DNA of 63,756 bases from Okeania sp. SIO2B3 (GTDB lineage Bacteria; Cyanobacteriota; Cyanobacteriia; Cyanobacteriales; Microcoleaceae): assembly GCF_010672525.1 (NCBI RefSeq), contig NZ_JAAHGH010000040.1, forward strand, positions 1 to 63,756, given 5' to 3'. Positions 1 through 63,756 of the stretch are shown here, piece by piece. Below the pieces are notes generated by a model, which was given only the letters and a program-made list of their open reading frames with translations, was not told where the DNA came from and searched no databases. Numbering within the stretch: the stretch's first letter is position 1; every line of letters starts with the position of its first letter. The position numbers and the translations under genes are program-made.

Positions 1-120
1 GCTCCTACCTCCTCTACATTCCCATTTCTCCTGTCTTCCCCTCCTGGGAGGGGTTAGGGGTGGGTTGTCTCCAGTATAGCTGTCTCCTACAAAGAGCAAA
101 AAGACTTTTGAGCGCAAACC

Positions 121-560
121 CTAATTACCTCTGGTTAAAAACGTTACGGAATTGAATATAAGGAAATATTATTTCTTCTCTTGGTCGATGGTCGGCCAGC
201 GAGGAGACCCGCTCTGATCAGAGCCGCTCCGAAGATCGCCATCCTTCGACCGCTTTTTTTCCCTTAAAAGGGGAGGTTTCAAGGCGCGAATTATTTAATT
301 ATTAATTATTCGGTAACATTATTTAATCATGTTTGCTTTTATAGCAACTCCCATACTTCAATGCTTAACTTAGTTCATTAATGGATAATGGATAATTGAT
401 AATTACCTCGGGTTTTAACCGTTACGGAATTGGATATCAGGAGATATTATTTCTTTTCTTGGTCTCATGGATATGGCGCAGGTTTCGGAGCCATCCGGAG
501 ACCGCTTTTTTTCCCCTTAAAAGGGTCGGCTTCAAGGCGCGAATTATTTAATTATTAATA
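121..560. repeat. Two copies of a long dispersed repeat (family D)
   Basis: Positions about 125-310 and 400-560 share an order of blocks: a GTTACGGAATTG block, a TATTATTTCTT block, an ACCGCTTTTTTTCCC block, a purine-rich AAAAGGG block, and a tail of ATTATTTAATTATTAAT. The middle differs by an insertion in the first copy. Related copies or parts occur near 20810-20940, 35325-35385, 42115-42290, 45885-46035, 51285-51340 and 52980-53105. This is a genome-wide repeat, function unknown. Confidence 0.6.
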
Positions 561-568
561 ATTAATAG

Positions 569-703
569 AGTTGTCGCTAAATAGAGGGAAAAAATCGCTC
601 CAACCTAGACAGAGCAATAATTCCAAGGCTTTTTAGCTGCCAATAGCTACAATCCTTATAGAAAAAGGTTTTTGGGGATTTTTGAAGTTATAAAGCGACA
701 AGT
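569..703. mobile_element. MITE-like element inside family D repeat
   Basis: 135 bp bounded by near-perfect 10-bp inverted ends, AGTTGTCGCT at the left and AGCGACAAGT at the right. Both sides are AT-rich family D sequence, as expected for insertion into an existing repeat. No coding capacity. The transposase that would move it is not in the window. Confidence 0.45.
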
Positions 704-977
704 CTAATAATTAATAATTCGGTAACACTTCAGTTATTAAGTAATTAAAAAGAACCGAAGATTTTTTTGCTAATTTGAGCAAAGTTAATGTTAATTATTC
801 TTATGTTTACTTCCCCTCCTGGGAGGTAAGCATTCAGCCGTCAGCCATCAGCTAATAGCTGAATGTTTACCCTGGGAGAGGTTAGAGGTAAGCCCCCTGC
901 AATGCGAAAATGTAGAAAAATTTTTGAGAAATGGTATTACTTCTTTTGGAGGAGATGTCTATTTATTTATCAGGTAA

Positions 978-1067
978 GCATTTCCTGCGGAATGCTCCGC
1001 AAACAGCTATTAGCATTTCCTATGGAATGCTCCGCAAACAGCATTTCCTGCGGAATGCTCCGCAAAC
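978..1067. repeat. Three 27-bp palindromic repeats
   Basis: Three near-identical 27-bp units at 978-1004, 1013-1039 and 1041-1067. Each begins GCATTTCCT and ends CTCCGCAAAC, and contains the near-palindrome GCGGAATGCTCCGC. Short spacers separate them. They could form hairpins; function unknown. Confidence 0.6.
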
Positions 1068-1409
1068 ATATGCATGAATGTAATAACTTACTAAAGTTAG
1101 CTGATGACTTTTTTCTTAATAATTTTTAATTCTCCTTGGAGACTAATTCTTCCTTCCAAAATAATGAGTGAATAGCTGATAGCTGATAGCTGACTGCTGA
1201 ATGCTTACTTTATAAGTATTCAACCGAAGATAATCTTAACAAATAGTTAAGTACCCGTGTTGATTTTTATTGCTTAGTTGCAGAACTTCCTATTTTTTTT
1301 AACATAACATACATTCATTCATTGTATAATCATCCATGAATGAATAAATTTTTGTTGATCCATATTCAACCACAGGCAAAATAGTTATATTAATTTGAAG
1401 AAAAAATCT

Positions 1410-3377
1410 ATGTCTGCTCAAAGTAAATTTTCCTGGCAAGAACGCTTTCAATATAAATTTGACAACTTTATGTCAAGAGGTGGATTTTCTGTATTTCTAG
1501 CATTGGTATCTGCTTTTTTTGGTGCCTTTTTATTAATGACTGTTCTACGTTATATTTCTGAGTGGCTATTCCCAAATACAGATTTAGAAAGCGATTTACT
1601 TTGGGATGTATTTGTTCAACTGATAGGTCTCAGAGACACCGGAGATGAAGCAAATTTCTCCACTAAAACTGTAGGGGTATTAACTATTTTTGTAGGTTTG
1701 GTACTCTTTTCTAGTTTAGTAGCTTTTATTACTCAAGAATTTGAATCGCGACTAACTTTACTGAAAAAAGGTAAAAGTTTAGTAGTAGAAAAAAACCATA
1801 CTTTAATTTTAGGTTTTAATGACAGAATTGTAGATATTATTAGTGAATTAGTAATAGCAAATGAATCTGAATATGATGCAGTAATTGTGATTTTATCAGC
1901 ACAAGATAAAGAAAAAATGGATGATTTTCTCCGCGATAAATTAGGAGATTTAAAAACTACTAGAGTAGTTACTCGTAGTGGAACAGTAACAAATATAAAT
2001 AATCTGAATAAAGTAGGAGTCAAAGTTGCTAGATCGGTAGTTATTTTAAATGATGCTAAAGGTTCAGATTCAAAAGAGTTGAAAAAATTATCTGATTCCA
2101 GAGTTGTCAAAACAATTTTAGCCACTGTAGCAGCTAATGAAGAACAGAAATCATCTTTACCACCAATAGTAGCTGAAATTCACTCAGAACAATATAGAAT
2201 TTTAGCTCAAAGCATTGCTCCTGAAGCTGTAACAACTTTGAATGAAGCTGATATTTTAGGTAGAATTTTAGTCCAAACTTCACGCTCTGTAGGGCTAGCA
2301 ACAGTATACTTAAATGTAGTAGGTTTTGCTGGAAATGAAATTTATTTTTATCGTCCTGAATCTGATTGGCAAAACTTCCACTTTAGTGAATTACAATTTC
2401 ACTTTTATCAAAGTATTCCTTTAGGTGTACAAGATAAAAATGGCAATGTAATTATCAAACCAGATAACAATTACAACTTAATAGATGCTGAATCAATAAT
2501 TATTTTGGCTGAAGATGACTCTCAAATTAAATTTTATCAGGAACCTTCAGTGAAACCTCAAGTTTTAGGTTATGTTGACTTCCGAAAAACTCTTGGAAGA
2601 GAAACAGAAAAACATTTAATTATTGGTTGGAACTCAAAAACTCCAATCTGTCTCCAAGAATATGCTAAATATGTACTTGAAGGTTCAGAAATTAATCTAG
2701 TTACTCACCAATTAACATCAGAAATTGAAGCTAAGTTTGACGAAATTCGCGACGCTTATCCTGAAGTTTTAATGCAAATTTGGCAAATAGATGTAGATGT
2801 TGTTGAGGAACTTAAAACACTCCTACCATATCAATATGACAGCATCTCAATTTTAGCTAGTAAAGGTAAAAACTCTGAAGAAGTAGATGCTAAAACTCTG
2901 ACAATATTATTAGAAATTAGGCAAATATTTTTGCAATATACAGAGCAAACTGGAAACCCAGTTACAACTGAATTAGTAGTAGAATTAGCTGACTCTGAAG
3001 AAACCGATCTGGTAATTAAAGCTGGAGTTCAAGACTTCCTACTGTCTAATCAATTTGTGTCGAAAATTTTAGCCCAGGTATCTCAAGAACCAGGGGTAAT
3101 GTTAGTCTATCGTTATTTATTTTCGGCAGAAGGTAGCGAAATGTATATTAAACCTATAGAGCTTTTCTTCCCTCCTGAAAAACTTGGTAAATTATCTTTT
3201 GCTGACTGTGTATTTGCTGCTCAATCTCGTAATGAAATTTGTATTGGAGTGAAAATAACTTCTCAATCTCAAGATAAAGAAAAGAATTTTGGTATCTATA
3301 TAGCACCAAGTTTGAAAACTGAATTTGACTTAACTATTGAAGATGAACTAATTACAATTGCTGAAGATGAAATTTGA
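1410..3377 (+). CDS. CASTOR/POLLUX-type ion channel with RCK/TrkA-N domains
   Basis: Likely a membrane ion channel of the CASTOR/POLLUX (DMI1) group, which gate cation flux through cytosolic nucleotide-binding regulatory domains. Two hydrophobic segments (about residues 30-52 and 92-112) flank a short pore-like stretch. A long soluble part follows with two Rossmann-like TrkA-N/RCK halves, the first opening at HTLILGFNDR and the second at HLIIGWNSK. I chose the ATG at 1410, which has GAAGAAAA just upstream; a TTG at 1395 would add five residues. No neighbour is close on the same strand, so it is probably monocistronic. The ion it carries cannot be read from the sequence. Confidence 0.8.
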   Translation: MSAQSKFSWQERFQYKFDNFMSRGGFSVFLALVSAFFGAFLLMTVLRYISEWLFPNTDLESDLLWDVFVQLIGLRDTGDEANFSTKTVGVLTIFVGLVLFSSLVAFITQEFESRLTLLKKGKSLVVEKNHTLILGFNDRIVDIISELVIANESEYDAVIVILSAQDKEKMDDFLRDKLGDLKTTRVVTRSGTVTNINNLNKVGVKVARSVVILNDAKGSDSKELKKLSDSRVVKTILATVAANEEQKSSLPPIVAEIHSEQYRILAQSIAPEAVTTLNEADILGRILVQTSRSVGLATVYLNVVGFAGNEIYFYRPESDWQNFHFSELQFHFYQSIPLGVQDKNGNVIIKPDNNYNLIDAESIIILAEDDSQIKFYQEPSVKPQVLGYVDFRKTLGRETEKHLIIGWNSKTPICLQEYAKYVLEGSEINLVTHQLTSEIEAKFDEIRDAYPEVLMQIWQIDVDVVEELKTLLPYQYDSISILASKGKNSEEVDAKTLTILLEIRQIFLQYTEQTGNPVTTELVVELADSEETDLVIKAGVQDFLLSNQFVSKILAQVSQEPGVMLVYRYLFSAEGSEMYIKPIELFFPPEKLGKLSFADCVFAAQSRNEICIGVKITSQSQDKEKNFGIYIAPSLKTEFDLTIEDELITIAEDEI

Positions 3378-4253
3378 AAAGGGGAGATGGGGAAATGGGG
3401 GGATGGGGAGATGGGGAGATGGAGAAATATTTGGTAATGGTTGAAGATGGAATATTTTTTTATACCGAATTAAACCGATTTGAGATAATTTCTATCCACT
3501 AAAAATATTGGTAGTCCTGCATAGTAACTATATAAAGAAAAAAAGAATGCTATGAATAATTTATCAAAATAATTAGGTCGCGCAACCCCGACTTTTAAGG
3601 CGAAATATTTTTGGAGCAAAGCTCAAATTCCCTACTTCCCCTCCCCTCCTGGGAGGGGGAGGGGCGAGGGGTGGGTTAACTTCTGACTTCTGACTTCGTT
3701 AACTAATGTGGCGTGTCGAAGACTATACATAAGTAGGAGTTGCTGAAAAAGTCTTTTAGTAGGGGTAGGAGACAACCCACCCGCGGGCCCCTCTCAGGAG
3801 GGGAATACAGGAGACAGGAGACAGGAGGAACGGGGAATTTAGAGTAGGTAGGAGTAACAATTGTAAGAGTGATTTTTCTGCCCAACTATGCGCCTAAAAT
3901 AGGCTCCTTTTTGAGCATGAAGAGCTGAAAACCAGGCACTTTTTAAAGGCCATAAAAAGGCTAAAGCCTTTATGTGTCAATGCTTTTAGAATTAATCAGC
4001 AAACCCTAAGTAATTATATCATGTTCCCCTTCCAGGGGAGCTGCGCTAACGGATAATCAGTTATCAAAAACTCTCTGTCTTCTAACCTTGCTCTTTCCCT
4101 TCTGCCTTCTGCCCTCAGCTCCCGCTGCCTTCTGTCCACAGATATTATAAGTATTCAACCGAACATGATATTAGACCTTCTGCCTTCTTCCCTCTTGCTT
4201 CTTCCCTGTTAACTATAATAACAAATGTAAAGTTTTACAAATAAAGGCCAAAT
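3378..4253. other. Intergenic region with repeats
   Basis: About 0.9 kb without a gene. It has a GGGGAGATG run just after the channel gene, a family H repeat at about 3561-3703, and a palindromic stretch near 3890-4020 that ends in CAGCAAACCCTAA. The latter recurs near 20935 and 21150 in inverted form. Confidence 0.6.
3561..3703. repeat. Family H dispersed repeat, copy 1
   Basis: About 143 bp running from TTATCAAAATAAT through a CGCAACCCCG block, a CTTTTAAGGCG block, the text-like CCCCTCCTGGGAGGGG palindrome, and ending CTGACTTCGTTAA. Very similar copies lie at 31328-31464 and 36439-36584. Ends are conserved, suggesting a discrete unit. Confidence 0.55.
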
Positions 4254-4931
4254 ATGCAAAATATGAGTTTAGAGCAAATATCTGTCCAACTAGATAGTGA
4301 AAATTCTCGCGATCGCCTCCTTGCCCTGGCCCATCTAAGAGAAGTATCTGCTACTAAGGCAGTACCTTTGATTAAAAAAGTATTGAATGACCCAAATTTA
4401 CCAGTACGCTCCATGGCAGTATTTGCCCTGGGTGTAAAACATACAGAAGAATCCTACCCAATTTTAGTAGAATTGTTAGAAAAAGATGCAGATTATGGCA
4501 TTCGCGCTGATGCTGCGGGGGCGTTAGGTTATCTAGAGGATATTAGAGCTTTTGAACCCTTAGCAAAAGCATTTTATGAAGATACAAGTTGGTTAGTACG
4601 CTTCAGTGCTGCAGTTTCTCTGGGAAACCTAAAAGATCCACGCGCCCATAATTTATTGATAGAAGCTTTAGATAATCAGGAGATGGTGATACAACAAGCA
4701 GCGATCGCCGCTTTAGGAGAAATTGGAGACTTAGAAGCAGTGGAGCATATTCTCAAATTTGCCCTTTCAGAAGATTGGTTAATTCGCCAACGTTTAGCAG
4801 AAGCTTTAGGAAATATGCCTACTCCTAAGAGTATATCTGCCTTGAAATATTTAGAAAAAGATAGCCATTCTCAAGTATCTCAAGCAGCAAGCATATCTCT
4901 GCAACGTTTATCTACAACAGAGAACAGTTAG
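4254..4931 (+). CDS. HEAT-repeat protein (NblB/PBS-lyase-like)
   Basis: 225 residues made almost wholly of about six HEAT/PBS-lyase repeats with the usual pattern of paired helices and conserved Ala-Leu-Gly turns (for example AAGALGYL, AAVSLGNL, AAIAALGEIG). In cyanobacteria such proteins include bilin lyase subunits (CpcE/PecE) and the phycobilisome-degradation protein NblB. The length and the all-repeat architecture fit the NblB-like group, but no phycobilisome gene is nearby, so the exact role stays open. The start ATG at 4254 is followed by a second Met four codons on (4263); either could be used. It stands alone between two repeat-rich spacers. Confidence 0.75.
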   Translation: MQNMSLEQISVQLDSENSRDRLLALAHLREVSATKAVPLIKKVLNDPNLPVRSMAVFALGVKHTEESYPILVELLEKDADYGIRADAAGALGYLEDIRAFEPLAKAFYEDTSWLVRFSAAVSLGNLKDPRAHNLLIEALDNQEMVIQQAAIAALGEIGDLEAVEHILKFALSEDWLIRQRLAEALGNMPTPKSISALKYLEKDSHSQVSQAASISLQRLSTTENS

Positions 4932-5000
4932 CAGATAGTAGACAACAGTGAGAAAAACATTTCTGGCGTTGGTGAAGCGCGTGTATGATATTAATCTTAA

Positions 5001-5285
5001 TTACTGAGGTTTTTCAGACCATAGAGTTCCATCGTTATCGAAGACAGCAATGCGATCTTTTGGTTCAACATAGTCACTGCCTTCAGTGGTGACTTTTTCC
5101 ACAAAATCTACGATCGCTTGTTTGTTGTCAGTCTGATTCCAGGAATTTAAGTAATTTTCACCAGCAGCATGAGCAGGAAGACAACCTAAAGTACCGCCTA
5201 AACAAAAAATTGAGAACAAAACCGAAAGAAAAAATGTGATAGTTTTTCTGTTGATGTTGGGAAAATTAATAATTGATTTACACAC
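5001..5285 (-). pseudogene. 5' fragment of a secreted HAD-family phosphatase
   Basis: This 94-residue frame matches the first 90 residues of the intact gene at 11239-12255. It keeps the signal peptide ending PAHAAG, the LNSW block and the catalytic DNDGT motif, then stops right after WSEKP. All other HAD motifs are missing, so it cannot be an active enzyme. The upstream flank (5286-5420) also resembles the flank of the intact copy, including a hairpin. It lies downstream of the 920-residue sulfatase, just as the intact copy lies downstream of the 604-residue sulfatase. This is a decayed duplicate of a sulfatase-HAD unit. Confidence 0.8.
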
Positions 5286-5332
5286 TTTTAAAGTAGCTCT
5301 TAAAGTAGATCAAATTATTGTTGAGAGAAAGA

Positions 5333-5373
5333 AGAGGATTTATTTTCAACAATCTTCTTGGAAACAGTCCTCT
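5333..5373 (-). promoter_or_regulatory. Hairpin between sulfatase and HAD fragment
   Basis: Arms AGAGGA (5333-5338) and TCCTCT (5368-5373) could pair. A longer version of the same hairpin lies at the equivalent place before the intact HAD gene (12293-12336). It could be an intercistronic terminator or an mRNA-stability element. Confidence 0.35.
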
Positions 5374-5565
5374 CAAATTATGCTGGCGCATACACTGTAG
5401 TGTCGTCGCGATCGCTAATCAATATAGTCTTGGGATAGGCTATGGAGTGTCAATATCTCAACACCCCACAGCTTTGCATAAAGGGAAAAAAGGAAAGTTA
5501 GCGTGCAATATAGAATCAAGGATGTGCTTCATTCTATCTTAGATTTGCATCATCTAGTCCTAGAA

Positions 5566-8328
5566 TTATTTTTCCAGCCTTTCAACGATCTCCTGAATAA
5601 TGCGATCGGTTAGCTCTCCATGACTCAGCTTATCCTCAGATTTTGTTTGCTCTGAAGACGTAAATTCCTCCTCATATGGAGCGATCTCCAATCCACCACA
5701 GTATTGAGCGGACGCGAGTGCATATTCGTATTTAGATGGATCGATATTAATCGTCACATTTTTAATCTCACCGCCTGTAAACTCGAACGGTGGTTCATAG
5801 TGCTTGCTCACCGGAAACCGCATATCCATTCCTACATCTTGGCTATCCATCATAAAGTTACCGTCAAGGATTGCGGGAATATCACCGGAAGCCACCTGCT
5901 TACCATTGACACAGAGATCGCCACTACCAGTAGGCTTGAGGTTTATTTTGGATTGAATGGGTCCCTCATCGTCGAACTTAAAGGAAAATGAAACCTGATT
6001 CAGACCATTCTTTAGTTTTTCTTTGGAACGGATCTTGGTTCGCTTCCTATTGAGATACTTGTACTCGAAGACCAACTTCTGGTTTTTGTTAACATAGAGG
6101 CTATAGCCTCCAGTATCTCCTCCTCCACTGGCTAAGATAACCCCTTTAACCTGGCGCGGTTCAGTAATATTCAGGTCTGCAGTAATGATATAGCCATTGT
6201 TTTCGGCAATGTTGGGAGCAATATCTCCAGGCAGAAAGACTGCCCCAGGATAAAACGTGAATTTGGTACGATCTTCCCAAACAGTCGGGCGATCGAGATT
6301 GACGCGTCCGCCAAAGCGATCGTCAATAGGATACACATCGTATTTTTCAGCTTCGCGATCAAACAGCGCCTTCATTTCCTGTAATTTTTCTGGGAAGGCT
6401 GCCGCTAAATTATTATTCTGACTAAAGTCTTTATCCAGATTGAACAGTTCCCACTCATCCTCTAGCTCTGGATTTTCTTTCAGGGTACTCTTTGCAAAAA
6501 TATCCCAGGGTAGCTGCCCATGGAACGACGATGCCATCCAACCATCGTGGTAAATGCCGCGATTGGCAAACATCTCGAAATACTGAGTATCCCGAAGTGG
6601 GATTGCATCTGCTCCATCAGAACCGAAGGTGTTGACAAAGCTAGCCCCTTCTATTGGCTTTTGCTCAATGCCATTGACATACTCGGGAGGCTCAATACCA
6701 ACTATATCCAAAATTGTTGGGGCAACATCAATAACATGGAGAAACTGATCCCGTAGATTCGCTATCCGAGCTTCCTTAACCGAGCGATCGTCTTTGGAGT
6801 TGGACATCTGGACTTTAATATGCTTAGGCCAAGAAACCACCATTGGATTCCGAGTGCCACCAAAGTAAGAGGCTATCTGTTTGGTCCAGCGGAAGGGAGC
6901 ATCTAGAGCCCAAGCCCAACCCACTGCATAGTGAGGAGTTGTTCCGGGATTACCCCATTCATCTTTACAGGCCAGGTTCTCGTCCGTGGTGAAGTCAAGG
7001 CCAACATAGGTCGCGCTCATATTACAGCCACCGATTAAGCCACCTTCGGCACTGGCTCCATTATCACCAACAATGTAGATAACTAGGGTATTCTCTTTTT
7101 CACCCAAGTCATCTATGGCCTCAAGCACTCGGCCAACTTGTTCATCTGTGTATTCCAGAAAGCCTGCATAGGTTTGCATTTGCTTGGTCATCAATTCCCT
7201 ATATTCATGGTTAACTCGGATTCCTTGATGGAGTGCATGAAGTGGATGATCTGGATCATCGGTAAATTTAGGGCTTCTCCAGGCTGGAATCTCCTCGGGT
7301 CGAGCCGTACATTCGGTATCTTCAGGGATGATTCCCATATCTTTCTGATTCGTACAAATTTCATCATGTAGCTTGTCCCAGCCTTCTGCAAACATCCCTC
7401 TGTGCTTTACTCCTGCTGCAATAGCATGTTCTCCCCCGGCTTCGTACTTCTGGGTATAAGAAGGAGGGGGCTGGTGGGGAGCATGGGTAGCTCCTGGAGC
7501 AAAATAGAGAAAGAAAGGGGTTTCTGGAGACAAGGAGTGGTTATAGTTCACCCAGTTAATGGCCTTATCCGCTAGATCGCGGGTGAGGTTGTAGCTATTG
7601 TCAAGGTCATTTTTGTCAGGGTAGGAAGGCTGATTTATGGGATTGCGGTTTTCATAAAGAGCGGGATACCATTGGTCAGTCTCCCCACCGCCACCGAGGA
7701 AGCCGTAGAAGTAGTCAAAGCCAAGGTCATTAGGCCAGCGGGTGAATGGACCCGCGTTACTGCTTTGCTCGGCAGGTAAGTTGTGGTTTTTGCCTAACCA
7801 AGCTGTATTATAGCCGTGGTCTTGCAAAATTTTAGCAACAGTAGCAGTGCTCTGGGGGATGAGTCCGGTATAACCGGGGAACCCAGTTGACACATCTGTA
7901 ATAGCCCCAGTAGCAGCAGAGTGATGGTTGCGACCCGTTAACAAGCCGGCGCGGGTAGGAGAACACAAGGCCGTGGTATGGAAGCGGTTGTAGCTTAAGC
8001 CATGTTCTGCCAGCTCGTTGAGGGTGGGGGTATGGACTGGGCCACCAAAGGTTTCCGAGGCACCAAAACCCACGTCATCCAACATTATCAGCACAACGTT
8101 AGGTGCACCTATAGGGAGGGCAGTAGGCGAGCTGAGAATTTCTGGATCTGGCTCTGAGTTGACGTAGGTTTTGTTAATTTTGTCGATGTAGCCTTGAAAA
8201 TCAGGTTCTTCAAGGGGCAGGTCTTGGGCCATCCCAGGGGGGACAGCCGTACCTAGCAGGAGAGAGAGTGCGATGGTAAACACCACAACCAACCTCCCAA
8301 TACGGATCAAAGTATGGTTGAAAAACAT
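5566..8328 (-). CDS. Secreted arylsulfatase, 920 residues
   Basis: A formylglycine-dependent sulfatase that hydrolyses sulfate esters outside the cytoplasm. An N-terminal hydrophobic signal peptide ends near residue 34. The sulfatase core starts with the metal-binding pair DD at about 84-85 (IMLDDVGFG). It carries the maturation signature CSPTR with Cys122, the residue converted to formylglycine, followed by GLLTGR. The C-terminal 250 residues form a beta-rich extension seen in large arylsulfatases. It is the first gene of a unit with the HAD fragment downstream, and a divergent AraC gene starts at 8805. The maturase is encoded at 10046-11047. The natural substrate is not apparent. Confidence 0.92.
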   Translation of the reverse strand: MFFNHTLIRIGRLVVVFTIALSLLLGTAVPPGMAQDLPLEEPDFQGYIDKINKTYVNSEPDPEILSSPTALPIGAPNVVLIMLDDVGFGASETFGGPVHTPTLNELAEHGLSYNRFHTTALCSPTRAGLLTGRNHHSAATGAITDVSTGFPGYTGLIPQSTATVAKILQDHGYNTAWLGKNHNLPAEQSSNAGPFTRWPNDLGFDYFYGFLGGGGETDQWYPALYENRNPINQPSYPDKNDLDNSYNLTRDLADKAINWVNYNHSLSPETPFFLYFAPGATHAPHQPPPSYTQKYEAGGEHAIAAGVKHRGMFAEGWDKLHDEICTNQKDMGIIPEDTECTARPEEIPAWRSPKFTDDPDHPLHALHQGIRVNHEYRELMTKQMQTYAGFLEYTDEQVGRVLEAIDDLGEKENTLVIYIVGDNGASAEGGLIGGCNMSATYVGLDFTTDENLACKDEWGNPGTTPHYAVGWAWALDAPFRWTKQIASYFGGTRNPMVVSWPKHIKVQMSNSKDDRSVKEARIANLRDQFLHVIDVAPTILDIVGIEPPEYVNGIEQKPIEGASFVNTFGSDGADAIPLRDTQYFEMFANRGIYHDGWMASSFHGQLPWDIFAKSTLKENPELEDEWELFNLDKDFSQNNNLAAAFPEKLQEMKALFDREAEKYDVYPIDDRFGGRVNLDRPTVWEDRTKFTFYPGAVFLPGDIAPNIAENNGYIITADLNITEPRQVKGVILASGGGDTGGYSLYVNKNQKLVFEYKYLNRKRTKIRSKEKLKNGLNQVSFSFKFDDEGPIQSKINLKPTGSGDLCVNGKQVASGDIPAILDGNFMMDSQDVGMDMRFPVSKHYEPPFEFTGGEIKNVTINIDPSKYEYALASAQYCGGLEIAPYEEEFTSSEQTKSEDKLSHGELTDRIIQEIVERLEK

Positions 8329-8804
8329 TAATTTACTTAAAAAAAGGGTTAACAGAACTCAGACCACATTCCAAAGCGGAATTGGGGTGAGTTATGAGTA
8401 CATCATTTGGATTTGAGCAAAAATCAGGCCCACTATAACGGCGTAGTTAGTAAAGCAAATTACCCTGATTCATTCAATCCCAATGAAGAAAATAGGTTGT
8501 CCGGCGTAAGTCCTAAAAAAGTTAAATTTTAGCTGGAATCTTTGGGACACAACGCCAATATAAACGATACAATTCTTCAAACCGATCTAAAAAACGCAAG
8601 TTTTTTTTCTTAACAAAAGTTAACCTTGATGGTAGCTTAAGCCTATGATTTTCTAAGTTAGTTTGAATGTCGCAATATGTTTGAGTTTGAACAAAAATCA
8701 GAGTTGTTTTTAGAACAAAAAAACTTAACTTTTAGACATACTCATTTTCTGGATTTATCAGAATTTAGAAGTATAGTTTTCTAAGTTAGTTTGAATATCG
8801 CAAT
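8329..8804. promoter_or_regulatory. Divergent control region with 128-bp tandem duplication
   Basis: Space between the sulfatase and its AraC-type regulator, so it should hold both promoters. From 8649 to 8772 a 124-bp block is repeated at 8777-8900 with a period of 128 bp. The block carries the presumed leader and the first 32 codons of the regulator gene. The first copy encodes only a 35-residue truncated peptide. Confidence 0.6.
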
Positions 8805-8900
8805 ATGTTTGAATTTGAACAAAAATCAGAGTTGCTTTTAGAACAAAAAAACCTAACTTTTAGACATACTCATTTTCTGGATTTATCAGAACTTAGAAGT
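8649..8900. repeat. 128-bp tandem duplication over the AraC gene start
   Basis: Copy 1 is 8649-8772 and copy 2 is 8777-8900, differing at only a few bases. Copy 2 contains the real start of the regulator gene. The period is not a multiple of three, so the copies are in different frames. Confidence 0.9.
8677..8784 (+). pseudogene. Duplicated, truncated start of the AraC gene (35 codons)
   Basis: ATG at 8677 opens a frame whose first 32 codons nearly match the start of the gene at 8805 (MFEFEQKSEL). It then ends at a TAA (8782-8784) inside the leader of the second copy. It arises directly from the 128-bp duplication. If translated it would act as a short upstream reading frame 20 bp before the regulator's start codon. 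Confidence 0.6.
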
Positions 8901-9818
8901 TTTGAGAAAACCTTTACTGGTGAAATATTCCACTTAGGAGATCGAAGTTTTGAGTGCTATGTATCGGAGGTTTTAACTGATAATATAAAATTAGGTTTAT
9001 TCCAGCAAAATTCTCAGTTTTTATATAGGGGAGTTTGCCTAAATCGCTTTACTTTTGCTTTTTCTGCTTTTCATTACGGTAATTTATTCTCCCATAAATA
9101 CAAGACAGATAGAAACATGATTACCATTGTTTATCCAGAACAAAAAATAGCTGATTTACGACAGAAATTCCACGGTAATTATTTCCTCTTTTTTCAGGAT
9201 AAATTTTTCAATAATATCTGTGAAACATTAGAATTATTTGAATTTCAAAAACAACTGAATCAACAAAGTATTCCCCCAGTCATCAAAGCTGATCGCCAAA
9301 AGATTAACTATATACGGCGATTGTGTTATCAACTTTATCAATTATTATTTCAAATCAATGCTCAACCCTATTCTTCTGTTAACCCCTTATTCATTAACCA
9401 TTACCTTAAACAAAAATTAGAAGAAGAAATAGCTCAGACTCTGATAGTTGCGGTCGCAGAAGCAACAGAAATTAGACTGAAAAAACCACAAATAAACCGA
9501 AGTCGTATTTTAAAAAAAGCGGAAGACTTTTACCTTAGTAATCTCAAATCATATATTACAACTCAGGATATATGTGAGGAATTAAAAATTAGTCAAAGAA
9601 CCTTAGAATATATCTTTAAAGACTATTATCAAATGTCACCCCAAAAATATTTTAAACATCTACGTCTTCATGCTCTGCATGAAGAACTTCAACAAAAAGA
9701 TAAACAGGATAATCTCAGAGAAATTACTCAGGAATTTGGCTTTTATCATCGAGGACAATTAGCAAAGGATTATTATAAGCTATTTGGTGAGGTTCCTTCA
9801 AAAACCTTCAGAAAATAA
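8805..9818 (+). CDS. AraC-family transcriptional regulator
   Basis: 337 residues. The last 100 form an AraC-type double helix-turn-helix: a first helix set around LKSYITTQDICEEL, the LKISQRTLEYIFKDYYQMSP segment, and the closing GFYHRGQLAKDYYKLFGEVPS, which is the typical AraC signature. The N-terminal 200 residues are a variable effector domain with no recognisable sugar-binding motif. It is divergent from the 920-residue sulfatase gene, which suggests it controls that gene. It is similar in build to the second AraC-type gene at 14453, which stands in the same position relative to the other sulfatase. Confidence 0.85.
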   Translation: MFEFEQKSELLLEQKNLTFRHTHFLDLSELRSFEKTFTGEIFHLGDRSFECYVSEVLTDNIKLGLFQQNSQFLYRGVCLNRFTFAFSAFHYGNLFSHKYKTDRNMITIVYPEQKIADLRQKFHGNYFLFFQDKFFNNICETLELFEFQKQLNQQSIPPVIKADRQKINYIRRLCYQLYQLLFQINAQPYSSVNPLFINHYLKQKLEEEIAQTLIVAVAEATEIRLKKPQINRSRILKKAEDFYLSNLKSYITTQDICEELKISQRTLEYIFKDYYQMSPQKYFKHLRLHALHEELQQKDKQDNLREITQEFGFYHRGQLAKDYYKLFGEVPSKTFRK

Positions 9819-10045
9819 CTATAGCTCTTTGCTGTGCATTACCTACCCTACTGGCGTGACACACCTTAAATGGTGCATTAGATGGGGGGATGGGGATATC
9901 AAGACACCTAGAAACAAAAATCTATTGCACAGTTTTAGCTGTGTCAGTCCACTACGGATTAAAATTTAGAACAGACTAGAAGCAATGATAGCACAGATTA
10001 GCGCCCTCTAATGCACCCTAAGAGACTACGGTTTGTATCTGTTAG

Positions 10046-11047
10046 CTATGAGAAAGACTTAATTAAGCGAAACCCAATGTGTGTTGTTCCGGTATCAGGA
10101 GCTTGAGACTCTCTGGCAGCAGGTCGATAGCGACTACAATAATTTTTAGCACAGAGGTAAGAACCACCTTTGATAACGTGCAAAGCTCCTTCCTGGGGTT
10201 TGACGGGATCGAAACTGGCGATTTCGTCAGGTCCGACGGGGTTGAAACTATGGTCTTTGCCAGGATGTCCTACTTGATACCAGTCTGAGGTTAATTCCCA
10301 AACATTTCCTGTCATGTCATAAAGTCCATAGTCATTGGGAGGAAAAGATTCTACTGGAGCTGTACCTAAATAATTATCGTCTTTAGTATTGAAAAATGGA
10401 AACATCCCTTGCCAGGTGTTCGCTTTCTTTGCAGAATATTGATTTCCCCAAGTGAATTCTTGCTCTTGAAGACCTCCCCGCGCTGCATATTCCCATTGAG
10501 CTTCTGTGGGAAGAGATTTACCCACCCAATTAGCATAAGCAACCGCATCCTCATAAGCGATGTGAACCACAGGATAATTATCTTTCCCTCTGATGTTGCT
10601 CTTTTGACCGTAGGGATGTTGCCAATTAGCACCCACTGTCCAATGCCACCAACTTAAGTAAGCAACTTGTTGAATACCTTCTGAGGGAGGTTGAAAGACG
10701 AGGGAACCGGGTTGTCGTTGGTCGTCGGTTAGATTGGGAAATAGTGATTTCGGTAGGGGGCGTTCGGCAATGGTTTTATAGCCTGTTGCCTTGACAAATT
10801 TGCGAAATTCGGCGTTGGTGATTTCGTGGCGATCGATGCAAAAACTATCTACTGTGACGTCTTCAGCAGAAATTTCTGATGGATAATGATTATCCGATCC
10901 CATTGTAAAAGTTCCTCCAGGAATAAATACCATTCCCTCTAGACAACTATTATCTGTAGAGGATGCTTGTGCTGGTGTGGAGAAAGGGAAAATCAGGGAT
11001 ATTGTTAGGAAACAGATAATAAGTGATTTATGCCAAAAAGTTTTCAT
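10046..11047 (-). CDS. Secreted formylglycine-generating enzyme (sulfatase maturase)
   Basis: Oxidises the active-site cysteine of sulfatases to formylglycine. The protein has the SUMF1/FGE fold: the opening MVFIPGGTFTMGS, then EITNAEFRKFV, LPTEAQWEYAARGG, and the MTGNVWELTSDWY block. The two catalytic copper-binding cysteines of true FGEs are present in GGSYLCAKNYCSRYR (about residues 299 and 304 from this start). Many bacterial FGE-domain proteins lack them. An N-terminal hydrophobic segment ending in an Ala-rich site implies export, so maturation would occur outside the cytoplasm. I prefer the start at 11047 over 11074 because the signal peptide then begins MKTFWHK. It lies downstream of the HAD gene on the same strand. 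Confidence 0.92.
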   Translation of the reverse strand: MKTFWHKSLIICFLTISLIFPFSTPAQASSTDNSCLEGMVFIPGGTFTMGSDNHYPSEISAEDVTVDSFCIDRHEITNAEFRKFVKATGYKTIAERPLPKSLFPNLTDDQRQPGSLVFQPPSEGIQQVAYLSWWHWTVGANWQHPYGQKSNIRGKDNYPVVHIAYEDAVAYANWVGKSLPTEAQWEYAARGGLQEQEFTWGNQYSAKKANTWQGMFPFFNTKDDNYLGTAPVESFPPNDYGLYDMTGNVWELTSDWYQVGHPGKDHSFNPVGPDEIASFDPVKPQEGALHVIKGGSYLCAKNYCSRYRPAARESQAPDTGTTHIGFRLIKSFS

Positions 11048-11080
11048 AAAATGGTTGATATTTCGATAGTACAAAGTCTT

Positions 11081-11183
11081 ACAGTGCTTTTCAGATTGAT
11101 GAACCAGATGGTAACAAACAAAATTCTCTAGGGACGTTCTATGGAACGTCCCTATTTTGGTTTACCGAAATGAAAACCGCTGT
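11081..11183. mobile_element. MITE family B, copy 1
   Basis: 103 bp with inverted ends ACAGTGCTTTTCA and TGAAAACCGCTGT and an internal palindrome AGGGACGTT...AACGTCCCT. Lies between the FGE and HAD genes. Other copies: 31124-31251, 35450-35553, 36268-36372, and a diverged one at 49165-49267. Confidence 0.65.
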
Positions 11184-11238
11184 GATTTAATTTGGTATCA
11201 GGTGAGCATTGCTCACCCTACCGACTACTGATTAAAAT

Positions 11239-12255
11239 TTAGTTACACACTGGTGCAGGTGTTCTTGATAGATCTGACTCAAAAATAGTATTGAAATCGT
11301 TTTTCATACTGACTACGATCCAATTTTCACGATTTTGGGCTTCATCAAGAGATTCATTATCAGGTACTAATTTGTACTCGTACTCATTTGGTTGACATTC
11401 TGGATGTGTGCTTCCAGGTACGTCATTGTATTTATATTCTCTCTCACAATCATCGTGATTAATGAGCACGATCAAGGATTTATCAACCCCAGCATCAGTG
11501 TATTGAAACATTTCAAAATCACCACCAGAGTTACCCACTGCAATAATAGGTCGTTTGCCAATATGATTTTGAATCCCTACTGGTTTACCCTCTTGATCGT
11601 TATAGTGAGCTAGCTCCTGATGACCCTGTATTGCTTCTAAAAAAGCGGTATCACGTTTGACGTTTCCTCCAAACTCTAGATCGAAGCTTGTTTTGACGGC
11701 AGTACCAATCACTTGTTCAGGGGGAATACCATAAACTTTATCAGAAAAGGAACGAACAAAATCAATATCACCTCCAGAACAAATATAGACTTTGAAGCCA
11801 TTAGCTTTGAGGTACTTAACTAAGCCAATTACAGGTTTATAGACAAGTTCTCTATATGGAACACCAAAATTTACCTGATTTTCTTTATAGACAAATTGAC
11901 GAGCTTTCTCTATATACTCGTCTGTTGTTAAGCCAACAAAACCATCATTTTCCAGTTCAAACTGAATTGGGAAATACACAGGCTTTTCAGACCACAAAGT
12001 TCCATCGTTATCGAATACAGCAATGCGATCTTTTCGTTTAACATAATAGTCATTGCCCTTAGTAGTTACTCTTTCCACAAAGTCTATGATATCTTGTATT
12101 TTGCCATTCTCATCCCAAGAATTTAAGTGATATTCACCAGCAGCATGAGCAGGAAGACAACCTAAAGTACCACCTAAACAAAAGATTGAGAGCAGAACCG
12201 AAAGAAAAAATGAGATAGTTTTTCTGTTGGGAAACTTCATAATTGATTTACACAC
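11239..12255 (-). CDS. Secreted HAD-family phosphatase
   Basis: A haloacid-dehalogenase superfamily hydrolase, probably an extracytoplasmic phosphatase. Motif I is VFDNDGTLW with the nucleophile Asp82 and acid Asp84. The motif II region is YICSGGD, and motif IV is GNSGGDFEM with the metal-binding acids. The signal peptide has a hydrophobic core and a likely signal-peptidase I site at AHA-AG near residue 38. It lies 182 bp after the 604-residue sulfatase and 164 bp before the FGE gene, all on the same strand, so the three may form one transcription unit. A truncated second copy lies after the other sulfatase. The role in sulfatase metabolism is inferred only from this repeated linkage. Confidence 0.85.
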   Translation of the reverse strand: MCKSIMKFPNRKTISFFLSVLLSIFCLGGTLGCLPAHAAGEYHLNSWDENGKIQDIIDFVERVTTKGNDYYVKRKDRIAVFDNDGTLWSEKPVYFPIQFELENDGFVGLTTDEYIEKARQFVYKENQVNFGVPYRELVYKPVIGLVKYLKANGFKVYICSGGDIDFVRSFSDKVYGIPPEQVIGTAVKTSFDLEFGGNVKRDTAFLEAIQGHQELAHYNDQEGKPVGIQNHIGKRPIIAVGNSGGDFEMFQYTDAGVDKSLIVLINHDDCEREYKYNDVPGSTHPECQPNEYEYKLVPDNESLDEAQNRENWIVVSMKNDFNTIFESDLSRTPAPVCN

Positions 12256-12292
12256 CTTTAAATAAAGTAGGTCGAATTGTTGTTAGGAAAAA

Positions 12293-12336
12293 TAGGAGGA
12301 TCTATCTTCAACAATAGTCTTTAAAAGATCCTCCTA
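12293..12336 (-). promoter_or_regulatory. Hairpin between sulfatase and HAD gene
   Basis: Perfect 10-bp arms TAGGAGGATC (12293-12302) and GATCCTCCTA (12327-12336) enclose a 24-base loop. A shorter, diverged version is at 5333-5373 before the HAD fragment. Conservation in position suggests a real element, either a terminator-like or processing structure. Confidence 0.5.
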
Positions 12337-12437
12337 AATTCTACTTTTGTGTACACCGTAGTGTAGTCATGGAATTAATATCGCAGTCAATTTTAATTGC
12401 CTGGAAAATCACTGATGGGCAAAATTCCCACAACAGA

Positions 12438-14252
12438 CTAATCAATAGCAATCTGATTGAACCGAGTATCGGCTGCTCCTTCCTCTTTAGGGATGTTATC
12501 GATTATTTCTTCAACAATTATGTTGGGATTAGCCTTGAAAGGAGCCTGACTGGGGGGATAGTCTTTAAAAGTACCCAGGAATTTCTCTACCACTCCGCCC
12601 GCAGGTGCGAGTAAGTAGCTGCGCTGAACCCACCATCGGTTATAGTTGTTTGAATCCGTATCTCCCCGCTCGTAGGGGTCTCGACGTAGGTTAAACAGCT
12701 TTGGAATCCGCAGGGGTATAAACTCTTCCCGCCAAACATCGAAATAGTGGGCTCGTTGCTCCATATAGACCACTTTCCAGTCACCAAGCCGAACCCCCGG
12801 CAATTGACCCTCATCATTGAAGTAGATGAACTCCGAACGCGCCCCCTTAGCATCTTCTTTATCTGCCTTTTCCAGATAGGGAAGTTGATTATATCCATCC
12901 AGGTGGGTACCGCAGAATTTCGTACAGTCATTCTCAAGGCAATCCCGAAGGAGGATTTTCTTGATATCGTCTTTACCTACAGCTGCCATCAGCGTCGGCA
13001 CCCAATCCAAGTGGGAGAAAATCTCGTGGGAAACCACCCCTGCTGGAATATGACCAGGCCAGCGCACCAAAGCTGGAACGCGGTAGCCGCCTTCCCAGTT
13101 GGTGTTCTTCTCACCCCGGAACGGGCTTAGAGCACCATCGGGCCATTCATTGTAATGGGGGCCGTTGTCGGTGGTATAGATCACAATCGTGTTGTCAGCG
13201 ATCGGAACGCCGTTTTCATCTTTCAGGGTATCGAGCAGAGTCAGCAGTTTGCCCACATGACTATCGTGCTCTAACATACCATCACCGTAGAAATCCTGAC
13301 CACTTTTGCCTTCCCAATCCTCGCCGATGTGGGTGTAGAAGTGCATACGGGTAGAGTTGAACCAGGTGAAGAAAGGCTGCTTGTTGTTGACAGCGTTGGT
13401 GATGAACTCTGTGGAGCGATCGAGGAATTCGCTATCCACGTCTTTCATACGCTCGATATTAAGCGGGCCTGTGTCTTCGCAGTATTGATAGCCCAATTTA
13501 CCGAAGCGATCGAGATTTATGTCCTTGAGTGTTTTTTCGTCATAAGCCGGATTTCCATCTTTGTCGAAAATCGGCTCTTTATAAATGACTGTTGTGTCAT
13601 CAATCGGATTTCCATCTGTGTCGAAAATCGGCTCTTCATAGTAAACATCCGATGCTTTGCAATTTAGCACGCCACGAGGGCCGAATTTTTTGGCGAACTT
13701 GCCATCGGGACCCCCCGGATAGTCCACATTCTCTGGTTCTTCTTCCGCATTCAAGTGGTAGAGGTTACCAAAAAATTCATCAAAGCCATGAACCGTAGGT
13801 AGAAACTGGTTTTGATCGCCTAGGTGGTTTTTGCCAAACTGGCCAGTCGCGTAGCCCAAGGGCTTCAGTATTTCCGCCAGGGTGGGGTCTTCGTCTTGGA
13901 TGCCGTAGGGTGCACCAGGGAAACCCACTTTCAGCAGGCCGGTACGCAGGCCACTTTGCCCGGTGATAAATGCTGCTCGACCAGCGGTACAGCTTTGCTC
14001 GGCGTAGTAGTCGGTGAACAGCACGCCTTCGTTGGCAATACGGTCGATATGAGGGGTGTCGTAACCCACAATACCTTTTCCGTAGGCGCTGACATTTGTC
14101 AAACCAATATCATCTCCCATAATCACCAAAATGTTAGGAAGCTGAGTTGTTTCGGCAAATGCAGCAGATGTAGGGAGCCAAGGTAGCATCCCTGACACCC
14201 AAAGTATTAAGGACATCGCTATAGCGATCGCCATTTTTATGGCTCGTTGCAT
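12438..14252 (-). CDS. Secreted arylsulfatase, 604 residues
   Basis: Second formylglycine-type sulfatase of the island. A signal peptide ends near AFAE (about residue 34). The metal-binding Asp pair is in IMGDDIGLTN (about 47-48). The maturation motif is CTAGR with Cys88, the C-x-A-x-R variant. LEILKPLGY-like and DNGPHYNEWP blocks, typical of the family, follow. A 57-bp in-frame near-tandem duplication (13548-13660) gives two copies of an EPIFDxDGNP motif in a surface-like loop. Divergent AraC gene at 14453; HAD and FGE genes downstream on the same strand. The substrate is unknown. It differs enough from the 920-residue enzyme to suggest another sulfate ester. Confidence 0.92.
   Translation of the reverse strand: MQRAIKMAIAIAMSLILWVSGMLPWLPTSAAFAETTQLPNILVIMGDDIGLTNVSAYGKGIVGYDTPHIDRIANEGVLFTDYYAEQSCTAGRAAFITGQSGLRTGLLKVGFPGAPYGIQDEDPTLAEILKPLGYATGQFGKNHLGDQNQFLPTVHGFDEFFGNLYHLNAEEEPENVDYPGGPDGKFAKKFGPRGVLNCKASDVYYEEPIFDTDGNPIDDTTVIYKEPIFDKDGNPAYDEKTLKDINLDRFGKLGYQYCEDTGPLNIERMKDVDSEFLDRSTEFITNAVNNKQPFFTWFNSTRMHFYTHIGEDWEGKSGQDFYGDGMLEHDSHVGKLLTLLDTLKDENGVPIADNTIVIYTTDNGPHYNEWPDGALSPFRGEKNTNWEGGYRVPALVRWPGHIPAGVVSHEIFSHLDWVPTLMAAVGKDDIKKILLRDCLENDCTKFCGTHLDGYNQLPYLEKADKEDAKGARSEFIYFNDEGQLPGVRLGDWKVVYMEQRAHYFDVWREEFIPLRIPKLFNLRRDPYERGDTDSNNYNRWWVQRSYLLAPAGGVVEKFLGTFKDYPPSQAPFKANPNIIVEEIIDNIPKEEGAADTRFNQIAID
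13548..13660 (-). repeat. 57-bp near-tandem duplication inside sulfatase
   Basis: The block beginning CGGATTTCCATCT at 13548 recurs at 13605, offset 57 bp (19 codons). Both copies stay in frame and encode the EPIFDxDGNP motif. It looks like a recent in-frame duplication. Confidence 0.75.
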
Positions 14253-14452
14253 GAAAATAAACTCCTTAACTTTCAGATAAATTCAAAAACTAATTTTCAT
14301 AAGCAAAAATCAAATTTGTGACTTTGGTATTCAACTCTAGTAGTCATCTGATTCTTCAAACATTCAAAAATTCCAACTTTTTGAGTTATAATTTTGAAAA
14401 AACTAATTCGAGTCAAACATGAATTTTATTTATCAAAACTTTTGTTCAGGTG

Positions 14453-15457
14453 ATGAGTGTAAAAAAGAATAAAATTAACCAGGATAAATCTGGGACAGAT
14501 AATCAGCAGATTATTTCCCTTTCCTTTACTGATGTGGATCATTTCACTGAGTTTTTCTCCTATAGCAGAATGCAAATGATACAACTCACTGCTGAGTTTT
14601 TCCAAAGTGAATTTTTGTCGATCCAGATTGGTAACTTATATTTCATACGCCATCATGGAAATCAAGGAATTCAAGTTTGCGGTGAGAACTTGAATAAATA
14701 CCGAAATTTTGTGATTATCTGCTCTGAGAATGAAGAAGAATTTTACTCCCACCGTCGCCCTATCGATCCTCAAAGGACTATTTTTGGTTTCCACAGAGGA
14801 GAAGTAGACTTTATAGTTCCTCAAGGTGGGACGATCGCAAACATTTTAATCCCTGTGGAAATTTTTCATGCTTATGCAGACCAATTACAACGCCACGATC
14901 TCGACGATAATTTCCTGAATAAAAATCATGTGAATTTATTACCTACTGGAATGAGGGAAATTAAAGATTACTTGCAGGAAATATTTTGGTTAGCAGAACA
15001 TAAACCAAGTTGGTTACAACAAGATCATGTTGTGGATATTGTTAATAATGATTTTCTGCCTTTGTTAATTAGTAAGATTCCTACTAAGTGGAATTCTCAG
15101 GGTTCCCTCAAACCTTCCCGACGAGCTAAATTGATTGTCCAAGCAGAGCAGGAAATGTTAGCCAGGTTTGAAGAACCTCTCACCTTAAAACAACTAGCTC
15201 AAAAATTAGAGTCTAGTAGTTCCGCTTTATCCTATGGTTTTAAGGAGTTATTTTGCATGAGTCCAATGCGCTATCTCAAGGTGCGAAGACTCAATGCATT
15301 GCGACAACGCCTGAAGGCAAGCGATCCGGAGAACTCTACTATAACTAAGCTTGCGAGTCAATTTGGGTTCTGGAGTGCAGGTCATTTTGCTAGAGATTAC
15401 AAAGCCATGTTTGGAGAGTTGCCTTCAGAGACATTGCGAAAGACTGCAAAAGTTTAG
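14453..15457 (+). CDS. AraC-family transcriptional regulator
   Basis: About 334 residues. The C-terminal 100 residues carry the AraC double helix-turn-helix: EEPLTLKQLAQKL, SSSALSYGFKELFCMSPMRYL, and the closing FGFWSAGHFARDYKAMFGELPS. The N-terminal part is an effector domain without a clear match. A GTG at 14450 directly precedes the ATG at 14453; I chose the ATG. It is divergent from the 604-residue sulfatase (200-bp spacer), mirroring the arrangement of the other sulfatase and its AraC gene, so it most likely regulates that sulfatase. Confidence 0.85.
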   Translation: MSVKKNKINQDKSGTDNQQIISLSFTDVDHFTEFFSYSRMQMIQLTAEFFQSEFLSIQIGNLYFIRHHGNQGIQVCGENLNKYRNFVIICSENEEEFYSHRRPIDPQRTIFGFHRGEVDFIVPQGGTIANILIPVEIFHAYADQLQRHDLDDNFLNKNHVNLLPTGMREIKDYLQEIFWLAEHKPSWLQQDHVVDIVNNDFLPLLISKIPTKWNSQGSLKPSRRAKLIVQAEQEMLARFEEPLTLKQLAQKLESSSSALSYGFKELFCMSPMRYLKVRRLNALRQRLKASDPENSTITKLASQFGFWSAGHFARDYKAMFGELPSETLRKTAKV

Positions 15458-15518
15458 TTTGGGTGTGGATGGATAAAATATCTCTGGAAGTTATATCATG
15501 CCTAGTTAAATACTTATA

Positions 15519-15595
15519 CAGGACTTACGCAAAATATCAAATAATACACCATCTGTAGGGGCGTTACGAAGTATGCTTGTTATGCGTAAGTCCTG
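15519..15595. mobile_element. MITE family A, copy 1
   Basis: 77 bp with ends CAGGACTTACGCA and TGCGTAAGTCCTG. It is flanked by ACTTATA on both sides (15512-15518 and 15596-15602), which looks like a target-site duplication. The centre GTAGGGGCG differs from the usual palindromic core. Confidence 0.75.
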
Positions 15596-15753
15596 ACTTA
15601 TAAATAAACGGGGTCTATGTATACAAACCTCTTTTCAAACCGAAGTTTTGTAGTTTTGTTATCCATCAAGAAATAAATTTCTTGGCTCACAACAGAAATA
15701 TTTTTGTTGAATTTGGTATTATCTAGTTACAGATATATATCAATTACCTGAAG

Positions 15754-17529
15754 ATGACTAACTTTAATACCCAAAAAAATAACTACCGTAAATTAGCAAT
15801 TTTATTCACTGTTATTTTAATATTTTTCCTCAGTGCTTGTAGACCAGCGCCATCAAATTATCAATCTCGTATTGTTGTACCTACACCTAGTGATGCCTCT
15901 ACTTTTAACTATCCATTAAATCAGTCAGCATATAATGTTTTTGGCTATCTATATGAGGGTTTAATTATTGAAAATGGTATTACAGGAGAATTGGAGCCAG
16001 GGTTAGCTGAATCCTGGAAAGTTTCTGATGATGGACAAATAATAATTATTACTTTAAAAGAAGGGTTGAAGTGGTCAGATGGAGAACCTTTAACTGCTGA
16101 TGATGTAGTTTTTTCTTATAATGAAATATACCTCAGCGATAAAATTCCTACTAGCTTTAAAGACATTCTCAGAATCGGTCAAAGTGGTGCTTTACCAACA
16201 GTAAAAAAAATCGATAATCTCCGTGTAGAATTTTCTACACCTGAACCTTTTGCTCCTTTTGTCAGATATGCTGGAGGATTACCTATTTTACCTGCTCATG
16301 CTTTAAAAGAATCAGTTCGTACTACTAACTCTAAAGGAGAATTAAACTATCTCACAAAATGGGGAACTGATACCCCTGTGAAAGAAATTCTGAGTAATGG
16401 TATGTATCGCCTCAAAAGTTATACACCAAATCAGCGAATTATTTTAGAAAAAAATCCATTTTACTGGCGAAAAGATGAGCAAGGAAATAATTTACCTTAT
16501 ATTGAAAATATTGCCTGGCAAGTCATCGAAAATACAGATAATCAACTCTTAAATTTTCGTTCTGGCGAACTAGATACAATTAAGGTAGAACCAGAAATGT
16601 TTCCTCTATTAAAACGAGAAGAAAATCGCGGTCAATATACTATTTATAATGGTGGTCCGACATCTGCTTCTAGCTTTATTTCTTTTAATTTGAATGAGGC
16701 AAAGAATGCTCAAGGTCAACCATTTGTCAAACCCTTTAAATCTCGATGGTTTAATAATAAAACTTTTCGGCAAGCGATCGCCTATGCAATTAATAGGGAA
16801 GCAATGACTAATAATATATACCGTGGATTAGGTGCGCCCCAATATTCACCAATTCCGGTCACCAGTCCTTTTTATTTCTCTCCTGAAGAAGGCTTAAAAG
16901 TTTACAATTATAACCCAGAAAAAGCCAAAGAACTGTTACTGAGTGCTGGCTTTAAATATAATCAAAATGGTGAATTATTAGACAGTGAAGGTAATCGAGT
17001 AGAATTTAATTTATTATCAAGTGCGGGTCGGAAAGTTAGAGAACAAATGGCAACACAAATTAATCAAGATTTAGACAAAATAGGTATTAAGGTAAATATG
17101 CAGTTTCTCAGTTTTAATACTTATGTAGAAAGACTATCTTTATCCAGAGATTGGGAAGCTTATCTAGGAGGTTTTCTCGGAGGAGGTATTGAACCTCATG
17201 GTGGTTATAATATTTGGTCTGTTAATGGTAGATTACACACTTTTAATCAAGGACCTCAACCCGGAGAAGAGAAAATAGAAGGTTGGAAAATTAATGATTG
17301 GGAACAAGAAATAGACGACCTTTATATTAGAGCTTCTCAAGTGTTAGATGAAGAAAAACGAAAAGAAATTTATGGTCAAGCACAGCAAATTATTGCTGAA
17401 GAATTACCTTTTATATATATGGTTAATCCTTTAGAATTTGAAGCGATAAGAAATCGAATTAAAGGAATTCAATATACTGAACTTTCCGGAGGTTTCTGGA
17501 ATTTATATGAACTCCAAATTTCTGAATAA
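15754..17529 (+). CDS. ABC transporter substrate-binding lipoprotein, family 5
   Basis: 591-residue extracellular binding protein of the oligopeptide/nickel (SBP_bac_5) family, which delivers peptides or similar ligands to an ABC importer. A lipoprotein signal is clear: a hydrophobic stretch followed by the lipobox LSAC, with the cysteine about residue 29. Family blocks are present: YEGLIIENGITGELEPGLAE, LKEGLKWSDGEPLTADDVVFS, and the FRQAIAYAINRE region. No permease or ATPase gene lies next to it, so it must work with transporter parts encoded elsewhere, as is common in cyanobacteria. The ligand cannot be inferred. Confidence 0.9.
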   Translation: MTNFNTQKNNYRKLAILFTVILIFFLSACRPAPSNYQSRIVVPTPSDASTFNYPLNQSAYNVFGYLYEGLIIENGITGELEPGLAESWKVSDDGQIIIITLKEGLKWSDGEPLTADDVVFSYNEIYLSDKIPTSFKDILRIGQSGALPTVKKIDNLRVEFSTPEPFAPFVRYAGGLPILPAHALKESVRTTNSKGELNYLTKWGTDTPVKEILSNGMYRLKSYTPNQRIILEKNPFYWRKDEQGNNLPYIENIAWQVIENTDNQLLNFRSGELDTIKVEPEMFPLLKREENRGQYTIYNGGPTSASSFISFNLNEAKNAQGQPFVKPFKSRWFNNKTFRQAIAYAINREAMTNNIYRGLGAPQYSPIPVTSPFYFSPEEGLKVYNYNPEKAKELLLSAGFKYNQNGELLDSEGNRVEFNLLSSAGRKVREQMATQINQDLDKIGIKVNMQFLSFNTYVERLSLSRDWEAYLGGFLGGGIEPHGGYNIWSVNGRLHTFNQGPQPGEEKIEGWKINDWEQEIDDLYIRASQVLDEEKRKEIYGQAQQIIAEELPFIYMVNPLEFEAIRNRIKGIQYTELSGGFWNLYELQISE

Positions 17530-17764
17530 AGAAGGAAGAAGGCATCCTCCCTTACCCCCCTTTGAAAGGGGGGAAGAAGAAGGAAAAATCTTACGTTGTC
17601 TTATTTTTAAACTTTTGATTTCTCCTAACCTTTCCTTCGACTTATAACTAAAAATAAAAAGTATACCTCTGTGAAATAGAAAGTCAAACAAATTATCTCA
17701 AGAAAAGAGGGAACAGGGATAAATAATTGACCTTTGATTTTTGATTTTTGGAGATGTCTAATAT

Positions 17765-17855
17765 CAGGACTTACACATAACCACCTTATGTAGTAGGGGC
17801 GAATGCCATTCGCCCTTACAGATGGTGTATAATTCCATTTTTTGCGTAAGTCCTG
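17765..17855. mobile_element. MITE family A, copy 2
   Basis: 91 bp from CAGGACTTACACA to TTGCGTAAGTCCTG, with the core GGGCGAATGCCATTCGCCC forming a near-perfect central palindrome. ATAT flanks both ends. Confidence 0.75.
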
Positions 17856-18097
17856 ATATATCAATTATTAATTTACAGAACTTTGCAGGCGATTAGCTAC
17901 AATACTCAAAGCAATAAGTCAGTCTAGTAGTAGATTGACACAGCTAAAACTGTGCAATAGATTTTTCGGCATTGCATAATTGCGGGATAATTTTGTCAAA
18001 GAGCAGAAACCATAATCCCCGTGTCTCCGTGTCCCCGTGTCAGACGAAATCATCCCAGTATTCAGCAACGCCGATTTTTCTTTATAGGTGTCTATCT

Positions 18098-18146
18098 CCC
18101 CTACTCCCTACTCCCTACTCCCTACTCCCTACTCCCTACTCCCTAA
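18098..18146. repeat. Heptamer tandem repeat (CCCTACT)
   Basis: About seven tandem CCCTACT units, the short tandem heptamer repeats (STRR type) known from cyanobacteria. They lie immediately upstream of larB and stay open in its frame, which artificially lengthens the reading frame upstream. Confidence 0.7.
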
Positions 18147-18156
18147 TTTAATTCTA

Positions 18157-18978
18157 ATGAAATCAGAAGATTTAAAGCAGTTATTAACAGCAATTTCTAC
18201 AGGAGATATAACTCCAGAGTCAGCTTTAGAAAAGCTCAAGAATTTTGATTTTGAAAATGTCGAAAATTTTGCCAAAATTGACCACCATAGAAATATCAGA
18301 ACAGGTTTTCCTGAAGTTATCTGGGGACCAGGAAAAACACCAGAACAAATTGTCAAAATCATGGAGGTAATGAGGAAAAATAATCCTGTAGTAATGGCAA
18401 CAAGAATTGAACCAGAAATTTATGAACAGTTGCAGGATAAAATTGCTGGTCTCTATTACTATCGAGATGCAAAAATATGTGCAATTATCTCTGATTTTCC
18501 TACTCCAAAACATCAAGGTGTAATTACAATTGTAAGTGCGGGTACTGCTGATTTAAAAGTAGGAGAAGAAGCAGCAGTTACAGCTACTCTTTGTGGTTTT
18601 TCTGTAAAGCGGCTTTGGGATGTAGGAGTAGCAGGAATACATCGTTTATTAAGCAATAAACATTTAATTGCAGAAGCTGATGTACTAATTGTAGTAGCAG
18701 GTATGGAAGGTGCTTTACCTAGTGTAGTTGCAGGTTTAGCAGATTGTCCTGTTATTGCAGTACCTACAAGTGTAGGTTATGGAGCTAATTTTGATGGTTT
18801 AGCTCCACTATTAACAATGTTAAATTCTTGTGCGCCAGGAATAGGTGTTGTGAATATTGATAATGGTTTTGGAGCAGCTATTTTAGCAGGGCAAATTATT
18901 AGGATAGGAGAGAAATTAGCTATTGAAGAAGGAAGAAGAAAGAAGGAAGAAGTGGATGGGGACTCAAACTCTAAGTGA
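18157..18978 (+). CDS. LarB, nickel-pincer cofactor biosynthesis carboxylase
   Basis: LarB carboxylates the pyridinium ring of nicotinate adenine dinucleotide and hydrolyses the phosphoanhydride. This is the first step to the nickel-pincer nucleotide used by lactate racemase and related enzymes. The N-terminal helices are followed by FPEVIWGPGKTPEQI and VMATRIEP. The AIR-carboxylase-like core has VSAGTADLKVGEEAAVTA and VVAGMEGALPSVVAGL, then VPTSVGYGANFDGLAPLLTML. I set the start at the ATG at 18157 (MKSEDLKQLL). The 23 codons upstream only translate the CCCTACT repeat. No larC or larE is in the window. Confidence 0.93.
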   Translation: MKSEDLKQLLTAISTGDITPESALEKLKNFDFENVENFAKIDHHRNIRTGFPEVIWGPGKTPEQIVKIMEVMRKNNPVVMATRIEPEIYEQLQDKIAGLYYYRDAKICAIISDFPTPKHQGVITIVSAGTADLKVGEEAAVTATLCGFSVKRLWDVGVAGIHRLLSNKHLIAEADVLIVVAGMEGALPSVVAGLADCPVIAVPTSVGYGANFDGLAPLLTMLNSCAPGIGVVNIDNGFGAAILAGQIIRIGEKLAIEEGRRKKEEVDGDSNSK

Positions 18979-18983
18979 TTGTA

Positions 18984-19008
18984 AACACCCTGTAGAAGGC
19001 GGGGTGTT
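18984..19008 (+). terminator. Hairpin after larB
   Basis: Perfect 7-bp arms AACACCC (18984-18990) and GGGTGTT (19002-19008) starting six bases after the larB stop codon. There is no T-run after it, so it may be a processing hairpin or a remnant of an IS605-type right end rather than a strong terminator. Confidence 0.35.
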
Positions 19009-19439
19009 AAACCTAAAATAAAATGATCAAAAATTTAGGTAATTAGTAATTGCTGAAACGACTTAAAAATTTATCTTTTAGGAGTCCTCAGGAGTCAGGA
19101 GAGAAGAAGAAGGAGTTGGAAGGTATAAGGAGGAGAAAGTTTTTTTGTCACGCTCTTATCCGGACATGATATTACACCATTTTGAAAAAAGAATGTTACA
19201 AATAATAAGCGCCATTAAAAGACTTTATCTGAAATGTCTATTAGACATCTCCAAAAATCAAAAATAAAATCAATTATCCCACACAAATTATCAATTCTTC
19301 CCCTCCTGGGAGGGGGAGGGGCGAGGGGTGGGTTCTCTACTCCCGACTCCCGACTCCCTCTTTTCTGGAGATGTCTATTTGACAAAAAAGATAATTTACG
19401 ACATCAAAACTGGCATTAAACCTATTCCTTCTGACAACT

Positions 19440-19483
19440 GACAACTGATAACTGATAACTGATAACTGATAACTGATAACTGA
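19440..19483. repeat. Heptamer tandem repeat (GATAACT)
   Basis: Five or more tandem GATAACT units, preceded by related GACAACT units. An STRR-type repeat just beyond the pirin gene's stop. Confidence 0.6.
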
Positions 19484-19489
19484 AATGAA

Positions 19490-20188
19490 CTATGCTAAAT
19501 CAAATAAAAGAATTTCTGCATCCTCCTTAGCTGTAATATAAACATCATTAATTTCGCTTAAAGCAGCACCATCACCTGCTTTTAAAGATAAATCATTAAG
19601 GTCTATTTCCCCACGAGCAACTTGAACCCATCCGTAACGTTCAGAATCAAAAGAATAAGAAAAGTGATCGCCCTCTTTCAAAACACCTGCAAATAAATCT
19701 ACATCCTGATTAATTTTTAGTGCACCATTTCTACCATCTTTCGCAACTACTAAATTTAATTTGCCAGAGTTTTTTTCTATATCAAAAGAACGTTGATTAT
19801 ATGTTGGTTTTAAACCTCTAGAATTTGGTAGTAACCAAATTTGTAAAAAGTGAACCTCCTCAGATTTTGAGTAGTTATATTCGCTATGCATAATTCCTGT
19901 ACCCGTACTCATGTGTTGTACTTCTCCAGGATAAAGTACAGCAGTATTTCCTGTACTATCTTTATGTTCTAATGCTCCTTCTAAAACATAAGTAATAATT
20001 TCCATATCTCGATGTCCATGAGTTCCGAAGCCATTACTAGGAGAAACCCTATCTTCATTAATTACTCTGAGAGAACGAAACCCCATATATTCACGGTCAA
20101 AATAGTTGGCAAAAGAAAATGTATGATAACTATCGAGCCAACCATGATTTGCGTGTCCTCTTGCTTCAGCTTTTCGTATAGAAATCAT
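19490..20188 (-). CDS. Pirin family protein (quercetinase-like)
   Basis: 232-residue bicupin of the pirin/YhhW group; some members act as quercetin 2,3-dioxygenases or redox-linked regulators. The N-terminal cupin has the metal ligands in GFGTHGHRDMEIITYVLEG and in VQHMSTGTGIMHSEYN (His, His, His and Glu in the order expected). The conserved opening LDSYHTFSFANYFD and the middle block LQIWLLPNSRGLKPTYNQ are both present. Length is normal. An HxlR regulator lies about 1.2 kb away on the opposite strand. HxlR proteins often respond to electrophiles and control pirin-like genes, but this link is inference. Confidence 0.92.
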   Translation of the reverse strand: MISIRKAEARGHANHGWLDSYHTFSFANYFDREYMGFRSLRVINEDRVSPSNGFGTHGHRDMEIITYVLEGALEHKDSTGNTAVLYPGEVQHMSTGTGIMHSEYNYSKSEEVHFLQIWLLPNSRGLKPTYNQRSFDIEKNSGKLNLVVAKDGRNGALKINQDVDLFAGVLKEGDHFSYSFDSERYGWVQVARGEIDLNDLSLKAGDGAALSEINDVYITAKEDAEILLFDLA

Positions 20189-20578
20189 TATTACTACCTC
20201 CGATAAAATTTGATTTTTTTGTGAAAATTAAACTTTCATTACTAACATTAATTTAATCTAAAAAATTAATAACTACGTCGAGTAGCTAAAATTATTTGAT
20301 GGTTCATATTTTATTACTCCCAACTAATGTTACATAATTATGATTTTATAGACATTAGTTTTTAGTCAAAATAATTGGTTCACTCATGGTCTTTTTCTCT
20401 ATTGAATTAATCTCTGGATACAAAATCTATAGAAGTTAATAACTGAGATTTTGTTTTGACATTTATAATCTAGCTTAAGTTAGGTTAATATGTGTAGTAT
20501 GCACTTTAAAGTTAGATAGTACCTAAAAAGATACTATGAGTGGAGGTAGTAGACAAAAAAGTAAAAATATTGCTTCTT

Positions 20579-20687
20579 ATACAGCAGTTTCCGTGCGTTA
20601 TGAAGTACAGAGATTAACAATTGAATGTTTGTAGTGCGGACATCTTCCCCGCCATGGGTATACTTCACCCTTAGTGTTCTGCTGTAT
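20579..20687. mobile_element. MITE-like element with ATACAGCAG ends
   Basis: 109 bp with perfect 9-bp inverted ends ATACAGCAG and CTGCTGTAT. Inside is a second inverted pair, GAAGTAC and GTATACTTC. No coding capacity. Confidence 0.5.
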
Positions 20688-20934
20688 CGGTCGAATGGCT
20701 GTCATAAAAACTGGTAGCTTTAATATAGAACACCCGAGTCATATCTTCATAAATATGCGCGTTTTTTTTAGCTAGTCCTCAGGAGACAGGAGACAGGAGT
20801 TCATTAATTAATAATTGATCATGGATAATTGATAATTACCTCGGGTTTTAACCATTCTTGATTGAATATAAGCAAATATCCTAGCACTTTTTTTCCCTTT
20901 AAAAGGGGAGGCTTTTTACCTGAATTATTTAATT

Positions 20935-21165
20935 AGGGCTTGCTGATTAAATCTAAAAGTCTTTATAGATAAAGGTAAGTGCCTTTTTAAGTATCAAAAA
21001 GTGCGAGGTTTTAAGTGGTAATGGTTCAATTTAGGAGCGGATTTTGCTCAAGATTTGGGCATAAAAATCATTCTTACAAAACGCCCGCTCCTACTTCCTC
21101 GCTCTTTCCAATTTCTCCTGTGTCCTCCCCCTACTAAAAGACTTTTGAGCGCAAACCCTAATTAT
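20935..21165. repeat. Inverted-repeat unit with TAATTAGGG ends
   Basis: The left end TAATTAGGGCTTGC with AAAAGTCTTT nearby mirrors the right end AAAAGACTTTTGAGCGCAAA followed by CCCTAATTA. The same right-end sequence stands alone near 103-128, and another related unit lies near 3890-4020. It is probably a decayed mobile element. Confidence 0.45.
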
Positions 21166-21348
21166 TAATTATTAATTATTCGGTAAGAGGGAAGATGTGG
21201 GGAGAGATAATACAAAAAAATCAACACTCCTTATTCAAATTTTTCCTAAAAATTGATGCGCTAAAATACTTTACTACCATAATTATATAGCTATCAAATT
21301 GGCTCTATAAAACTTTAATATAAAAATTCAGCCAACCAACAATTTGAG

Positions 21349-21702
21349 ATGAAAATTAAAAGTACAAATAAGAAGAAAAATTGTCCAGCAGAGATGGCTA
21401 TCAAAGTCATTGGTGGACGTTGGAAACTTTTGATTCTCAAGGAATTATTTGATGGGGTTAAACGTTTCAATGAACTGCATCGTTCTTTACAAGGTGTGAC
21501 TCATAAGATGCTTACCCAACAATTGCGGGAAATGGAAGCAGATGGTATTGTTCATCGGGAAGTTTATTTGCAGGTTCCTCCAAAAGTCGAATATTCTTTA
21601 ACTTTTCTTGGAAAAAGTCTTAAACCGATGATTAATGAAATGCACGAATGGGGAATTGAACATCTGAATTCTCATAAGGAAAATGAAAATATAGATGAAT
21701 AA
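21349..21702 (+). CDS. HxlR-family transcriptional regulator
   Basis: 117-residue winged-helix regulator. The HxlR hallmark is an N-terminal cysteine in NCPAEMAIKVIGGRWKLLIL, followed by the DNA-binding region FNELHRSLQGVTHKMLTQQL and a wing with EYSLTFLGKSL. Such proteins sense aldehydes or other electrophiles through the cysteine. It stands opposite the pirin gene across a long spacer. No gene follows closely, so its target may be itself, the pirin gene, or something distant. Confidence 0.9.
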   Translation: MKIKSTNKKKNCPAEMAIKVIGGRWKLLILKELFDGVKRFNELHRSLQGVTHKMLTQQLREMEADGIVHREVYLQVPPKVEYSLTFLGKSLKPMINEMHEWGIEHLNSHKENENIDE

Positions 21703-21942
21703 TATCATGTCCGGTTGAACAGTTATAAATAAATGATGGAGTAGTCAGGAGTCAACCCACCCCTAATATCATGTCCGGTTAAACACTGATAAATAAATAG
21801 CTACGGAGGAGTCAGTCCTCAGGAGGAAAGAGGGAAGAAAGAAGCAAGAAGAAGAGGAGGAAAAGGAGAAAGTTTTTTTATAACTAATTATCCGGACATG
21901 ATATAACCCCTCCCAGGAGGGGAAAGACCGAGGACCGAGTCA

Positions 21943-22099
21943 TATCATGTCCGGTAGCATCGGTATTGTATAGCAAAGGTAGGCAACAGGCAACAGCTCA
22001 TCTGGCAACAGGCAGGAAGGCTTAAGACAAGAAAAAAACTTAAATTCCCTGTAGATATCCACACTAACTTTTACACAAACGATACCAACGGACATGATA
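21943..22099. mobile_element. MITE family C, copy 1
   Basis: 157 bp with ends TATCATGTCCGGTAGCATCG and GATACCAACGGACATGATA. It contains AACAGCTCATCTGGCAACAGG blocks. Same ends at 36922-37073 and 56122-56269. Confidence 0.7.
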
Positions 22100-22373
22100 T
22101 CAGGAGGGAAGAGGGAAGAAAGAAGAAGAGGAGGAAAAGGAGAAAGTTTTTTTGATCGCTAGACATCTCCTCCATGCATAGGGAGTAGGAAACCCACCCC
22201 TCGCCCCTCCCCCGACCAGGAGGGGAAGAATTGATAATTTCTGTACGATAGTTGATTTTATTTTTTATTATTGGAGATGTCTACTAATTATCCGGATTTA
22301 GTATAATATCAAATCCGTTTAATTCGGCACGTAAAAAATGTTCCATCTTCAACCATTACCAAATATTTCCCCA

Positions 22374-22470
22374 TCTCCCCATCTCCCCATCACCCCATCC
22401 CCCCATCACCCCATCACCCCATCACCCCATCACCCCATCACCCCATCACCCCATCACTCCATCACTCCAT
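22374..22470. repeat. Octamer tandem repeat (ATCACCCC)
   Basis: About ten tandem ATCACCCC-type units with small variants (ATCTCCCC, ATCACTCC). Lies in the spacer after the kinase gene. Confidence 0.7.
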
Positions 22471-22508
22471 CACCCCATCTAATTACACCGATGCTACCGG
22501 ACATAATA

Positions 22509-24479
22509 TTACGACCGCTCTGAACTTAAAATATGGTCAGTTTTTAATGTTACAACAGTTGGTAAATTTATGCTAAAAGTAGAGCCAACACCAACAGAGC
22601 TTTCTACCGTAATTTTTCCACCCATCATTTCACAAAATTTTTGACAGATAGACAACCCCAAACCAGTCCCACCGTACTTACGAGTCGTAGAATTATCAGC
22701 TTGTACAAAAGGCTGAAACACTTTTTGAATTTGCTCTGGAGTCATACCTATACCAGTATCAGTGACACTAAAAATTATCTGATTTAATGTCTGATTATCT
22801 GAAATATTAGCTGACCCTATTTCCAATGTGCTACTACCATTTCCATTTTGCTGTATTTTGTGCTCCCGAACTACTTTTAAAGTGATGATACCTTCGTGAG
22901 TAAACTTGCTAGCATTACTCAATAGATTAATCACAACTTGCTTAATTTTTGTTCGGTCAGCAAACATAGTCCCTATTTCACTACTACAATGCATCTCAAA
23001 AGAATTACCATTTTTCAGAATCAGTGGTTGTACAATGCTCTGAACTTCTTTTACTAATGTCAAGATATCAAATTCTTCTTCATATATAGTCATCTCGCCT
23101 GATTCTACCTTAGAAATATCTAGGATATCTTGAATAATTGTGAGCAGATGTAAACCAGAGCTTTTAATTTGCTCCAAATCTGGAACAAAATCTTCATAGC
23201 CTAAATCTTCAGCATCTTCTCGCAGCAGATCGCTATACCCAATAATCGCGTTAAGAGGTGTTCTCAGCTCATGACTCATACTAGCAAGAAACATACTTTT
23301 GGCTTTGTTCGCACCTTCTGCAGCTTCTTTTGCTTGCTTCAACTCTATATTAGCTAACTTACTTTCTGTAATATCTCGAACAATAGCTAAAACTTCATTT
23401 TGACCACTTGCCAATATTCTCGCTTCAAAATGATGACGTCGCCCATGAACAAACCACTCATATTCAAATATTTTAATATCTCCTGTTTGAAGTGCCTCCT
23501 CAAAATATTGTAAATATTGTTTTGCAGCATTTTCTGGCAAAACTTCGGAAACTTTTTTACCTATTAATTCATCACTAGACCAGGGTAAATCATTTTTTCT
23601 AGAAGGTTTATAGTAGAGAAAAATCCCATTATTGCTGAATCGCAAAATTACATCTGGAATAGCATCAAGCAGCGCTCTATTTTTAGCCTCACTTTGACGT
23701 AAATCTTCTGCTCTTTGTTTTAAACTACGAATTAGCTCCTCCTTGCTATGAATTAGTTCTCTAAGTTGATAAGTCATACTATTAAAAGACTTTGCCAATA
23801 CAGCTAATTCATCTCCAGTACAAATCTCCATCTTCTGAGTTAGGTCTCCAGAAGCAAAACGTTTAGTAACTACAGTCATTTCCTGTAAAGGTTCAGTAAT
23901 AGAGCGACTAATTAACAATGCCAGAAAAGTTCCAGCAGTAGCAGCCATAGCTGCTACTATCAGACCTTGATTACGCACATCAGCAATCTTTTGATTTAAG
24001 GGAGTTGTAGACAAACCTACACTCACAGCTCCCAGTCTTTTCCGTCCAACAACTACTGCCTTACCAGCAAGCAATTGAGTAGACTTCCACTCAAAAATTG
24101 TTTCATCGCTCTCCAGTAAACGCTGGCCAAATTCATCGGGTTTAATATTGTAAACCAAAACATCTTCACCATAAGCATCAGCAACTATTCTTCCCTCTTT
24201 CTCGTAAATACGGCCTGCCGCTAGTACTTGATCTTCTCCAAGCTGCTCCATGATTTCTTCCATAAAATCAGCATCTAGCCTGTAGAGAGAATCTCTAACT
24301 GTTATTGATATAGTATTGAGTAAAATTTCCGCCTGTTTTTCCAATTCAGTACGAAAATTTTGTTGCTGACGGTGAACAGATAGCCAAGTGACACCAGCCA
24401 CTACCACGACAACCAAACCTGTCATAGCTAGCGTTAACTTGGTGGCTAGTGACCCTTGTCCAATCCTGAATAAGCCCAT
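22509..24479 (-). CDS. Membrane sensor histidine kinase (HAMP-PAS-HisKA-HATPase)
   Basis: 656 residues. It has an N-terminal membrane segment (about 14-35), a periplasmic sensor part, and a second membrane segment (about 172-192). A HAMP domain follows ([12 protein letters not shown]), then a coiled stretch, a PAS domain around residues 263-370, and the kinase core. The phosphoacceptor His is in [18 protein letters not shown]-, G1- and G2-box motifs are [24 protein letters not shown] and GGTGLGLSI. It starts five bases after the stop of the PhnD-like binding protein gene, so the pair is an operon, and the binding protein probably feeds the sensor. No response regulator is adjacent. Confidence 0.93.
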
Positions 24480-24484
24480 CTAAC

Positions 24485-25417
24485 TCACCTGTTTTCAACA
24501 AGTTCATACAATTCTCGCATTCTTTCTATACTTGACTCTGGGGGAAAATCATCGAATTTGGCTGTCTTTTCAAACTTCTCCAATACTTCTCGTCCCTCTG
24601 CCGTTTGATCCATTTTAATTAAAATAGCTTTGATGGCCTCAAGCATTTCCGGTTTCATATCAGGTCTAACTAAAACTACATGACGAGCTACTTTTTCACT
24701 TTTTGCTAAAACTTTCATGGCTTGTCGATTTACTTCCGGAATTTCCATAAAAGTACCGATGTCAACTGCACCAGCAGCAACTTTTCCACTAATTACCCAT
24801 TGGATAGTATTTTCATCATCATCAGTAAAAACATATCCTACTTCATTAGCGGATACTGTGGAACTAGCAGATTTTTTCTCTTGAGGATTTAAACCACTTT
24901 CTATTAGCAAAGAAGTAGGCAACATATAGCCTGAGGTAGAGCTAATTTCATCAAAACCAACTATCTTACCTTTTAAATTTTCTAAGGATTGAATCCCACG
25001 ATCCTTCATGGTAAAAATGACAGTATAATAATCTGGTACACCACCTTTCCAGCGACGTAGAATTGGTTTAGCACCAGACTCATCGCCAATAATCATTGCT
25101 GGGTAGGGACTATCAAAGTAAATATCTACTTCTCCTGATTTGAGTGAATTGGCCATTTCTTGCAAATCAGAAGCTATTTCGACATCCCCTACTTTTACTC
25201 CAAATTGGCCTAGTCTTTCTGCCAAGTAGTCTGCTAAGGGCTGGTAGCGTTTAATCTTTTTTGAAGGATTATTAGAAATATCAGCAATAACTACTGTACT
25301 TGGGTCTTGAGTGCTAGCTAACAGCTTTGAGTTTAATGCTGATGATTTTAAACTAGAGCTGACCAAGGCGATGACCATGCCAAAGAGTGCTAGTTTCACA
25401 AAAAGCTTGCGTAACAT
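24485..25417 (-). CDS. PhnD-like phosphate/phosphonate-binding protein
   Basis: 310-residue periplasmic binding protein of the PhnD/PtxB type (phosphate, phosphite or phosphonate). A signal peptide covers about residues 1-30. Family blocks are YQPLADYLAERL, the MANSLKSGEVDIYFDSPYPAMII region, and LKGKIVGFDEISSTSGYMLP. No transporter permease or ATPase is adjacent. Instead the next gene, five bases downstream, is a sensor kinase. Such pairs are known in which the binding protein is a co-sensor rather than an importer part. The ligand is predicted to be a phosphorus oxyanion; this rests on family only. Confidence 0.85.
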   Translation of the reverse strand: MLRKLFVKLALFGMVIALVSSSLKSSALNSKLLASTQDPSTVVIADISNNPSKKIKRYQPLADYLAERLGQFGVKVGDVEIASDLQEMANSLKSGEVDIYFDSPYPAMIIGDESGAKPILRRWKGGVPDYYTVIFTMKDRGIQSLENLKGKIVGFDEISSTSGYMLPTSLLIESGLNPQEKKSASSTVSANEVGYVFTDDDENTIQWVISGKVAAGAVDIGTFMEIPEVNRQAMKVLAKSEKVARHVVLVRPDMKPEMLEAIKAILIKMDQTAEGREVLEKFEKTAKFDDFPPESSIERMRELYELVENR

Positions 25418-26586
25418 TTTTTACACTTCTCCATTCTTGATAGTTTTAACTTTAAGGATATTACTGATATGACTCAAATAAATTCACGAACAAAAGCTTT
25501 AATCAGGTAATTTTTCCACAAGTCTATGGCTATTTGGCCAGCGATGTCTACATTCGGCATGGTATTTAGCTCTATAATTGCCAATATATAGTCTAGTTAC
25601 TAAACTTGAACACTTGACTGATTTTGTTTAGTATTTGGCCATCGATCTTAGTTCGGTATTTTTATGGTCACTTTTTTGACAGCACCACAGATATTTATAC
25701 TATCCTAACAAGATTCTTGGAGGGCTGTAGGCAAGATATAGTCGCTCATTATATTGACCTAATGCAACTATTCTTTGTAAATAGCCACTCAGGATGACTA
25801 CTTTAATGAATCAATAATATATGAAGATTTGATGAAGTTGGCTCATAGCTATTGCATATTTATAACTAATAATGCAATTATTTATTAAAGTCTTAATCAG
25901 AATTGTTTTTTGTATTCATACCAAATTCATAATGAAGTTGCATAGAATAATACTTTAATCAGAGTTGACTGTAGATTAAGACAGACGAGTTAATAAATTT
26001 CATCATTCTGTGCAGCCTCACATAAAATTTGTATAAAACATAAAACCTAATTCTGTGCAACATCGCATAAAACTTGTATCACAATATGGGTAACTCAGTG
26101 AAAATGTTCAGAGAGATTATTCTATCATTGCAATTCCATATTATAGTTTAACTGTTTTGACCTGGTAGTAAGCTTGTTTAGCATTTAAATTGAGTATCTG
26201 AATATTAACTTATTAAGTAGGGTTGATAGTTGAAAAGCTTCTCCCTACTAAGTATTGTCTTTGACAGCTTTCTCTCGTATTACTAAAATACATCTTAAGC
26301 TGATTAGACTTGAGTAATATTGAGAAAATTGCTAGTAATTTAAGACAGGAAAATGTATATATCAGGACTTACGCAATGACACTAAATCAAGTGAGGGCGA
26401 ATGCCATTCGCCCCTACATATTGCGTTTTAAAGGGAGTTGTATGTGTAAGTCCTGTATATAAAATTTTTACACATTTTCTTTGCTCTAAAAATACTACCC
26501 GAATCCATAGCATGATTGAAAAAAATTTATCTAGAATAAATCTGAAATAATTGCAAAAATCTATTGAGTTAGGAGATACATAATTC
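25418..26586. other. Long AT-rich intergenic region
   Basis: About 1.17 kb between divergent genes. It should hold the promoter of the binding protein-kinase operon and of the choice-of-anchor gene. MITE A copy 3 lies near its end. A CATAAAACTTGTAT-like motif is repeated near 26020 and 26065. No gene or RNA recognised. Confidence 0.55.
26363..26455. mobile_element. MITE family A, copy 3
   Basis: 93 bp from CAGGACTTACGCA to GTGTAAGTCCTG, with the GGGCGAATGCCATTCGCCC core. Flanked on both sides by TATAT (26358-26362 and 26456-26460), a likely 5-bp target duplication. Confidence 0.8.
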
Positions 26587-28299
26587 ATGAGAAACTATCA
26601 GGATAAAAGTAAATATACTAATACTAATGTACTAGGAAAAATCATTAGAGTAACTTTACAATCAAGTATGGCGATCGCCTTGATGGCAGCACCAAGTAAA
26701 GCTATTGGTTTGAGTTTCACACCAGTGGGTACTTATGCTACAGGCGTATTTGATGAGAGTGCGGCCAGAATCACAGCCTTCGATCCAAACAGTGACAGGC
26801 TTTTTGTTGTTAACGACGACTCACTGGCAATAGATGTTTTGGATATCAGTAACCCCAGCGCTCCAAACCGGGATTTTAGTATAGATTTAAGTCAATTTGG
26901 AAATTTTGGTGGTGTCAATAGTGTTGCCTATAGTAATGGTATTTTTGCAGTTGCTGTTGAAAGTGCAATAATCACAGATCCAGGAGAAGTTTTATTCTTT
27001 AATTCTAGTGGCAATAAATTAAATCAAATAACAGTGGGTGCTTTACCCGATATGCTGACTTTTACACAAGATGGCACTAAACTACTGGTGGCCAATGAAG
27101 CTGAACCAGATGGTTATCTTGCAGGAGATATAGATCCAGAAGGCTCTGTTAGTATCATCGATATGTCTAATGGCGTAGGAAATCTTACTCAGGATGATGT
27201 AACTGTTGCAGGTTTTCAGGCTTTTAACGATCAAGTAGCTCAACTACTAGCAGAAGATGTGAGAATATTTGGCCCTGGTTCAACAGTAGCCCAAGATTTG
27301 GAGCCAGAGGCGATCGCTATTTCTGAAGATGGAACAACAGCTTGGGTAACATTACAGGAAAATAATGCTATAGGTATACTCGATATAGAAACAGCTACAT
27401 TTACAGATATTGTTGCTCTTGGTTTTAAAGATCATAGCCTACTTGGTAATGGAATAGATGGTAGCGATCAAGACGGTGAAATTAATATTGATAATTATCC
27501 TGTATTTGGGATGTACCAGCCAGATGAAATTGCTAGCTATACAGTGGGGGGAAAAACTTACTTGGTGACAGCCAATGAGGGTGATAGCCGTGACTATGAT
27601 GGGTTTAATGAAGAAACAGAAGTGGCAGATGAGGTACTAGACCCACAGGCTTTCCCAAATGCTGCCATACTCCAGCAAGATGAAACTATAGGGCGTTTGG
27701 AAATTACAAATACCCTTGGTGATACAGATGGTGATGGTGATTTTGATGAACTATATGCTTTCGGCGGTCGTTCCTTCTCTATTTTGGATGAAAAGGGAGC
27801 TTTAGTTTTTGACAGTGAAGATGATTTTGAACAAATAACTGCTGAGTTATTTCCTGAATTCTTCAACTCCAATAATGATGAGAATGATTCCTTTGATAAT
27901 CGGAGCGATAATAAAGGTCCTGAACCTGAAGGTGTAGCTATTGGTATGGTAGGCAATAGCACCTTAGCCTTTATTGGTTTAGAAAGGATTGGTGGTTTTA
28001 TGACCTACGATGTTAGTAATCCATTAGCTCCTAAGTTTATTAGTTACACAAATAATCGTGATTTCTTTGGAGATCCTGAAGCTGGTACTGCTGGCGATCT
28101 AGGGCCAGAAGGGTTAACATTTATTAGTGCAGAAGATAGTCCCAATGGTATAGCTTTGTTAGTAGTGGCTAATGAAGTTAGTGGTACAACTACTATTTAT
28201 GAAATTAATTCTGTACCTGAACCTGGTACAATTTTTGGTTTGTTGGTATTCGGAGCAGCAGGAAAGTTATTGTTGAAGGGTAAGAGTAAGACTACTTAA
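26587..28299 (+). CDS. Choice-of-anchor I family protein with PEP-CTERM anchor
   Basis: 570 residues. A signal peptide ends near residue 40. A long beta-propeller-like domain follows with the choice-of-anchor I blocks: NSDRLFVVNDDS, DMLTFTQDGTKLLVANEAEPDG, YLVTANEGDSRDYDGF and GPEPEGVAIG. The last 27 residues are a PEP-CTERM sorting signal: VPEPG, a hydrophobic segment, then a basic tail. It should therefore be exported and processed at the surface. Some relatives are annotated as alkaline phosphatase-like. The gene is divergent from a phosphorus-type sensor pair, which would fit, but the activity is unproven. It has a good upstream GGAG (AGGAGATACATAATTC before ATG). Confidence 0.87.
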   Translation: MRNYQDKSKYTNTNVLGKIIRVTLQSSMAIALMAAPSKAIGLSFTPVGTYATGVFDESAARITAFDPNSDRLFVVNDDSLAIDVLDISNPSAPNRDFSIDLSQFGNFGGVNSVAYSNGIFAVAVESAIITDPGEVLFFNSSGNKLNQITVGALPDMLTFTQDGTKLLVANEAEPDGYLAGDIDPEGSVSIIDMSNGVGNLTQDDVTVAGFQAFNDQVAQLLAEDVRIFGPGSTVAQDLEPEAIAISEDGTTAWVTLQENNAIGILDIETATFTDIVALGFKDHSLLGNGIDGSDQDGEINIDNYPVFGMYQPDEIASYTVGGKTYLVTANEGDSRDYDGFNEETEVADEVLDPQAFPNAAILQQDETIGRLEITNTLGDTDGDGDFDELYAFGGRSFSILDEKGALVFDSEDDFEQITAELFPEFFNSNNDENDSFDNRSDNKGPEPEGVAIGMVGNSTLAFIGLERIGGFMTYDVSNPLAPKFISYTNNRDFFGDPEAGTAGDLGPEGLTFISAEDSPNGIALLVVANEVSGTTTIYEINSVPEPGTIFGLLVFGAAGKLLLKGKSKTT

Positions 28300-28770
28300 G
28301 AAAATTCGGCTTTATTTTGATATTTGGATAATCAATAGACATCTCCTCCATGCATAGGGAGTAGGGAGTAGCGGTGCGACCCGGCGATGACGACAGTCGC
28401 AAGCTGTCAGATCCCACGTCGGCGTCAGACGCAAGGGAACGCGTACCAAGCAGGTAGAAAAATGCTTCCATCTCCCCCACTCCCCCACAGCTTATATTAT
28501 ATCATGTGCCCCCGGAGGGGGAGCTACGAATTGCGGACGGGTCAGTTATAAATAAAATTTAAGGACTCTGGGTACCGACAGTACCAAAGAAATACTGAAA
28601 TTATCAATACCCCATCTCCAATATTTCATAAGCATTCCTCCTTTGTTCCCTCCTGACTCGGTCGTTCCCCTCCCAGGAGGGGCCTGCGGGTGGGTTGGGA
28701 GGAGTCCGCGGGTGGGTTGACTCCTGACTCCTCACAACAGTTATTTATAAGTAGTCAACCGAACATGATA
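28300..28770. other. Intergenic region, repeats only
   Basis: About 0.47 kb with text-like repeat fragments (GGAGTAGGGAG, CCCCTCCCAGGAGGGG) and single MITE C ends near 28498 and 28760. No gene seen. Confidence 0.55.
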
Positions 28771-29676
28771 TTAGAGATTGTTAAAATCAGCTGGACCTTT
28801 ATAACCGGAATATTTTGCTAAATCCTCCAAAGAAACTGTACCTTCGTAAGACTGACCATTAATTTTCCAAGTTGGATATGCGGTAATGTTGGCTGCGATA
28901 CATGAGCTTTGTTGAGGGTCTTTGCCTTTAGGATCGCACTCAATATAATTAAGTTTACTAACAGCTTCTTGACCAAACAACTGCTTTTGGTCTTTACAGT
29001 GACCGCACCAATAAGCACCATACATTTTTGCTCCCACTTCTGTCAGATGTTCTGCTAAAGCAATTTTTGCTGGAGTCGAAGTAGTTGTAACTCCATAAAT
29101 ATCTGGTGTCTCAGCAATAGGACTATGAATTGGAGCATAAACCGCAAATGTTCCTACAAGAGTAACCATCCCAACAATAATAGCGGTAAAGATTAATTGC
29201 CCAATATCTTCCCAGTCACGACCGATTAATGCTAAAACAAATAAAGCTACAGAACAAATAGCCGAACCGATGCAATAAATACACAGAGATTTAATCTCAA
29301 ATGCCATGATGTACATCAAATAGCTACTGAAGATAGTCATGGATACGCCACCCACAAACATTAATAACCAACTCCAGTTTTCTAGTTTTGAGCGTAACTC
29401 CTTCTGAGAATCTGGGTTAATTACCCAAGGACCGATCGCCATTGTTCCCATGCCAGCATAAGCTATAAAGCCAAATAGAGCTAGAGGTAAGCCAAAAATC
29501 ATAGCATAAGGACTTTCAAGTACGTTATCACAACCACCTACAGGACAAGTCACAGCTCCTCCCATGAATTTTTCTATAGCGAGATATGCTGTAATTACTG
29601 CTCCTACTGTGGAAATACCAGCAATAATAAAACGTGAGTTATTATGAATCCAGGGTTTAGAGCGTTTACTACGCAT
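28771..29676 (-). CDS. VKOR-thioredoxin fusion (disulfide-bond formation)
   Basis: 301-residue cyanobacterial vitamin K epoxide reductase homologue fused to a thioredoxin-like domain. It oxidises protein thiols in the lumen or periplasm and passes electrons to quinone. The four VKOR cysteines are visible: the loop pair Cys44 and Cys49 (TCPVGGC) and the CIYC pair at 132-135. The conserved Ser is near 55. Five hydrophobic segments are followed by a thioredoxin domain with the motif WCGHC (Cys224 and Cys227). The order and length match the plant and cyanobacterial type involved in photosystem assembly. Monocistronic by position. Confidence 0.95.
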   Translation of the reverse strand: MRSKRSKPWIHNNSRFIIAGISTVGAVITAYLAIEKFMGGAVTCPVGGCDNVLESPYAMIFGLPLALFGFIAYAGMGTMAIGPWVINPDSQKELRSKLENWSWLLMFVGGVSMTIFSSYLMYIMAFEIKSLCIYCIGSAICSVALFVLALIGRDWEDIGQLIFTAIIVGMVTLVGTFAVYAPIHSPIAETPDIYGVTTTSTPAKIALAEHLTEVGAKMYGAYWCGHCKDQKQLFGQEAVSKLNYIECDPKGKDPQQSSCIAANITAYPTWKINGQSYEGTVSLEDLAKYSGYKGPADFNNL

Positions 29677-30615
29677 TTATGCCTCCTTGTTTATTACAGT
29701 TTCTTTTCATATTACAGGACTTACGCAGAGACTCTACTTATGGTGAGGGTGAATGGTATTCGCCTCTACAAATGGTGCCTTAAAAGTCAATTTGCGTAAG
29801 TCCTGTTCATATTATTGACTTTCCGAACAACTAGACAGTCAAATATAAAGTTTCATAGTAAATAATTTTATCTGACTTTTCAAAATGTGCTTATGGCCAG
29901 AAGAAAGTTCAGAATTCACCAACGCCAGAATTTGTTGTAGCTACTTGTCTCGTGATGGCGATCGCATTCCATACATAACCTTTGCCTGAAAAGTTTTTAT
30001 CAATTGCTGTGAAGATTCTTGTGTTTGGCAAAGATTGAAAAACCACATATTCAATTATACCCGATAGACTTAATTTTGTAAATTTTTGCTGGCAGCACTT
30101 TTGATTTTTGCTTTTTCTCGTTTTTAAAATTACCGCTAAAAGCTCATATCAAGTCATATAGTAATAGTTTTCCTCCATTTATTCCTTTGTTGAAACATAA
30201 TTAATATTTATTTACTTTCGTCCCCAATAGCAATTTAAATGTTTGTTGACTGTGCATATTTGCAGATATAATTTTTTGGGAGAATAATCATATTATTACC
30301 TTGACAATTTTAGTAGATAACTGTAAAATTTTACTCACATAATCGCTCCAATAAACCAAGAGTAATTTTATCATAAAGATTGATTTTTTTTATTAATTTT
30401 TATTGAGATTAAAACAGTAAAAACTAATATTAATTATGTCGATATTTGGATTGAGAATTTATACTTAAAAAATCATTAATCGCTCATAAAATGAGAAAAA
30501 AGATAGTAAAAAGTATAGTAGTTAACAATAAATGATCTAAACTTAGAGATATAAAAAGAATATAGATAGTAATTCACTATCCAAAAAGTAAACCGATTAC
30601 AGGAGATTATTTATA
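29677..30615. other. Long AT-rich intergenic region
   Basis: About 0.94 kb. It holds MITE A copy 4 (29716-29805); the rest is AT-rich sequence without a gene. The region before 30616 has AGGAG eleven bases ahead of the ATG. Confidence 0.55.
29716..29805. mobile_element. MITE family A, copy 4
   Basis: 90 bp from CAGGACTTACGCAGAGACTC to TTGCGTAAGTCCTG. A 9-bp direct repeat TTCATATTA flanks both ends (29707-29715 and 29806-29814), longer than at other copies. Confidence 0.8.
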
Positions 30616-30879
30616 ATGAAAAGGTACTTAATCCTATCTGCACTAGCTTCTCTCGGTATTTTCTTACAAGCAGGATCGGCAAACGATCAGTATAGATGTA
30701 ATTTCAGATATAAAGTTGGCGCAAATGATTGGGTTAATGAAAGTGCCAGTGCAACAACTCGTTCTCTTGCTAAAGGTTCAGTTGCCAGCATCCTAGAAAG
30801 TAAAGAAGCTAAAGCAAATAGAGAAGGTCAAAGTTTTGATTCAAATAACTTATTTTGTAGGGAAGTACTTGGGGATTAA
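30616..30879 (+). CDS. Small secreted protein, function unknown
   Basis: 87 residues. A signal peptide covers about residues 1-22 (LILSALASLGIFLQAGSA), leaving a mature part of about 65 residues with two cysteines (YRCNF and LFCRE) that could form a disulfide. I do not recognise the family. A strong AGGAG lies 11 bases upstream of the ATG, and a good intrinsic terminator follows the gene, so this is a real single-gene unit. Confidence 0.7.
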   Translation: MKRYLILSALASLGIFLQAGSANDQYRCNFRYKVGANDWVNESASATTRSLAKGSVASILESKEAKANREGQSFDSNNLFCREVLGD

Positions 30880-30964
30880 TATGAGGGATAAAGTTCGTGA
30901 ATTTCCCAACAGAAACGAACGTTTTAGTGAAATCAAGCTCTAAGAGTAGTTGCTATTTATAGGG

Positions 30965-30995
30965 GTTCCCTGTTTCTAGAGGGGACTTTTTTTTT
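30965..30995 (+). terminator. Intrinsic terminator
   Basis: A 7-bp stem (GTTCCCT with AGGGGAC, one G-U pair) around an 8-base loop, followed directly by nine T residues. Lies about 85 bp after the stop of the small secreted-protein gene. Confidence 0.8.
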
Positions 30996-31004
30996 GACTA
31001 ATAG

Positions 31005-31105
31005 CAGAAGGAAGAAGAAGGAAGAAGGAAGAAGGAAGAAGGAAGAAGGAAGAAGGAAGAAGGCGGAAGGAAGAAGGAAGAAGGCGGAAGGCAGAAGGCA
31101 GAAGG
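31005..31105. repeat. Heptamer tandem repeat (GAAGGAA)
   Basis: A purine-only tract of GAAGGAA-type heptamers with GCGGAAG variants. STRR-type repeat; similar text-like tracts occur near 19100, 21820, 22110 and 32670. Confidence 0.6.
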
Positions 31106-31123
31106 TTTTATACTAATTACCTT

Positions 31124-31251
31124 ACAGCGGTTTTCATTTCAGTAGACTACAGTAGGGGCGAATGGCCATTTGTTAACGCAAAGCTCCGAATGGCGCCCTT
31201 ACAGGGTTTTGGTTATAACTAATGTGGTTCATCAATCAGCAAAAGCACTGT
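31124..31251. mobile_element. MITE family B, copy 2
   Basis: 128 bp from ACAGCGGTTTTCATTTCAGT to AGCACTGT. The interior differs from other copies and contains a GGGGCGAATGG block shared with family A. Confidence 0.5.
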
Positions 31252-31327
31252 AACTATAGGTAGTACTTCAATTATTAACTTGAGGACTTACGCGTCAACA
31301 GTATTGGTAGCTATTGGTAGCATTAGA

Positions 31328-31464
31328 TTATCAAAATAATTGGGTCGCGCAACCCCGCCTTTTAAGGCCAAATATTTTTGGAGCGAAGCTCAAATCCACT
31401 ACTTCCCCTCCCCTCCTGGGAGGGGCGAGGGGTGGGTTAACTTCTGACTTCTGACTTCGTTAAT
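31328..31464. repeat. Family H dispersed repeat, copy 2
   Basis: About 137 bp, nearly the same as 3561-3703, from TTATCAAAATAAT to CTGACTTCGTTAAT. Confidence 0.55.
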
Positions 31465-31603
31465 GGGGCGGGGGCGGGTTGATCCAGTCGTGGGTTACAC
31501 CATTAACTTAACGCGGAACCCGCCCCTACTACCCATTTTTTTGGGTCTCAAATTTTGAAATATCGATCGCCTCCTCATATCAATATCGGTAGTATGATAA
31601 TCG

Positions 31604-32635
31604 ATGACTACTGACTCTAATATCCAAACTATGTCCCAAAATCAATTGTTATTTACACCTGGCACTCTCTGGGAAAGGCTGAAACAACAAACAGAATATG
31701 CTCTAGAATGTGGCGCACTTCAACCTATACCTACTGAATACGAGTTTGTGCAACAGGATAATATTCGCTTCCTAGTACGCATTTTGTCTAATTTATCCCG
31801 GAAAGATGATGCCAAAAAACAGCAGAAAAAAAAGAAAACTGAGACTGGCAAAGATTTTAACCCTTTTCTGCCTTATGAGCAGGATCTATTTGTTGCTGAT
31901 ATCTCTAAAACTCATTTGTGTTTGTTGAATAAGTATAACGTTGTAGATAATCATCTACTCATTGTGACTAGAGAGTTTGAGGAACAAGAAAATTTGCTGA
32001 ACTTGCAAGACTTTCAGGCTTTGGGTTGCTGTATGGGAGAATTTGATGGTTTGGCATTTTACAACGCTGGGAAAGTGGCAGGTGCCAGTCAACGTCATAA
32101 ACATTTACAAATGATACCTCTGCCAATGGCTTTGGACGGAGAGAGAATACCTATAGAAAGAGCGATCGCTACTGCTACCTTTGATAATGGTATAGGTGTT
32201 ACGTCTGAGTTTTCTTTTCGACACGCTTTGGTTAAATTAGATTCTGGTTGGATAAATTCTCCTGTTGACTGTGCTGGTGAGATTTTGGCATCTTATTTTG
32301 CTTTACTCAAAGCTGTGGGGATAGAAGATAGTGATGAGAAGACTGGGAAACAGTCTGGTAATTATACAGGACTTACGGATATCCACCTTAAAAACAACAT
32401 ATGTAGGGGCGAATGGCATTCGCCCTCACTGGAAGTGTCCGTGCCTAAGTCCTGTTATAATCTTTTGGTGACGCGAGAATGGATGTTAGTTGTGTCGCGA
32501 TCGCATGAGAGTTTTCAGTCTATTTCTGTTAATAGTTTAGGTTTTGCGGGTGCTTTGTTGGTAAAAAATCAGGAACAGATGAAAATTATTAAGGAGCATA
32601 AACCTTTAAATATTCTTCGTGATGTGGGTAATTAG
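31604..32635 (+). CDS. ATP adenylyltransferase (Ap4A phosphorylase) with MITE insertion
   Basis: Phosphorolyses diadenosine tetraphosphate to ATP and ADP. The catalytic histidine-triad-like motif is ASQRHKHLQMIPLP, preceded by VDNHLLIVTREFEEQ and EFDGLAFYNAGKVAG. The C-terminal WMLVVSRS...NSLGFAGALLVKN block is intact. Between GNY and YNLL lie 31 extra residues encoded by a complete family A MITE plus its target duplication (32362-32459), inserted in frame. A Lys-rich KKQQKKKK stretch near residue 75 is also unusual. ATG at 31604 is used; Met10 at 31631 is an alternative. Whether the enzyme tolerates the insertion is unknown. Confidence 0.88.
   Translation: MTTDSNIQTMSQNQLLFTPGTLWERLKQQTEYALECGALQPIPTEYEFVQQDNIRFLVRILSNLSRKDDAKKQQKKKKTETGKDFNPFLPYEQDLFVADISKTHLCLLNKYNVVDNHLLIVTREFEEQENLLNLQDFQALGCCMGEFDGLAFYNAGKVAGASQRHKHLQMIPLPMALDGERIPIERAIATATFDNGIGVTSEFSFRHALVKLDSGWINSPVDCAGEILASYFALLKAVGIEDSDEKTGKQSGNYTGLTDIHLKNNICRGEWHSPSLEVSVPKSCYNLLVTREWMLVVSRSHESFQSISVNSLGFAGALLVKNQEQMKIIKEHKPLNILRDVGN
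32367..32454. mobile_element. MITE family A, copy 5, inside the Ap4A phosphorylase gene
   Basis: 88 bp from CAGGACTTACGG to CCTAAGTCCTG with the GGGCGAATGGCATTCGCCC core. It is flanked by TTATA on both sides (32362-32366 and 32455-32459). Element plus duplication is 93 bp, exactly 31 codons, with no stop in the host frame. Confidence 0.92.
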
Positions 32636-32868
32636 AAGGAGTTAGGAGTCAGTCCTCAGGAGTCAGGAGAGAAGAAGAAGGAAGGCTTGAGTTATCTAGG
32701 AGAGAAGGAAGAGGGAAGAAGGAGGAAGAAGGCTTGGTGGTGGTGCATTTTTATTGGTCGTGCATTGTCTGGCAATGTGTGTTACGAGAACAGTGGGAGC
32801 ATCTTGCTCCCGACTTTTTTGGGGAAACCCCCGACTTGCTCAACCTGCAACAACAGCAGTACAACGTT

Positions 32869-33864
32869 ATGGCAGCAGCATACGAGCAGATTAATTTTGA
32901 TTCTTTTCCCCTAACAGACTTTGCCAAAACAGCATATCAAATGCGCCTCAATGATGAAATTAATATTCCGTCGGAGTGGAAAAAAGAGCTAAATTGCATG
33001 GAAAACTACAAAATGGTTTTGCGCCGTCAACGCCATGTAGAAGGTAATTCAGGTTCCCAATGGTATTTCCGCCATGATAAAATTCAAGAATATTTTATCG
33101 TCCAGACATTTCTTGGTGAGGAAAATCAAAAATTAGAACAACATATTAATGACCCCAGATTTCGAGGAGTTTATCTATTATTAGCAACTTTGTTACCCTA
33201 TAACGAAGCACTGTTATTACGAGAAAAATTATTAATAAATGCAGCCGAAACCAAAGACCATGTTGTCAGCGACCAATTTATTCAACGATTAAATTCTCGG
33301 TCAGAATTATCCAAAGATGGTGAGAATTTGAATCTAGTGGAAATTATTAAATTGCTGATTGTTGAAAAAAATAATAATATAAATATTGAAGTTAATCCTA
33401 ATATTGAAACTAAGCCTAATACTGAATTTAACCCTAATATAAGGAGTAAAGAAATGACTGATTCTTACAGAACAAAATATGACCAGAGACACGCTGAACG
33501 TAATAATATAGTCGATCAAGAACAAAATGGGAGTACTGATGGTAATATGTCTGGAAATGCCGAAAGTAGCAATCAGGTTATAGGAAGCGGAACACAAAAT
33601 AACTATGGTTCCCAAGAAAAGCAAACCCTCGCCGAAGCTGCTGAGGAAATTCAAAAATTATTGAAACAGTTGGAATCAAATAATCCCGATGCCACCGATG
33701 CAGAAAAACAAGCATTTGTCACCGCCTCCATTGCGCCAAGTAACCGTCAACGTTTTGTAGGAGCATTGCAAGCGGGAGGCAAAGAAGCACTCAAAAAATT
33801 ATTAGATAATCCTTATGTTAATGTGGGAGTTGCTATTGTTGAAGGGTGGCAAAACCCACAGTAG
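32869..33864 (+). pseudogene. C-terminal remnant of a NACHT/STAND protein
   Basis: About 331 residues. The first part has the helical segment that follows the ATPase in cyanobacterial NACHT proteins (WYFRHDKIQEYFIVQTFL, then RFRGVYLLLATLLP). A low-complexity Asn-rich linker follows (repeats of NPNIE type). The last 75 residues are a compact helical domain that recurs at the end of cyanobacterial signalling proteins. The NACHT ATPase itself is missing. The sequence before 32869 is repeat-like, and the stop TAG (33862) lies inside a family A remnant, so both ends seem altered. ATG at 32869 has no clear ribosome site. It may still be expressed as a short protein. Confidence 0.55.
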
Positions 33865-34020
33865 GGGCGAATGGCATTCGCCCTCAAATGGCATTCGCCC
33901 TCAAATAGCATTCGCCCTCAAATAGCATTCGCCCTCAAATAGCATTCGCCCTCAAATAGCATTCGCCCTCAAATAGCATTCGCCCTCACTCAATTTACTG
34001 TCCGTGCGTAAGTACTGATA
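33861..34020. repeat. Family A remnant with seven amplified 17-bp units
   Basis: Begins GTAGGGGCGAATGGCATTCG, continues with seven tandem units of the TCAAATAGCATTCGCCC type, and ends TGCGTAAGTACTGATA, which matches the right end of MITE A. The centre of the element has been amplified in tandem. The first bases supply the stop codon of the preceding frame. Confidence 0.8.
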
Positions 34021-34133
34021 TATGTGTAGGTTGGGTATCGGTAGGTTGAGTTGAGTCAGGTAAACACAAGAAGCATTTTGGGTTTGTTGGGTTACGCTAG
34101 CGCTTAACCCAACCTACATTATTTTTTAATAGT

Positions 34134-34225
34134 CAGGACTTACCCAGAGACTCTACAATATAGCGAGGGCGAATGCCATTCGCCCCTACATCTGGTGGTT
34201 TAAAGGTCAATTTACACAAGTCCTG
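34134..34225. mobile_element. MITE family A, copy 7
   Basis: 92 bp from CAGGACTTACCCAGAGACTC to ACACAAGTCCTG, with the GGGCGAATGCCATTCGCCC core. Flanks do not show a clear direct repeat. Confidence 0.7.
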
Positions 34226-34414
34226 ATAATTCTCACTACTTTTCCCCTATTCTGCCATTTCTAAATAGCAGTGTTAAAATTACGAGTGTATTGGGCAAAA
34301 GCCATTGGGATACGGTGGAAAAATATTAATAATAAGTTAAAAATCTTTAACTTCCACATTACCGTATTATCTTTTGTCCATACATTCTGCACTAAATAAT
34401 ATCTAAAATCTAAC

Positions 34415-35305
34415 ATGAGTAGTACTATTACTCCCTCCCAACCAAATATAAGTCAGTTGTCTGACACTAAAACGACACCTTTAACCTCTGGTTCTGTAGT
34501 AGGAGATTTCTTCCAAGAAACTCTAGCATTAACCCGTCGGTTATTTATCCAACTAAAACGACGCCCTTCCACATTAATAGCTGGAATTATCCAACCCCTG
34601 ATGTGGTTAATCCTATTTGGGGCACTTTTCCAAAATGTACCTCAAGGTTTATTTGGTGAAAGTCAAAACTATGGACAATTTCTCGGTGCTGGTATTATTG
34701 TCTTCACCGCTTTTGCTGGTGCCCTTAATGCTGGTTTGCCAGTCATGTTTGACCGAGAATTTGGCTTTCTCAACCGCCTACTGGTAGCTCCATTAACATC
34801 CCGTTTTTCTATTGTCATAGCTTCAGCTACTTTTATTGTCACCCTGAGTTTTATTCAGTCAGCAATAATTATCGGTGCTGGTGCATTTTTGGGCGCTGGA
34901 TTACCTGGTACATTAGGATTAGCTACCATCGCCCTGATTGTCCTAATGTTGGTTGTGGGCGTAACTGGTTTAAGTTTGGGTCTGGCCTTTGCTTTACCTG
35001 GTCACATTGAACTTTTGGCAGTTATTTTTGTAACTAACTTACCTTTATTGTTTGCTAGTACTGCTCTAGCACCTCTATCTTTTATGCCTAATTGGTTACA
35101 GGTAGTGGCAAGTTTAAATCCTTTGACTTACGCGATCGAGCCGATTCGCTATTTGTATCTACATAGTGACTGGTCTATTGGTAGTATAATCATGGAAACA
35201 CCTTTTGCTGATATTTCCTTTGGTACAGCATTGTTGGTACTGTTAGTCTTTGATGTAGTGACGTTAGTAGCAATTCAACCTTTATTACGTCGTCGGTTTG
35301 CCTAA
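34415..35305 (+). CDS. ABC-2 type transporter permease
   Basis: 296-residue inner-membrane permease of the ABC-2 (DrrB-like) export family. A cytosolic N-terminus (about 1-48) is followed by six hydrophobic segments. The family signature appears in FDREFGFLNRLLVAPLTSRF, and the end-of-domain block is LNPLTYAIEPIRYLYLHSDW. Its ATPase partner is not adjacent; the gene before it is an unrelated remnant across a 550-bp spacer. The cargo is unknown. It lies about 1.3 kb from the cyanobactin-like precursor gene but on the other strand, so no link should be assumed. Confidence 0.9.
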   Translation: MSSTITPSQPNISQLSDTKTTPLTSGSVVGDFFQETLALTRRLFIQLKRRPSTLIAGIIQPLMWLILFGALFQNVPQGLFGESQNYGQFLGAGIIVFTAFAGALNAGLPVMFDREFGFLNRLLVAPLTSRFSIVIASATFIVTLSFIQSAIIIGAGAFLGAGLPGTLGLATIALIVLMLVVGVTGLSLGLAFALPGHIELLAVIFVTNLPLLFASTALAPLSFMPNWLQVVASLNPLTYAIEPIRYLYLHSDWSIGSIIMETPFADISFGTALLVLLVFDVVTLVAIQPLLRRRFA

Positions 35306-35701
35306 ATTGATTTAATTGGGTGGTTAATTAATTGATAATTGATCATGGATAATTGATAATTACCTCCGGTTAAAACCGTTCTGACGCTAAAAATGTAGTA
35401 GGGTTAGACACCTAAAATGTGGCAATAGTAGGGGCGGGTTCCGCCTTCGGCGCGCTTTTCAAATTGATTAACCACATCGCCATAACCACGCGCCCTGTAG
35501 GGACGCCCTTATGCAACGTCCCTACTGTGGTCTACTGAAATGAAAAGCGCTGTAAGTTAATGGTGTTACAAATTATTCAGATAAACTCGCCCCCTCCCCA
35601 ATAATCTAATGCTACCGTAAAATTAGCTCTCTTCTTCAAACAGACCAAAAAAGTTGTATGCTATATATCTAAAGTTTCCTAAAAAAACTACAATACGACT
35701 T
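35306..35701. other. Intergenic region with MITE B
   Basis: About 0.4 kb with family D sequence at 35325-35385 and MITE B copy 3. The promoter of the small secreted-protein gene should lie after 35560. Confidence 0.5.
35450..35553. mobile_element. MITE family B, copy 3
   Basis: About 104 bp with a degenerate left end (GCGCTTTTCAAATTG) and right end TGAAAAGCGCTGT. The central palindrome is GTAGGGACG...CGTCCCTAC. Confidence 0.6.
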
Positions 35702-36073
35702 ATGTCTGCCCAACTTTTGACAAAAATATTTTTCAGCACCTTAACCACAGGAATAATAACTATATTCCTACCTCAACCATCTTTTGCTGAATCTTATGAA
35801 ACTAATACAGTTAATCCTCTAAAGGATTTGCAAACCGTAGATAACCCCGATCCTTTCAGTGGTTCCGGTGGGTTGAATATGTTCGACATTATTCATAACT
35901 CTAGACTGGGAAATAACCGGAATATGAAAGAGTATATGCTCGAACAACGTGACAGTCTTAATGATGCAGCGACACAGTTTCGCAATAAACAGCAGCAACT
36001 TATACAACCATCACAAAATGCTATTGGTGATACTCCTGCTTCTACCGTAGGTGAGAGTGAAATTAATCCTTAA
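35702..36073 (+). CDS. Small secreted protein, function unknown
   Basis: 123 residues from the ATG at 35702. The reading frame is open 16 codons further upstream, but the signal peptide starts neatly at MSAQLLTKIFF and ends at PSFAES. The mature part is short, polar and rich in Asn and Gln, with a central NNRNMKEYMLEQRDSLNDA helix and no cysteines. I do not recognise the family. It is the last plus-strand gene before the minus-strand precursor-heterocyclase pair. Confidence 0.6.
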   Translation: MSAQLLTKIFFSTLTTGIITIFLPQPSFAESYETNTVNPLKDLQTVDNPDPFSGSGGLNMFDIIHNSRLGNNRNMKEYMLEQRDSLNDAATQFRNKQQQLIQPSQNAIGDTPASTVGESEINP

Positions 36074-36580
36074 TCAACATAGTTATTTATTCGAGCGATC
36101 GCTCTGTTGCTCAAAGTAGCAACATGAGAGTTTTGTTTTTTTTCAAAGGGAACAGGGAACGGGAACTATATAGGAGTAACTTCTTTGGCCTTTGATATCA
36201 AGTTGCACTGATTAATCACAACATAATAAAGATGGCATACTCCTCAAGAGTCATCTTAAGATGACTTATAGCGGTTTTCAAATTGATGAACCACATCGCC
36301 ATAACCACGCGCCCTGTAGGGACGCCCTTATGCAACGTCCCTACTGTGGTCTACTGAAATGAAAACCGCTGTAAACTATTAGCCAAGGATTTCAATCCTT
36401 GGCTTTGATATAGCAACTTTTATTGTGATGAAGCAGAGTTATCAAAATAACATGGGTCTAAAACCCCGCCTTTTAAGGCGCAATATTTTTGGAGAGTTGC
36501 TCAAATCCCCTACTTCCCCTCCCGGGAGGGGTTAGGGGTGGGTTAACTTCTGACTTCTGACTTGGGGACTTCTGACTTCG
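36074..36580. other. Intergenic region with MITE B and family H repeats
   Basis: About 0.5 kb between convergent genes. MITE B copy 4 (36268-36372) is followed by a hairpin-like TTAGCCAAGG...CCTTGGCTTT (36378-36403). A family H repeat then reaches the stop codon of the precursor gene. Confidence 0.6.
36268..36372. mobile_element. MITE family B, copy 4
   Basis: 105 bp with ends ATAGCGGTTTTCAAATTGAT and TGAAAACCGCTGT. Contains the palindromic core GTAGGGACGCCCTTATGCAA. Nearly identical in its right half to copy 3. Confidence 0.7.
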
Positions 36581-36584
36581 TTAA
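36439..36584. repeat. Family H dispersed repeat, copy 3, touching the precursor stop codon
   Basis: About 146 bp from TTATCAAAATAAC to CTGACTTCGTTAAT. The conserved right end GTTAA includes the TAA stop (complement of 36581-36583) of the precursor gene. Unlike the other two copies it has an extra CTTCTGACTT block. Confidence 0.6.
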
Positions 36585-36766
36585 TCTGCGTCACCATCAT
36601 AGGAACATCTGTAAGGCCGGTTCCTCCTGGCACCTTGTGGGGCTATTCCCTCTCTGGAGGCGAAACCAGTAGTCAGGTTTTCTTCTTCAAGTCCCTCTAT
36701 AGGTTTTTCAACGTTCAAGCGAATCACAGGCTCTTTCTGTTGTGGCATCAGATTTTTCTTGGCCAT
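36581..36766 (-). CDS. Cyanobactin-type precursor peptide (61 residues)
   Basis: The product has the parts of a cyanobactin precursor. The leader begins MAKKNLMPQQKEPVIRL, very like the MNKKN.LPQ..QPVIRL start of PatE/TruE. IEGLEEENL (residues 23-31) matches the heterocyclase recognition element LAELSEEAL and the EELREENL of the trichamide precursor. The C-terminus CSYDGDAD holds the SYDG macrocyclase signal right after Cys54. The core would end at Cys54 and begin after Ser37 (FAS) or Gln44. It contains GARRNRPYRC, with four Arg and a single Cys. A good AGAGGA lies eight bases before the ATG at 36766. The heterocyclase gene is 445 bp upstream on the same strand. The stop codon sits on the end of a family H repeat. 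Confidence 0.85.
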   Translation of the reverse strand: MAKKNLMPQQKEPVIRLNVEKPIEGLEEENLTTGFASREGIAPQGARRNRPYRCSYDGDAD

Positions 36767-37211
36767 CGGATTATTCCTCTGTGTATTTTGAGCTTAATTT
36801 GCTTGAATTTTAGGCTTCTAAGTCACTACTGTCAAGCTTGGCTTGGCGAGCCATCAGGTATAAAGTTGTGTGGCTTTGTCATCCGCCAAGAAATTTATTT
36901 CTTGGCTCACAGCAGAAGTCATATCATGTCCGGTAGCATCGGTCTTGTATAGAGAAGGTAAGGAAGACCGAAGTTGGAAGAAGGAAGAAGCTTTAAGAAA
37001 AGGAAAAATTTTACTTATATAGCGGCAGATATTTCCCCAACTTTTACACGGGACTATACCAACGGAGATGATATCATCTTTAGATGGCTAAAGATAGCTG
37101 ATTTATTATGGCTAATTAATGAGACTTGATATTATACCTTAAAACTCCCTCTTCTTCCCTCCTGACTCCTGAGGACTGACTCCTGACTCCTCTATTATTT
37201 CGGACATGATA
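36767..37211. other. Spacer between heterocyclase and precursor genes
   Basis: 445 bp with MITE C copy 2 (36922-37073) and text-like repeat pieces. No gene. A promoter for the precursor, if separate, should lie at 36775-36920. Confidence 0.55.
36922..37073. mobile_element. MITE family C, copy 2
   Basis: 152 bp with left end TATCATGTCCGGTAGCATCG and right end TATACCAACGGAGATGATA (one base off). The interior differs from copies 1 and 3 in part. Confidence 0.65.
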
Positions 37212-39530
37212 TTAAAATACCATCGGCATTGAATTCATCTGTTTTTCCTGCAATGCTTCAGACAACCAACCCATTTTCACAGGTACATCATACAATCTAC
37301 CCCTCCCAAACCGCGGCCAAAAATGGCGTAACCCAGGCACAATAACTTTCACCACATTTAATTCAATATCTGGGCGAGTCTGCTCCAAAACTAAAGTTTC
37401 CATTCCTGCTGCTTGAGCAATTTTCACACAAGTCAAAACATCTTCATAAATGTCATCACTCCAAACCAGAGGATAATCTCCATAAACTTTGGCTGGTATT
37501 TCTGGGTGGGGAGCTAAATAAGGTTGATTTTCTAAAGTTGCTGTGGTGATCCATTCCTGCATCCCTTCTTCCATTTGACTAACATCTTCTTCATCTATTC
37601 CCAAACCAATCTGATTAAGTTCTGTCACCGCTCGCAGCATGGCAATTTTGGGGTCAAAATGCGCTCCAAAACCTGTAATAATTCGTTCATACTCCCGATC
37701 AATTCGACGGGAAACTGCGCTAAAAGCTGGTATCCCCAAATCTGTTGTTAAATCTAACACCCACAACTCGCGATGATTTTGTTGATAAAATTCTTGCACT
37801 GCCAATAAATAGGAGTCGTCAAAACTGGCTAAATCTACTGATGGACGCTTCAGGCGATTGTACCACCAAATTGCTACACTATCGCGCTCTACTAATTCCA
37901 TAAATCCTTGCAAAATTGCTTCTTCTATGGTATTGCCCGCAGCGTTGCCATTAGAATCAGCTATACAGAAATTATGGTTTGTGGGCAAGTTATAAGCATA
38001 ATAACACCAAGCTGTAGGCAAGTATTTACGAGTATCTTCTGTGAGGGACCATACTGGAGTCCAATCAATTTTTTTGCTGGCATTAAAAGGTTGGGGAATC
38101 CAATCGCAGTCTACTTTACTTTTGGCATTCAACTTTTTGCGGTTTGCATACTGAGTAGGGCTGAAGTGCAAAAATTTTTCTGGGTGAATAGCTTTTTCTC
38201 CCAATTCAGCTAAAGTTAATTTTTTTCTGGGTTCGTCTCCTTGGAATATTCCTGAATAACGTTCGATCGCTTCACAAAAACCACTAGCTTTAGCTTGGCG
38301 ATCGCTTTTGCCTTTTCCTCCACTTTTATGACTAAGGGAACGACGTAAAGCACTGAGAGTTTTGGCACTACCGAAACTATGAATAGCATTGTAGGTATGA
38401 ATTAAAGGATTATTTGGGTCGGAGGTTGGTACTAAAGCACTGACAACTCCAGTAATGGGACTTATCAGTTGTTCGTAGCGTTTTGTTGTTTGGTCGGGAG
38501 TGAATGCGCGATGACCGCCATCAGAGGTAAAATGTTTTTGGCGACTGGTGAGAGTCAGGGGATAAAATGCCATGTCTTTGAGTAATTTAGGATCGCCACA
38601 AGCTTGACATTGAGGTCTTTTACTCAAAATATGAGTTTCTGTGGTCAGGTTGGTCTGGTTAAAGGTAATTACTTTTCCCGCGAGGGTAGTAAAGTTAGGC
38701 ATTTCCACCCCACATCTTTGTACTATCCATTTGGCAACTTCAGTGGTTATTAGATTGATAGCAGTTGCCATAGTTGAGGGTAGGAAACCAAAAGAAGTAG
38801 GTAGACATCCAGAAATTTCTCTTTTACTCGCACTAGATTTTTTGGTGGAAGGAGATTTCTGTTTTTGTCGCAAAACAGCAGCTTCAACTTCCCGATGACC
38901 GCGCAAACGTTGAGCTAAACATTCCCAACATCCGGTATCTTCTGGTTCAAATATTGGACCTAACCACAGTAACCCTCCCACAGGTTTTGCCAGCAACCAA
39001 GGTTGATGAGCGCAGACTGCGGTTTCATTGATTTTCGCAAGTTGTGGTTGTAGGTAGTCATCGGTGAGAACAACTAATAGTGCGTTGCGGTCTGATGTTA
39101 GTGGGTAATTTTCCCAAAGCTTGGTTTTAATACCTATTGCTGTCAAATTTTCGATTAATAAATCTGTGGTTGTTTCTCCTACTGAGGCGACATAAACTGA
39201 GATTTTCTGGAGATATTCGGAGGCGAGTTGTGGTTCTACATTGAGTAATGACCAAAATGCAGCGACTGGTTGGGGGAGTTGGGGAGTTGCTTTGGTTAAA
39301 TAACCTTTGTTGTGGAGGCGATCGAGAACATATTCGATTTGTTCTGAGTCTGCTATTTCTGATAGGGTTTGGCAAATTTCTTCAAAGGTATGTTGACCGT
39401 CTAATAGGGGAATTAGGTGACAATAAAATTCTCCTGTTAGGGCGTGAGTTGAATTTTCTCCTAAGAGGTAAACGTGCTTTGGTTCGATAATTTCGATGCG
39501 AAAATGTGGTTTAATTTGTGGATTTTGCAT
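37212..39530 (-). CDS. Cyanobactin heterocyclase (PatD/TruD-type YcaO cyclodehydratase)
   Basis: Converts Cys, Ser or Thr of a ribosomal precursor to thiazolines or oxazolines using ATP. The 772 residues follow the TruD plan throughout. Residues 1-85 are the leader-binding domain (FRIEIIEPKHVYLLGE). Residues 86-320 are the E1-like part with zinc ligands Cys201/Cys204 (CWEC) and Cys308/Cys311 (CQAC). From about 335 on is the YcaO domain with ATP-binding acids in GFCEAIERYSG and NTIEEAILQGFMELVERD. The end MNSMPMVF departs from the PTPMPF of TruD, losing two of three prolines. The precursor gene lies downstream on the same strand. No protease, macrocyclase or prenyltransferase is in the window. 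A repeat array begins about 65 bp upstream. Confidence 0.93.
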   Translation of the reverse strand: MQNPQIKPHFRIEIIEPKHVYLLGENSTHALTGEFYCHLIPLLDGQHTFEEICQTLSEIADSEQIEYVLDRLHNKGYLTKATPQLPQPVAAFWSLLNVEPQLASEYLQKISVYVASVGETTTDLLIENLTAIGIKTKLWENYPLTSDRNALLVVLTDDYLQPQLAKINETAVCAHQPWLLAKPVGGLLWLGPIFEPEDTGCWECLAQRLRGHREVEAAVLRQKQKSPSTKKSSASKREISGCLPTSFGFLPSTMATAINLITTEVAKWIVQRCGVEMPNFTTLAGKVITFNQTNLTTETHILSKRPQCQACGDPKLLKDMAFYPLTLTSRQKHFTSDGGHRAFTPDQTTKRYEQLISPITGVVSALVPTSDPNNPLIHTYNAIHSFGSAKTLSALRRSLSHKSGGKGKSDRQAKASGFCEAIERYSGIFQGDEPRKKLTLAELGEKAIHPEKFLHFSPTQYANRKKLNAKSKVDCDWIPQPFNASKKIDWTPVWSLTEDTRKYLPTAWCYYAYNLPTNHNFCIADSNGNAAGNTIEEAILQGFMELVERDSVAIWWYNRLKRPSVDLASFDDSYLLAVQEFYQQNHRELWVLDLTTDLGIPAFSAVSRRIDREYERIITGFGAHFDPKIAMLRAVTELNQIGLGIDEEDVSQMEEGMQEWITTATLENQPYLAPHPEIPAKVYGDYPLVWSDDIYEDVLTCVKIAQAAGMETLVLEQTRPDIELNVVKVIVPGLRHFWPRFGRGRLYDVPVKMGWLSEALQEKQMNSMPMVF

Positions 39531-39561
39531 AATTATTTTAAAGTTGGGATAAGTGATTAGT

Positions 39562-39570
39562 TTTATAGCA
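39562..39570 (-). promoter_or_regulatory. Candidate extended -10 promoter for the heterocyclase
   Basis: On the minus strand TGCTATAAA stands about 30 bp before the ATG at 39530 and fits an extended -10 (TGnTATAAT). A matching -35 would fall within the first units of the minisatellite. Weak evidence from sequence only. Confidence 0.3.
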
Positions 39571-39594
39571 GAAAATAGGGAATAATAGGAAAAA

Positions 39595-41944
39595 TATTTT
39601 CCATTCCAGATATTTTGCCATTCTAAATATTTTCCGATTCTAGATATTTTGTCATTCCAGATATTTTTCGTTCCAGATATTTTATCATTCCAGATATTTT
39701 ATCATTCCAGATATTTTTCGTTCCAGATATTTTGCCATTCCAAATATTTTCCGATTCTAGATATTTTCCAAATATTTTCCGATTCCAGATATTTTCACAT
39801 TCTAAATATTTTCCAATTCCAGGTATTTTATTATTCCAGGTATTTTATTATTCCAGATATTTTCCGATTCCAGATATTTTCCGATTCCAGATATTTTATC
39901 ATTCCAGATATTTTTCGTTCCAGATATTTTGCCATTCCAAATATTTTCCGATTCTAGATATTTTCCGATTCTAGATATTTTGCCATTCCAGATATTTTAT
40001 CATTCCAGATATTTTGTCATTCCAGATATTTTGTCATTCCAGATATTTTGTCATTCCAGATATTTTCCGTTCCAGATATTTTGCCATTTCATATATTTCC
40101 CGTTCCAGATATTTTCCGTTGCATATATTTCCTGTTCCAGATATTTTCCGTTGCAGATATTTTGCCATTTCATATATTTCCCGTTCCAGATATTTTCCGT
40201 TGCAGATATTTTGCCATTTCAGATATTTTCCCGTTCCAAATATTTCCGATTCCAGATATTTCCCGTTGCAGATATCTCCCGTTGCAGATATTTTCCCGTT
40301 GCAGATATTTTGCCATTTCAGATATTTTCCCGTTCCAGATATTTTCTTTTCCGATTCCAAATATTTTCCAATTCCAGATATTTTCCCGTTCCAGATATTT
40401 CCGATTCCAGATATTTTCCGTTGCAGATATCTCCCGTTGCAGATATTTTCCGTTGCAGATATTTCCGATTCCAGATATTTCCGATTCCAGATATTTCCGA
40501 TTCCAGATATTTCCGATTCCAGATATTTTCCCGTTCCAAATATTTCCGATTCCAGATATTTCCCGTTGCAGATATTTTCCGTTCCAGATATTTTGCCATT
40601 TCATATATTTCCCGTTCCAGATATTTTCCGTTGCAGATATTTTGCCATTCCAGATATTTCCGATTCCAGATATTTCCCGTTCCAGATATTTTCCCGTTCC
40701 AAATATTTCCCATTCCAGATATTTTGCCATTCCAGATATTTTCTTTTCCGATTCCAAATATTTTCCAATTCCAGATATTTTCCCGTTCCAAATATTTCCG
40801 ATTCCAGATATTTCCCGTTGCAGATATTTTCCCGTTCCAAATATTTTCCCGTTGCAGATATTTTCCCGTTCCAAATATTTTCCCGTTGCAGATATTTTGC
40901 CATTTCAGATATTTCCCGTTGCAGATATTTTCCCGTTCCAAATATTTCCCATTCCAGATATTTTCCCATTCCAGATATTTTCTTTTCCGATTTCAAATAT
41001 TTTCCCATTCCAGATATTTCCCATTCCAGATATTTTGCCATTCCAGATATTTTGCCATTCCAGATATTTTCCCGTTCCAAATATTTTCCCGTTGCAGATA
41101 TTTTGCCATTTCAGATATTTCCCGTTGCAGATATTTTCCCGTTCCAAATATTTCCCATTCCAGATATTTTGCCATTCCAGATATTTTCTTTTCCGATTCC
41201 AAATATTTTCCCATTCCAGATATTTTCCCGTTCCAAATATTTCCCATTCCAGATATTTCCCGTTGCAGATATTTTGCCATTTCAGATATTTTCCGTTGCA
41301 GATATTTTCCCGTTCCAAATATTTTCCCGTTGCAGATATTTTCCCGTTCCAAATATTTCCGATTCCAGATATTTCCCGTTGCAGATATTTTCCCGTTCCA
41401 AATATTTCCGATTCCAGATATTTTCCCATTCCAGATATTTTCTTTTCCGATTCCAAATATTTTGCCATTCCAGATATTTTCCCATTCCAGATATTTCCCG
41501 TTGCAGATATTTTCCCGTTGCAGATATTTTCCCGTTCCAAATATTTCCCATTCCAGATATTTTCCCATTCCAGATATTTCCCGTTCCAGATATTTTGCCA
41601 TTTCAGATATTTCCCGTTCCAGATATTTTGTCATTTCAGATATTTTCCCGTTCCAGATATTTTCCCGTTCCAGATATTTCCCATTTCAGATATTTTGCCA
41701 TTTCAGATATTTTCCGTTCCAGATCTTTTGCCATTCCAAATATTTCCAGTTCCAGATATTTTGTCATTTCAGATATTTTCCGTTCCAAATATTTCCAGTT
41801 CCAGATATTTTGTCATTTCAGATATTTTCCATTCCAAGTATTTCCCATTCCAGATATTTCCGATTCCAGATATTTTGTCATTTCAGATATTTCCCGATTC
41901 CAGATATTTCCCATTCCAAATATTTTCCCATTCCAAATATTTTC
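39595..41944. repeat. 2.35-kb minisatellite of degenerate 16-19-bp units
   Basis: The stretch is one continuous array of units on the theme TTCCAGATATTTTCC, with variation at a few positions only. CCAGATATT, GCAGATATT and CCAAATATT alternate, as do linkers such as CCGATT, CCCGTT, GCCATT and GTCATT. By length it holds roughly 130 units. Blocks of several units recur as higher-order repeats. It is open in all three plus frames and much of the minus strand because no register of the unit contains a stop, so the long frames are not evidence of coding. It lies between the STAND gene and the heterocyclase start. Confidence 0.93.
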
Positions 41945-42461
41945 ACCGCAGGCAGAATAACAACCTTATATTCATCCCGCCCCTCAGCAATGCCATTGAT
42001 TACTACACTTAATATTATATCCGGTTCAATAATTAGTAGTCCTAGATAGTAATTGCAGGTGGAGACAAGCAAAACTTAGAACGGGAGCAAGATACTCCCA
42101 CTGCCTATAGGCAAAATAATTAATAATTAATAATTAACAATTACCGAAGAATTAATAATTAAATAATTAAATAATTCAGGTTTAAAGCCTCCCCTTTCAA
42201 GGGGAATAAAATAAATTTTTTCCTTTTAGTTAATCCTCTTCCTTTTAGGGAGAGGTAATTATCCATTATCCATTATCCATGGATGAACTCTCCTTGAAAA
42301 GAAGAAGATTGACTCAAAATTCTTTAATACTGAATAACACCAATGCTACTGGATTTGATATAACTGTATAAATATCAATTTGGGAAATAAATTCTATATT
42401 TAGCCATTCCATCACAACTGATAACTGAAATGACCCTATTCCCCTGTCAGTGTGTAAATTG
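41945..42461. other. Intergenic region after the minisatellite
   Basis: About 0.5 kb. The first 65 bp look like a short coding remnant on the minus strand (INGIAEGRDEYKVVILPAV). Family D sequence follows at 42115-42290 and a MITE C-like end near 42345. No complete gene. Confidence 0.5.
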
Positions 42462-43895
42462 CTATAAAATATTAGGTCTGTTGGTTATAGCTGTATAATT
42501 TTTTATATAATGCTTAAATATAGCTTTAACTGTAAATAAAATATCTTTTTCTGCTGTAATTTTATCTATCAAATCTCGTCTTTCTAAAGATAGTAATGTC
42601 TGAAATAATTCTGGTGATGATAATTGGGATTTTTCTAATAACTGGCAAAGTGAAACAGATTTTGGTTGTTCGCTCAGTAGAGAAATAACTTGTTTTTCTA
42701 ATTCAGACAAACGTTGAATATGCTGCTGGAAAATATTGGTTAATTCACTGCACAAAAATAATGGTTGATAACTCAAATATTGAGCGACACTCCCACCAAA
42801 TAAATTTTTAATTGTCTGTCCTACTAATTTTAACCATTGGGGATTACTTTGATAGAAATTTATCAATTATTGCCATTTTTCCTCATCCGATAATCCTTGA
42901 TTTTTCAGCATCTCACGCGCCACCTTTTCCGTTAAACCAGTTAACTGAAATAAACATACTGCTGAGTCATTATCTGTAAAATTGAAAATTTCTAAAGGCG
43001 GCTCCCAACTGTTAAGAATAAAACAACTATTGTGAGGAAGTTCGCCGATAATTTTAAATAGGTTGCCATAGTTTTCATACCCTGATTTATAGTTACCAAT
43101 AAGTTCCCCACTACTGAATATTTGCTGTAAGTCATCTAGAATAATTAGACAACGCATATCCCGTAATTTTTCAATGAGCAATGACAGTTGAGCATCGGTG
43201 TTATTGGAGAGGTTTATTTCTGTTACGTTGGAGATAATTTCAATTAAACTTTTGAGAGTTACGTTTAGAGGTGGAGATGTGCGGAGGGTGCGCCAGATGA
43301 TGTGGTGGAAATTAGATTCTATTTCGGGGATGAGGTGACGAATAATAGTGCTTTTACCGATACCGCTTATTCCTGAGACGGTGATGAGACGACAGCGATG
43401 TTTGACTATCCAGGTTTTGAGAGTGGTGAGTTCGGTGGAGCGATCGTAGAATGTTTTTTTGATATCTGGTGCGTCTCTGAGGTCGAGTTTTGGCAGTGGG
43501 GTATTATTTTCGTTTGTTGTTTGTGTAGTAGGTAATTTTTGTTTGGTTTCTGGAGAATGAGTGTTGTCTGTACAGAGATTAATATTACCTTTTAGACAAT
43601 TATTTCCTCCTAAATTAAATACATTTGAAAAGTTAGAAACTTGATATCTTTCCATCGCAGCGCGGAAATTTGACTTATGAATTTTTTCATTTAATTCCTT
43701 AGAAATAAGTTGCCATAAATTTGAAGCGACATTGCCAACATGAAATTTAGTGCAGTGGTATTGTTGAGCAACCTTTGAGTATTTTTCCCCTTGCCAAGTA
43801 GCGCGTAAAATAGCTTCTTGCAGACTATCAAGGTGTTTGCCAGTTTTGTCAAAAACCACATCATCGACAAACCTTAAAACTTCATTAAGAGTCAT
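42462..43895 (-). pseudogene. STAND NTPase (vMAP-type HTH + NB-ARC), split by one stop codon
   Basis: Residues 1-85 form a helix-turn-helix of the kind found at the start of vWA-MoxR-associated signalling proteins (ILRATWQGEKYSKVAQQYHC). Then comes an NB-ARC/AAA ATPase with the Walker A motif GISGIGKST (about 175-183) and Walker B LIILDDL. At 42867-42869 the frame reads W-Q-TAA-L-I-N-F and continues without a shift for 134 more residues (NPQWLKLVGQTIKNLFGG), the normal sequence after the ATPase. Only the single TAA separates the parts, so this is a recent nonsense mutation or, less likely, a readthrough site. A sensor or effector repeat domain is absent. It may be a regulatory or defence protein. 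Confidence 0.8.
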
Positions 43896-44113
43896 TAGTC
43901 AAATTTAGTTAGGAATTTCTTCCTATTATACATGATGTTTTCTGATATTTCGGAAAAAAAATCTGATATTTTCTGATAATTATGCTTAGTTGTACATTAT
44001 TTTTTGTGAGGTTTTATAAGTAGTAGCTCTGATTATTACTTGTAGTAAATTATTAAGTATGAGATTACTTGGCGAAAATATAAAAATTTTTTTCGCTAGA
44101 GAATATCTAATCT

Positions 44114-44560
44114 ATGAAAGCCACAAAAGTTACATCTATGTTTTTCAATAGAAAAAAACGCAAAAAACAAGAAGAACTTAAGAAGGTAATTAAATTACTT
44201 TCTCAACTAAATAACAAAACATCAACAGTTAGAAAAAATCAACACAATCCATCATTTAAAATACCGAAAGCCCTTTGGGTAGCTGTTAGGTTAGCTCTAA
44301 TTTTTGGACCAATAATTGGATGGGCAGAACCAGCAATAGCAGACGTTTTTGAGGATATTGATTGGGATGGAGATGACATAGACATTAATGAAATTGATCC
44401 GACAGTTCTAGATAGTTTTACTGATATATTAGATAGTTTAAACGAGCTAGATTTTGATGAATTATATCTTAAAGTTGAATATATTGATGTTAGCGATTTA
44501 ACCTTAGATGAGTTACAGTCTGCTAGGTGTAACATTGAATTGGTATTAAGAAACTTATGA
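44114..44560 (+). CDS. Small membrane-associated acidic protein, unknown
   Basis: 148 residues. A basic N-terminus (RKKRKKQEELKK) is followed by one hydrophobic segment at about 53-75 that ends GWAEPAIAD, like a late signal peptide. The C-terminal half is strongly acidic (DIDWDGDDIDINEIDP) and Leu-rich. I do not recognise the family. It is divergent from the broken STAND gene across 218 bp, and the next gene on the same strand, a lipoprotein gene, starts 81 bp after its stop. The two may form a small operon. Confidence 0.6.
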   Translation: MKATKVTSMFFNRKKRKKQEELKKVIKLLSQLNNKTSTVRKNQHNPSFKIPKALWVAVRLALIFGPIIGWAEPAIADVFEDIDWDGDDIDINEIDPTVLDSFTDILDSLNELDFDELYLKVEYIDVSDLTLDELQSARCNIELVLRNL

Positions 44561-44641
44561 AAAATTCAAAATTGATTAGGCATTAAGACATATTTTACTG
44601 GCTGTTTATGAACACAAATTATTTACTAATAAAGGATAAAT

Positions 44642-45058
44642 ATGAAAAATCAATATTTAAAATTAATGGTTGTTTTGTTAACTATCTTTCCTTCATTATT
44701 GGGATGTAGAGTAGCAAAACAGCTTATTAAAATTGGGCCTGAAGTAGTTGACGGAACATCAGGTGCTGCGAAACAAGCAGCAAGAATGTCAAAAACCCTA
44801 GATCCAAACCAAATTTCCCTGTTAAAAAAGTCTATTAAAGAAGCAGCATCTTTTAATATCACACAAGAAGCAATTAATAATGGGAATAAAATTTCAAGAC
44901 AGAAGGTAGAAAGACATATTGCCGACGAGATTGAACGAGAAATGAAAAGAATGAAGCGAACCTTGAATAGAACGCAAAAACAACAAATAGAAGAAGAGGT
45001 AGAACAAGAAGTAGAACAAGACCTCGAAGAAAACGGAATAACTGTAACTGCTGATTGA
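44642..45058 (+). CDS. Small lipoprotein, unknown
   Basis: 138 residues. The signal peptide ends in the lipobox LLGC with Cys22, so a lipid-anchored product is likely. The rest is helical and highly charged, ending in a Glu-rich coiled-coil-like stretch (QIEEEVEQEVEQDLEENG). Family not recognised. It follows the acidic membrane protein gene by 81 bp on the same strand. Confidence 0.6.
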   Translation: MKNQYLKLMVVLLTIFPSLLGCRVAKQLIKIGPEVVDGTSGAAKQAARMSKTLDPNQISLLKKSIKEAASFNITQEAINNGNKISRQKVERHIADEIEREMKRMKRTLNRTQKQQIEEEVEQEVEQDLEENGITVTAD

Positions 45059-45266
45059 AATTTGAATTATTTGACAATATTCAATCTATTAATTTGGCAT
45101 AAAGTATATTTTTAATGGAAATAAATATTGCTAGTAAAAATTTCACTTTGCCTGAAGCTAGATATACCGAATTTAGTATTAGTTATGGTGGGCAAATGTT
45201 GACCAACCTATATCAACAGTAAAATTTATAATATTTGCCTACCCTACTTATTACTTTAATACCTAA

Positions 45267-45872
45267 TTACAAAGACTTAACCGATCTAACCATTTCCACC
45301 AAAATTCCTATTATTTTCCTCGAATCTTTAATATAGTAATTCTCCACATCAATAAACACTACATTCTTTTCCAATTTCAAAAATTTCCAGACATGACCTG
45401 TCGTCACCGCACCATAAATAAAAGGAACATCTTTACCATCTTGTTAATTATATATTTCAGCCCCAACCATTTCTGCAATACATTCTCCTAAACCACCAAC
45501 TATCCTTTCATTTTTAGCCTCTACAAGAACAACTACAGGAGTATCCAAATATAATTGTTCCGAAGATTGACTAATAATAAAATCACAAAATCCATTCAAT
45601 CCCTTATCTCGATCCACTGAGAAATCTATACCCGAAAAAAAACTGATTTGAAGTTGCCTTTTAATCTCCAGCAAAATATTAATAATTATTAGCTCAGAAC
45701 TTGCCTTTTCTGTCGCGATCGCTAAAGCAATAGGAACATTTTGCTTTAACATTTCAGCTAATAAATTACTAATCTCTACAGGTTCAACTTGAGAAAATAA
45801 ATCTTCTGTTTCTATAATTTTCAAATTAAACTCAGCTTTTACTTTTTTTAAATCAAAGTCACTATATGACAT
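45267..45872 (-). pseudogene. PD-(D/E)XK-like protein broken by a stop codon
   Basis: The frame from 45872 encodes 142 residues with a nuclease-like core: an Asp in LNGFCDFIIS and a VVVLVEAKNE strand, then GGLGECIAEMVGAEIYN. A TAA at 45444-45446 interrupts it, and the frame then continues for about 58 residues in good family style (PFIYGAVTTGHVWKFLKLE) to a natural stop at 45267. It resembles the intact gene at 60853 in layout. A single nonsense mutation explains the break. Confidence 0.7.
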
Positions 45873-46080
45873 TTTACCGAATAATTAATAATTAATAATT
45901 AATAATTAAATAATTCTGGTTTAAAGCCTCCCCTTTTAAGGGAAAAAAAAAGAAAATATTCCTTATATTCAATTCCGTAGCGGTTTTAACCAGAGGTAAT
46001 TATCAATTATCCATTATCCATTATCCATTAATGAATTATTCCTTATTTTTTTTAATAAAATCTCAATTATTCTGATTAAG

Positions 46081-47307
46081 TCAATGCTCCAAAATACTAA
46101 CCAATTCTGAAATCTCTGTAATAGATTTTATTGCTGTATCTGCCACAAAATTATGGGCATTGGTAGTAGGATGTATGTCATCAAAGAATAAAAAATCATC
46201 GGGGTTAATTGCTCCAGAAGCTAAGAAATTATCCGTGACATTCGTAAAGCCAAAATCAGTAGGGTTAGCAATAACATCGTCAAAGATAGTCCTAAAATCA
46301 GGGCTAATAATATTAATATTCGGGTCTTGCTCTAATATTTGGGAAGCTGCTGCTAACCCACTATTGTGACCGTCACTTAATAAGCTTAATCCCTGTTGTT
46401 GTTCCGGGGGTAAACTCTGTCCGAATGGAGTCAAACCTAGATCTGGTAAATTTGGCAACATAAAATTTCTGGCTCCAATGCTTGCTAGCTTATTTACTGC
46501 CACTGACAAATTACCCACACTTGACTGCACATCTTGGGTGCTACCCCCTAAATAATCATTTGCACCGGCCCACACTACATACAAAGCATCAGGGTCAGTT
46601 TCTGGAGTCTCTGCTATAAAATTGTCAATTTGTGTCTGCAGTCCAATTAACAGTGGGGGAGTACCCTCTGGCAATAGATTATTGGTACTATTCACAAATC
46701 CTGTAGTGGCTCCATTTACTGCAAAATTGAGACTGGGGTTAGATGTTAACTCTAATTGTGGTGCAAGAGTTTCTATCCATAGAGGACCGTTGCTAATGCG
46801 ACCTTCAAAATAGGGAGGACTGGGTGGCAACAGACCGCCAGTAGCTGCAAAAGCATTGCCTGTATCAGACAAACTATCGCCAAACACATAGATATCGCTG
46901 AATAACAAACGTGGCAACCGTCCTTCAAATTGACCAGTATTGAGAAAGTGTTCTGTTGCTGTGAGTGAGGTATTTGCTAGTGCTTCACCAACATCTGGGT
47001 AACGGTCTAGATAAAAACTGGTGTCTAATAAAGTACTGGGGTCGCGTTGTTCAAATTGACCAAAATTGATGAAGTGTTCTGTAGGTGTCAAAACATTTTG
47101 TTCTACAGCAGCAGCTACTCCAGGGTTAGTATCAAGATAGAAATTAGTATTGAAAATAGCGTTGGGGTCGCGACTTTCAAATTGACCAAACCTAATAAAG
47201 TGGAAAAAGCCATCACTGACTGTACCATTGGCGACTGCTTCAGCTACTTCTGGGTAGGTTTCTAAATAGAATTGTTCATCAAATAGTTCGTTGATAGTTA
47301 ATGCCAT
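46081..47307 (-). CDS. GDSL/SGNH esterase with three N-terminal repeats
   Basis: 408 residues. Residues 1-130 are three copies of a repeat of about 45 residues (FYLETYPEVAEAV...FGQFESRDP), found at the start of many cyanobacterial exported proteins. The catalytic domain starts with FGDSLSDTGN (nucleophile Ser145), has block III in VWAGANDYLG, and ends with the Asp-His pair in FFDDIHPTTNAH. It is an SGNH hydrolase of the thermolabile-haemolysin/lecithinase type, acting on lipids or esters. No classical signal peptide is seen; the repeats may direct export. Stand-alone gene. Confidence 0.9.
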   Translation of the reverse strand: MALTINELFDEQFYLETYPEVAEAVANGTVSDGFFHFIRFGQFESRDPNAIFNTNFYLDTNPGVAAAVEQNVLTPTEHFINFGQFEQRDPSTLLDTSFYLDRYPDVGEALANTSLTATEHFLNTGQFEGRLPRLLFSDIYVFGDSLSDTGNAFAATGGLLPPSPPYFEGRISNGPLWIETLAPQLELTSNPSLNFAVNGATTGFVNSTNNLLPEGTPPLLIGLQTQIDNFIAETPETDPDALYVVWAGANDYLGGSTQDVQSSVGNLSVAVNKLASIGARNFMLPNLPDLGLTPFGQSLPPEQQQGLSLLSDGHNSGLAAASQILEQDPNINIISPDFRTIFDDVIANPTDFGFTNVTDNFLASGAINPDDFLFFDDIHPTTNAHNFVADTAIKSITEISELVSILEH

Positions 47308-47635
47308 TTCAGTTATCAGTTATCAGTTATCAGTACCTTTGCTTAAAATGGGAGGCTTTAGACCACTATTTTTCGGTAATAAACTCTGAATTTCATAATA
47401 TTAATAGAATAAATCTGCCACAAGTTAAAAATAGTCAAATACTTTGGAAAATATACCAGCGCTCATTGCTATAATTAGTCAGTTTTTTAGTATTTATGAG
47501 TACGCTTGAGAAAGTTTATCCCAAATTATTTTCTGAAATATTGTTAATAAGAATATGGATTATCACATTAGATAACCCATTCTAAATACCATAAACAAAC
47601 TTATTTATGTACTTACTTTCTTCTTCCTGCAATTA
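47308..47635. other. Intergenic region, nothing recognised
   Basis: About 0.33 kb, AT-rich. A few CAGTTATCAGTT units just after 47307 are part of a dispersed heptamer repeat. No gene or RNA recognised. Confidence 0.5.
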
Positions 47636-48217
47636 CTAATGAGAGGTCAAAAGTACAAAATCAGTTACTTTATCTCCATTGTAAGTCCGCCAATGTTCTG
47701 ATACTTGGAAAAACTGTTCATTATTTGGAGTTTGATTCACAATTCTGAAAATTTCTGAAGGAGAATTTTCTTCTTGGCAAGGTTGATTTTTTCTGAAGCT
47801 AGCAACTAAGTTTTCCATAAATTTATACCCATCACAAAAGGCATTTGGTGGATAACCCATTTCTCCTTCACTATAAGCTTTTCCAGCAATAGAAATTATA
47901 TTGTGATAAAAAGAATGTGAGTCCATCTTATCTATATGTCTGTGTAATTTCAAAGGTGATGGTGCGATTAAGTAAACATCTTCACAGTCAGGTTCACAAT
48001 ACATCAATTCATCCCAACTTCTATAAGATTGTAGAGTTTCTCCTGACTCTAATTCATAACCTAAAGCAAACTGCATTTCATCTAATAATTCTGCTTCCCA
48101 ATCTTTTTGAGATATTCGTTCAAGCCAATGATGAATAATATTATATAGTTCCATTTCTGATAGGGAAAGCAAAGCTTTTTTGACTGCTTCGGTGTGTAGT
48201 TGAGTTTTGATTTTCAT
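47636..48217 (-). CDS. Conserved-looking protein of unknown function
   Basis: 193 residues, no signal peptide, no membrane segment. It is rich in aromatic residues and acids, with motifs such as WDELMYCEPDCEDVYLIAPSP and HSFYHNIISIAGKAYSEGEM. A start with a GGAGG-type site at 48226-48230 supports translation. I do not recognise the family. The composition is that of a normal folded cytosolic protein. Confidence 0.55.
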   Translation of the reverse strand: MKIKTQLHTEAVKKALLSLSEMELYNIIHHWLERISQKDWEAELLDEMQFALGYELESGETLQSYRSWDELMYCEPDCEDVYLIAPSPLKLHRHIDKMDSHSFYHNIISIAGKAYSEGEMGYPPNAFCDGYKFMENLVASFRKNQPCQEENSPSEIFRIVNQTPNNEQFFQVSEHWRTYNGDKVTDFVLLTSH

Positions 48218-49315
48218 GACGTTACCTCCTGTTTTATATAGTGAATAGACTTTGATGGAATTTATTTTAGTTAGCTTTTATGAAGGAGATATCCTTCAGG
48301 ATTAACTATAAATATTTGGCAGTATTCTACTTGTATAGGAAGTAGAAGATGATAATTTTAATTCCCTCTATTAACAGAGTTATCTTTTGAAGATTACTCC
48401 TGTAATACTGAGGAATATCATTTTCTTTCGGCTTGTTATTTCTGTTACTTTCTAGTTATCACAGAATAACTATTGATTTTGTCGATCCCAATCGGTAAAT
48501 CCATACACTTAGGTAGGAATTTCTTGTGGGTAAGAAAATTAAATAAGCAATTATACTGTGAGCATACTTTTTAATACTTCTCCGCTTGGAAGGCCCTTTA
48601 CGACTTTGCGTCGTCATATCGGCCTTGAGTGGAGAATATTTATCTGCCAAAACTCTTAGTGTAGTATATAAACAAATTTTTGTCAATCAAAATTTGGGTA
48701 GTATATATTTATTTTTAATTTTATTTTTTAACCTTAGGTGAGTATGGATGATATAGCACTACGGATTTAGGTTAGGACACTACTAAACCTTGTTTGCGGA
48801 GCATTAACCTAGGAAAAACGAGCGTCAGAGATTACTTTTGTAGGGGTGAACGGCCGTTTGCTTCGCATAACTATCGTTAACGCTCCTACTGAATGTTGAC
48901 TTCTAATACCAAGCGTGAAAAAAGAATGCTACAAAAAGGTAGACCTTGATCGGATATGCTTAAAAATAGCTAGTCTAGTTCATTTTAGATAGTTATTTAT
49001 ATCGTTTTTCCATTTTTTTAAATATTTATCCCTTCTTCCTTCTTCCCTCTTCCTTCTTTCGTACGGACGCCCTTATGCAACGTCCGTACCATGTTGTAAC
49101 AAACATTTATTAAATTGGTATAACTTGCGCGTAGCGCTATATTAGGTTTGAATTCTAAGGTGTTATAGCAGTTTTCACAAAGGTAGACTACAGTAAAAAT
49201 TATAGATATACATAAAGTTTAATAAGCTACAGAAATAGTTGTATTCTATGTTAATGAAAACTGCTATAAGAAGCTACAGTATACTTTATCGGTCAATAAA
49301 TTCTAAAATCGTCAA
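48218..49315. other. Long intergenic region with MITE remnants
   Basis: About 1.1 kb. It includes a palindrome GTACGGACG...CGTCCGTAC near 49061-49089 that matches the core of family B, a GAAGAAGG-like tract near 49030, and a diverged MITE B copy at 49165-49267. A 75-codon minus frame at 48459-48686 has no supporting feature. Confidence 0.55.
49165..49267. mobile_element. MITE family B-like, copy 5
   Basis: 103 bp with ends ATAGCAGTTTTCA and TGAAAACTGCTAT. The interior is unlike other B copies, so it may be an older relative. Ends 50 bp before the methyltransferase gene. Confidence 0.5.
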
Positions 49316-50134
49316 ATGAAAGTATGGCAAATTGAGGAAAATCAAATTATCTGGGGAGAAGCGATCGCTGCTTTGGACAGCTATGTAAAAGATAGTAGTA
49401 TCGATTTAATATTTGCCGATCCTCCTTATAATATTGGCAAGAAATTTAATGGTAGACAAAACAAATGGGATTCTAATAATGAATATATAAAATGGTGTTA
49501 TCAGTGGATAGATTTATGTTTGAGGAAATTGAAAAAGACGGGTAGTATTTACATTATGGCAGCAACACAATATATGCCATATCTAGATATATATTTAAGG
49601 GATAAAATCGCTATTCTTTCTCGAATTATTTGGTATTATGATAGTTCAGGAGTTCAGGCAAAGAAATACTTTGGTTCGTTATATGAGCCTATTTTATTTG
49701 GTGTAAAAGACCGCAAGAACTATACATTCAACTATGAAGAAATAATGGTTGAAGCTAAAACAGGTGCAGTGCGTAAATTGATTGATTATCGCAAAGCAAA
49801 ACCAGCACCTTATAATACTCAAAAAGTGCCTGGAAATGTTTGGTATATTCCCAGAGTTAGATATAGAATGCCTGAGTATAGAAATCATCCGACTCAGAAA
49901 CCAGAAGCTTTATTGGAAAGAATTATTAAAGCTAGTAGTAATCCTGGTAATTTAATTTTAGATTTATTTGCCGGAACATTCACAACATCTGTAGTGGCTC
50001 AAAGATTGGGTAGAAAATTTATTAGTATAGAAATAGAAGAAGAGTATGTAAAATTAGGATTAGAACGATTAAATTTGGTTTCAGAAACTCAAAATAATCA
50101 GAATTTTTTCAAGAATCAAGCTATTCAATATTAA
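49316..50134 (+). CDS. DNA adenine methyltransferase, YhdJ-like
   Basis: An N6-adenine (beta-class) DNA methyltransferase of 272 residues. The catalytic motif is LIFADPPYNIGKKF (DPPY about 35-38), and the SAM-binding motif I is LDLFAGTFTTSVVAQRLGRKF near the C-terminus, the order expected for this class. Nearly every block of E. coli YhdJ is recognisable: IWYYDSSGVQAKKYFGSLYEP, EAKTGAVRKLIDYRK, QKVPGNVW, NHPTQKPEALL. YhdJ methylates ATGCAT, so the same target is likely. There is no restriction partner next to it, so it is an orphan enzyme. Confidence 0.92.
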   Translation: MKVWQIEENQIIWGEAIAALDSYVKDSSIDLIFADPPYNIGKKFNGRQNKWDSNNEYIKWCYQWIDLCLRKLKKTGSIYIMAATQYMPYLDIYLRDKIAILSRIIWYYDSSGVQAKKYFGSLYEPILFGVKDRKNYTFNYEEIMVEAKTGAVRKLIDYRKAKPAPYNTQKVPGNVWYIPRVRYRMPEYRNHPTQKPEALLERIIKASSNPGNLILDLFAGTFTTSVVAQRLGRKFISIEIEEEYVKLGLERLNLVSETQNNQNFFKNQAIQY

Positions 50135-50262
50135 AGCAACTGAAAATACAGACAAATTGTTACAAAAAATTAGAAATAAGGCTAAACAGCAATACTCTGT
50201 CAATTTAATAACTGACAGATCAAAAGCTTAAAACTCAGACAAAACAAGACTTTCCTTCTTCC

Positions 50263-51054
50263 TTATTTAATGGAACCAAAACTGGTAAAACTATCTTTAC
50301 CTCCAGGAATAGGAGTATTTATATCGGCGATCGCGAACAGAGAGTCATTAAAGTGAGTGTATATACCCTGTTGGTTATTGTCACCATAACCCAAAAATAA
50401 CACTTTCTCATTGTCAATAGCTGCACAGGAGCCAAAACCTGTAAAAGTGCCTTTACCTCCAGGGATAGGGGTAGTGCGGTCTACTATCGTTGACAACAAC
50501 CCTCCCTGATAAATATATATTCCCTGCTGGTTATTGTTGCCATTCGCGATGAATACCACAGTTTCATTGTCGATAGCTAGACAAGAACCAAACTCGGTAA
50601 ACGTTCCCTTACCATTAGGAATGCTAGTTTTTCTATTTGTCACTTTTGAGAGAAAACCATCTATAGAAATATATATTCCCTGCTGATCTTCACTCCCTTG
50701 AGCAATAAACACTACGTTATCTTTATCAAATGCAGGGCAAATTCCAAACTGAGTAAATTTTCCTGTACCTTCTGGCATGGGAGTATTTTGGTTAGCTATA
50801 GTTTTTAGATAACCATTCATATAAAGGTAAATTCCTTGCTGATTATTATTTCCTTCTCCTCGAAAAACAACATTACCATTCTCAATGGTGGCACAAATTT
50901 TTGCATCGGTTAAGGTTTTTCTAGATTGAGAAATACATTGACTATTCCCATCATAAATTTGACTTAAAGCTAGAGCTTTTCCCATCAGAAGTAGGCTAAA
51001 AATTAATCCCACTAAAGTTATGATTACTAATCTAATAATCTGACTTATTTTCAT
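50263..51054 (-). CDS. Secreted repeat protein (four 52-residue repeats)
   Basis: 263 residues. A signal peptide ends near LALSQI (residue 31). Four tandem repeats of about 52 residues follow, each with V(V/L)F.GxGNNNQQGIY, a short loop, then TPIPGGKGTFTxFGSCxAID. This is a blade-like pattern suggesting a partial beta-propeller. The protein stops three residues into what would be the fifth repeat (FGSIK), so it may be shortened at the C-terminus. Related repeats occur in cyanobacterial exported proteins. Function unknown. Confidence 0.7.
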   Translation of the reverse strand: MKISQIIRLVIITLVGLIFSLLLMGKALALSQIYDGNSQCISQSRKTLTDAKICATIENGNVVFRGEGNNNQQGIYLYMNGYLKTIANQNTPMPEGTGKFTQFGICPAFDKDNVVFIAQGSEDQQGIYISIDGFLSKVTNRKTSIPNGKGTFTEFGSCLAIDNETVVFIANGNNNQQGIYIYQGGLLSTIVDRTTPIPGGKGTFTGFGSCAAIDNEKVLFLGYGDNNQQGIYTHFNDSLFAIADINTPIPGGKDSFTSFGSIK

Positions 51055-51391
51055 CTTTTTAATAGTTAGAGTAATTTTTTGAATAAGGTAATTATCTGAG
51101 ATTTTTCATAGTAGATTTTATGTTCAATAATATCATGTTCGGATAATTACTTATAATAAAGTTTTTGTTTGTAGTTGCGCTTGAGCCTCTGAAATGCTTA
51201 TTATTAGGACTAAAGTCCAACTACGAGCCTAATTATAACTGTTCTACCAAACATGATCTAAGTCATTTTTTTTACCAAATAATGAGGTTTAATGCCTCCC
51301 CCTTTTAAGGGAAAAAATATTCAATTCAGTATTTTAAAGCCTCCAACTTTAGTGGTCGGTCCTGATAACTGATAACTGAAATGACCGAACA
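51055..51391. other. Intergenic region, short repeats
   Basis: About 0.34 kb with family D-like sequence at 51285-51340 and a GATAACTGATAACTG piece at 51364. No gene seen. Confidence 0.5.
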
Positions 51392-52612
51392 TTAAATAGA
51401 GTCCAAAACTTCCAATACTGATTTAGGTAACAACTTATCCTTAAACCAGACAATAGGTACTGGTACATCTTTCACTTTTACACCAGCTTTTTCCAAATTT
51501 AGTCGTTCGGAAACTGCCAAAATTAAATTATCACACTCGGCACTTTGCACCTGATAAAATTTCTTTTTTAAATATTCTGGTCGCCAATATCCAACTATTT
51601 CTAATAAATATGATTGTCCATTGGGATGTACCAGTCTAAAGTCAGGAATCATTACACTACCAGGAATTGGAATTAAATCAACTTCTCTTTCTAACTTCCA
51701 CTCGGTTTTTGACTTAGCCCAACGTTCTACAAATGATGCTTCTAACATACTATCGTAGGGTTTTCCTGGTGGGTAATGACTAACTAAACCACAATCAGAA
51801 TTAAGACTAAATCGACCTTTTTTCCAAGCTCCACTATAGGTATCACGACTTTGTAAAGTTGCGTGTAAACTCCATTTTGTAACGTGTAGTAATGCGGGTA
51901 ACATTTTTGCTAGTGCTAAACCGTAACGAGTACTAGGTTTAAATAAACTATAAGGCCCATCAATTGTGAGGGTAAAACCATGGTCAGCATCTCCTTCAAT
52001 ATAAGTCATTAATTGAAAGAGTTTTACATACCTAAATAAGAGTTTGTATTCTCCTGGATCATTGCGATGAGCATTTAATTCAATATGACTAGCTTTGTAA
52101 AAAATACCTTGTACTTGAGATAGATTATATCTATGTAATAAAGCCTCTGATGTAGGAGCATCAAATTGAGTCAAAATTCTATTTTCTTGTAAGTCAGCAT
52201 AGAGACCTTTTTTAATTTCATCAGGCAGAACTTCTCGGTTTAATTCTTGACTAATTTGTGCGGCTAATTTTTCTAGAGTTAATTCTGTTGATTGGATACT
52301 AGGAACAACTTCTGCTGCTGTAGAAAAAACACGTTTTCTTAATTCTATTGGTTCCAGAGGACTGATAATTTCAAAAGTAGAAAAACTGCCTCTCAGCATA
52401 TGTGCTAATCCTCTTTTGAAACGATAGTTGGGGTCATCTCCTTCAATTTCTTGTAAACGTTTATCAAGTTCTCCTTGAGTTTTGCCTACTGTTTCTTGAA
52501 AAGAGTTAATCATCTCTGTGGCAATGGCTAAATTTTTAGCATCAATTTTAAGTTTTTGAGGAATAATTGTTTCTCCTGTTTGCCGATGAGAAAGTAAGTC
52601 AGTTGGTAACAT
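51392..52612 (-). CDS. DUF790 protein, Bax1-like nuclease partner of XPB
   Basis: 406 residues, the full length of the DUF790 family, whose archaeal member Bax1 binds the XPB helicase and cuts DNA. The family opening LLSHRQTGETIIPQKL is present, as is the central FRYVKLFQLMTYIEGD. Near the C-terminus, a PD-(D/E)XK-like centre reads MIPDFRLVHPNGQSYLLEIVGYWRPEYL (Asp, Glu and following residues). An XPB-like helicase gene lies 1.6 kb upstream on the same strand, the expected partner. The two would act together in unwinding and incision of damaged DNA. The gap between them is filled by remnants of other genes. Confidence 0.9.
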   Translation of the reverse strand: MLPTDLLSHRQTGETIIPQKLKIDAKNLAIATEMINSFQETVGKTQGELDKRLQEIEGDDPNYRFKRGLAHMLRGSFSTFEIISPLEPIELRKRVFSTAAEVVPSIQSTELTLEKLAAQISQELNREVLPDEIKKGLYADLQENRILTQFDAPTSEALLHRYNLSQVQGIFYKASHIELNAHRNDPGEYKLLFRYVKLFQLMTYIEGDADHGFTLTIDGPYSLFKPSTRYGLALAKMLPALLHVTKWSLHATLQSRDTYSGAWKKGRFSLNSDCGLVSHYPPGKPYDSMLEASFVERWAKSKTEWKLEREVDLIPIPGSVMIPDFRLVHPNGQSYLLEIVGYWRPEYLKKKFYQVQSAECDNLILAVSERLNLEKAGVKVKDVPVPIVWFKDKLLPKSVLEVLDSI

Positions 52613-53165
52613 AATTTATGATATTTAATCTAGACTTATAACTGCTATTATGGTGTTTTTATCGTAAGCGGTCAGCTATCAGCTTTATAAAATTAAAAGT
52701 ATGAGTCAAAGAAAAGCCTATTACTTAACCTTAGCAATAAGTGTGAGCCACATCTACATTTCCCTCCATAGAGTTGAAAATGTAGTAGAAGTTAAACGAG
52801 TACTTGCTTCATTCATTTTTATTGCTGAGAGCTGACTGTTAATAGCTGAATGCTTACTTTTTATCAAAAAAATACTTTATTGTATCATAATTGTGATTAT
52901 AATGACTAGATTATTGGCATATAAAACCCATTTGAAAACTATTTAAAAAGAGATGGGGAGGTGGGGAGTATTTTTCAATCTTTTTACCGAATAATTAAGG
53001 TTTAAAGACTCTTCTTTAAAGGATAAGCAAGAAAAAATTTTCCTTTGAGTCAATCCTCTCTTTTCAAGGAGAGGTAATTATTAATTATTAATTATTAATT
53101 ATTGAACTTATGCCTTCCCTCGATCTCCTAACTCCTGGCAAGAACTTAATCACTGACAAAGATTC
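52613..53165. other. Intergenic region with repeats
   Basis: About 0.55 kb with TAGCTGA-type pieces (52840), a GGGGAGG tract, and family D sequence at 52980-53105. No gene seen. Confidence 0.5.
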
Positions 53166-53173
53166 CAAATGGG

Positions 53174-53437
53174 TTCTATAGAGAAGCCAAGGGATGGTTA
53201 GGTTTAAAAGAATATCAAATCAAAAACAAAATAAGTATAATTCGTCATACTTTCATTATTTATCAACAATTAATGGGAGAGCTAAAAAAACGTTATGCTC
53301 ACAAACTTTTGACAAATTTTACGGAAACATTGGAAGCATTTCTCATCGGTGTATCTTACAAATTTTTTTGTTGGTTGCAAGAGCATCAAGAAGTTTTTAT
53401 TGAGCATAAAACTACTCTAAGATTTCTCTGGGGATAG
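53174..53437 (+). pseudogene. Transposase C-terminal remnant
   Basis: An 88-codon open stretch reads FYREAKGWLGLKEYQIKNKI, then RHTFIIYQQLMGELKKRY and FLIGVSYKFFCWLQEHQEVF, ending in TAG at 53435. This pattern is that of the last part of a DDE transposase of the IS4/IS701 type (GWxxFRV-like then a helical tail). No start, no catalytic domain and no inverted repeats were found, so it is a remnant. Confidence 0.55.
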
Positions 53438-53690
53438 ACTTAAGTATTTCTATTTACATAGAATGTAGCTAACTATATTTAGCTTTTTTCCAAAAGTCCA
53501 GTTACTGATAAATTTTCGTTCGATGCAACAGATATTTTTTTGATATAGCAGTCCTAAATGATTTGTGAAAATTTCTATAAAATTTCTATAATAGTTAAGA
53601 TTGACGAAAAACTTTGAAAATTCTGACTCCCGACTCCTGACTCCTAACTACCACAGAAATATTACAATTGAAATAGGATTGCTATATAAT

Positions 53691-54164
53691 TCACCCTAAT
53701 AGCTTCGATGGTTGTTTGTTAGCCGCCTGCCATCTTACGAAGAGTTGACCGAACAGCAGCCATCCCCCCAGCACTGGAAATAGGGGAGTCAAGGACTCAA
53801 TTACCGCAAAGTTAGAAATTCTCGTTTGGCTTACCGACCATGCAAATAAAAGAACTAGACAGGTTCCAACGATTCCCATTACTACCAATAGTAACCATAT
53901 CCGACGGTTGTAAGGTTTTTGCTCGTGAAATTGGCGATCGCGGCGGATAACTGAAACTCCTCCTAAAGCTCCCAAAAAAATTAATGCCACGGCTTCCCGC
54001 CAAAACCCACTAGCGTTAGGACCTATTTCGTTGCTGCTTAATCTGAGCAAGATGGGAGTAAAAGACATGATAATTCTAGCAGTAAATAAAGCTATTATTG
54101 CTAGGAGGCTATCCCTTGAAAATACTGCCTTTATTTTTGATTCATCTTTTACTAGGTTTGGCAT
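53691..54164 (-). pseudogene. Truncated EamA/DMT transporter
   Basis: 157 residues with four or so hydrophobic segments. The opening half of a drug/metabolite transporter is recognisable (ARIIMSFTPILLRLSSNEIGPNASGFWREA), and it ends with PLFPVLGGWLLFGQLFVRWQ. Normal members have about ten segments and 300 residues, so an internal or C-terminal portion is lost. It lies between the helicase and its Bax1-like partner and was probably moved there with the transposase remnant. Confidence 0.7.
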
Positions 54165-54249
54165 TAAAATCCCGCTCCTCTATTTTTTTAAAAGACAACG
54201 ATGTGATAAACTTTATTTGTAGAACTTTAAAGAGACATGATATTAAAAA

Positions 54250-55872
54250 TCAGAAAAACTCATCAATATTAATATCATCATCAGAATTTTCTACAGATTT
54301 TTTATCCTCTTTTATTTCTGATTTATTTTCCAAATCATTTTCATCATTTTTTTCATCGCTTCCCCATTTTGCACCTGGTTCAGCAGCACGTTTAGCAACA
54401 AAATTATTAACTCCATAAATCGGTTCTGGCTTCACAATTTCTAACGGCTTAACTTCCGGTTTAGCCTCTTTTTGTTCTTGATATTTAGGAGATTTTTTAG
54501 GTCTAATTTTACCTCTACGTCTACGAGAAGTTTGTTCTTCACTGGTATTTTCTGTCACAACTTCATACAAAATTGCTAACTTATTTTTATCGCTACCTCG
54601 ACGTAAAACTCGACCCAATCTTTGAATATATTCTCGTTCACTTCCAGTACCAGATAAAATAATTGCCACCCTCGCATCTGGCACATCAACACCTTCATTT
54701 AAAACATGAGAAGCCACAAGAGTTTTATATTCTCCAGTTCTAAATTTACTTAAAACTTCATGCCTTTCTTTCACAGGAGTTTGGTGAGTAATTGCCGGAA
54801 TTAAAAACTCATGGGAAATCCGATAAACTGTTGTATTATCAGCCGTAAAAATTAAAGTCCGTTCGGGAAAATGTTGAGCCAATAAATTAGCAAGAGTTCG
54901 TAATTTTCCATCTGTACCAAGAGCAATTTCCTTAGCTTGACGATGAGCTAACATTGCTCGACGTCCAGCCTTAGAACGGGCACTTGCTATAACAAAATTT
55001 TTCCAACCATTTAACCCACCTAACTTAATATTTGCCTGCTTTAAAAAGTCATTTCTAACTGTCATTAACTTGTTATATTCTTCCCGCTCCTGTGCAGAAA
55101 GTTTAACCATTATTTGCACAATTTTATGGTCAGCTAAAGCAGCACCTGCCAATTCTTCAGGAGTCTTGCTAAAAACAGTAGGTCCAATTAAATAATCTAG
55201 GTCAGAATGGCGACCATCAGAACGGTTAGGAGTTGCTGTCAGACCCAGACGATAAGGAGCGATCGCGTATTCAGCAATTACCCGATAAAAATCAGTAGGT
55301 AAGTGGTGACATTCATCAAAAACTAATAGAGCATATTTATTGCCGATCGCCTCAGCATGAATAGTGGCACTATCGTAAGTCGCCACTAAAATTGGTGTTT
55401 TGTCGCGAGACCCCCCACCAAGTAACCCCACCTCCACATCTGGAAAAGCTGCATTCAAATGCGCATACCACTGGTGCATCAAATCTAGGGTAGGCACTAC
55501 TACCAGGGTACTACGGGGAGTTGCCTGCATTGCCAGTTGGGCCAAATATGTTTTACCCGAAGCAGTAGGGAGAATCACAACTCCATTTCTGCCTGACTGT
55601 TTCCAAGCTTTCAATGCTGCCTCTTGGTGGGGATAGGGAGGCATTTCCAAACTAGGGATGAGTTCGAGAGGTTCAAATTCTTTAGCTTTGTCAGTAAAGT
55701 CAATTTTTGCTGCTTTTAATGATTCCACTAAAGGGCGATAGTCTATTGCTCGAACCCGAAATTTTTCCACCCGGTCATCCCAGGTTGCATAGTCTACCCA
55801 TGCTTTACCTTGAGGTGGAGGATGGAGGATAAGAGTGCCGCGATCGAATTTGATAGTTGGTGTTCGGTACAT
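54250..55872 (-). CDS. XPB-like superfamily 2 helicase
   Basis: 540 residues. It has an N-terminal damage-recognition-like part and the SF2 motifs in order: motif I LPTASGKTYLAQ (about 102-108), Ia VVVPTLDLMHQW, II VFDECHHLP (186-189), III LTATPNR, IV LIFTADN, V VLNEGVDVPDA, VI QRLGRVLRRG. This layout and the short N-terminus fit bacterial and archaeal XPB, the 3'-5' helicase of nucleotide excision. The last 80 residues are charged and disordered. A DUF790/Bax1-like gene follows downstream on the same strand, as usual for this pair, though separated here by 1.6 kb of other sequence. Confidence 0.92.
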   Translation of the reverse strand: MYRTPTIKFDRGTLILHPPPQGKAWVDYATWDDRVEKFRVRAIDYRPLVESLKAAKIDFTDKAKEFEPLELIPSLEMPPYPHQEAALKAWKQSGRNGVVILPTASGKTYLAQLAMQATPRSTLVVVPTLDLMHQWYAHLNAAFPDVEVGLLGGGSRDKTPILVATYDSATIHAEAIGNKYALLVFDECHHLPTDFYRVIAEYAIAPYRLGLTATPNRSDGRHSDLDYLIGPTVFSKTPEELAGAALADHKIVQIMVKLSAQEREEYNKLMTVRNDFLKQANIKLGGLNGWKNFVIASARSKAGRRAMLAHRQAKEIALGTDGKLRTLANLLAQHFPERTLIFTADNTTVYRISHEFLIPAITHQTPVKERHEVLSKFRTGEYKTLVASHVLNEGVDVPDARVAIILSGTGSEREYIQRLGRVLRRGSDKNKLAILYEVVTENTSEEQTSRRRRGKIRPKKSPKYQEQKEAKPEVKPLEIVKPEPIYGVNNFVAKRAAEPGAKWGSDEKNDENDLENKSEIKEDKKSVENSDDDINIDEFF

Positions 55873-56049
55873 TATTTCATTTCACTGATTTAAAAATAAC
55901 CTTTGTGGTTTTTGGGTTATTGCTTTTATTCTGATAAATTTTCTTGTGCTTCGTGTATTTCCCAATTCAATTTTTATCTCCTATATTGATAATTGAATGT
56001 TGTTTATTTTAACATGAGGTAATTGTACAATGGATACCTTAGAATCTTA

Positions 56050-56517
56050 TGGCAATATTATTCAGTCTTTATTGACAGTTTATGCCGCCATCCCCATAGC
56101 AAATGGTCAGATAGATTGTTATATCATGTCCGGTAGCATCGGTCTTGTATAGTAAATAGGCAACAGCTCATCTGGCAACAGCTCATCTGGCAACAGGCAA
56201 GAAAAAAACTTAAATTTCCTGCAAATATCCACGCCAACTTTTACACAAACGATACCAACGGACATGATATTACACGGTTTTTGATACAAAACAAGACCAT
56301 TATATGGTTATGAATGTAGGATGGGATAGTTATCGGCGAGCTTATGGTTGTGTTTTACATTTGGATATTATAAGGAGAAAAGATTTGGATAGAGCAAAAT
56401 ATGACCGAAATCAGAATTGCTCAAGAACTTGTGGAGCGAGGAGTACCAAAAGAAGATATTGTTCTGGGATTTCAAGCTCCTGAAATGCGCGAATATACTG
56501 ACTATGGAGTTGTTTAA
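56050..56517 (+). pseudogene. xisI copy disrupted by a MITE and a frameshift
   Basis: Nearly the same as the intact xisI at 60351-60686. It starts MDTLESYGNIIQSLL and is intact for about 34 codons, then is cut by a family C MITE (56122-56269) with TTA on both sides. After the element it continues VFDTKQDHYMV... to the usual end, with one extra base near 56370 (ATTATAAGG versus ATTAAAGG). The duplicated segment includes the GAGGTAATTGTACA leader from 56035 but not xisH. It is a non-functional partial duplicate. Confidence 0.93.
56122..56269. mobile_element. MITE family C, copy 3, inside the xisI pseudogene
   Basis: 148 bp with ends TATCATGTCCGGTAGCATCG and GATACCAACGGACATGATA. Flanked by TTA at 56119-56121 and 56270-56272. 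The intact paralogue at 60438-60440 gives the empty target site, which fixes the boundaries. Confidence 0.92.
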
Positions 56518-56531
56518 TTTAGGAAAAGAAA

Positions 56532-56614
56532 AGCTAGACAGAGATTCGGGCACGGATAAACAGATTAATTATTTGTCATCATCCGTGCATTCGTGGCAAA
56601 ATCATTGTCTAGCT
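56532..56614. repeat. 83-bp hairpin repeat G, copy 1
   Basis: Starts AGCTAGACAGAGATTCGGGC and ends ATCATTGTCTAGCT. The two halves are imperfectly complementary, so it can fold back on itself. Copies of the same length lie at 58178-58260 and 59056-59138; broken pieces lie at about 61530-61580 and 61610-61660. Confidence 0.8.
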
Positions 56615-56705
56615 CTGTTCAGGCGATCGCTCTCTTTTTTTGTCTTTTGTCAGGTAAAGAAGCAAACAGAAAATTATGATTAGTCTTTGAACTGGAAAAA
56701 TAACT

Positions 56706-58205
56706 ATGTATAATAGGTTTACACAAGAAGACGATAACGTCCCCAATGAAGCGACAAATAGGTATAATTCTCTAGCTCCTTGGCATTTTTTTACACAACA
56801 AGTCCATAACGTCCTTGAGCTAGCCTTCGATGAAGCCAAACACTTGTGTCATAGAGAAATAGGGCCAGTACAACTTCTTTTGGGTTTAATCAGGCAGGAA
56901 CAAGGTTTAGCGTCGCAGGTACTTAGAGATGCTGGTGTTAAGTTAGAAAATGCCCGCTTAGAGGTTGAAAAAATACAGAGACGAGGGGTAGGGTCTTACG
57001 AAAACATTCCCTACAATCAAAATACCATAGAAGTCTTTGAGCTTTCTCAAGTTGAGGCAGAGAAGTTAAAAGACTATAAAATTGACACCGAACATTTTTT
57101 ACTAGCTTTACTGAGCCAGTCAGAAGAAAGGGCAATAAAAGTTTTGCAGAATTTAGGAGTTAGCCCCACTCAATTGCGGAATCAAGTTTTCGGTAGTTTC
57201 AAACAAGCTGATCTGACTGCATCCCAGCCAATTTCTACTTCTGCTAATTCTAGTGGAACAAACCCAAATAATGCCCAGCTAGGTATGATTGATAAAATAC
57301 TTGAGCATCCAGAAGGTTCGGAGGCAGAAGTTGTTAAAAATAACCCAGGCATAATCGATCCTAAGTTAATAGGAAGTATGGCTGCAATATTAGAACAAGA
57401 AGGTAATACTAAAGGTGCTAAAGTTTTAAGAGGACTCATTGCTCCTAGAACGGAGGAAGCTACTGATCGCTCAGAAATTCCTGTTGTTAATGTACCTAAA
57501 TTTGTTCAAAAGTCTACTCTACCAAAGGAGCAAGCTACTAAACCTGACTTGATGAAACTCCCCCCTTCTCCTGAAGACTTTGAACCAGTATCTACTCTAC
57601 TAGAAGTGCAAGCTATTGAACCTGAGTTGATGGAATTTTTCCCTCCCTCAAATCAAGATATGGAGAAATTCCCCTATCAGTTACTTGGTGTAAGTTTTGT
57701 CAACAAAGGTGACAAGCAAGCAGTACACAATTTTTTAAGAGAAAATTTGGATAAGTTAAACGATCGCTTTCCTGAAGCGTTGCAGAATTGGTTTAATAAG
57801 GCTTTCCCCAATGTAGGAGATGCAAAGAAACAAGAATTTCTCAAGAGGGTTACTGTTATTAGCGATCTAATTAGAACATTTGATGGAGGGGTGCGGGGGA
57901 TTAATTTGGAAATTGCTCTGACTGGATACAATATAGTAGCTTCTATTCTGACTCCGACTGAAACTCCTAAAGATTGGGCAGATATTCAGAACTGTCTGGG
58001 TTTGAGTTATTTGGAAATGCTTCAGGGAGAGCGCCGTGAGAATTTGCAGCAGGCGATCGCTTGTTTTGATATAGCTTTGAATTTTTACAAAAAAGAGGAA
58101 TGTCCTGAACTACAAAATATTCGTGAAAATTCCAAAAAAGCAAGAACTGAACTTAGGAATATCAAGGAAGAATCAGCAGCTAGACACAGATTCGGGCACG
58201 GATAA
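56706..58205 (+). CDS. Clp-N domain protein fused to TPR-like region, no ATPase
   Basis: 499 residues. Residues about 25-170 are a Clp N-terminal domain pair (HFFTQQVHNVLELAFDEAKHL, VQLLLGLIRQEQGLASQVL; then LKDYKIDTEHFLLALLSQSE), the substrate- and adaptor-binding module of ClpB/ClpC. There is no AAA+ module after it. A linker follows, and then a C-terminal helical part (TPTETPKDWADIQNCLGLSYLEM, LQQAIACFDIALNFYKK) of the kind found in cyanobacterial TPR/CHAT proteins. The last eight residues and the stop come from hairpin repeat G. It might recruit substrates to a Clp machine or compete for them. This is inference. Confidence 0.75.
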   Translation: MYNRFTQEDDNVPNEATNRYNSLAPWHFFTQQVHNVLELAFDEAKHLCHREIGPVQLLLGLIRQEQGLASQVLRDAGVKLENARLEVEKIQRRGVGSYENIPYNQNTIEVFELSQVEAEKLKDYKIDTEHFLLALLSQSEERAIKVLQNLGVSPTQLRNQVFGSFKQADLTASQPISTSANSSGTNPNNAQLGMIDKILEHPEGSEAEVVKNNPGIIDPKLIGSMAAILEQEGNTKGAKVLRGLIAPRTEEATDRSEIPVVNVPKFVQKSTLPKEQATKPDLMKLPPSPEDFEPVSTLLEVQAIEPELMEFFPPSNQDMEKFPYQLLGVSFVNKGDKQAVHNFLRENLDKLNDRFPEALQNWFNKAFPNVGDAKKQEFLKRVTVISDLIRTFDGGVRGINLEIALTGYNIVASILTPTETPKDWADIQNCLGLSYLEMLQGERRENLQQAIACFDIALNFYKKEECPELQNIRENSKKARTELRNIKEESAARHRFGHG

Positions 58206-58260
58206 ACGGATTCATTATTTGGCATCATCCGTGTATCTGTGGCAAAATCCTTGTCTAGCT
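58178..58260. repeat. 83-bp hairpin repeat G, copy 2, ending the Clp-N gene
   Basis: Same 83-bp unit as 59056-59138. Its first part encodes the last residues (ARHRFGHG) of the Clp-N/TPR protein, and its GGATAA gives the stop codon. Confidence 0.85.
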
Positions 58261-58286
58261 TTTTTTGAAGTTAATTCAGCAATGCT

Positions 58287-58295
58287 TGCTATAAT
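58287..58295 (+). promoter_or_regulatory. Extended -10 promoter after repeat G, copy 2
   Basis: TGCTATAAT, a match to an extended -10, lies 27 bp after the repeat and 122 bp before the nuclease-like gene. The same sequence in the same place follows repeat G copy 3 (59164-59172). Confidence 0.45.
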
Positions 58296-58416
58296 ATTAG
58301 TATCTGATTGATATAAAAAGATTGACTTGGAAACGCTTTTCTGTTCTCTAGATATTATAATTCCAAAACTAAGTTAAATTCAGTTATAGGCAAAACTTGC
58401 AAGGAGTAAAAAATTA

Positions 58417-59043
58417 ATGGTTGAAACTATTCAATCTCAAAAAATTAACCTTTTAGATTTAAAGTTAAAGTTTGGTTTAGAACGGAATAATGATGGAGAA
58501 TTTTTTCAGGAATGGCAAGAAAATTTGCCCGAACTGACAGATTTAGAAATGGCTTCTATGGATGAAGTCAAAGAAGAATATTTACATTTATCTCAATATC
58601 CATTGTTAGAACCTGTTGTAAAATTGGTAGTTTTATCACCATTGTTGAAGTGGGCAGGTTTTTATCGATATCCTTTTTTTATTACTGGTGAAAAAGAGGT
58701 AAGAATTAGCTCGGAAGATGAGGCAACAATTATTACTGGCAGGCTAGATCTTTTAGTTTTTACTCCTGAATTTTGGGTGTTAGTAATTGAGGCAAAAAAA
58801 ACAGCTTATTCTCTGGAGGTTGGGATTCCACAAGCACTAGCTTATATGTTGGGAAGTCCTAATTTAGAAAAGCCTAATTATGGTTTTGTTACTAATGGTA
58901 CAGATTTTATTTTTTTGAAGTTAATTAAACAAGAAAAACTTGTTTATAGTGAGTCAGATTTGTTTTCGATGCGTCGCCGTCATAATGATTTGTGGAATGT
59001 TTTGCAAATATTAAAAGGTTTGAGTAGATTAATTGTTCAGTAG
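58417..59043 (+). CDS. PD-(D/E)XK nuclease-like protein
   Basis: 208 residues. The core has a beta strand-acid-beta strand pattern typical of PD-(D/E)XK enzymes: ITGRLDLLVFTPEFWVLVIEAKK (catalytic Asp about 109 and the E-x-K in the next strand). This recalls the N-terminal nuclease domain of type I restriction HsdR subunits, but no methylase or specificity gene is present. A GGAG lies 11 bases before the ATG. Its promoter belongs to a duplicated block shared with the next gene. Role unknown; a defence or repair function is possible. Confidence 0.7.
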   Translation: MVETIQSQKINLLDLKLKFGLERNNDGEFFQEWQENLPELTDLEMASMDEVKEEYLHLSQYPLLEPVVKLVVLSPLLKWAGFYRYPFFITGEKEVRISSEDEATIITGRLDLLVFTPEFWVLVIEAKKTAYSLEVGIPQALAYMLGSPNLEKPNYGFVTNGTDFIFLKLIKQEKLVYSESDLFSMRRRHNDLWNVLQILKGLSRLIVQ

Positions 59044-59055
59044 GCTAAACACAGA

Positions 59056-59138
59056 AGCTAGACAAAGATTCGGGCACGGATAAACGGATTCATTATTTGG
59101 CATCATCCGTGTATCTGTGGCAAAATCCTTGTCTAGCT
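59056..59138. repeat. 83-bp hairpin repeat G, copy 3
   Basis: Starts AGCTAGACAAAGATTCGGGC and ends AATCCTTGTCTAGCT. Similarity with copy 2 goes on for about 60 bp beyond the unit, through the TGCTATAAT promoter. Confidence 0.85.
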
Positions 59139-59163
59139 TTTTTTGAAGTTAATTCAGTATGTC

Positions 59164-59172
59164 TGCTATAAT
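59164..59172 (+). promoter_or_regulatory. Extended -10 promoter after repeat G, copy 3
   Basis: TGCTATAAT about 34 bp before the ATG at 59206. Part of the block duplicated at 58261-58320, so two genes share copies of one promoter. Confidence 0.5.
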
Positions 59173-59205
59173 ATTAGTATCGGATTAATATAAAAAATTG
59201 GAAAT

Positions 59206-59526
59206 ATGACCCAAACAACACGCAGAAAAGTACCCAGAGGTACGCCAATATATGGCGATCGCCCCCCTCTTTCCCCAGAAGAAAGAGCCAGACGCAAAGC
59301 AGAAAAAGAAGCTTTTGCCAGTCGGTGTCGGGAAATTTTTTGGCGAGTTTATCCAGATTTGGTGAAAGAACATTACGACTGGTTTATTTATATAGAACCC
59401 GATAGTGGAGATTATTTTCTGGATCGTGATCGGAATGTTGCCCGCCAAAAAGCTAAACAAAAATACCCTAGTGCTTTATTAATGGCAATGTGCATTAATG
59501 AAACAGGAGCAGTAGGGAAAATATGA
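59206..59526 (+). CDS. Small protein paired with a retropepsin, unknown
   Basis: 106 residues, basic N-terminus (TRRKVPRGTPIYGDRPPLSP), then a helical Arg/Lys-rich stretch and a compact C-terminal part (WFIYIEPDSGDYFLDRDRN). Its stop overlaps the start of the aspartic protease gene by four bases (ATGA), so they are translated together. Such pairs are common in cyanobacteria. The small protein may be a substrate or inhibitor of the protease, but that is not shown here. Confidence 0.7.
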   Translation: MTQTTRRKVPRGTPIYGDRPPLSPEERARRKAEKEAFASRCREIFWRVYPDLVKEHYDWFIYIEPDSGDYFLDRDRNVARQKAKQKYPSALLMAMCINETGAVGKI

Positions 59527-59882
59527 TTCAAGGATACTTTGGTAGTAAAGGAGAGTTATTTTTTGAAATAGAGTTAATAGCTGCCGACGGTTCGATAATA
59601 ATAGTTGATGCTTTGTTAGATACTGGTTGTACTGACTGGTTGGCAGTAGATACTCAAGATATAGAAAGCTTGGGATGGTCTTTTCAAGAACAAGAAGAAA
59701 GGCGGACAGCATTGGGAGTGGCAACTTTTGATTTGTACCAAGGTGCAGTTATTTTTGATGGTCAAGAAATGAAGGTTCCTGTTGTTGTTGGTGATGGAAT
59801 ACCAGAGATTATCATCGGTTTGCCTTGGTTAGAAGACAGGCGCTTGGTAGTCGATAAAAAAGCTGGTATTCTTACTTTATAG
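59523..59882 (+). CDS. Clan AA aspartic protease (retropepsin-like)
   Basis: 119 residues, half the size of a pepsin, as for retroviral-type proteases that act as dimers. The active-site motif is ALLDTGCTDWLAV (D-T-G). The second conserved block is IIIGLPWLEDRRLVVD (Ile-Ile-Gly-Leu). No signal peptide. Overlaps the previous small gene by four bases. Xis genes follow 64 bp downstream on the same strand. Confidence 0.88.
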   Translation: MIQGYFGSKGELFFEIELIAADGSIIIVDALLDTGCTDWLAVDTQDIESLGWSFQEQEERRTALGVATFDLYQGAVIFDGQEMKVPVVVGDGIPEIIIGLPWLEDRRLVVDKKAGILTL

Positions 59883-59946
59883 CGCTTTTCTGTTCTATAA
59901 AATTACAATTAGACCACAATAATAAGTAAATTAGAGAAGGGTAAAA

Positions 59947-60363
59947 ATGGCTGCTAAGGATAAATTTCATGCTGTGGTTAGAATTGCTTTGGAAAAGGAG
60001 GAATGGCAGATAACCGACGATCCCCTGCTACTGGAAGTAGGCGGAACTAAATTTGAAATTGATTTAGGTGCAGAACAATTATTAGCAGCAGAGCGTGGTG
60101 AAGAAAAAATTGCAGTTGAGATTAAAACTTTTTTGAGTGATTCGCCATTGACAGATTACCATAATGCTTTAGGACAGTTCTTGAATTATCGGTTAGCTTT
60201 AGAAATTAGTGAGCCAAGACGAATTTTATATTTAGCAATACCTGTGCTTGCTTATAATACTTTTTTTAAGCGGGAATTTGCCCAAATATCCTTAGAAAGA
60301 TATGAAATAAAACTAATTATTTATGACCCAAAACAGGAGGTAATTGTACAATGGATACCTTAG
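59947..60363 (+). CDS. XisH, fdxN element excision controlling factor
   Basis: 138 residues, normal for XisH. The N-terminus reads AAKDKFHAVVRIALEKEEWQ. A PD-(D/E)XK-type core follows: DPLLLEVGG, FEIDLGAEQLLAAERGEEKIAVEIKTF. The C-terminus ends IYDPKQEVIVQWIP. In heterocystous cyanobacteria XisH and XisI are needed with the recombinase XisF for excision of the fdxN element. Here no xisF and no fdxN element are in the window, and such xisHI pairs are widespread in genomes without it, so another role is likely. It overlaps xisI by 13 bp. Confidence 0.95.
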   Translation: MAAKDKFHAVVRIALEKEEWQITDDPLLLEVGGTKFEIDLGAEQLLAAERGEEKIAVEIKTFLSDSPLTDYHNALGQFLNYRLALEISEPRRILYLAIPVLAYNTFFKREFAQISLERYEIKLIIYDPKQEVIVQWIP

Positions 60364-60686
60364 AATATTATCGCAATATTATTCAGTCTTTATTAACAGT
60401 TTATGCTGCTATTCCTATAGCAAATGGTCAGATAGATAATTACACGGTTTTTGATACAAAACAAGACCATTATATGGTTATGAATGTAGGATGGGATGGT
60501 TATCGGCGAGCTTATGGTTGTGTTTTACATTTGGATATTAAAGGAGAAAAGATTTGGATAGAGCAAAATATGACCGAAATCAGAATTGCTCAAGAACTTG
60601 TGGAGCGAGGAGTACCAAAAGAAGATATTGTTCTGGGATTTCAAGCTCCTGAAATGCGGGAATATACTGATTATGGAGTTGCTTAA
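60351..60686 (+). CDS. XisI, fdxN element excision controlling factor
   Basis: 111 residues with the usual XisI features: MDTLEYYRNIIQSLLTVYA at the start, DHYMVMNVGWDGYRRAYGCV in the middle, and the signature IRIAQELVERGVPKEDIVLGF near the end. It starts inside the xisH coding region (13-bp overlap), with the GGAGG for xisI within xisH. A disrupted paralogue lies at 56050-56517. Confidence 0.95.
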   Translation: MDTLEYYRNIIQSLLTVYAAIPIANGQIDNYTVFDTKQDHYMVMNVGWDGYRRAYGCVLHLDIKGEKIWIEQNMTEIRIAQELVERGVPKEDIVLGFQAPEMREYTDYGVA

Positions 60687-60852
60687 TTGAGGAAAAGAAA
60701 AGCTAGAGTTTGATAAACCAGGTTTCTGCATAATTCCTAATAAATAAATAGGTAAAATATGAGTCATAAATTGCCAAAAATAGATACTTTTTATTATAAT
60801 ATATATACAAACTCACTTTCTAATTTAGGAATTTATTATGAGGAGTTGAAAT

Positions 60853-61488
60853 ATGGCTTTTAGTGATTTTAAGACAATCTCCGATGTACAAAAAAAGTAT
60901 AGAATTAAATACTCTGAAGAGAACTTTATAGTTAGTCAGGAATTATTACCATCAGACAGTTTTATCAAAGATTTTGAATTTAATAAAGAACACATAGATT
61001 TGTTTGCTTCTGAAGCATCTCGCAGCGAAACTATAATCTCCCCATTATTGCGGGAAGTATATAAAAAATATTATCAGAAATATTCATTTTGGATTCGCAA
61101 AAGTATTTCTTATGATGAAATTCTATCAGGAACACCAGACTATCTTTTTTCACGACGTTCTGAACTTGGTAAAACAGTATTAGAAAAACCAATTGTTATC
61201 GTTGTTGAAGCTAAGAAAAATGATTTTGAACAAGGTTGGGGGCAATGTCTTGCCGAGTTATTGGCGTCACAAAAAATAAATGATAACTTCTCAAGGGCAG
61301 TCTATGGAATAGTTACAGACGGTAATTTATGGCAATTTGGAAAACTTGTAGCAGATACTTTTATCAAAGATTCTGGGAATTTCACCATAGATAATCTTCT
61401 CAGGGTTTACGGTGCTGTAGAAAACTTAGTTCAATTAGTAGAAGAGGAAGATGAAAAACAGGAGAATGGATCAGGATTTAGGCAATAG
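60853..61488 (+). CDS. PD-(D/E)XK nuclease-like protein
   Basis: 211 residues. Centre of a PD-(D/E)XK fold: an Asp in ILSGTPDYLFSRRS and the E-x-K strand IVIVVEAKKNDFEQGWGQCLAEL. The C-terminus has YGIVTDGNLWQFGKL, shared with the broken gene at 45267-45872. It lies 166 bp after xisI. GAGG lies upstream of the ATG (GAGGAGTTGAAAT). It may act in DNA processing or defence; this is inference from the fold. Confidence 0.7.
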   Translation: MAFSDFKTISDVQKKYRIKYSEENFIVSQELLPSDSFIKDFEFNKEHIDLFASEASRSETIISPLLREVYKKYYQKYSFWIRKSISYDEILSGTPDYLFSRRSELGKTVLEKPIVIVVEAKKNDFEQGWGQCLAELLASQKINDNFSRAVYGIVTDGNLWQFGKLVADTFIKDSGNFTIDNLLRVYGAVENLVQLVEEEDEKQENGSGFRQ

Positions 61489-61591
61489 CGATCGCGAATT
61501 TTCAGTGATCAGTTATTCAGTTACCATTTTCCACGATCTGTGTATCTATGGCCAAATCCGTGTTTAGCTCTGTTCAGGCGATCGCGACTTT

Positions 61592-63756
61592 TTAGTTATC
61601 AGTTATCATTTTCCACCATCCGTATATTTGTGACAAAATTCCTGTCTGGCTCTGTTTTTGTTGCCGACAGGCTTCGAGATTTTTTCGCACAGTCTGAGTA
61701 TTAGGATGTTCCCCACCTAATTTTTGCTCATAAATATCCAGCGCTTGTTTGTACAAAGGTTCTGCTGCTTCGTATTTTTCTTGAGAATAGTATAGTAACG
61801 CCAGGTTGTTGAGGTGGGTGGCAAGATATAGATGATTAGAAGGTAGGGCAATTTTAGTGATTTCGATGGCTTGTTCGTACAAAGGTTCTGCTGCTTCATA
61901 TTTCCCACGAGAACGATACAATTCTGCCAGGCTGCCGAGGCTGGTGGCAAGGTTTGGATGATTAGGAGGTAGGGCAATTTTAGTGATTTCTAGAGCTTGT
62001 TTGTACAAAGGTTCTGCTGCTTCGTATTTCCCTTGAGAATAATATAATCTTGCCAGGTTGTTGAGATCTCTAGCAATATCTGGATGATTAGGAGGCAGGG
62101 CAATTTTGTCGATTTCAATAGCTTGTTTGAACAAAGGTTCTGCTGCTTCGTATTTCCCTTGAACACGATACAATTCTGCTAGGTTGTTGAGGTCTCTGGC
62201 AATATCTGGATGATTAGGAGGCAGGGCAATTCTGTCGATTTCTAGAGCTTGTTTGTACAAAGGTTCTGCTGCTTCGTATTTCCCTTGAGAATAGTATAAA
62301 ACAGCCAGGTTGTTAAGGCTGGTAGCAATACCTGAATGATTAGGAGGTAGAACAACTTTGAGGATTTCAATAGCTTGTTTATACAAAGGTTCCGCTTCTT
62401 TGTATTTCCCTTGAGAATAATATAATTCTGCCAGCTTGTTGAGGTCTCTGACAATATTATGATGATAAGGAGGTGGAGCAACTTTGAGGATTTCAATAGC
62501 TTGTTTGAACAAAGGTTCCGCTTCTTTGTATTTCCCTTGAGAACTATATAATTCTGCTAGGCTGTGGAGGTTGGTTGCAGTATTTAGATGATTGGGAGGT
62601 AGAGCAACTTTGGCGATTTCAATAACTTGTTTGAACAAAGGTTCCGCTTCTTTGTATTTCCCTTGAGAACTATATAATTCTGCTAGGTTGCTGAGGTCTC
62701 TGGCAATATCTGGATGATTAGGAGGCAGGGCAATTTTGTCGATTTCAATGGCTTGTTTATACAGTGCTTCTGCTTCTTTGTATTTCCCTTGAGAATAATA
62801 TAAGACAGCCTGGTTGTTGAGGTGGGTTGCAAAAGTTGGATGATTAGGATGCAGGGCAATTTTGTCGATTTCTACAGCTTGTTTGTACAGTGCTTCTGCT
62901 TCTTCGTATTTCCCAAGATAACGATATAATTCTGCTAGGTTGTTGAGGTGTATGGCATGCTTTGGATGATTAGGAGGCAGGGCAATTTTGTCGATTTCTA
63001 GAGCTTGTGTGTACAAAGGTTCCGCTTCCTCGTATTTCCCTTGAGAGCTATATAATTCTGCTAGGTTGCTAAGACTGGAGGCAAGGGCTGGGTGATAAGG
63101 AGAGAGCAGGGCAATTTTGCTGATTTCTAAAGCTTGTTTGAACAAAGGTTCCGCTTCTTCATATTTCCCAAGATATCTATATAATACTGCTAGGTTGTTG
63201 AGGTTTTTGGCAAGAAATGGATGATAAGAAGGCAGGGAAATTTTGTCGATTTCTATAGCTTGTTTGTACAATAGTTCGGCTACTTCGTATTTTCCTTGAG
63301 AATAATATAATAAAGCCAGGTTGCTGTATATAACTGCAACATCAGGATTATCTTTACCCAGCCGTTTTTCTGCTATTTCTCTACCCTTCTCCAAGCAAGG
63401 TTGTGCCTCTGGATAAAATCCTTGATCTAGATAGAATAAACCTAAGCTAATAAAAGGAATAATCAAATAATGATCGCTCAAATAGTCAGTCAAATGTTCC
63501 GCCACTTCTTCAATATGGGGAAGATCAACCTCACATTCCTTAACTTGCTCCAGTGTAATGTTATTGGGAATTGCCCCTGCCGCCTCTACCAGTACCCGAC
63601 AAAAACTACGTTTCCATTCCTCCACAGAATCAAACTGCTGCAACTTACCCACCATAAACTTTCTAATCAGTGGATGTAACTGATAAATATCTTCATCCTT
63701 TCGTTCCAGCAAACTTAAATTCAACAACACATCATCTCGTATCTCCTGCAAATCTT
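61592..63756 (-). CDS. TPR (kinesin-light-chain-type) protein, 5' end outside window
   Basis: At least 719 residues; the frame is open to the window edge. The first 130 residues (LHPLIRKFMVGKLQ) look like the winged-helix part that follows an NB-ARC ATPase, so the full protein is probably NB-ARC-TPR. Then come about thirteen 42-residue TPRs of the kinesin-light-chain type (LNNLAELYRYLGKYEEAEPL, ALEIDKIALPPNHP). The repeats are nearly identical in DNA (126-bp period), a sign of recent expansion. It ends with a normal final repeat (QKLGGEHPNTQTVRKNLEAC). A signalling or defence sensor is likely. Confidence 0.85.
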   Translation of the reverse strand, partial: DLQEIRDDVLLNLSLLERKDEDIYQLHPLIRKFMVGKLQQFDSVEEWKRSFCRVLVEAAGAIPNNITLEQVKECEVDLPHIEEVAEHLTDYLSDHYLIIPFISLGLFYLDQGFYPEAQPCLEKGREIAEKRLGKDNPDVAVIYSNLALLYYSQGKYEVAELLYKQAIEIDKISLPSYHPFLAKNLNNLAVLYRYLGKYEEAEPLFKQALEISKIALLSPYHPALASSLSNLAELYSSQGKYEEAEPLYTQALEIDKIALPPNHPKHAIHLNNLAELYRYLGKYEEAEALYKQAVEIDKIALHPNHPTFATHLNNQAVLYYSQGKYKEAEALYKQAIEIDKIALPPNHPDIARDLSNLAELYSSQGKYKEAEPLFKQVIEIAKVALPPNHLNTATNLHSLAELYSSQGKYKEAEPLFKQAIEILKVAPPPYHHNIVRDLNKLAELYYSQGKYKEAEPLYKQAIEILKVVLPPNHSGIATSLNNLAVLYYSQGKYEAAEPLYKQALEIDRIALPPNHPDIARDLNNLAELYRVQGKYEAAEPLFKQAIEIDKIALPPNHPDIARDLNNLARLYYSQGKYEAAEPLYKQALEITKIALPPNHPNLATSLGSLAELYRSRGKYEAAEPLYEQAIEITKIALPSNHLYLATHLNNLALLYYSQEKYEAAEPLYKQALDIYEQKLGGEHPNTQTVRKNLEACRQQKQSQTGILSQIYGWWKMITDN

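Follow-up and report, generated by a model that had tools for sequence, protein, structure and literature searches.

Trichamide, the product of the closest described system, is a cyanobactin whose core has 11 residues with two Cys (PMC4663559). In the same review, the absence of PatF is normal for trichamide, the oxidase is not fused to PatG, and a heterocyclase recognition site in the precursor leader (RSI) is described. A trichamide-type cluster was found in genome G153 in the order G-B-C-A-E-oxidase-DUF433/ParD-like-D within 12.5 kb, with E the precursor, D the heterocyclase, A the N-terminal protease, G the macrocyclase, and B and C the PatB and PatC genes. G153 was taken as Trichodesmium because the span and gene content of this cluster and its 11-residue, two-Cys core fit the trichamide description. 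Trichodesmium is placed inside the Okeania clade, near SIO3I5, in PMC7825088. The heterocycloanthracin and prochlorosin pathways have parts that act in trans from unlinked loci, with the precursor remote from the modifying enzyme (PMC4603692).

The window (the whole stretch of DNA analyzed, 63,756 nucleotides) is the entire contig C185 of an Okeania-like genome of 10.0 Mb in 249 contigs. "Okeania" is used for the genomes with the genus label of the window, namely the window's own genome, SIO1I7, SIO3B5, SIO2C9, and O. hirsuta; SIO3I5 carries the label of G153. With a probability of about 0.8, the precursor and heterocyclase in the window are one half of a cyanobactin pathway of the trichamide type, with genes split between unlinked Okeania loci. 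The genes D, A, G, B, C, and E have homologues in both the trichamide and the Okeania system; in each the precursor has a single core and the EENLT and CSYDGD blocks, PatF is lacking, and no oxidase is fused to PatG. The trichamide genes, a separate ThcOx-type oxidase among them, form one cluster of ~12.5 kb, whereas in Okeania A, G, B, and C are unlinked from D and E, the oxidase is a fragment or was not found, the precursor gene is downstream of D, and its Arg-rich core has a single Cys. The full-length fused cyclodehydratase, N-terminal protease, and macrocyclase families are shared with the patellamide/trunkamide-type systems (PatD, LynD, TruD; PatA; PatG), from which Okeania differs in the lack of PatF (none found), a PatG without an oxidase domain, a single core, and unlinked genes. 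The action of pathway parts in trans would be common to Okeania and the heterocycloanthracins and prochlorosins, but in Okeania the precursor and heterocyclase are together and the proteases are elsewhere.

Precursor and heterocyclase in the window

The precursor gene (61 aa, single core) is at 36581..36766 and the heterocyclase gene patD at 37212..39530, with patD upstream, a gap of 445 bp, and both genes on the minus strand; the positions and the common strand given by the sequence-only reading were correct. The precursor passed PF19155/DUF5837 (38.8 bits, cut-off 25), with a KKN...P leader of the DUF5837 type, and was under two of the three family cut-offs, at 56.9 bits for NF042906 "cyanobactin class RiPP" (cut-off 75) and 29.8 bits for TIGR03678 (cut-off 39.6). 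Precursors with an identical core or a 2-residue variant (GSRRNLPYRC in SIO2C9) were found beside PatD in SIO1I7, SIO3B5, and SIO2C9. Since the frame is kept beside PatD in these three other Okeania assemblies with dN/dS of 0.12-0.25 (6 pairwise comparisons among 4 sequences, no pair differing at more than 17 codons), it was regarded as a real gene and not a chance ORF, and its earlier assignment as a cyanobactin precursor was borne out.

The block IEGLEEENL (residues 23-31; 36674..36700, minus strand) is a putative RSI-like heterocyclase recognition block, based on its position and a by-eye alignment to related precursors and on the PatE-type motif. Comparison with seven related precursors suggests GIAPQ (residues 40-44; 36635..36649, minus strand) as the recognition site of the N-terminal protease (RSII) and GARRNRPYRC (residues 45-54; 36605..36634, minus strand), which ends in the only Cys of the precursor, as the core. 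The C-terminal recognition site (RSIII) is SYDGDAD (residues 55-61; 36584..36604, minus strand). In 7/7 related precursors the core ends in Cys followed by [SN][YF]DG at the same place, and the block before the core is G-[LIV]-[A/N]-x-x in 6/7 (5/7 from one genome) and GPGPS in the trichamide-type one. The predicted core would thus have protease recognition sites on both sides, of which SYDGDAD is clear and GIAPQ is assigned by comparison. An earlier cut after GFAS, giving a 17-residue core, is less likely because GIAPQ aligns with the sites of the relatives.

The 772-aa product of patD is a predicted PatD/TruD-type ATP-dependent cyclodehydratase with a winged helix (5-79), a TOMM leader-binding region (176-363), and a YcaO domain (405-735). 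It matched YcaO (337 bits), TIGR03604, and TIGR03882 and aligned over its full length with MusD (7u58), LynD (4v1t), and TruD (4bs9), with every E-value ≤ 1.1e-301, as expected from the class named by the sequence-only reading. A FastTree phylogeny with midpoint rooting, support values being left aside, covered 35 D-like proteins of the fetched loci, of which some were near-duplicates and one was partial. Within the cyanobactin clade, the D proteins of G153 and SIO3I5 form the sister group of Okeania D, and the structure matches and the tree agree that the window's heterocyclase does not belong to a non-cyanobactin group. The window D is 82% identical to the heterocyclase of the G153 cluster; with the adjacency in the tree and the shared precursor blocks, this supports the resemblance to trichamide that the sequence-only reading saw in the closing blocks. 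A second YcaO protein (C59) was ruled out as the partner of the precursor, being in a separate clade of the tree and in a different gene cassette. An array of ~140 copies of a 17-bp unit (39594..41944, no strand assigned) starts 64 bp upstream of patD, and array-like sequence is also upstream of patD in SIO1I7 and SIO2C9; the array may be outside the pathway.

Protease, macrocyclase, and oxidase genes

No PatA/PatG homologue was found on the window contig (0/13 of the own-genome matches), in line with the absence noted from the window alone. Two adjacent full-length TIGR03895 proteins (954 and 887 bits) are on contig C181 of the same genome. One is a PatA-type N-terminal protease of 659 aa (C181:8860-10839) with 4h6w as the best PDB match (448 bits), and the other is a PatG-type macrocyclase of 764 aa (C181:11430-13724) matching the PatG macrocyclase domain (4h6x, 345 bits; 4aks) and the PatG DUF (4uvq). 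The alignment of the 764-aa protein to the PatG domain takes in a stretch (insert) that is skipped in its matches to PatA-type chains; the protein has no oxidase domain and, in the window's genome, ~48 extra residues in the linker. Judged by eye from the alignments, the subtilase D, H, and S motif residues are kept in both proteins, as are the catalytic-motif residues of the PatA-, PatG-, and PatD-type proteins. A PatB-like ORF (L016:14386-14580) and a PatC-like ORF (14887-15066) follow the A/G pair. Identities of this locus to the G153 cluster are 83% for A, 80-84% for G, 86% for B, and 50% for C. Another candidate, C19, considered as a broken PatA/PatG of the D/E pathway, was only ~30-34% identical and was treated as another family.

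PatF was found in 0/5 Okeania and in 0/2 G153/G281-group relatives with a full oxidase, using a search that recovered 2/2 positive controls. The thiazoline oxidase is complete in G153 and SIO3I5. A full oxidase was not found in the five Okeania: fragments of 39-48 residues are present in two and nothing of it was found in the other three. The fragment in SIO1I7 has 39 residues at 95% identity, and that in the window's genome has 44 residues at 84% identity in a stretch that contains a stop. Other oxidase matches in the Okeania genomes are distant (26-30% over ~140-170 residues) and were not taken as the pathway oxidase. When the oxidase fossil was compared by dc-megablast with the regions flanking the G153 cluster, no synteny match over 150 bp was obtained, and the DUF433/ParD-like gene of that cluster had no match in the Okeania loci searched. 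The description of the window as a precursor and heterocyclase without the rest of the pathway therefore does not hold for the genome, where homologues of PatA, an oxidase-free PatG, PatB, and PatC are present elsewhere and the searches recovered neither PatF nor a full oxidase. The sequence-only reading had left two options; location of the other genes elsewhere is the one that stood, these four being on another contig, and a minimal heterocyclase-precursor unit did not. The pathway is of the trichamide type, dispersed over unlinked loci and oxidase-less.

Linkage across genomes

Genes of this type are usually in one cluster of ~10-12 kb, an arrangement that is unneeded for function and is not found in Okeania. 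The distance from D/E to the nearest A or G is at least 33 kb (24.2 + 8.9, on different contigs) for the window's genome, at least 94.7 kb (65.7 + 29.1, rounded) for SIO1I7, and at least 54.5 kb (52.6 + 1.9) for SIO2C9, where A is also ~72 kb from G; these separations are lower bounds between contigs of draft assemblies. In SIO1I7 and SIO2C9 the split is seen on contigs of 105-422 kb, and SIO3B5 and SIO3I5 are too fragmented for linkage to be judged. It is extremely unlikely that the split is an assembly artefact in which misassembly broke a single cluster: draft assemblies were used and a contig could naturally break at the long tandem array next to patD, yet the same neighborhoods recur across separate assemblies, and in the window's genome, SIO1I7, and SIO2C9 the contigs continue for at least 24 kb on each side of D/E. 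Both SIO1I7 and SIO2C9 have pieces of the window (~18 to 62 kb, D/E included) conserved around the same genes, and part of the A/G neighborhood is conserved as well. A contiguous cluster, as in the Trichodesmium relatives, was probably the ancestral form of the pathway.

For the survey of linkage, 388 genomes were sampled from the order, of which 40 had an NF042906 match at E ≤ 0.01. A YcaO gene was ≤20 kb from a precursor in 27/40 of these precursor-bearing genomes, so the expected proximity of precursor homologues to other PatD-type genes was found, and an A/G-family protease was ≤20 kb from a precursor of the same genome in 22/27. A precursor with D and without A/G within 20 kb was found on long contigs in G000, G311 (SIO2C9), and G323 (SIO1I7), on short, uninformative contigs in G294 (SIO3B5) and G281, and also in G108; the exceptions on long contigs are Okeania. 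G281, which is the same genome as G388 (SIO3I5), additionally has precursors adjoining A/G. No precursor near A/G at all was found in G000, G311, G323, G294, G108, G173, G211, G279, and the broken G302 (O. hirsuta). The 8 weakest YcaO rows, the protease rows after G294:C206 (mostly second pieces of counted proteins), and the G388 rows were left out of the count; on re-reading, none of these rows was ≤20 kb from a precursor in the nine A/G-unlinked genomes, and none added D linkage. With mining around one gene alone, each Okeania locus would be scored as incomplete or orphan and the product would be missed. A full-text search, which covers little of the subscription literature, gave no title on an Okeania cyanobactin or a split cyanobactin cluster among the matches listed.

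Constraint, decay, and the predicted product

The E, D, A, and G reading frames are intact in the window's genome, SIO1I7, and SIO2C9. In addition to the values for E given above, dN/dS (3 pairs each) was 0.17-0.19 for D, 0.06-0.19 for A, and 0.24-0.28 for G, which has the weakest purifying signal of the four genes. In O. hirsuta, early termination of the reading frame has removed the core from the precursor, residues 230-399 of D are left with no YcaO domain (the N-terminal side possibly lost at a contig edge), G has two stops and is missing its N-terminal part, and B is truncated; a PatC-like ORF remains. No PatA was found in O. hirsuta at E ≤ 1e-60 genome-wide or by tblastn at the G locus. 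Because components at both unlinked loci are broken together in this single case, the two loci were taken to form one pathway, and the joint decay is the best sign of the tie between D/E and A/G. Loss of the pathway in O. hirsuta would also fit a decaying remnant, the split and the loss of the oxidase then marking a pathway that is disappearing and yields no product. The oxidase fossil in 2/5 Okeania (not found in the other three) points the same way, and inactive, insertion-disrupted cyanobactin clusters are documented in Microcystis (PMC3428304). This explanation is nevertheless very improbable for the three genomes with intact frames, given dN/dS well below 1 and the catalytic-motif residues seen by eye. 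An apparently working cyanobactin gene set, complete for all but the trichamide-type oxidase, is kept under constraint though split.

A second precursor of the anacyclamide/piricyclamide (PirE) type was found at C228 (TIGR04446, 45.8 bits, cut-off 35), and a near-identical lone ORF of this type is present in 5/5 Okeania. The A/G pair might serve this precursor. If it served only this one, the D/E unit would have its own fate, in which the PatD-modified precursor is cut back by a general protease, leaving a thiazoline peptide that is linear or partly cleaved. The lack of linkage between D/E and A/G and the second precursor are consistent with such a unit, but it is unlikely: the window precursor retains RSII- and RSIII-like blocks and its core ends in Cys, as that of a macrocyclase substrate does; A and G closely resemble their counterparts in a cluster working with a similar D and E; and O. 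hirsuta has an intact second precursor, although its G, D, and E are broken and PatA was not found. It is possible, as a tentative extension, that one unlinked PatA/PatG pair serves two precursor classes in trans, the heterocyclized one of the D/E unit and the lone anacyclamide/piricyclamide-type one. If true, cyanobactin biosynthesis would be a genome-wide service and not a cluster, and D/E would be a movable heterocyclase-plus-substrate cartridge.

For the trichamide-type pathway split between loci, we infer the reactions and the compound by analogy with the characterized family. PatD would bind the leader and turn the single core cysteine into a thiazoline, and PatA, made from the other locus, would cut after GIAPQ and free the N-terminus. 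PatG would then remove SYDGDAD and close the ring to give cyclo-(GARRNRPYR-thiazoline). With the proteases acting in trans, linkage would be unneeded for function, and because the oxidase is absent, the ring is predicted to stay a thiazoline and not become a thiazole. The predicted product is a cyclic decapeptide with one thiazoline and four arginines at [M+H]+ 1212.628, and it is plausibly new. The case gives an exact mass to seek and lets trans action and the sharing of proteases be tested. Reading the trichamide-type precursor in the same way as at GIAPQ gives an 11-residue, two-Cys core, matching trichamide as described in PMC4663559. The computed masses for the Okeania core are 1211.621 for the cyclic thiazoline and 1209.605 for the cyclic thiazole.

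A second precursor and the placement of proteases

A lone precursor of the anacyclamide/piricyclamide type was found on contig C228 of the Okeania sp. SIO2B3 genome (201848-202024, minus strand; 9848-10024 in fetched locus L017), matching TIGR04446 at 45.8 bits and ending in FAGDDAE. Near-identical open reading frames, scoring under the PF19155 cut-off, are present in all five Okeania genomes, and that of O. hirsuta is intact.

In genome G084, a PatA/PatG-family protease on contig C4 is separated by ~380 kb from the precursor, a second protease of the family and the PatD-type cyclodehydratase, all on that contig; partial splitting may therefore extend to another genus, and perhaps occurs similarly in genomes G185 and G042. 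In the single-contig genome G279 (C1), FAGDDAE-type precursors lie ~1.24 Mb from a pair of PatA/PatG-family proteases.

A third PatA/PatG-family protease, apart from the other two, was observed in three of the five Okeania: SIO1I7 (C33:431720), SIO2C9 (C212:32653) and SIO3B5 (C46:23119).

Tandem array and oxidase fossils

Directly upstream of patD, the window contains a tandem array of ~140 copies of a 17-bp unit (39594-41944), in which several frames are open on both strands; similar arrays are present in SIO1I7 and SIO2C9. Fossils of the ThcOx-type oxidase were located at yet another genomic place (SIO1I7, C33:585130-585261; SIO2B3, C184:300767-300910), and ~2 kb from them is sequence that is also present immediately downstream of patD in SIO1I7.

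The D2 clade and its associated proteins

A second clade of PatD-like YcaO proteins, designated D2, has 43-50% identity to PatD. The D2 cassette on contig C59 of SIO2B3 occupies 359-1423 (minus), 1867-2979 (minus) and 3710-6025 (plus) of locus L018, with further loci at L140, L169-L180 and L181-L188. D2 is accompanied by proteins of ~340-400 aa, which gave no Pfam or NCBIfam match in the copies tested and end in PYPY[IL]P[LM] (PFPY once) followed by mostly Ser/Thr/Cys, and by a kinase/AAA/GAF protein of ~1930 aa resembling TOMM_kin_cyc under its cut-off. A search of 291 genomes recovered relatives in 15. The PYPY-type tail, a motif defined post hoc from examples already viewed, is present in 12/12 loci (L169-L180); the copy on contig C19 of SIO2B3 is without it. 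Eight loci retrieved with wide flanks cover 8 of those 15 genomes; the kinase lies within 2 kb in all eight and D2 in six. In G173 and G281 the tail protein and D2 are on separate contigs. One possibility is that the tail proteins are substrates of unusual size whose C-terminus can be heterocyclised.

At two other D2 loci, small minus-strand open reading frames (L159:12506-12850, from G084 contig C1; L164:12641-13084, from G096 contig C13) resemble NHLP/nitrile-hydratase leaders under the family cut-offs and, with C-termini of ACC or ACAC, are candidate TOMM precursors.
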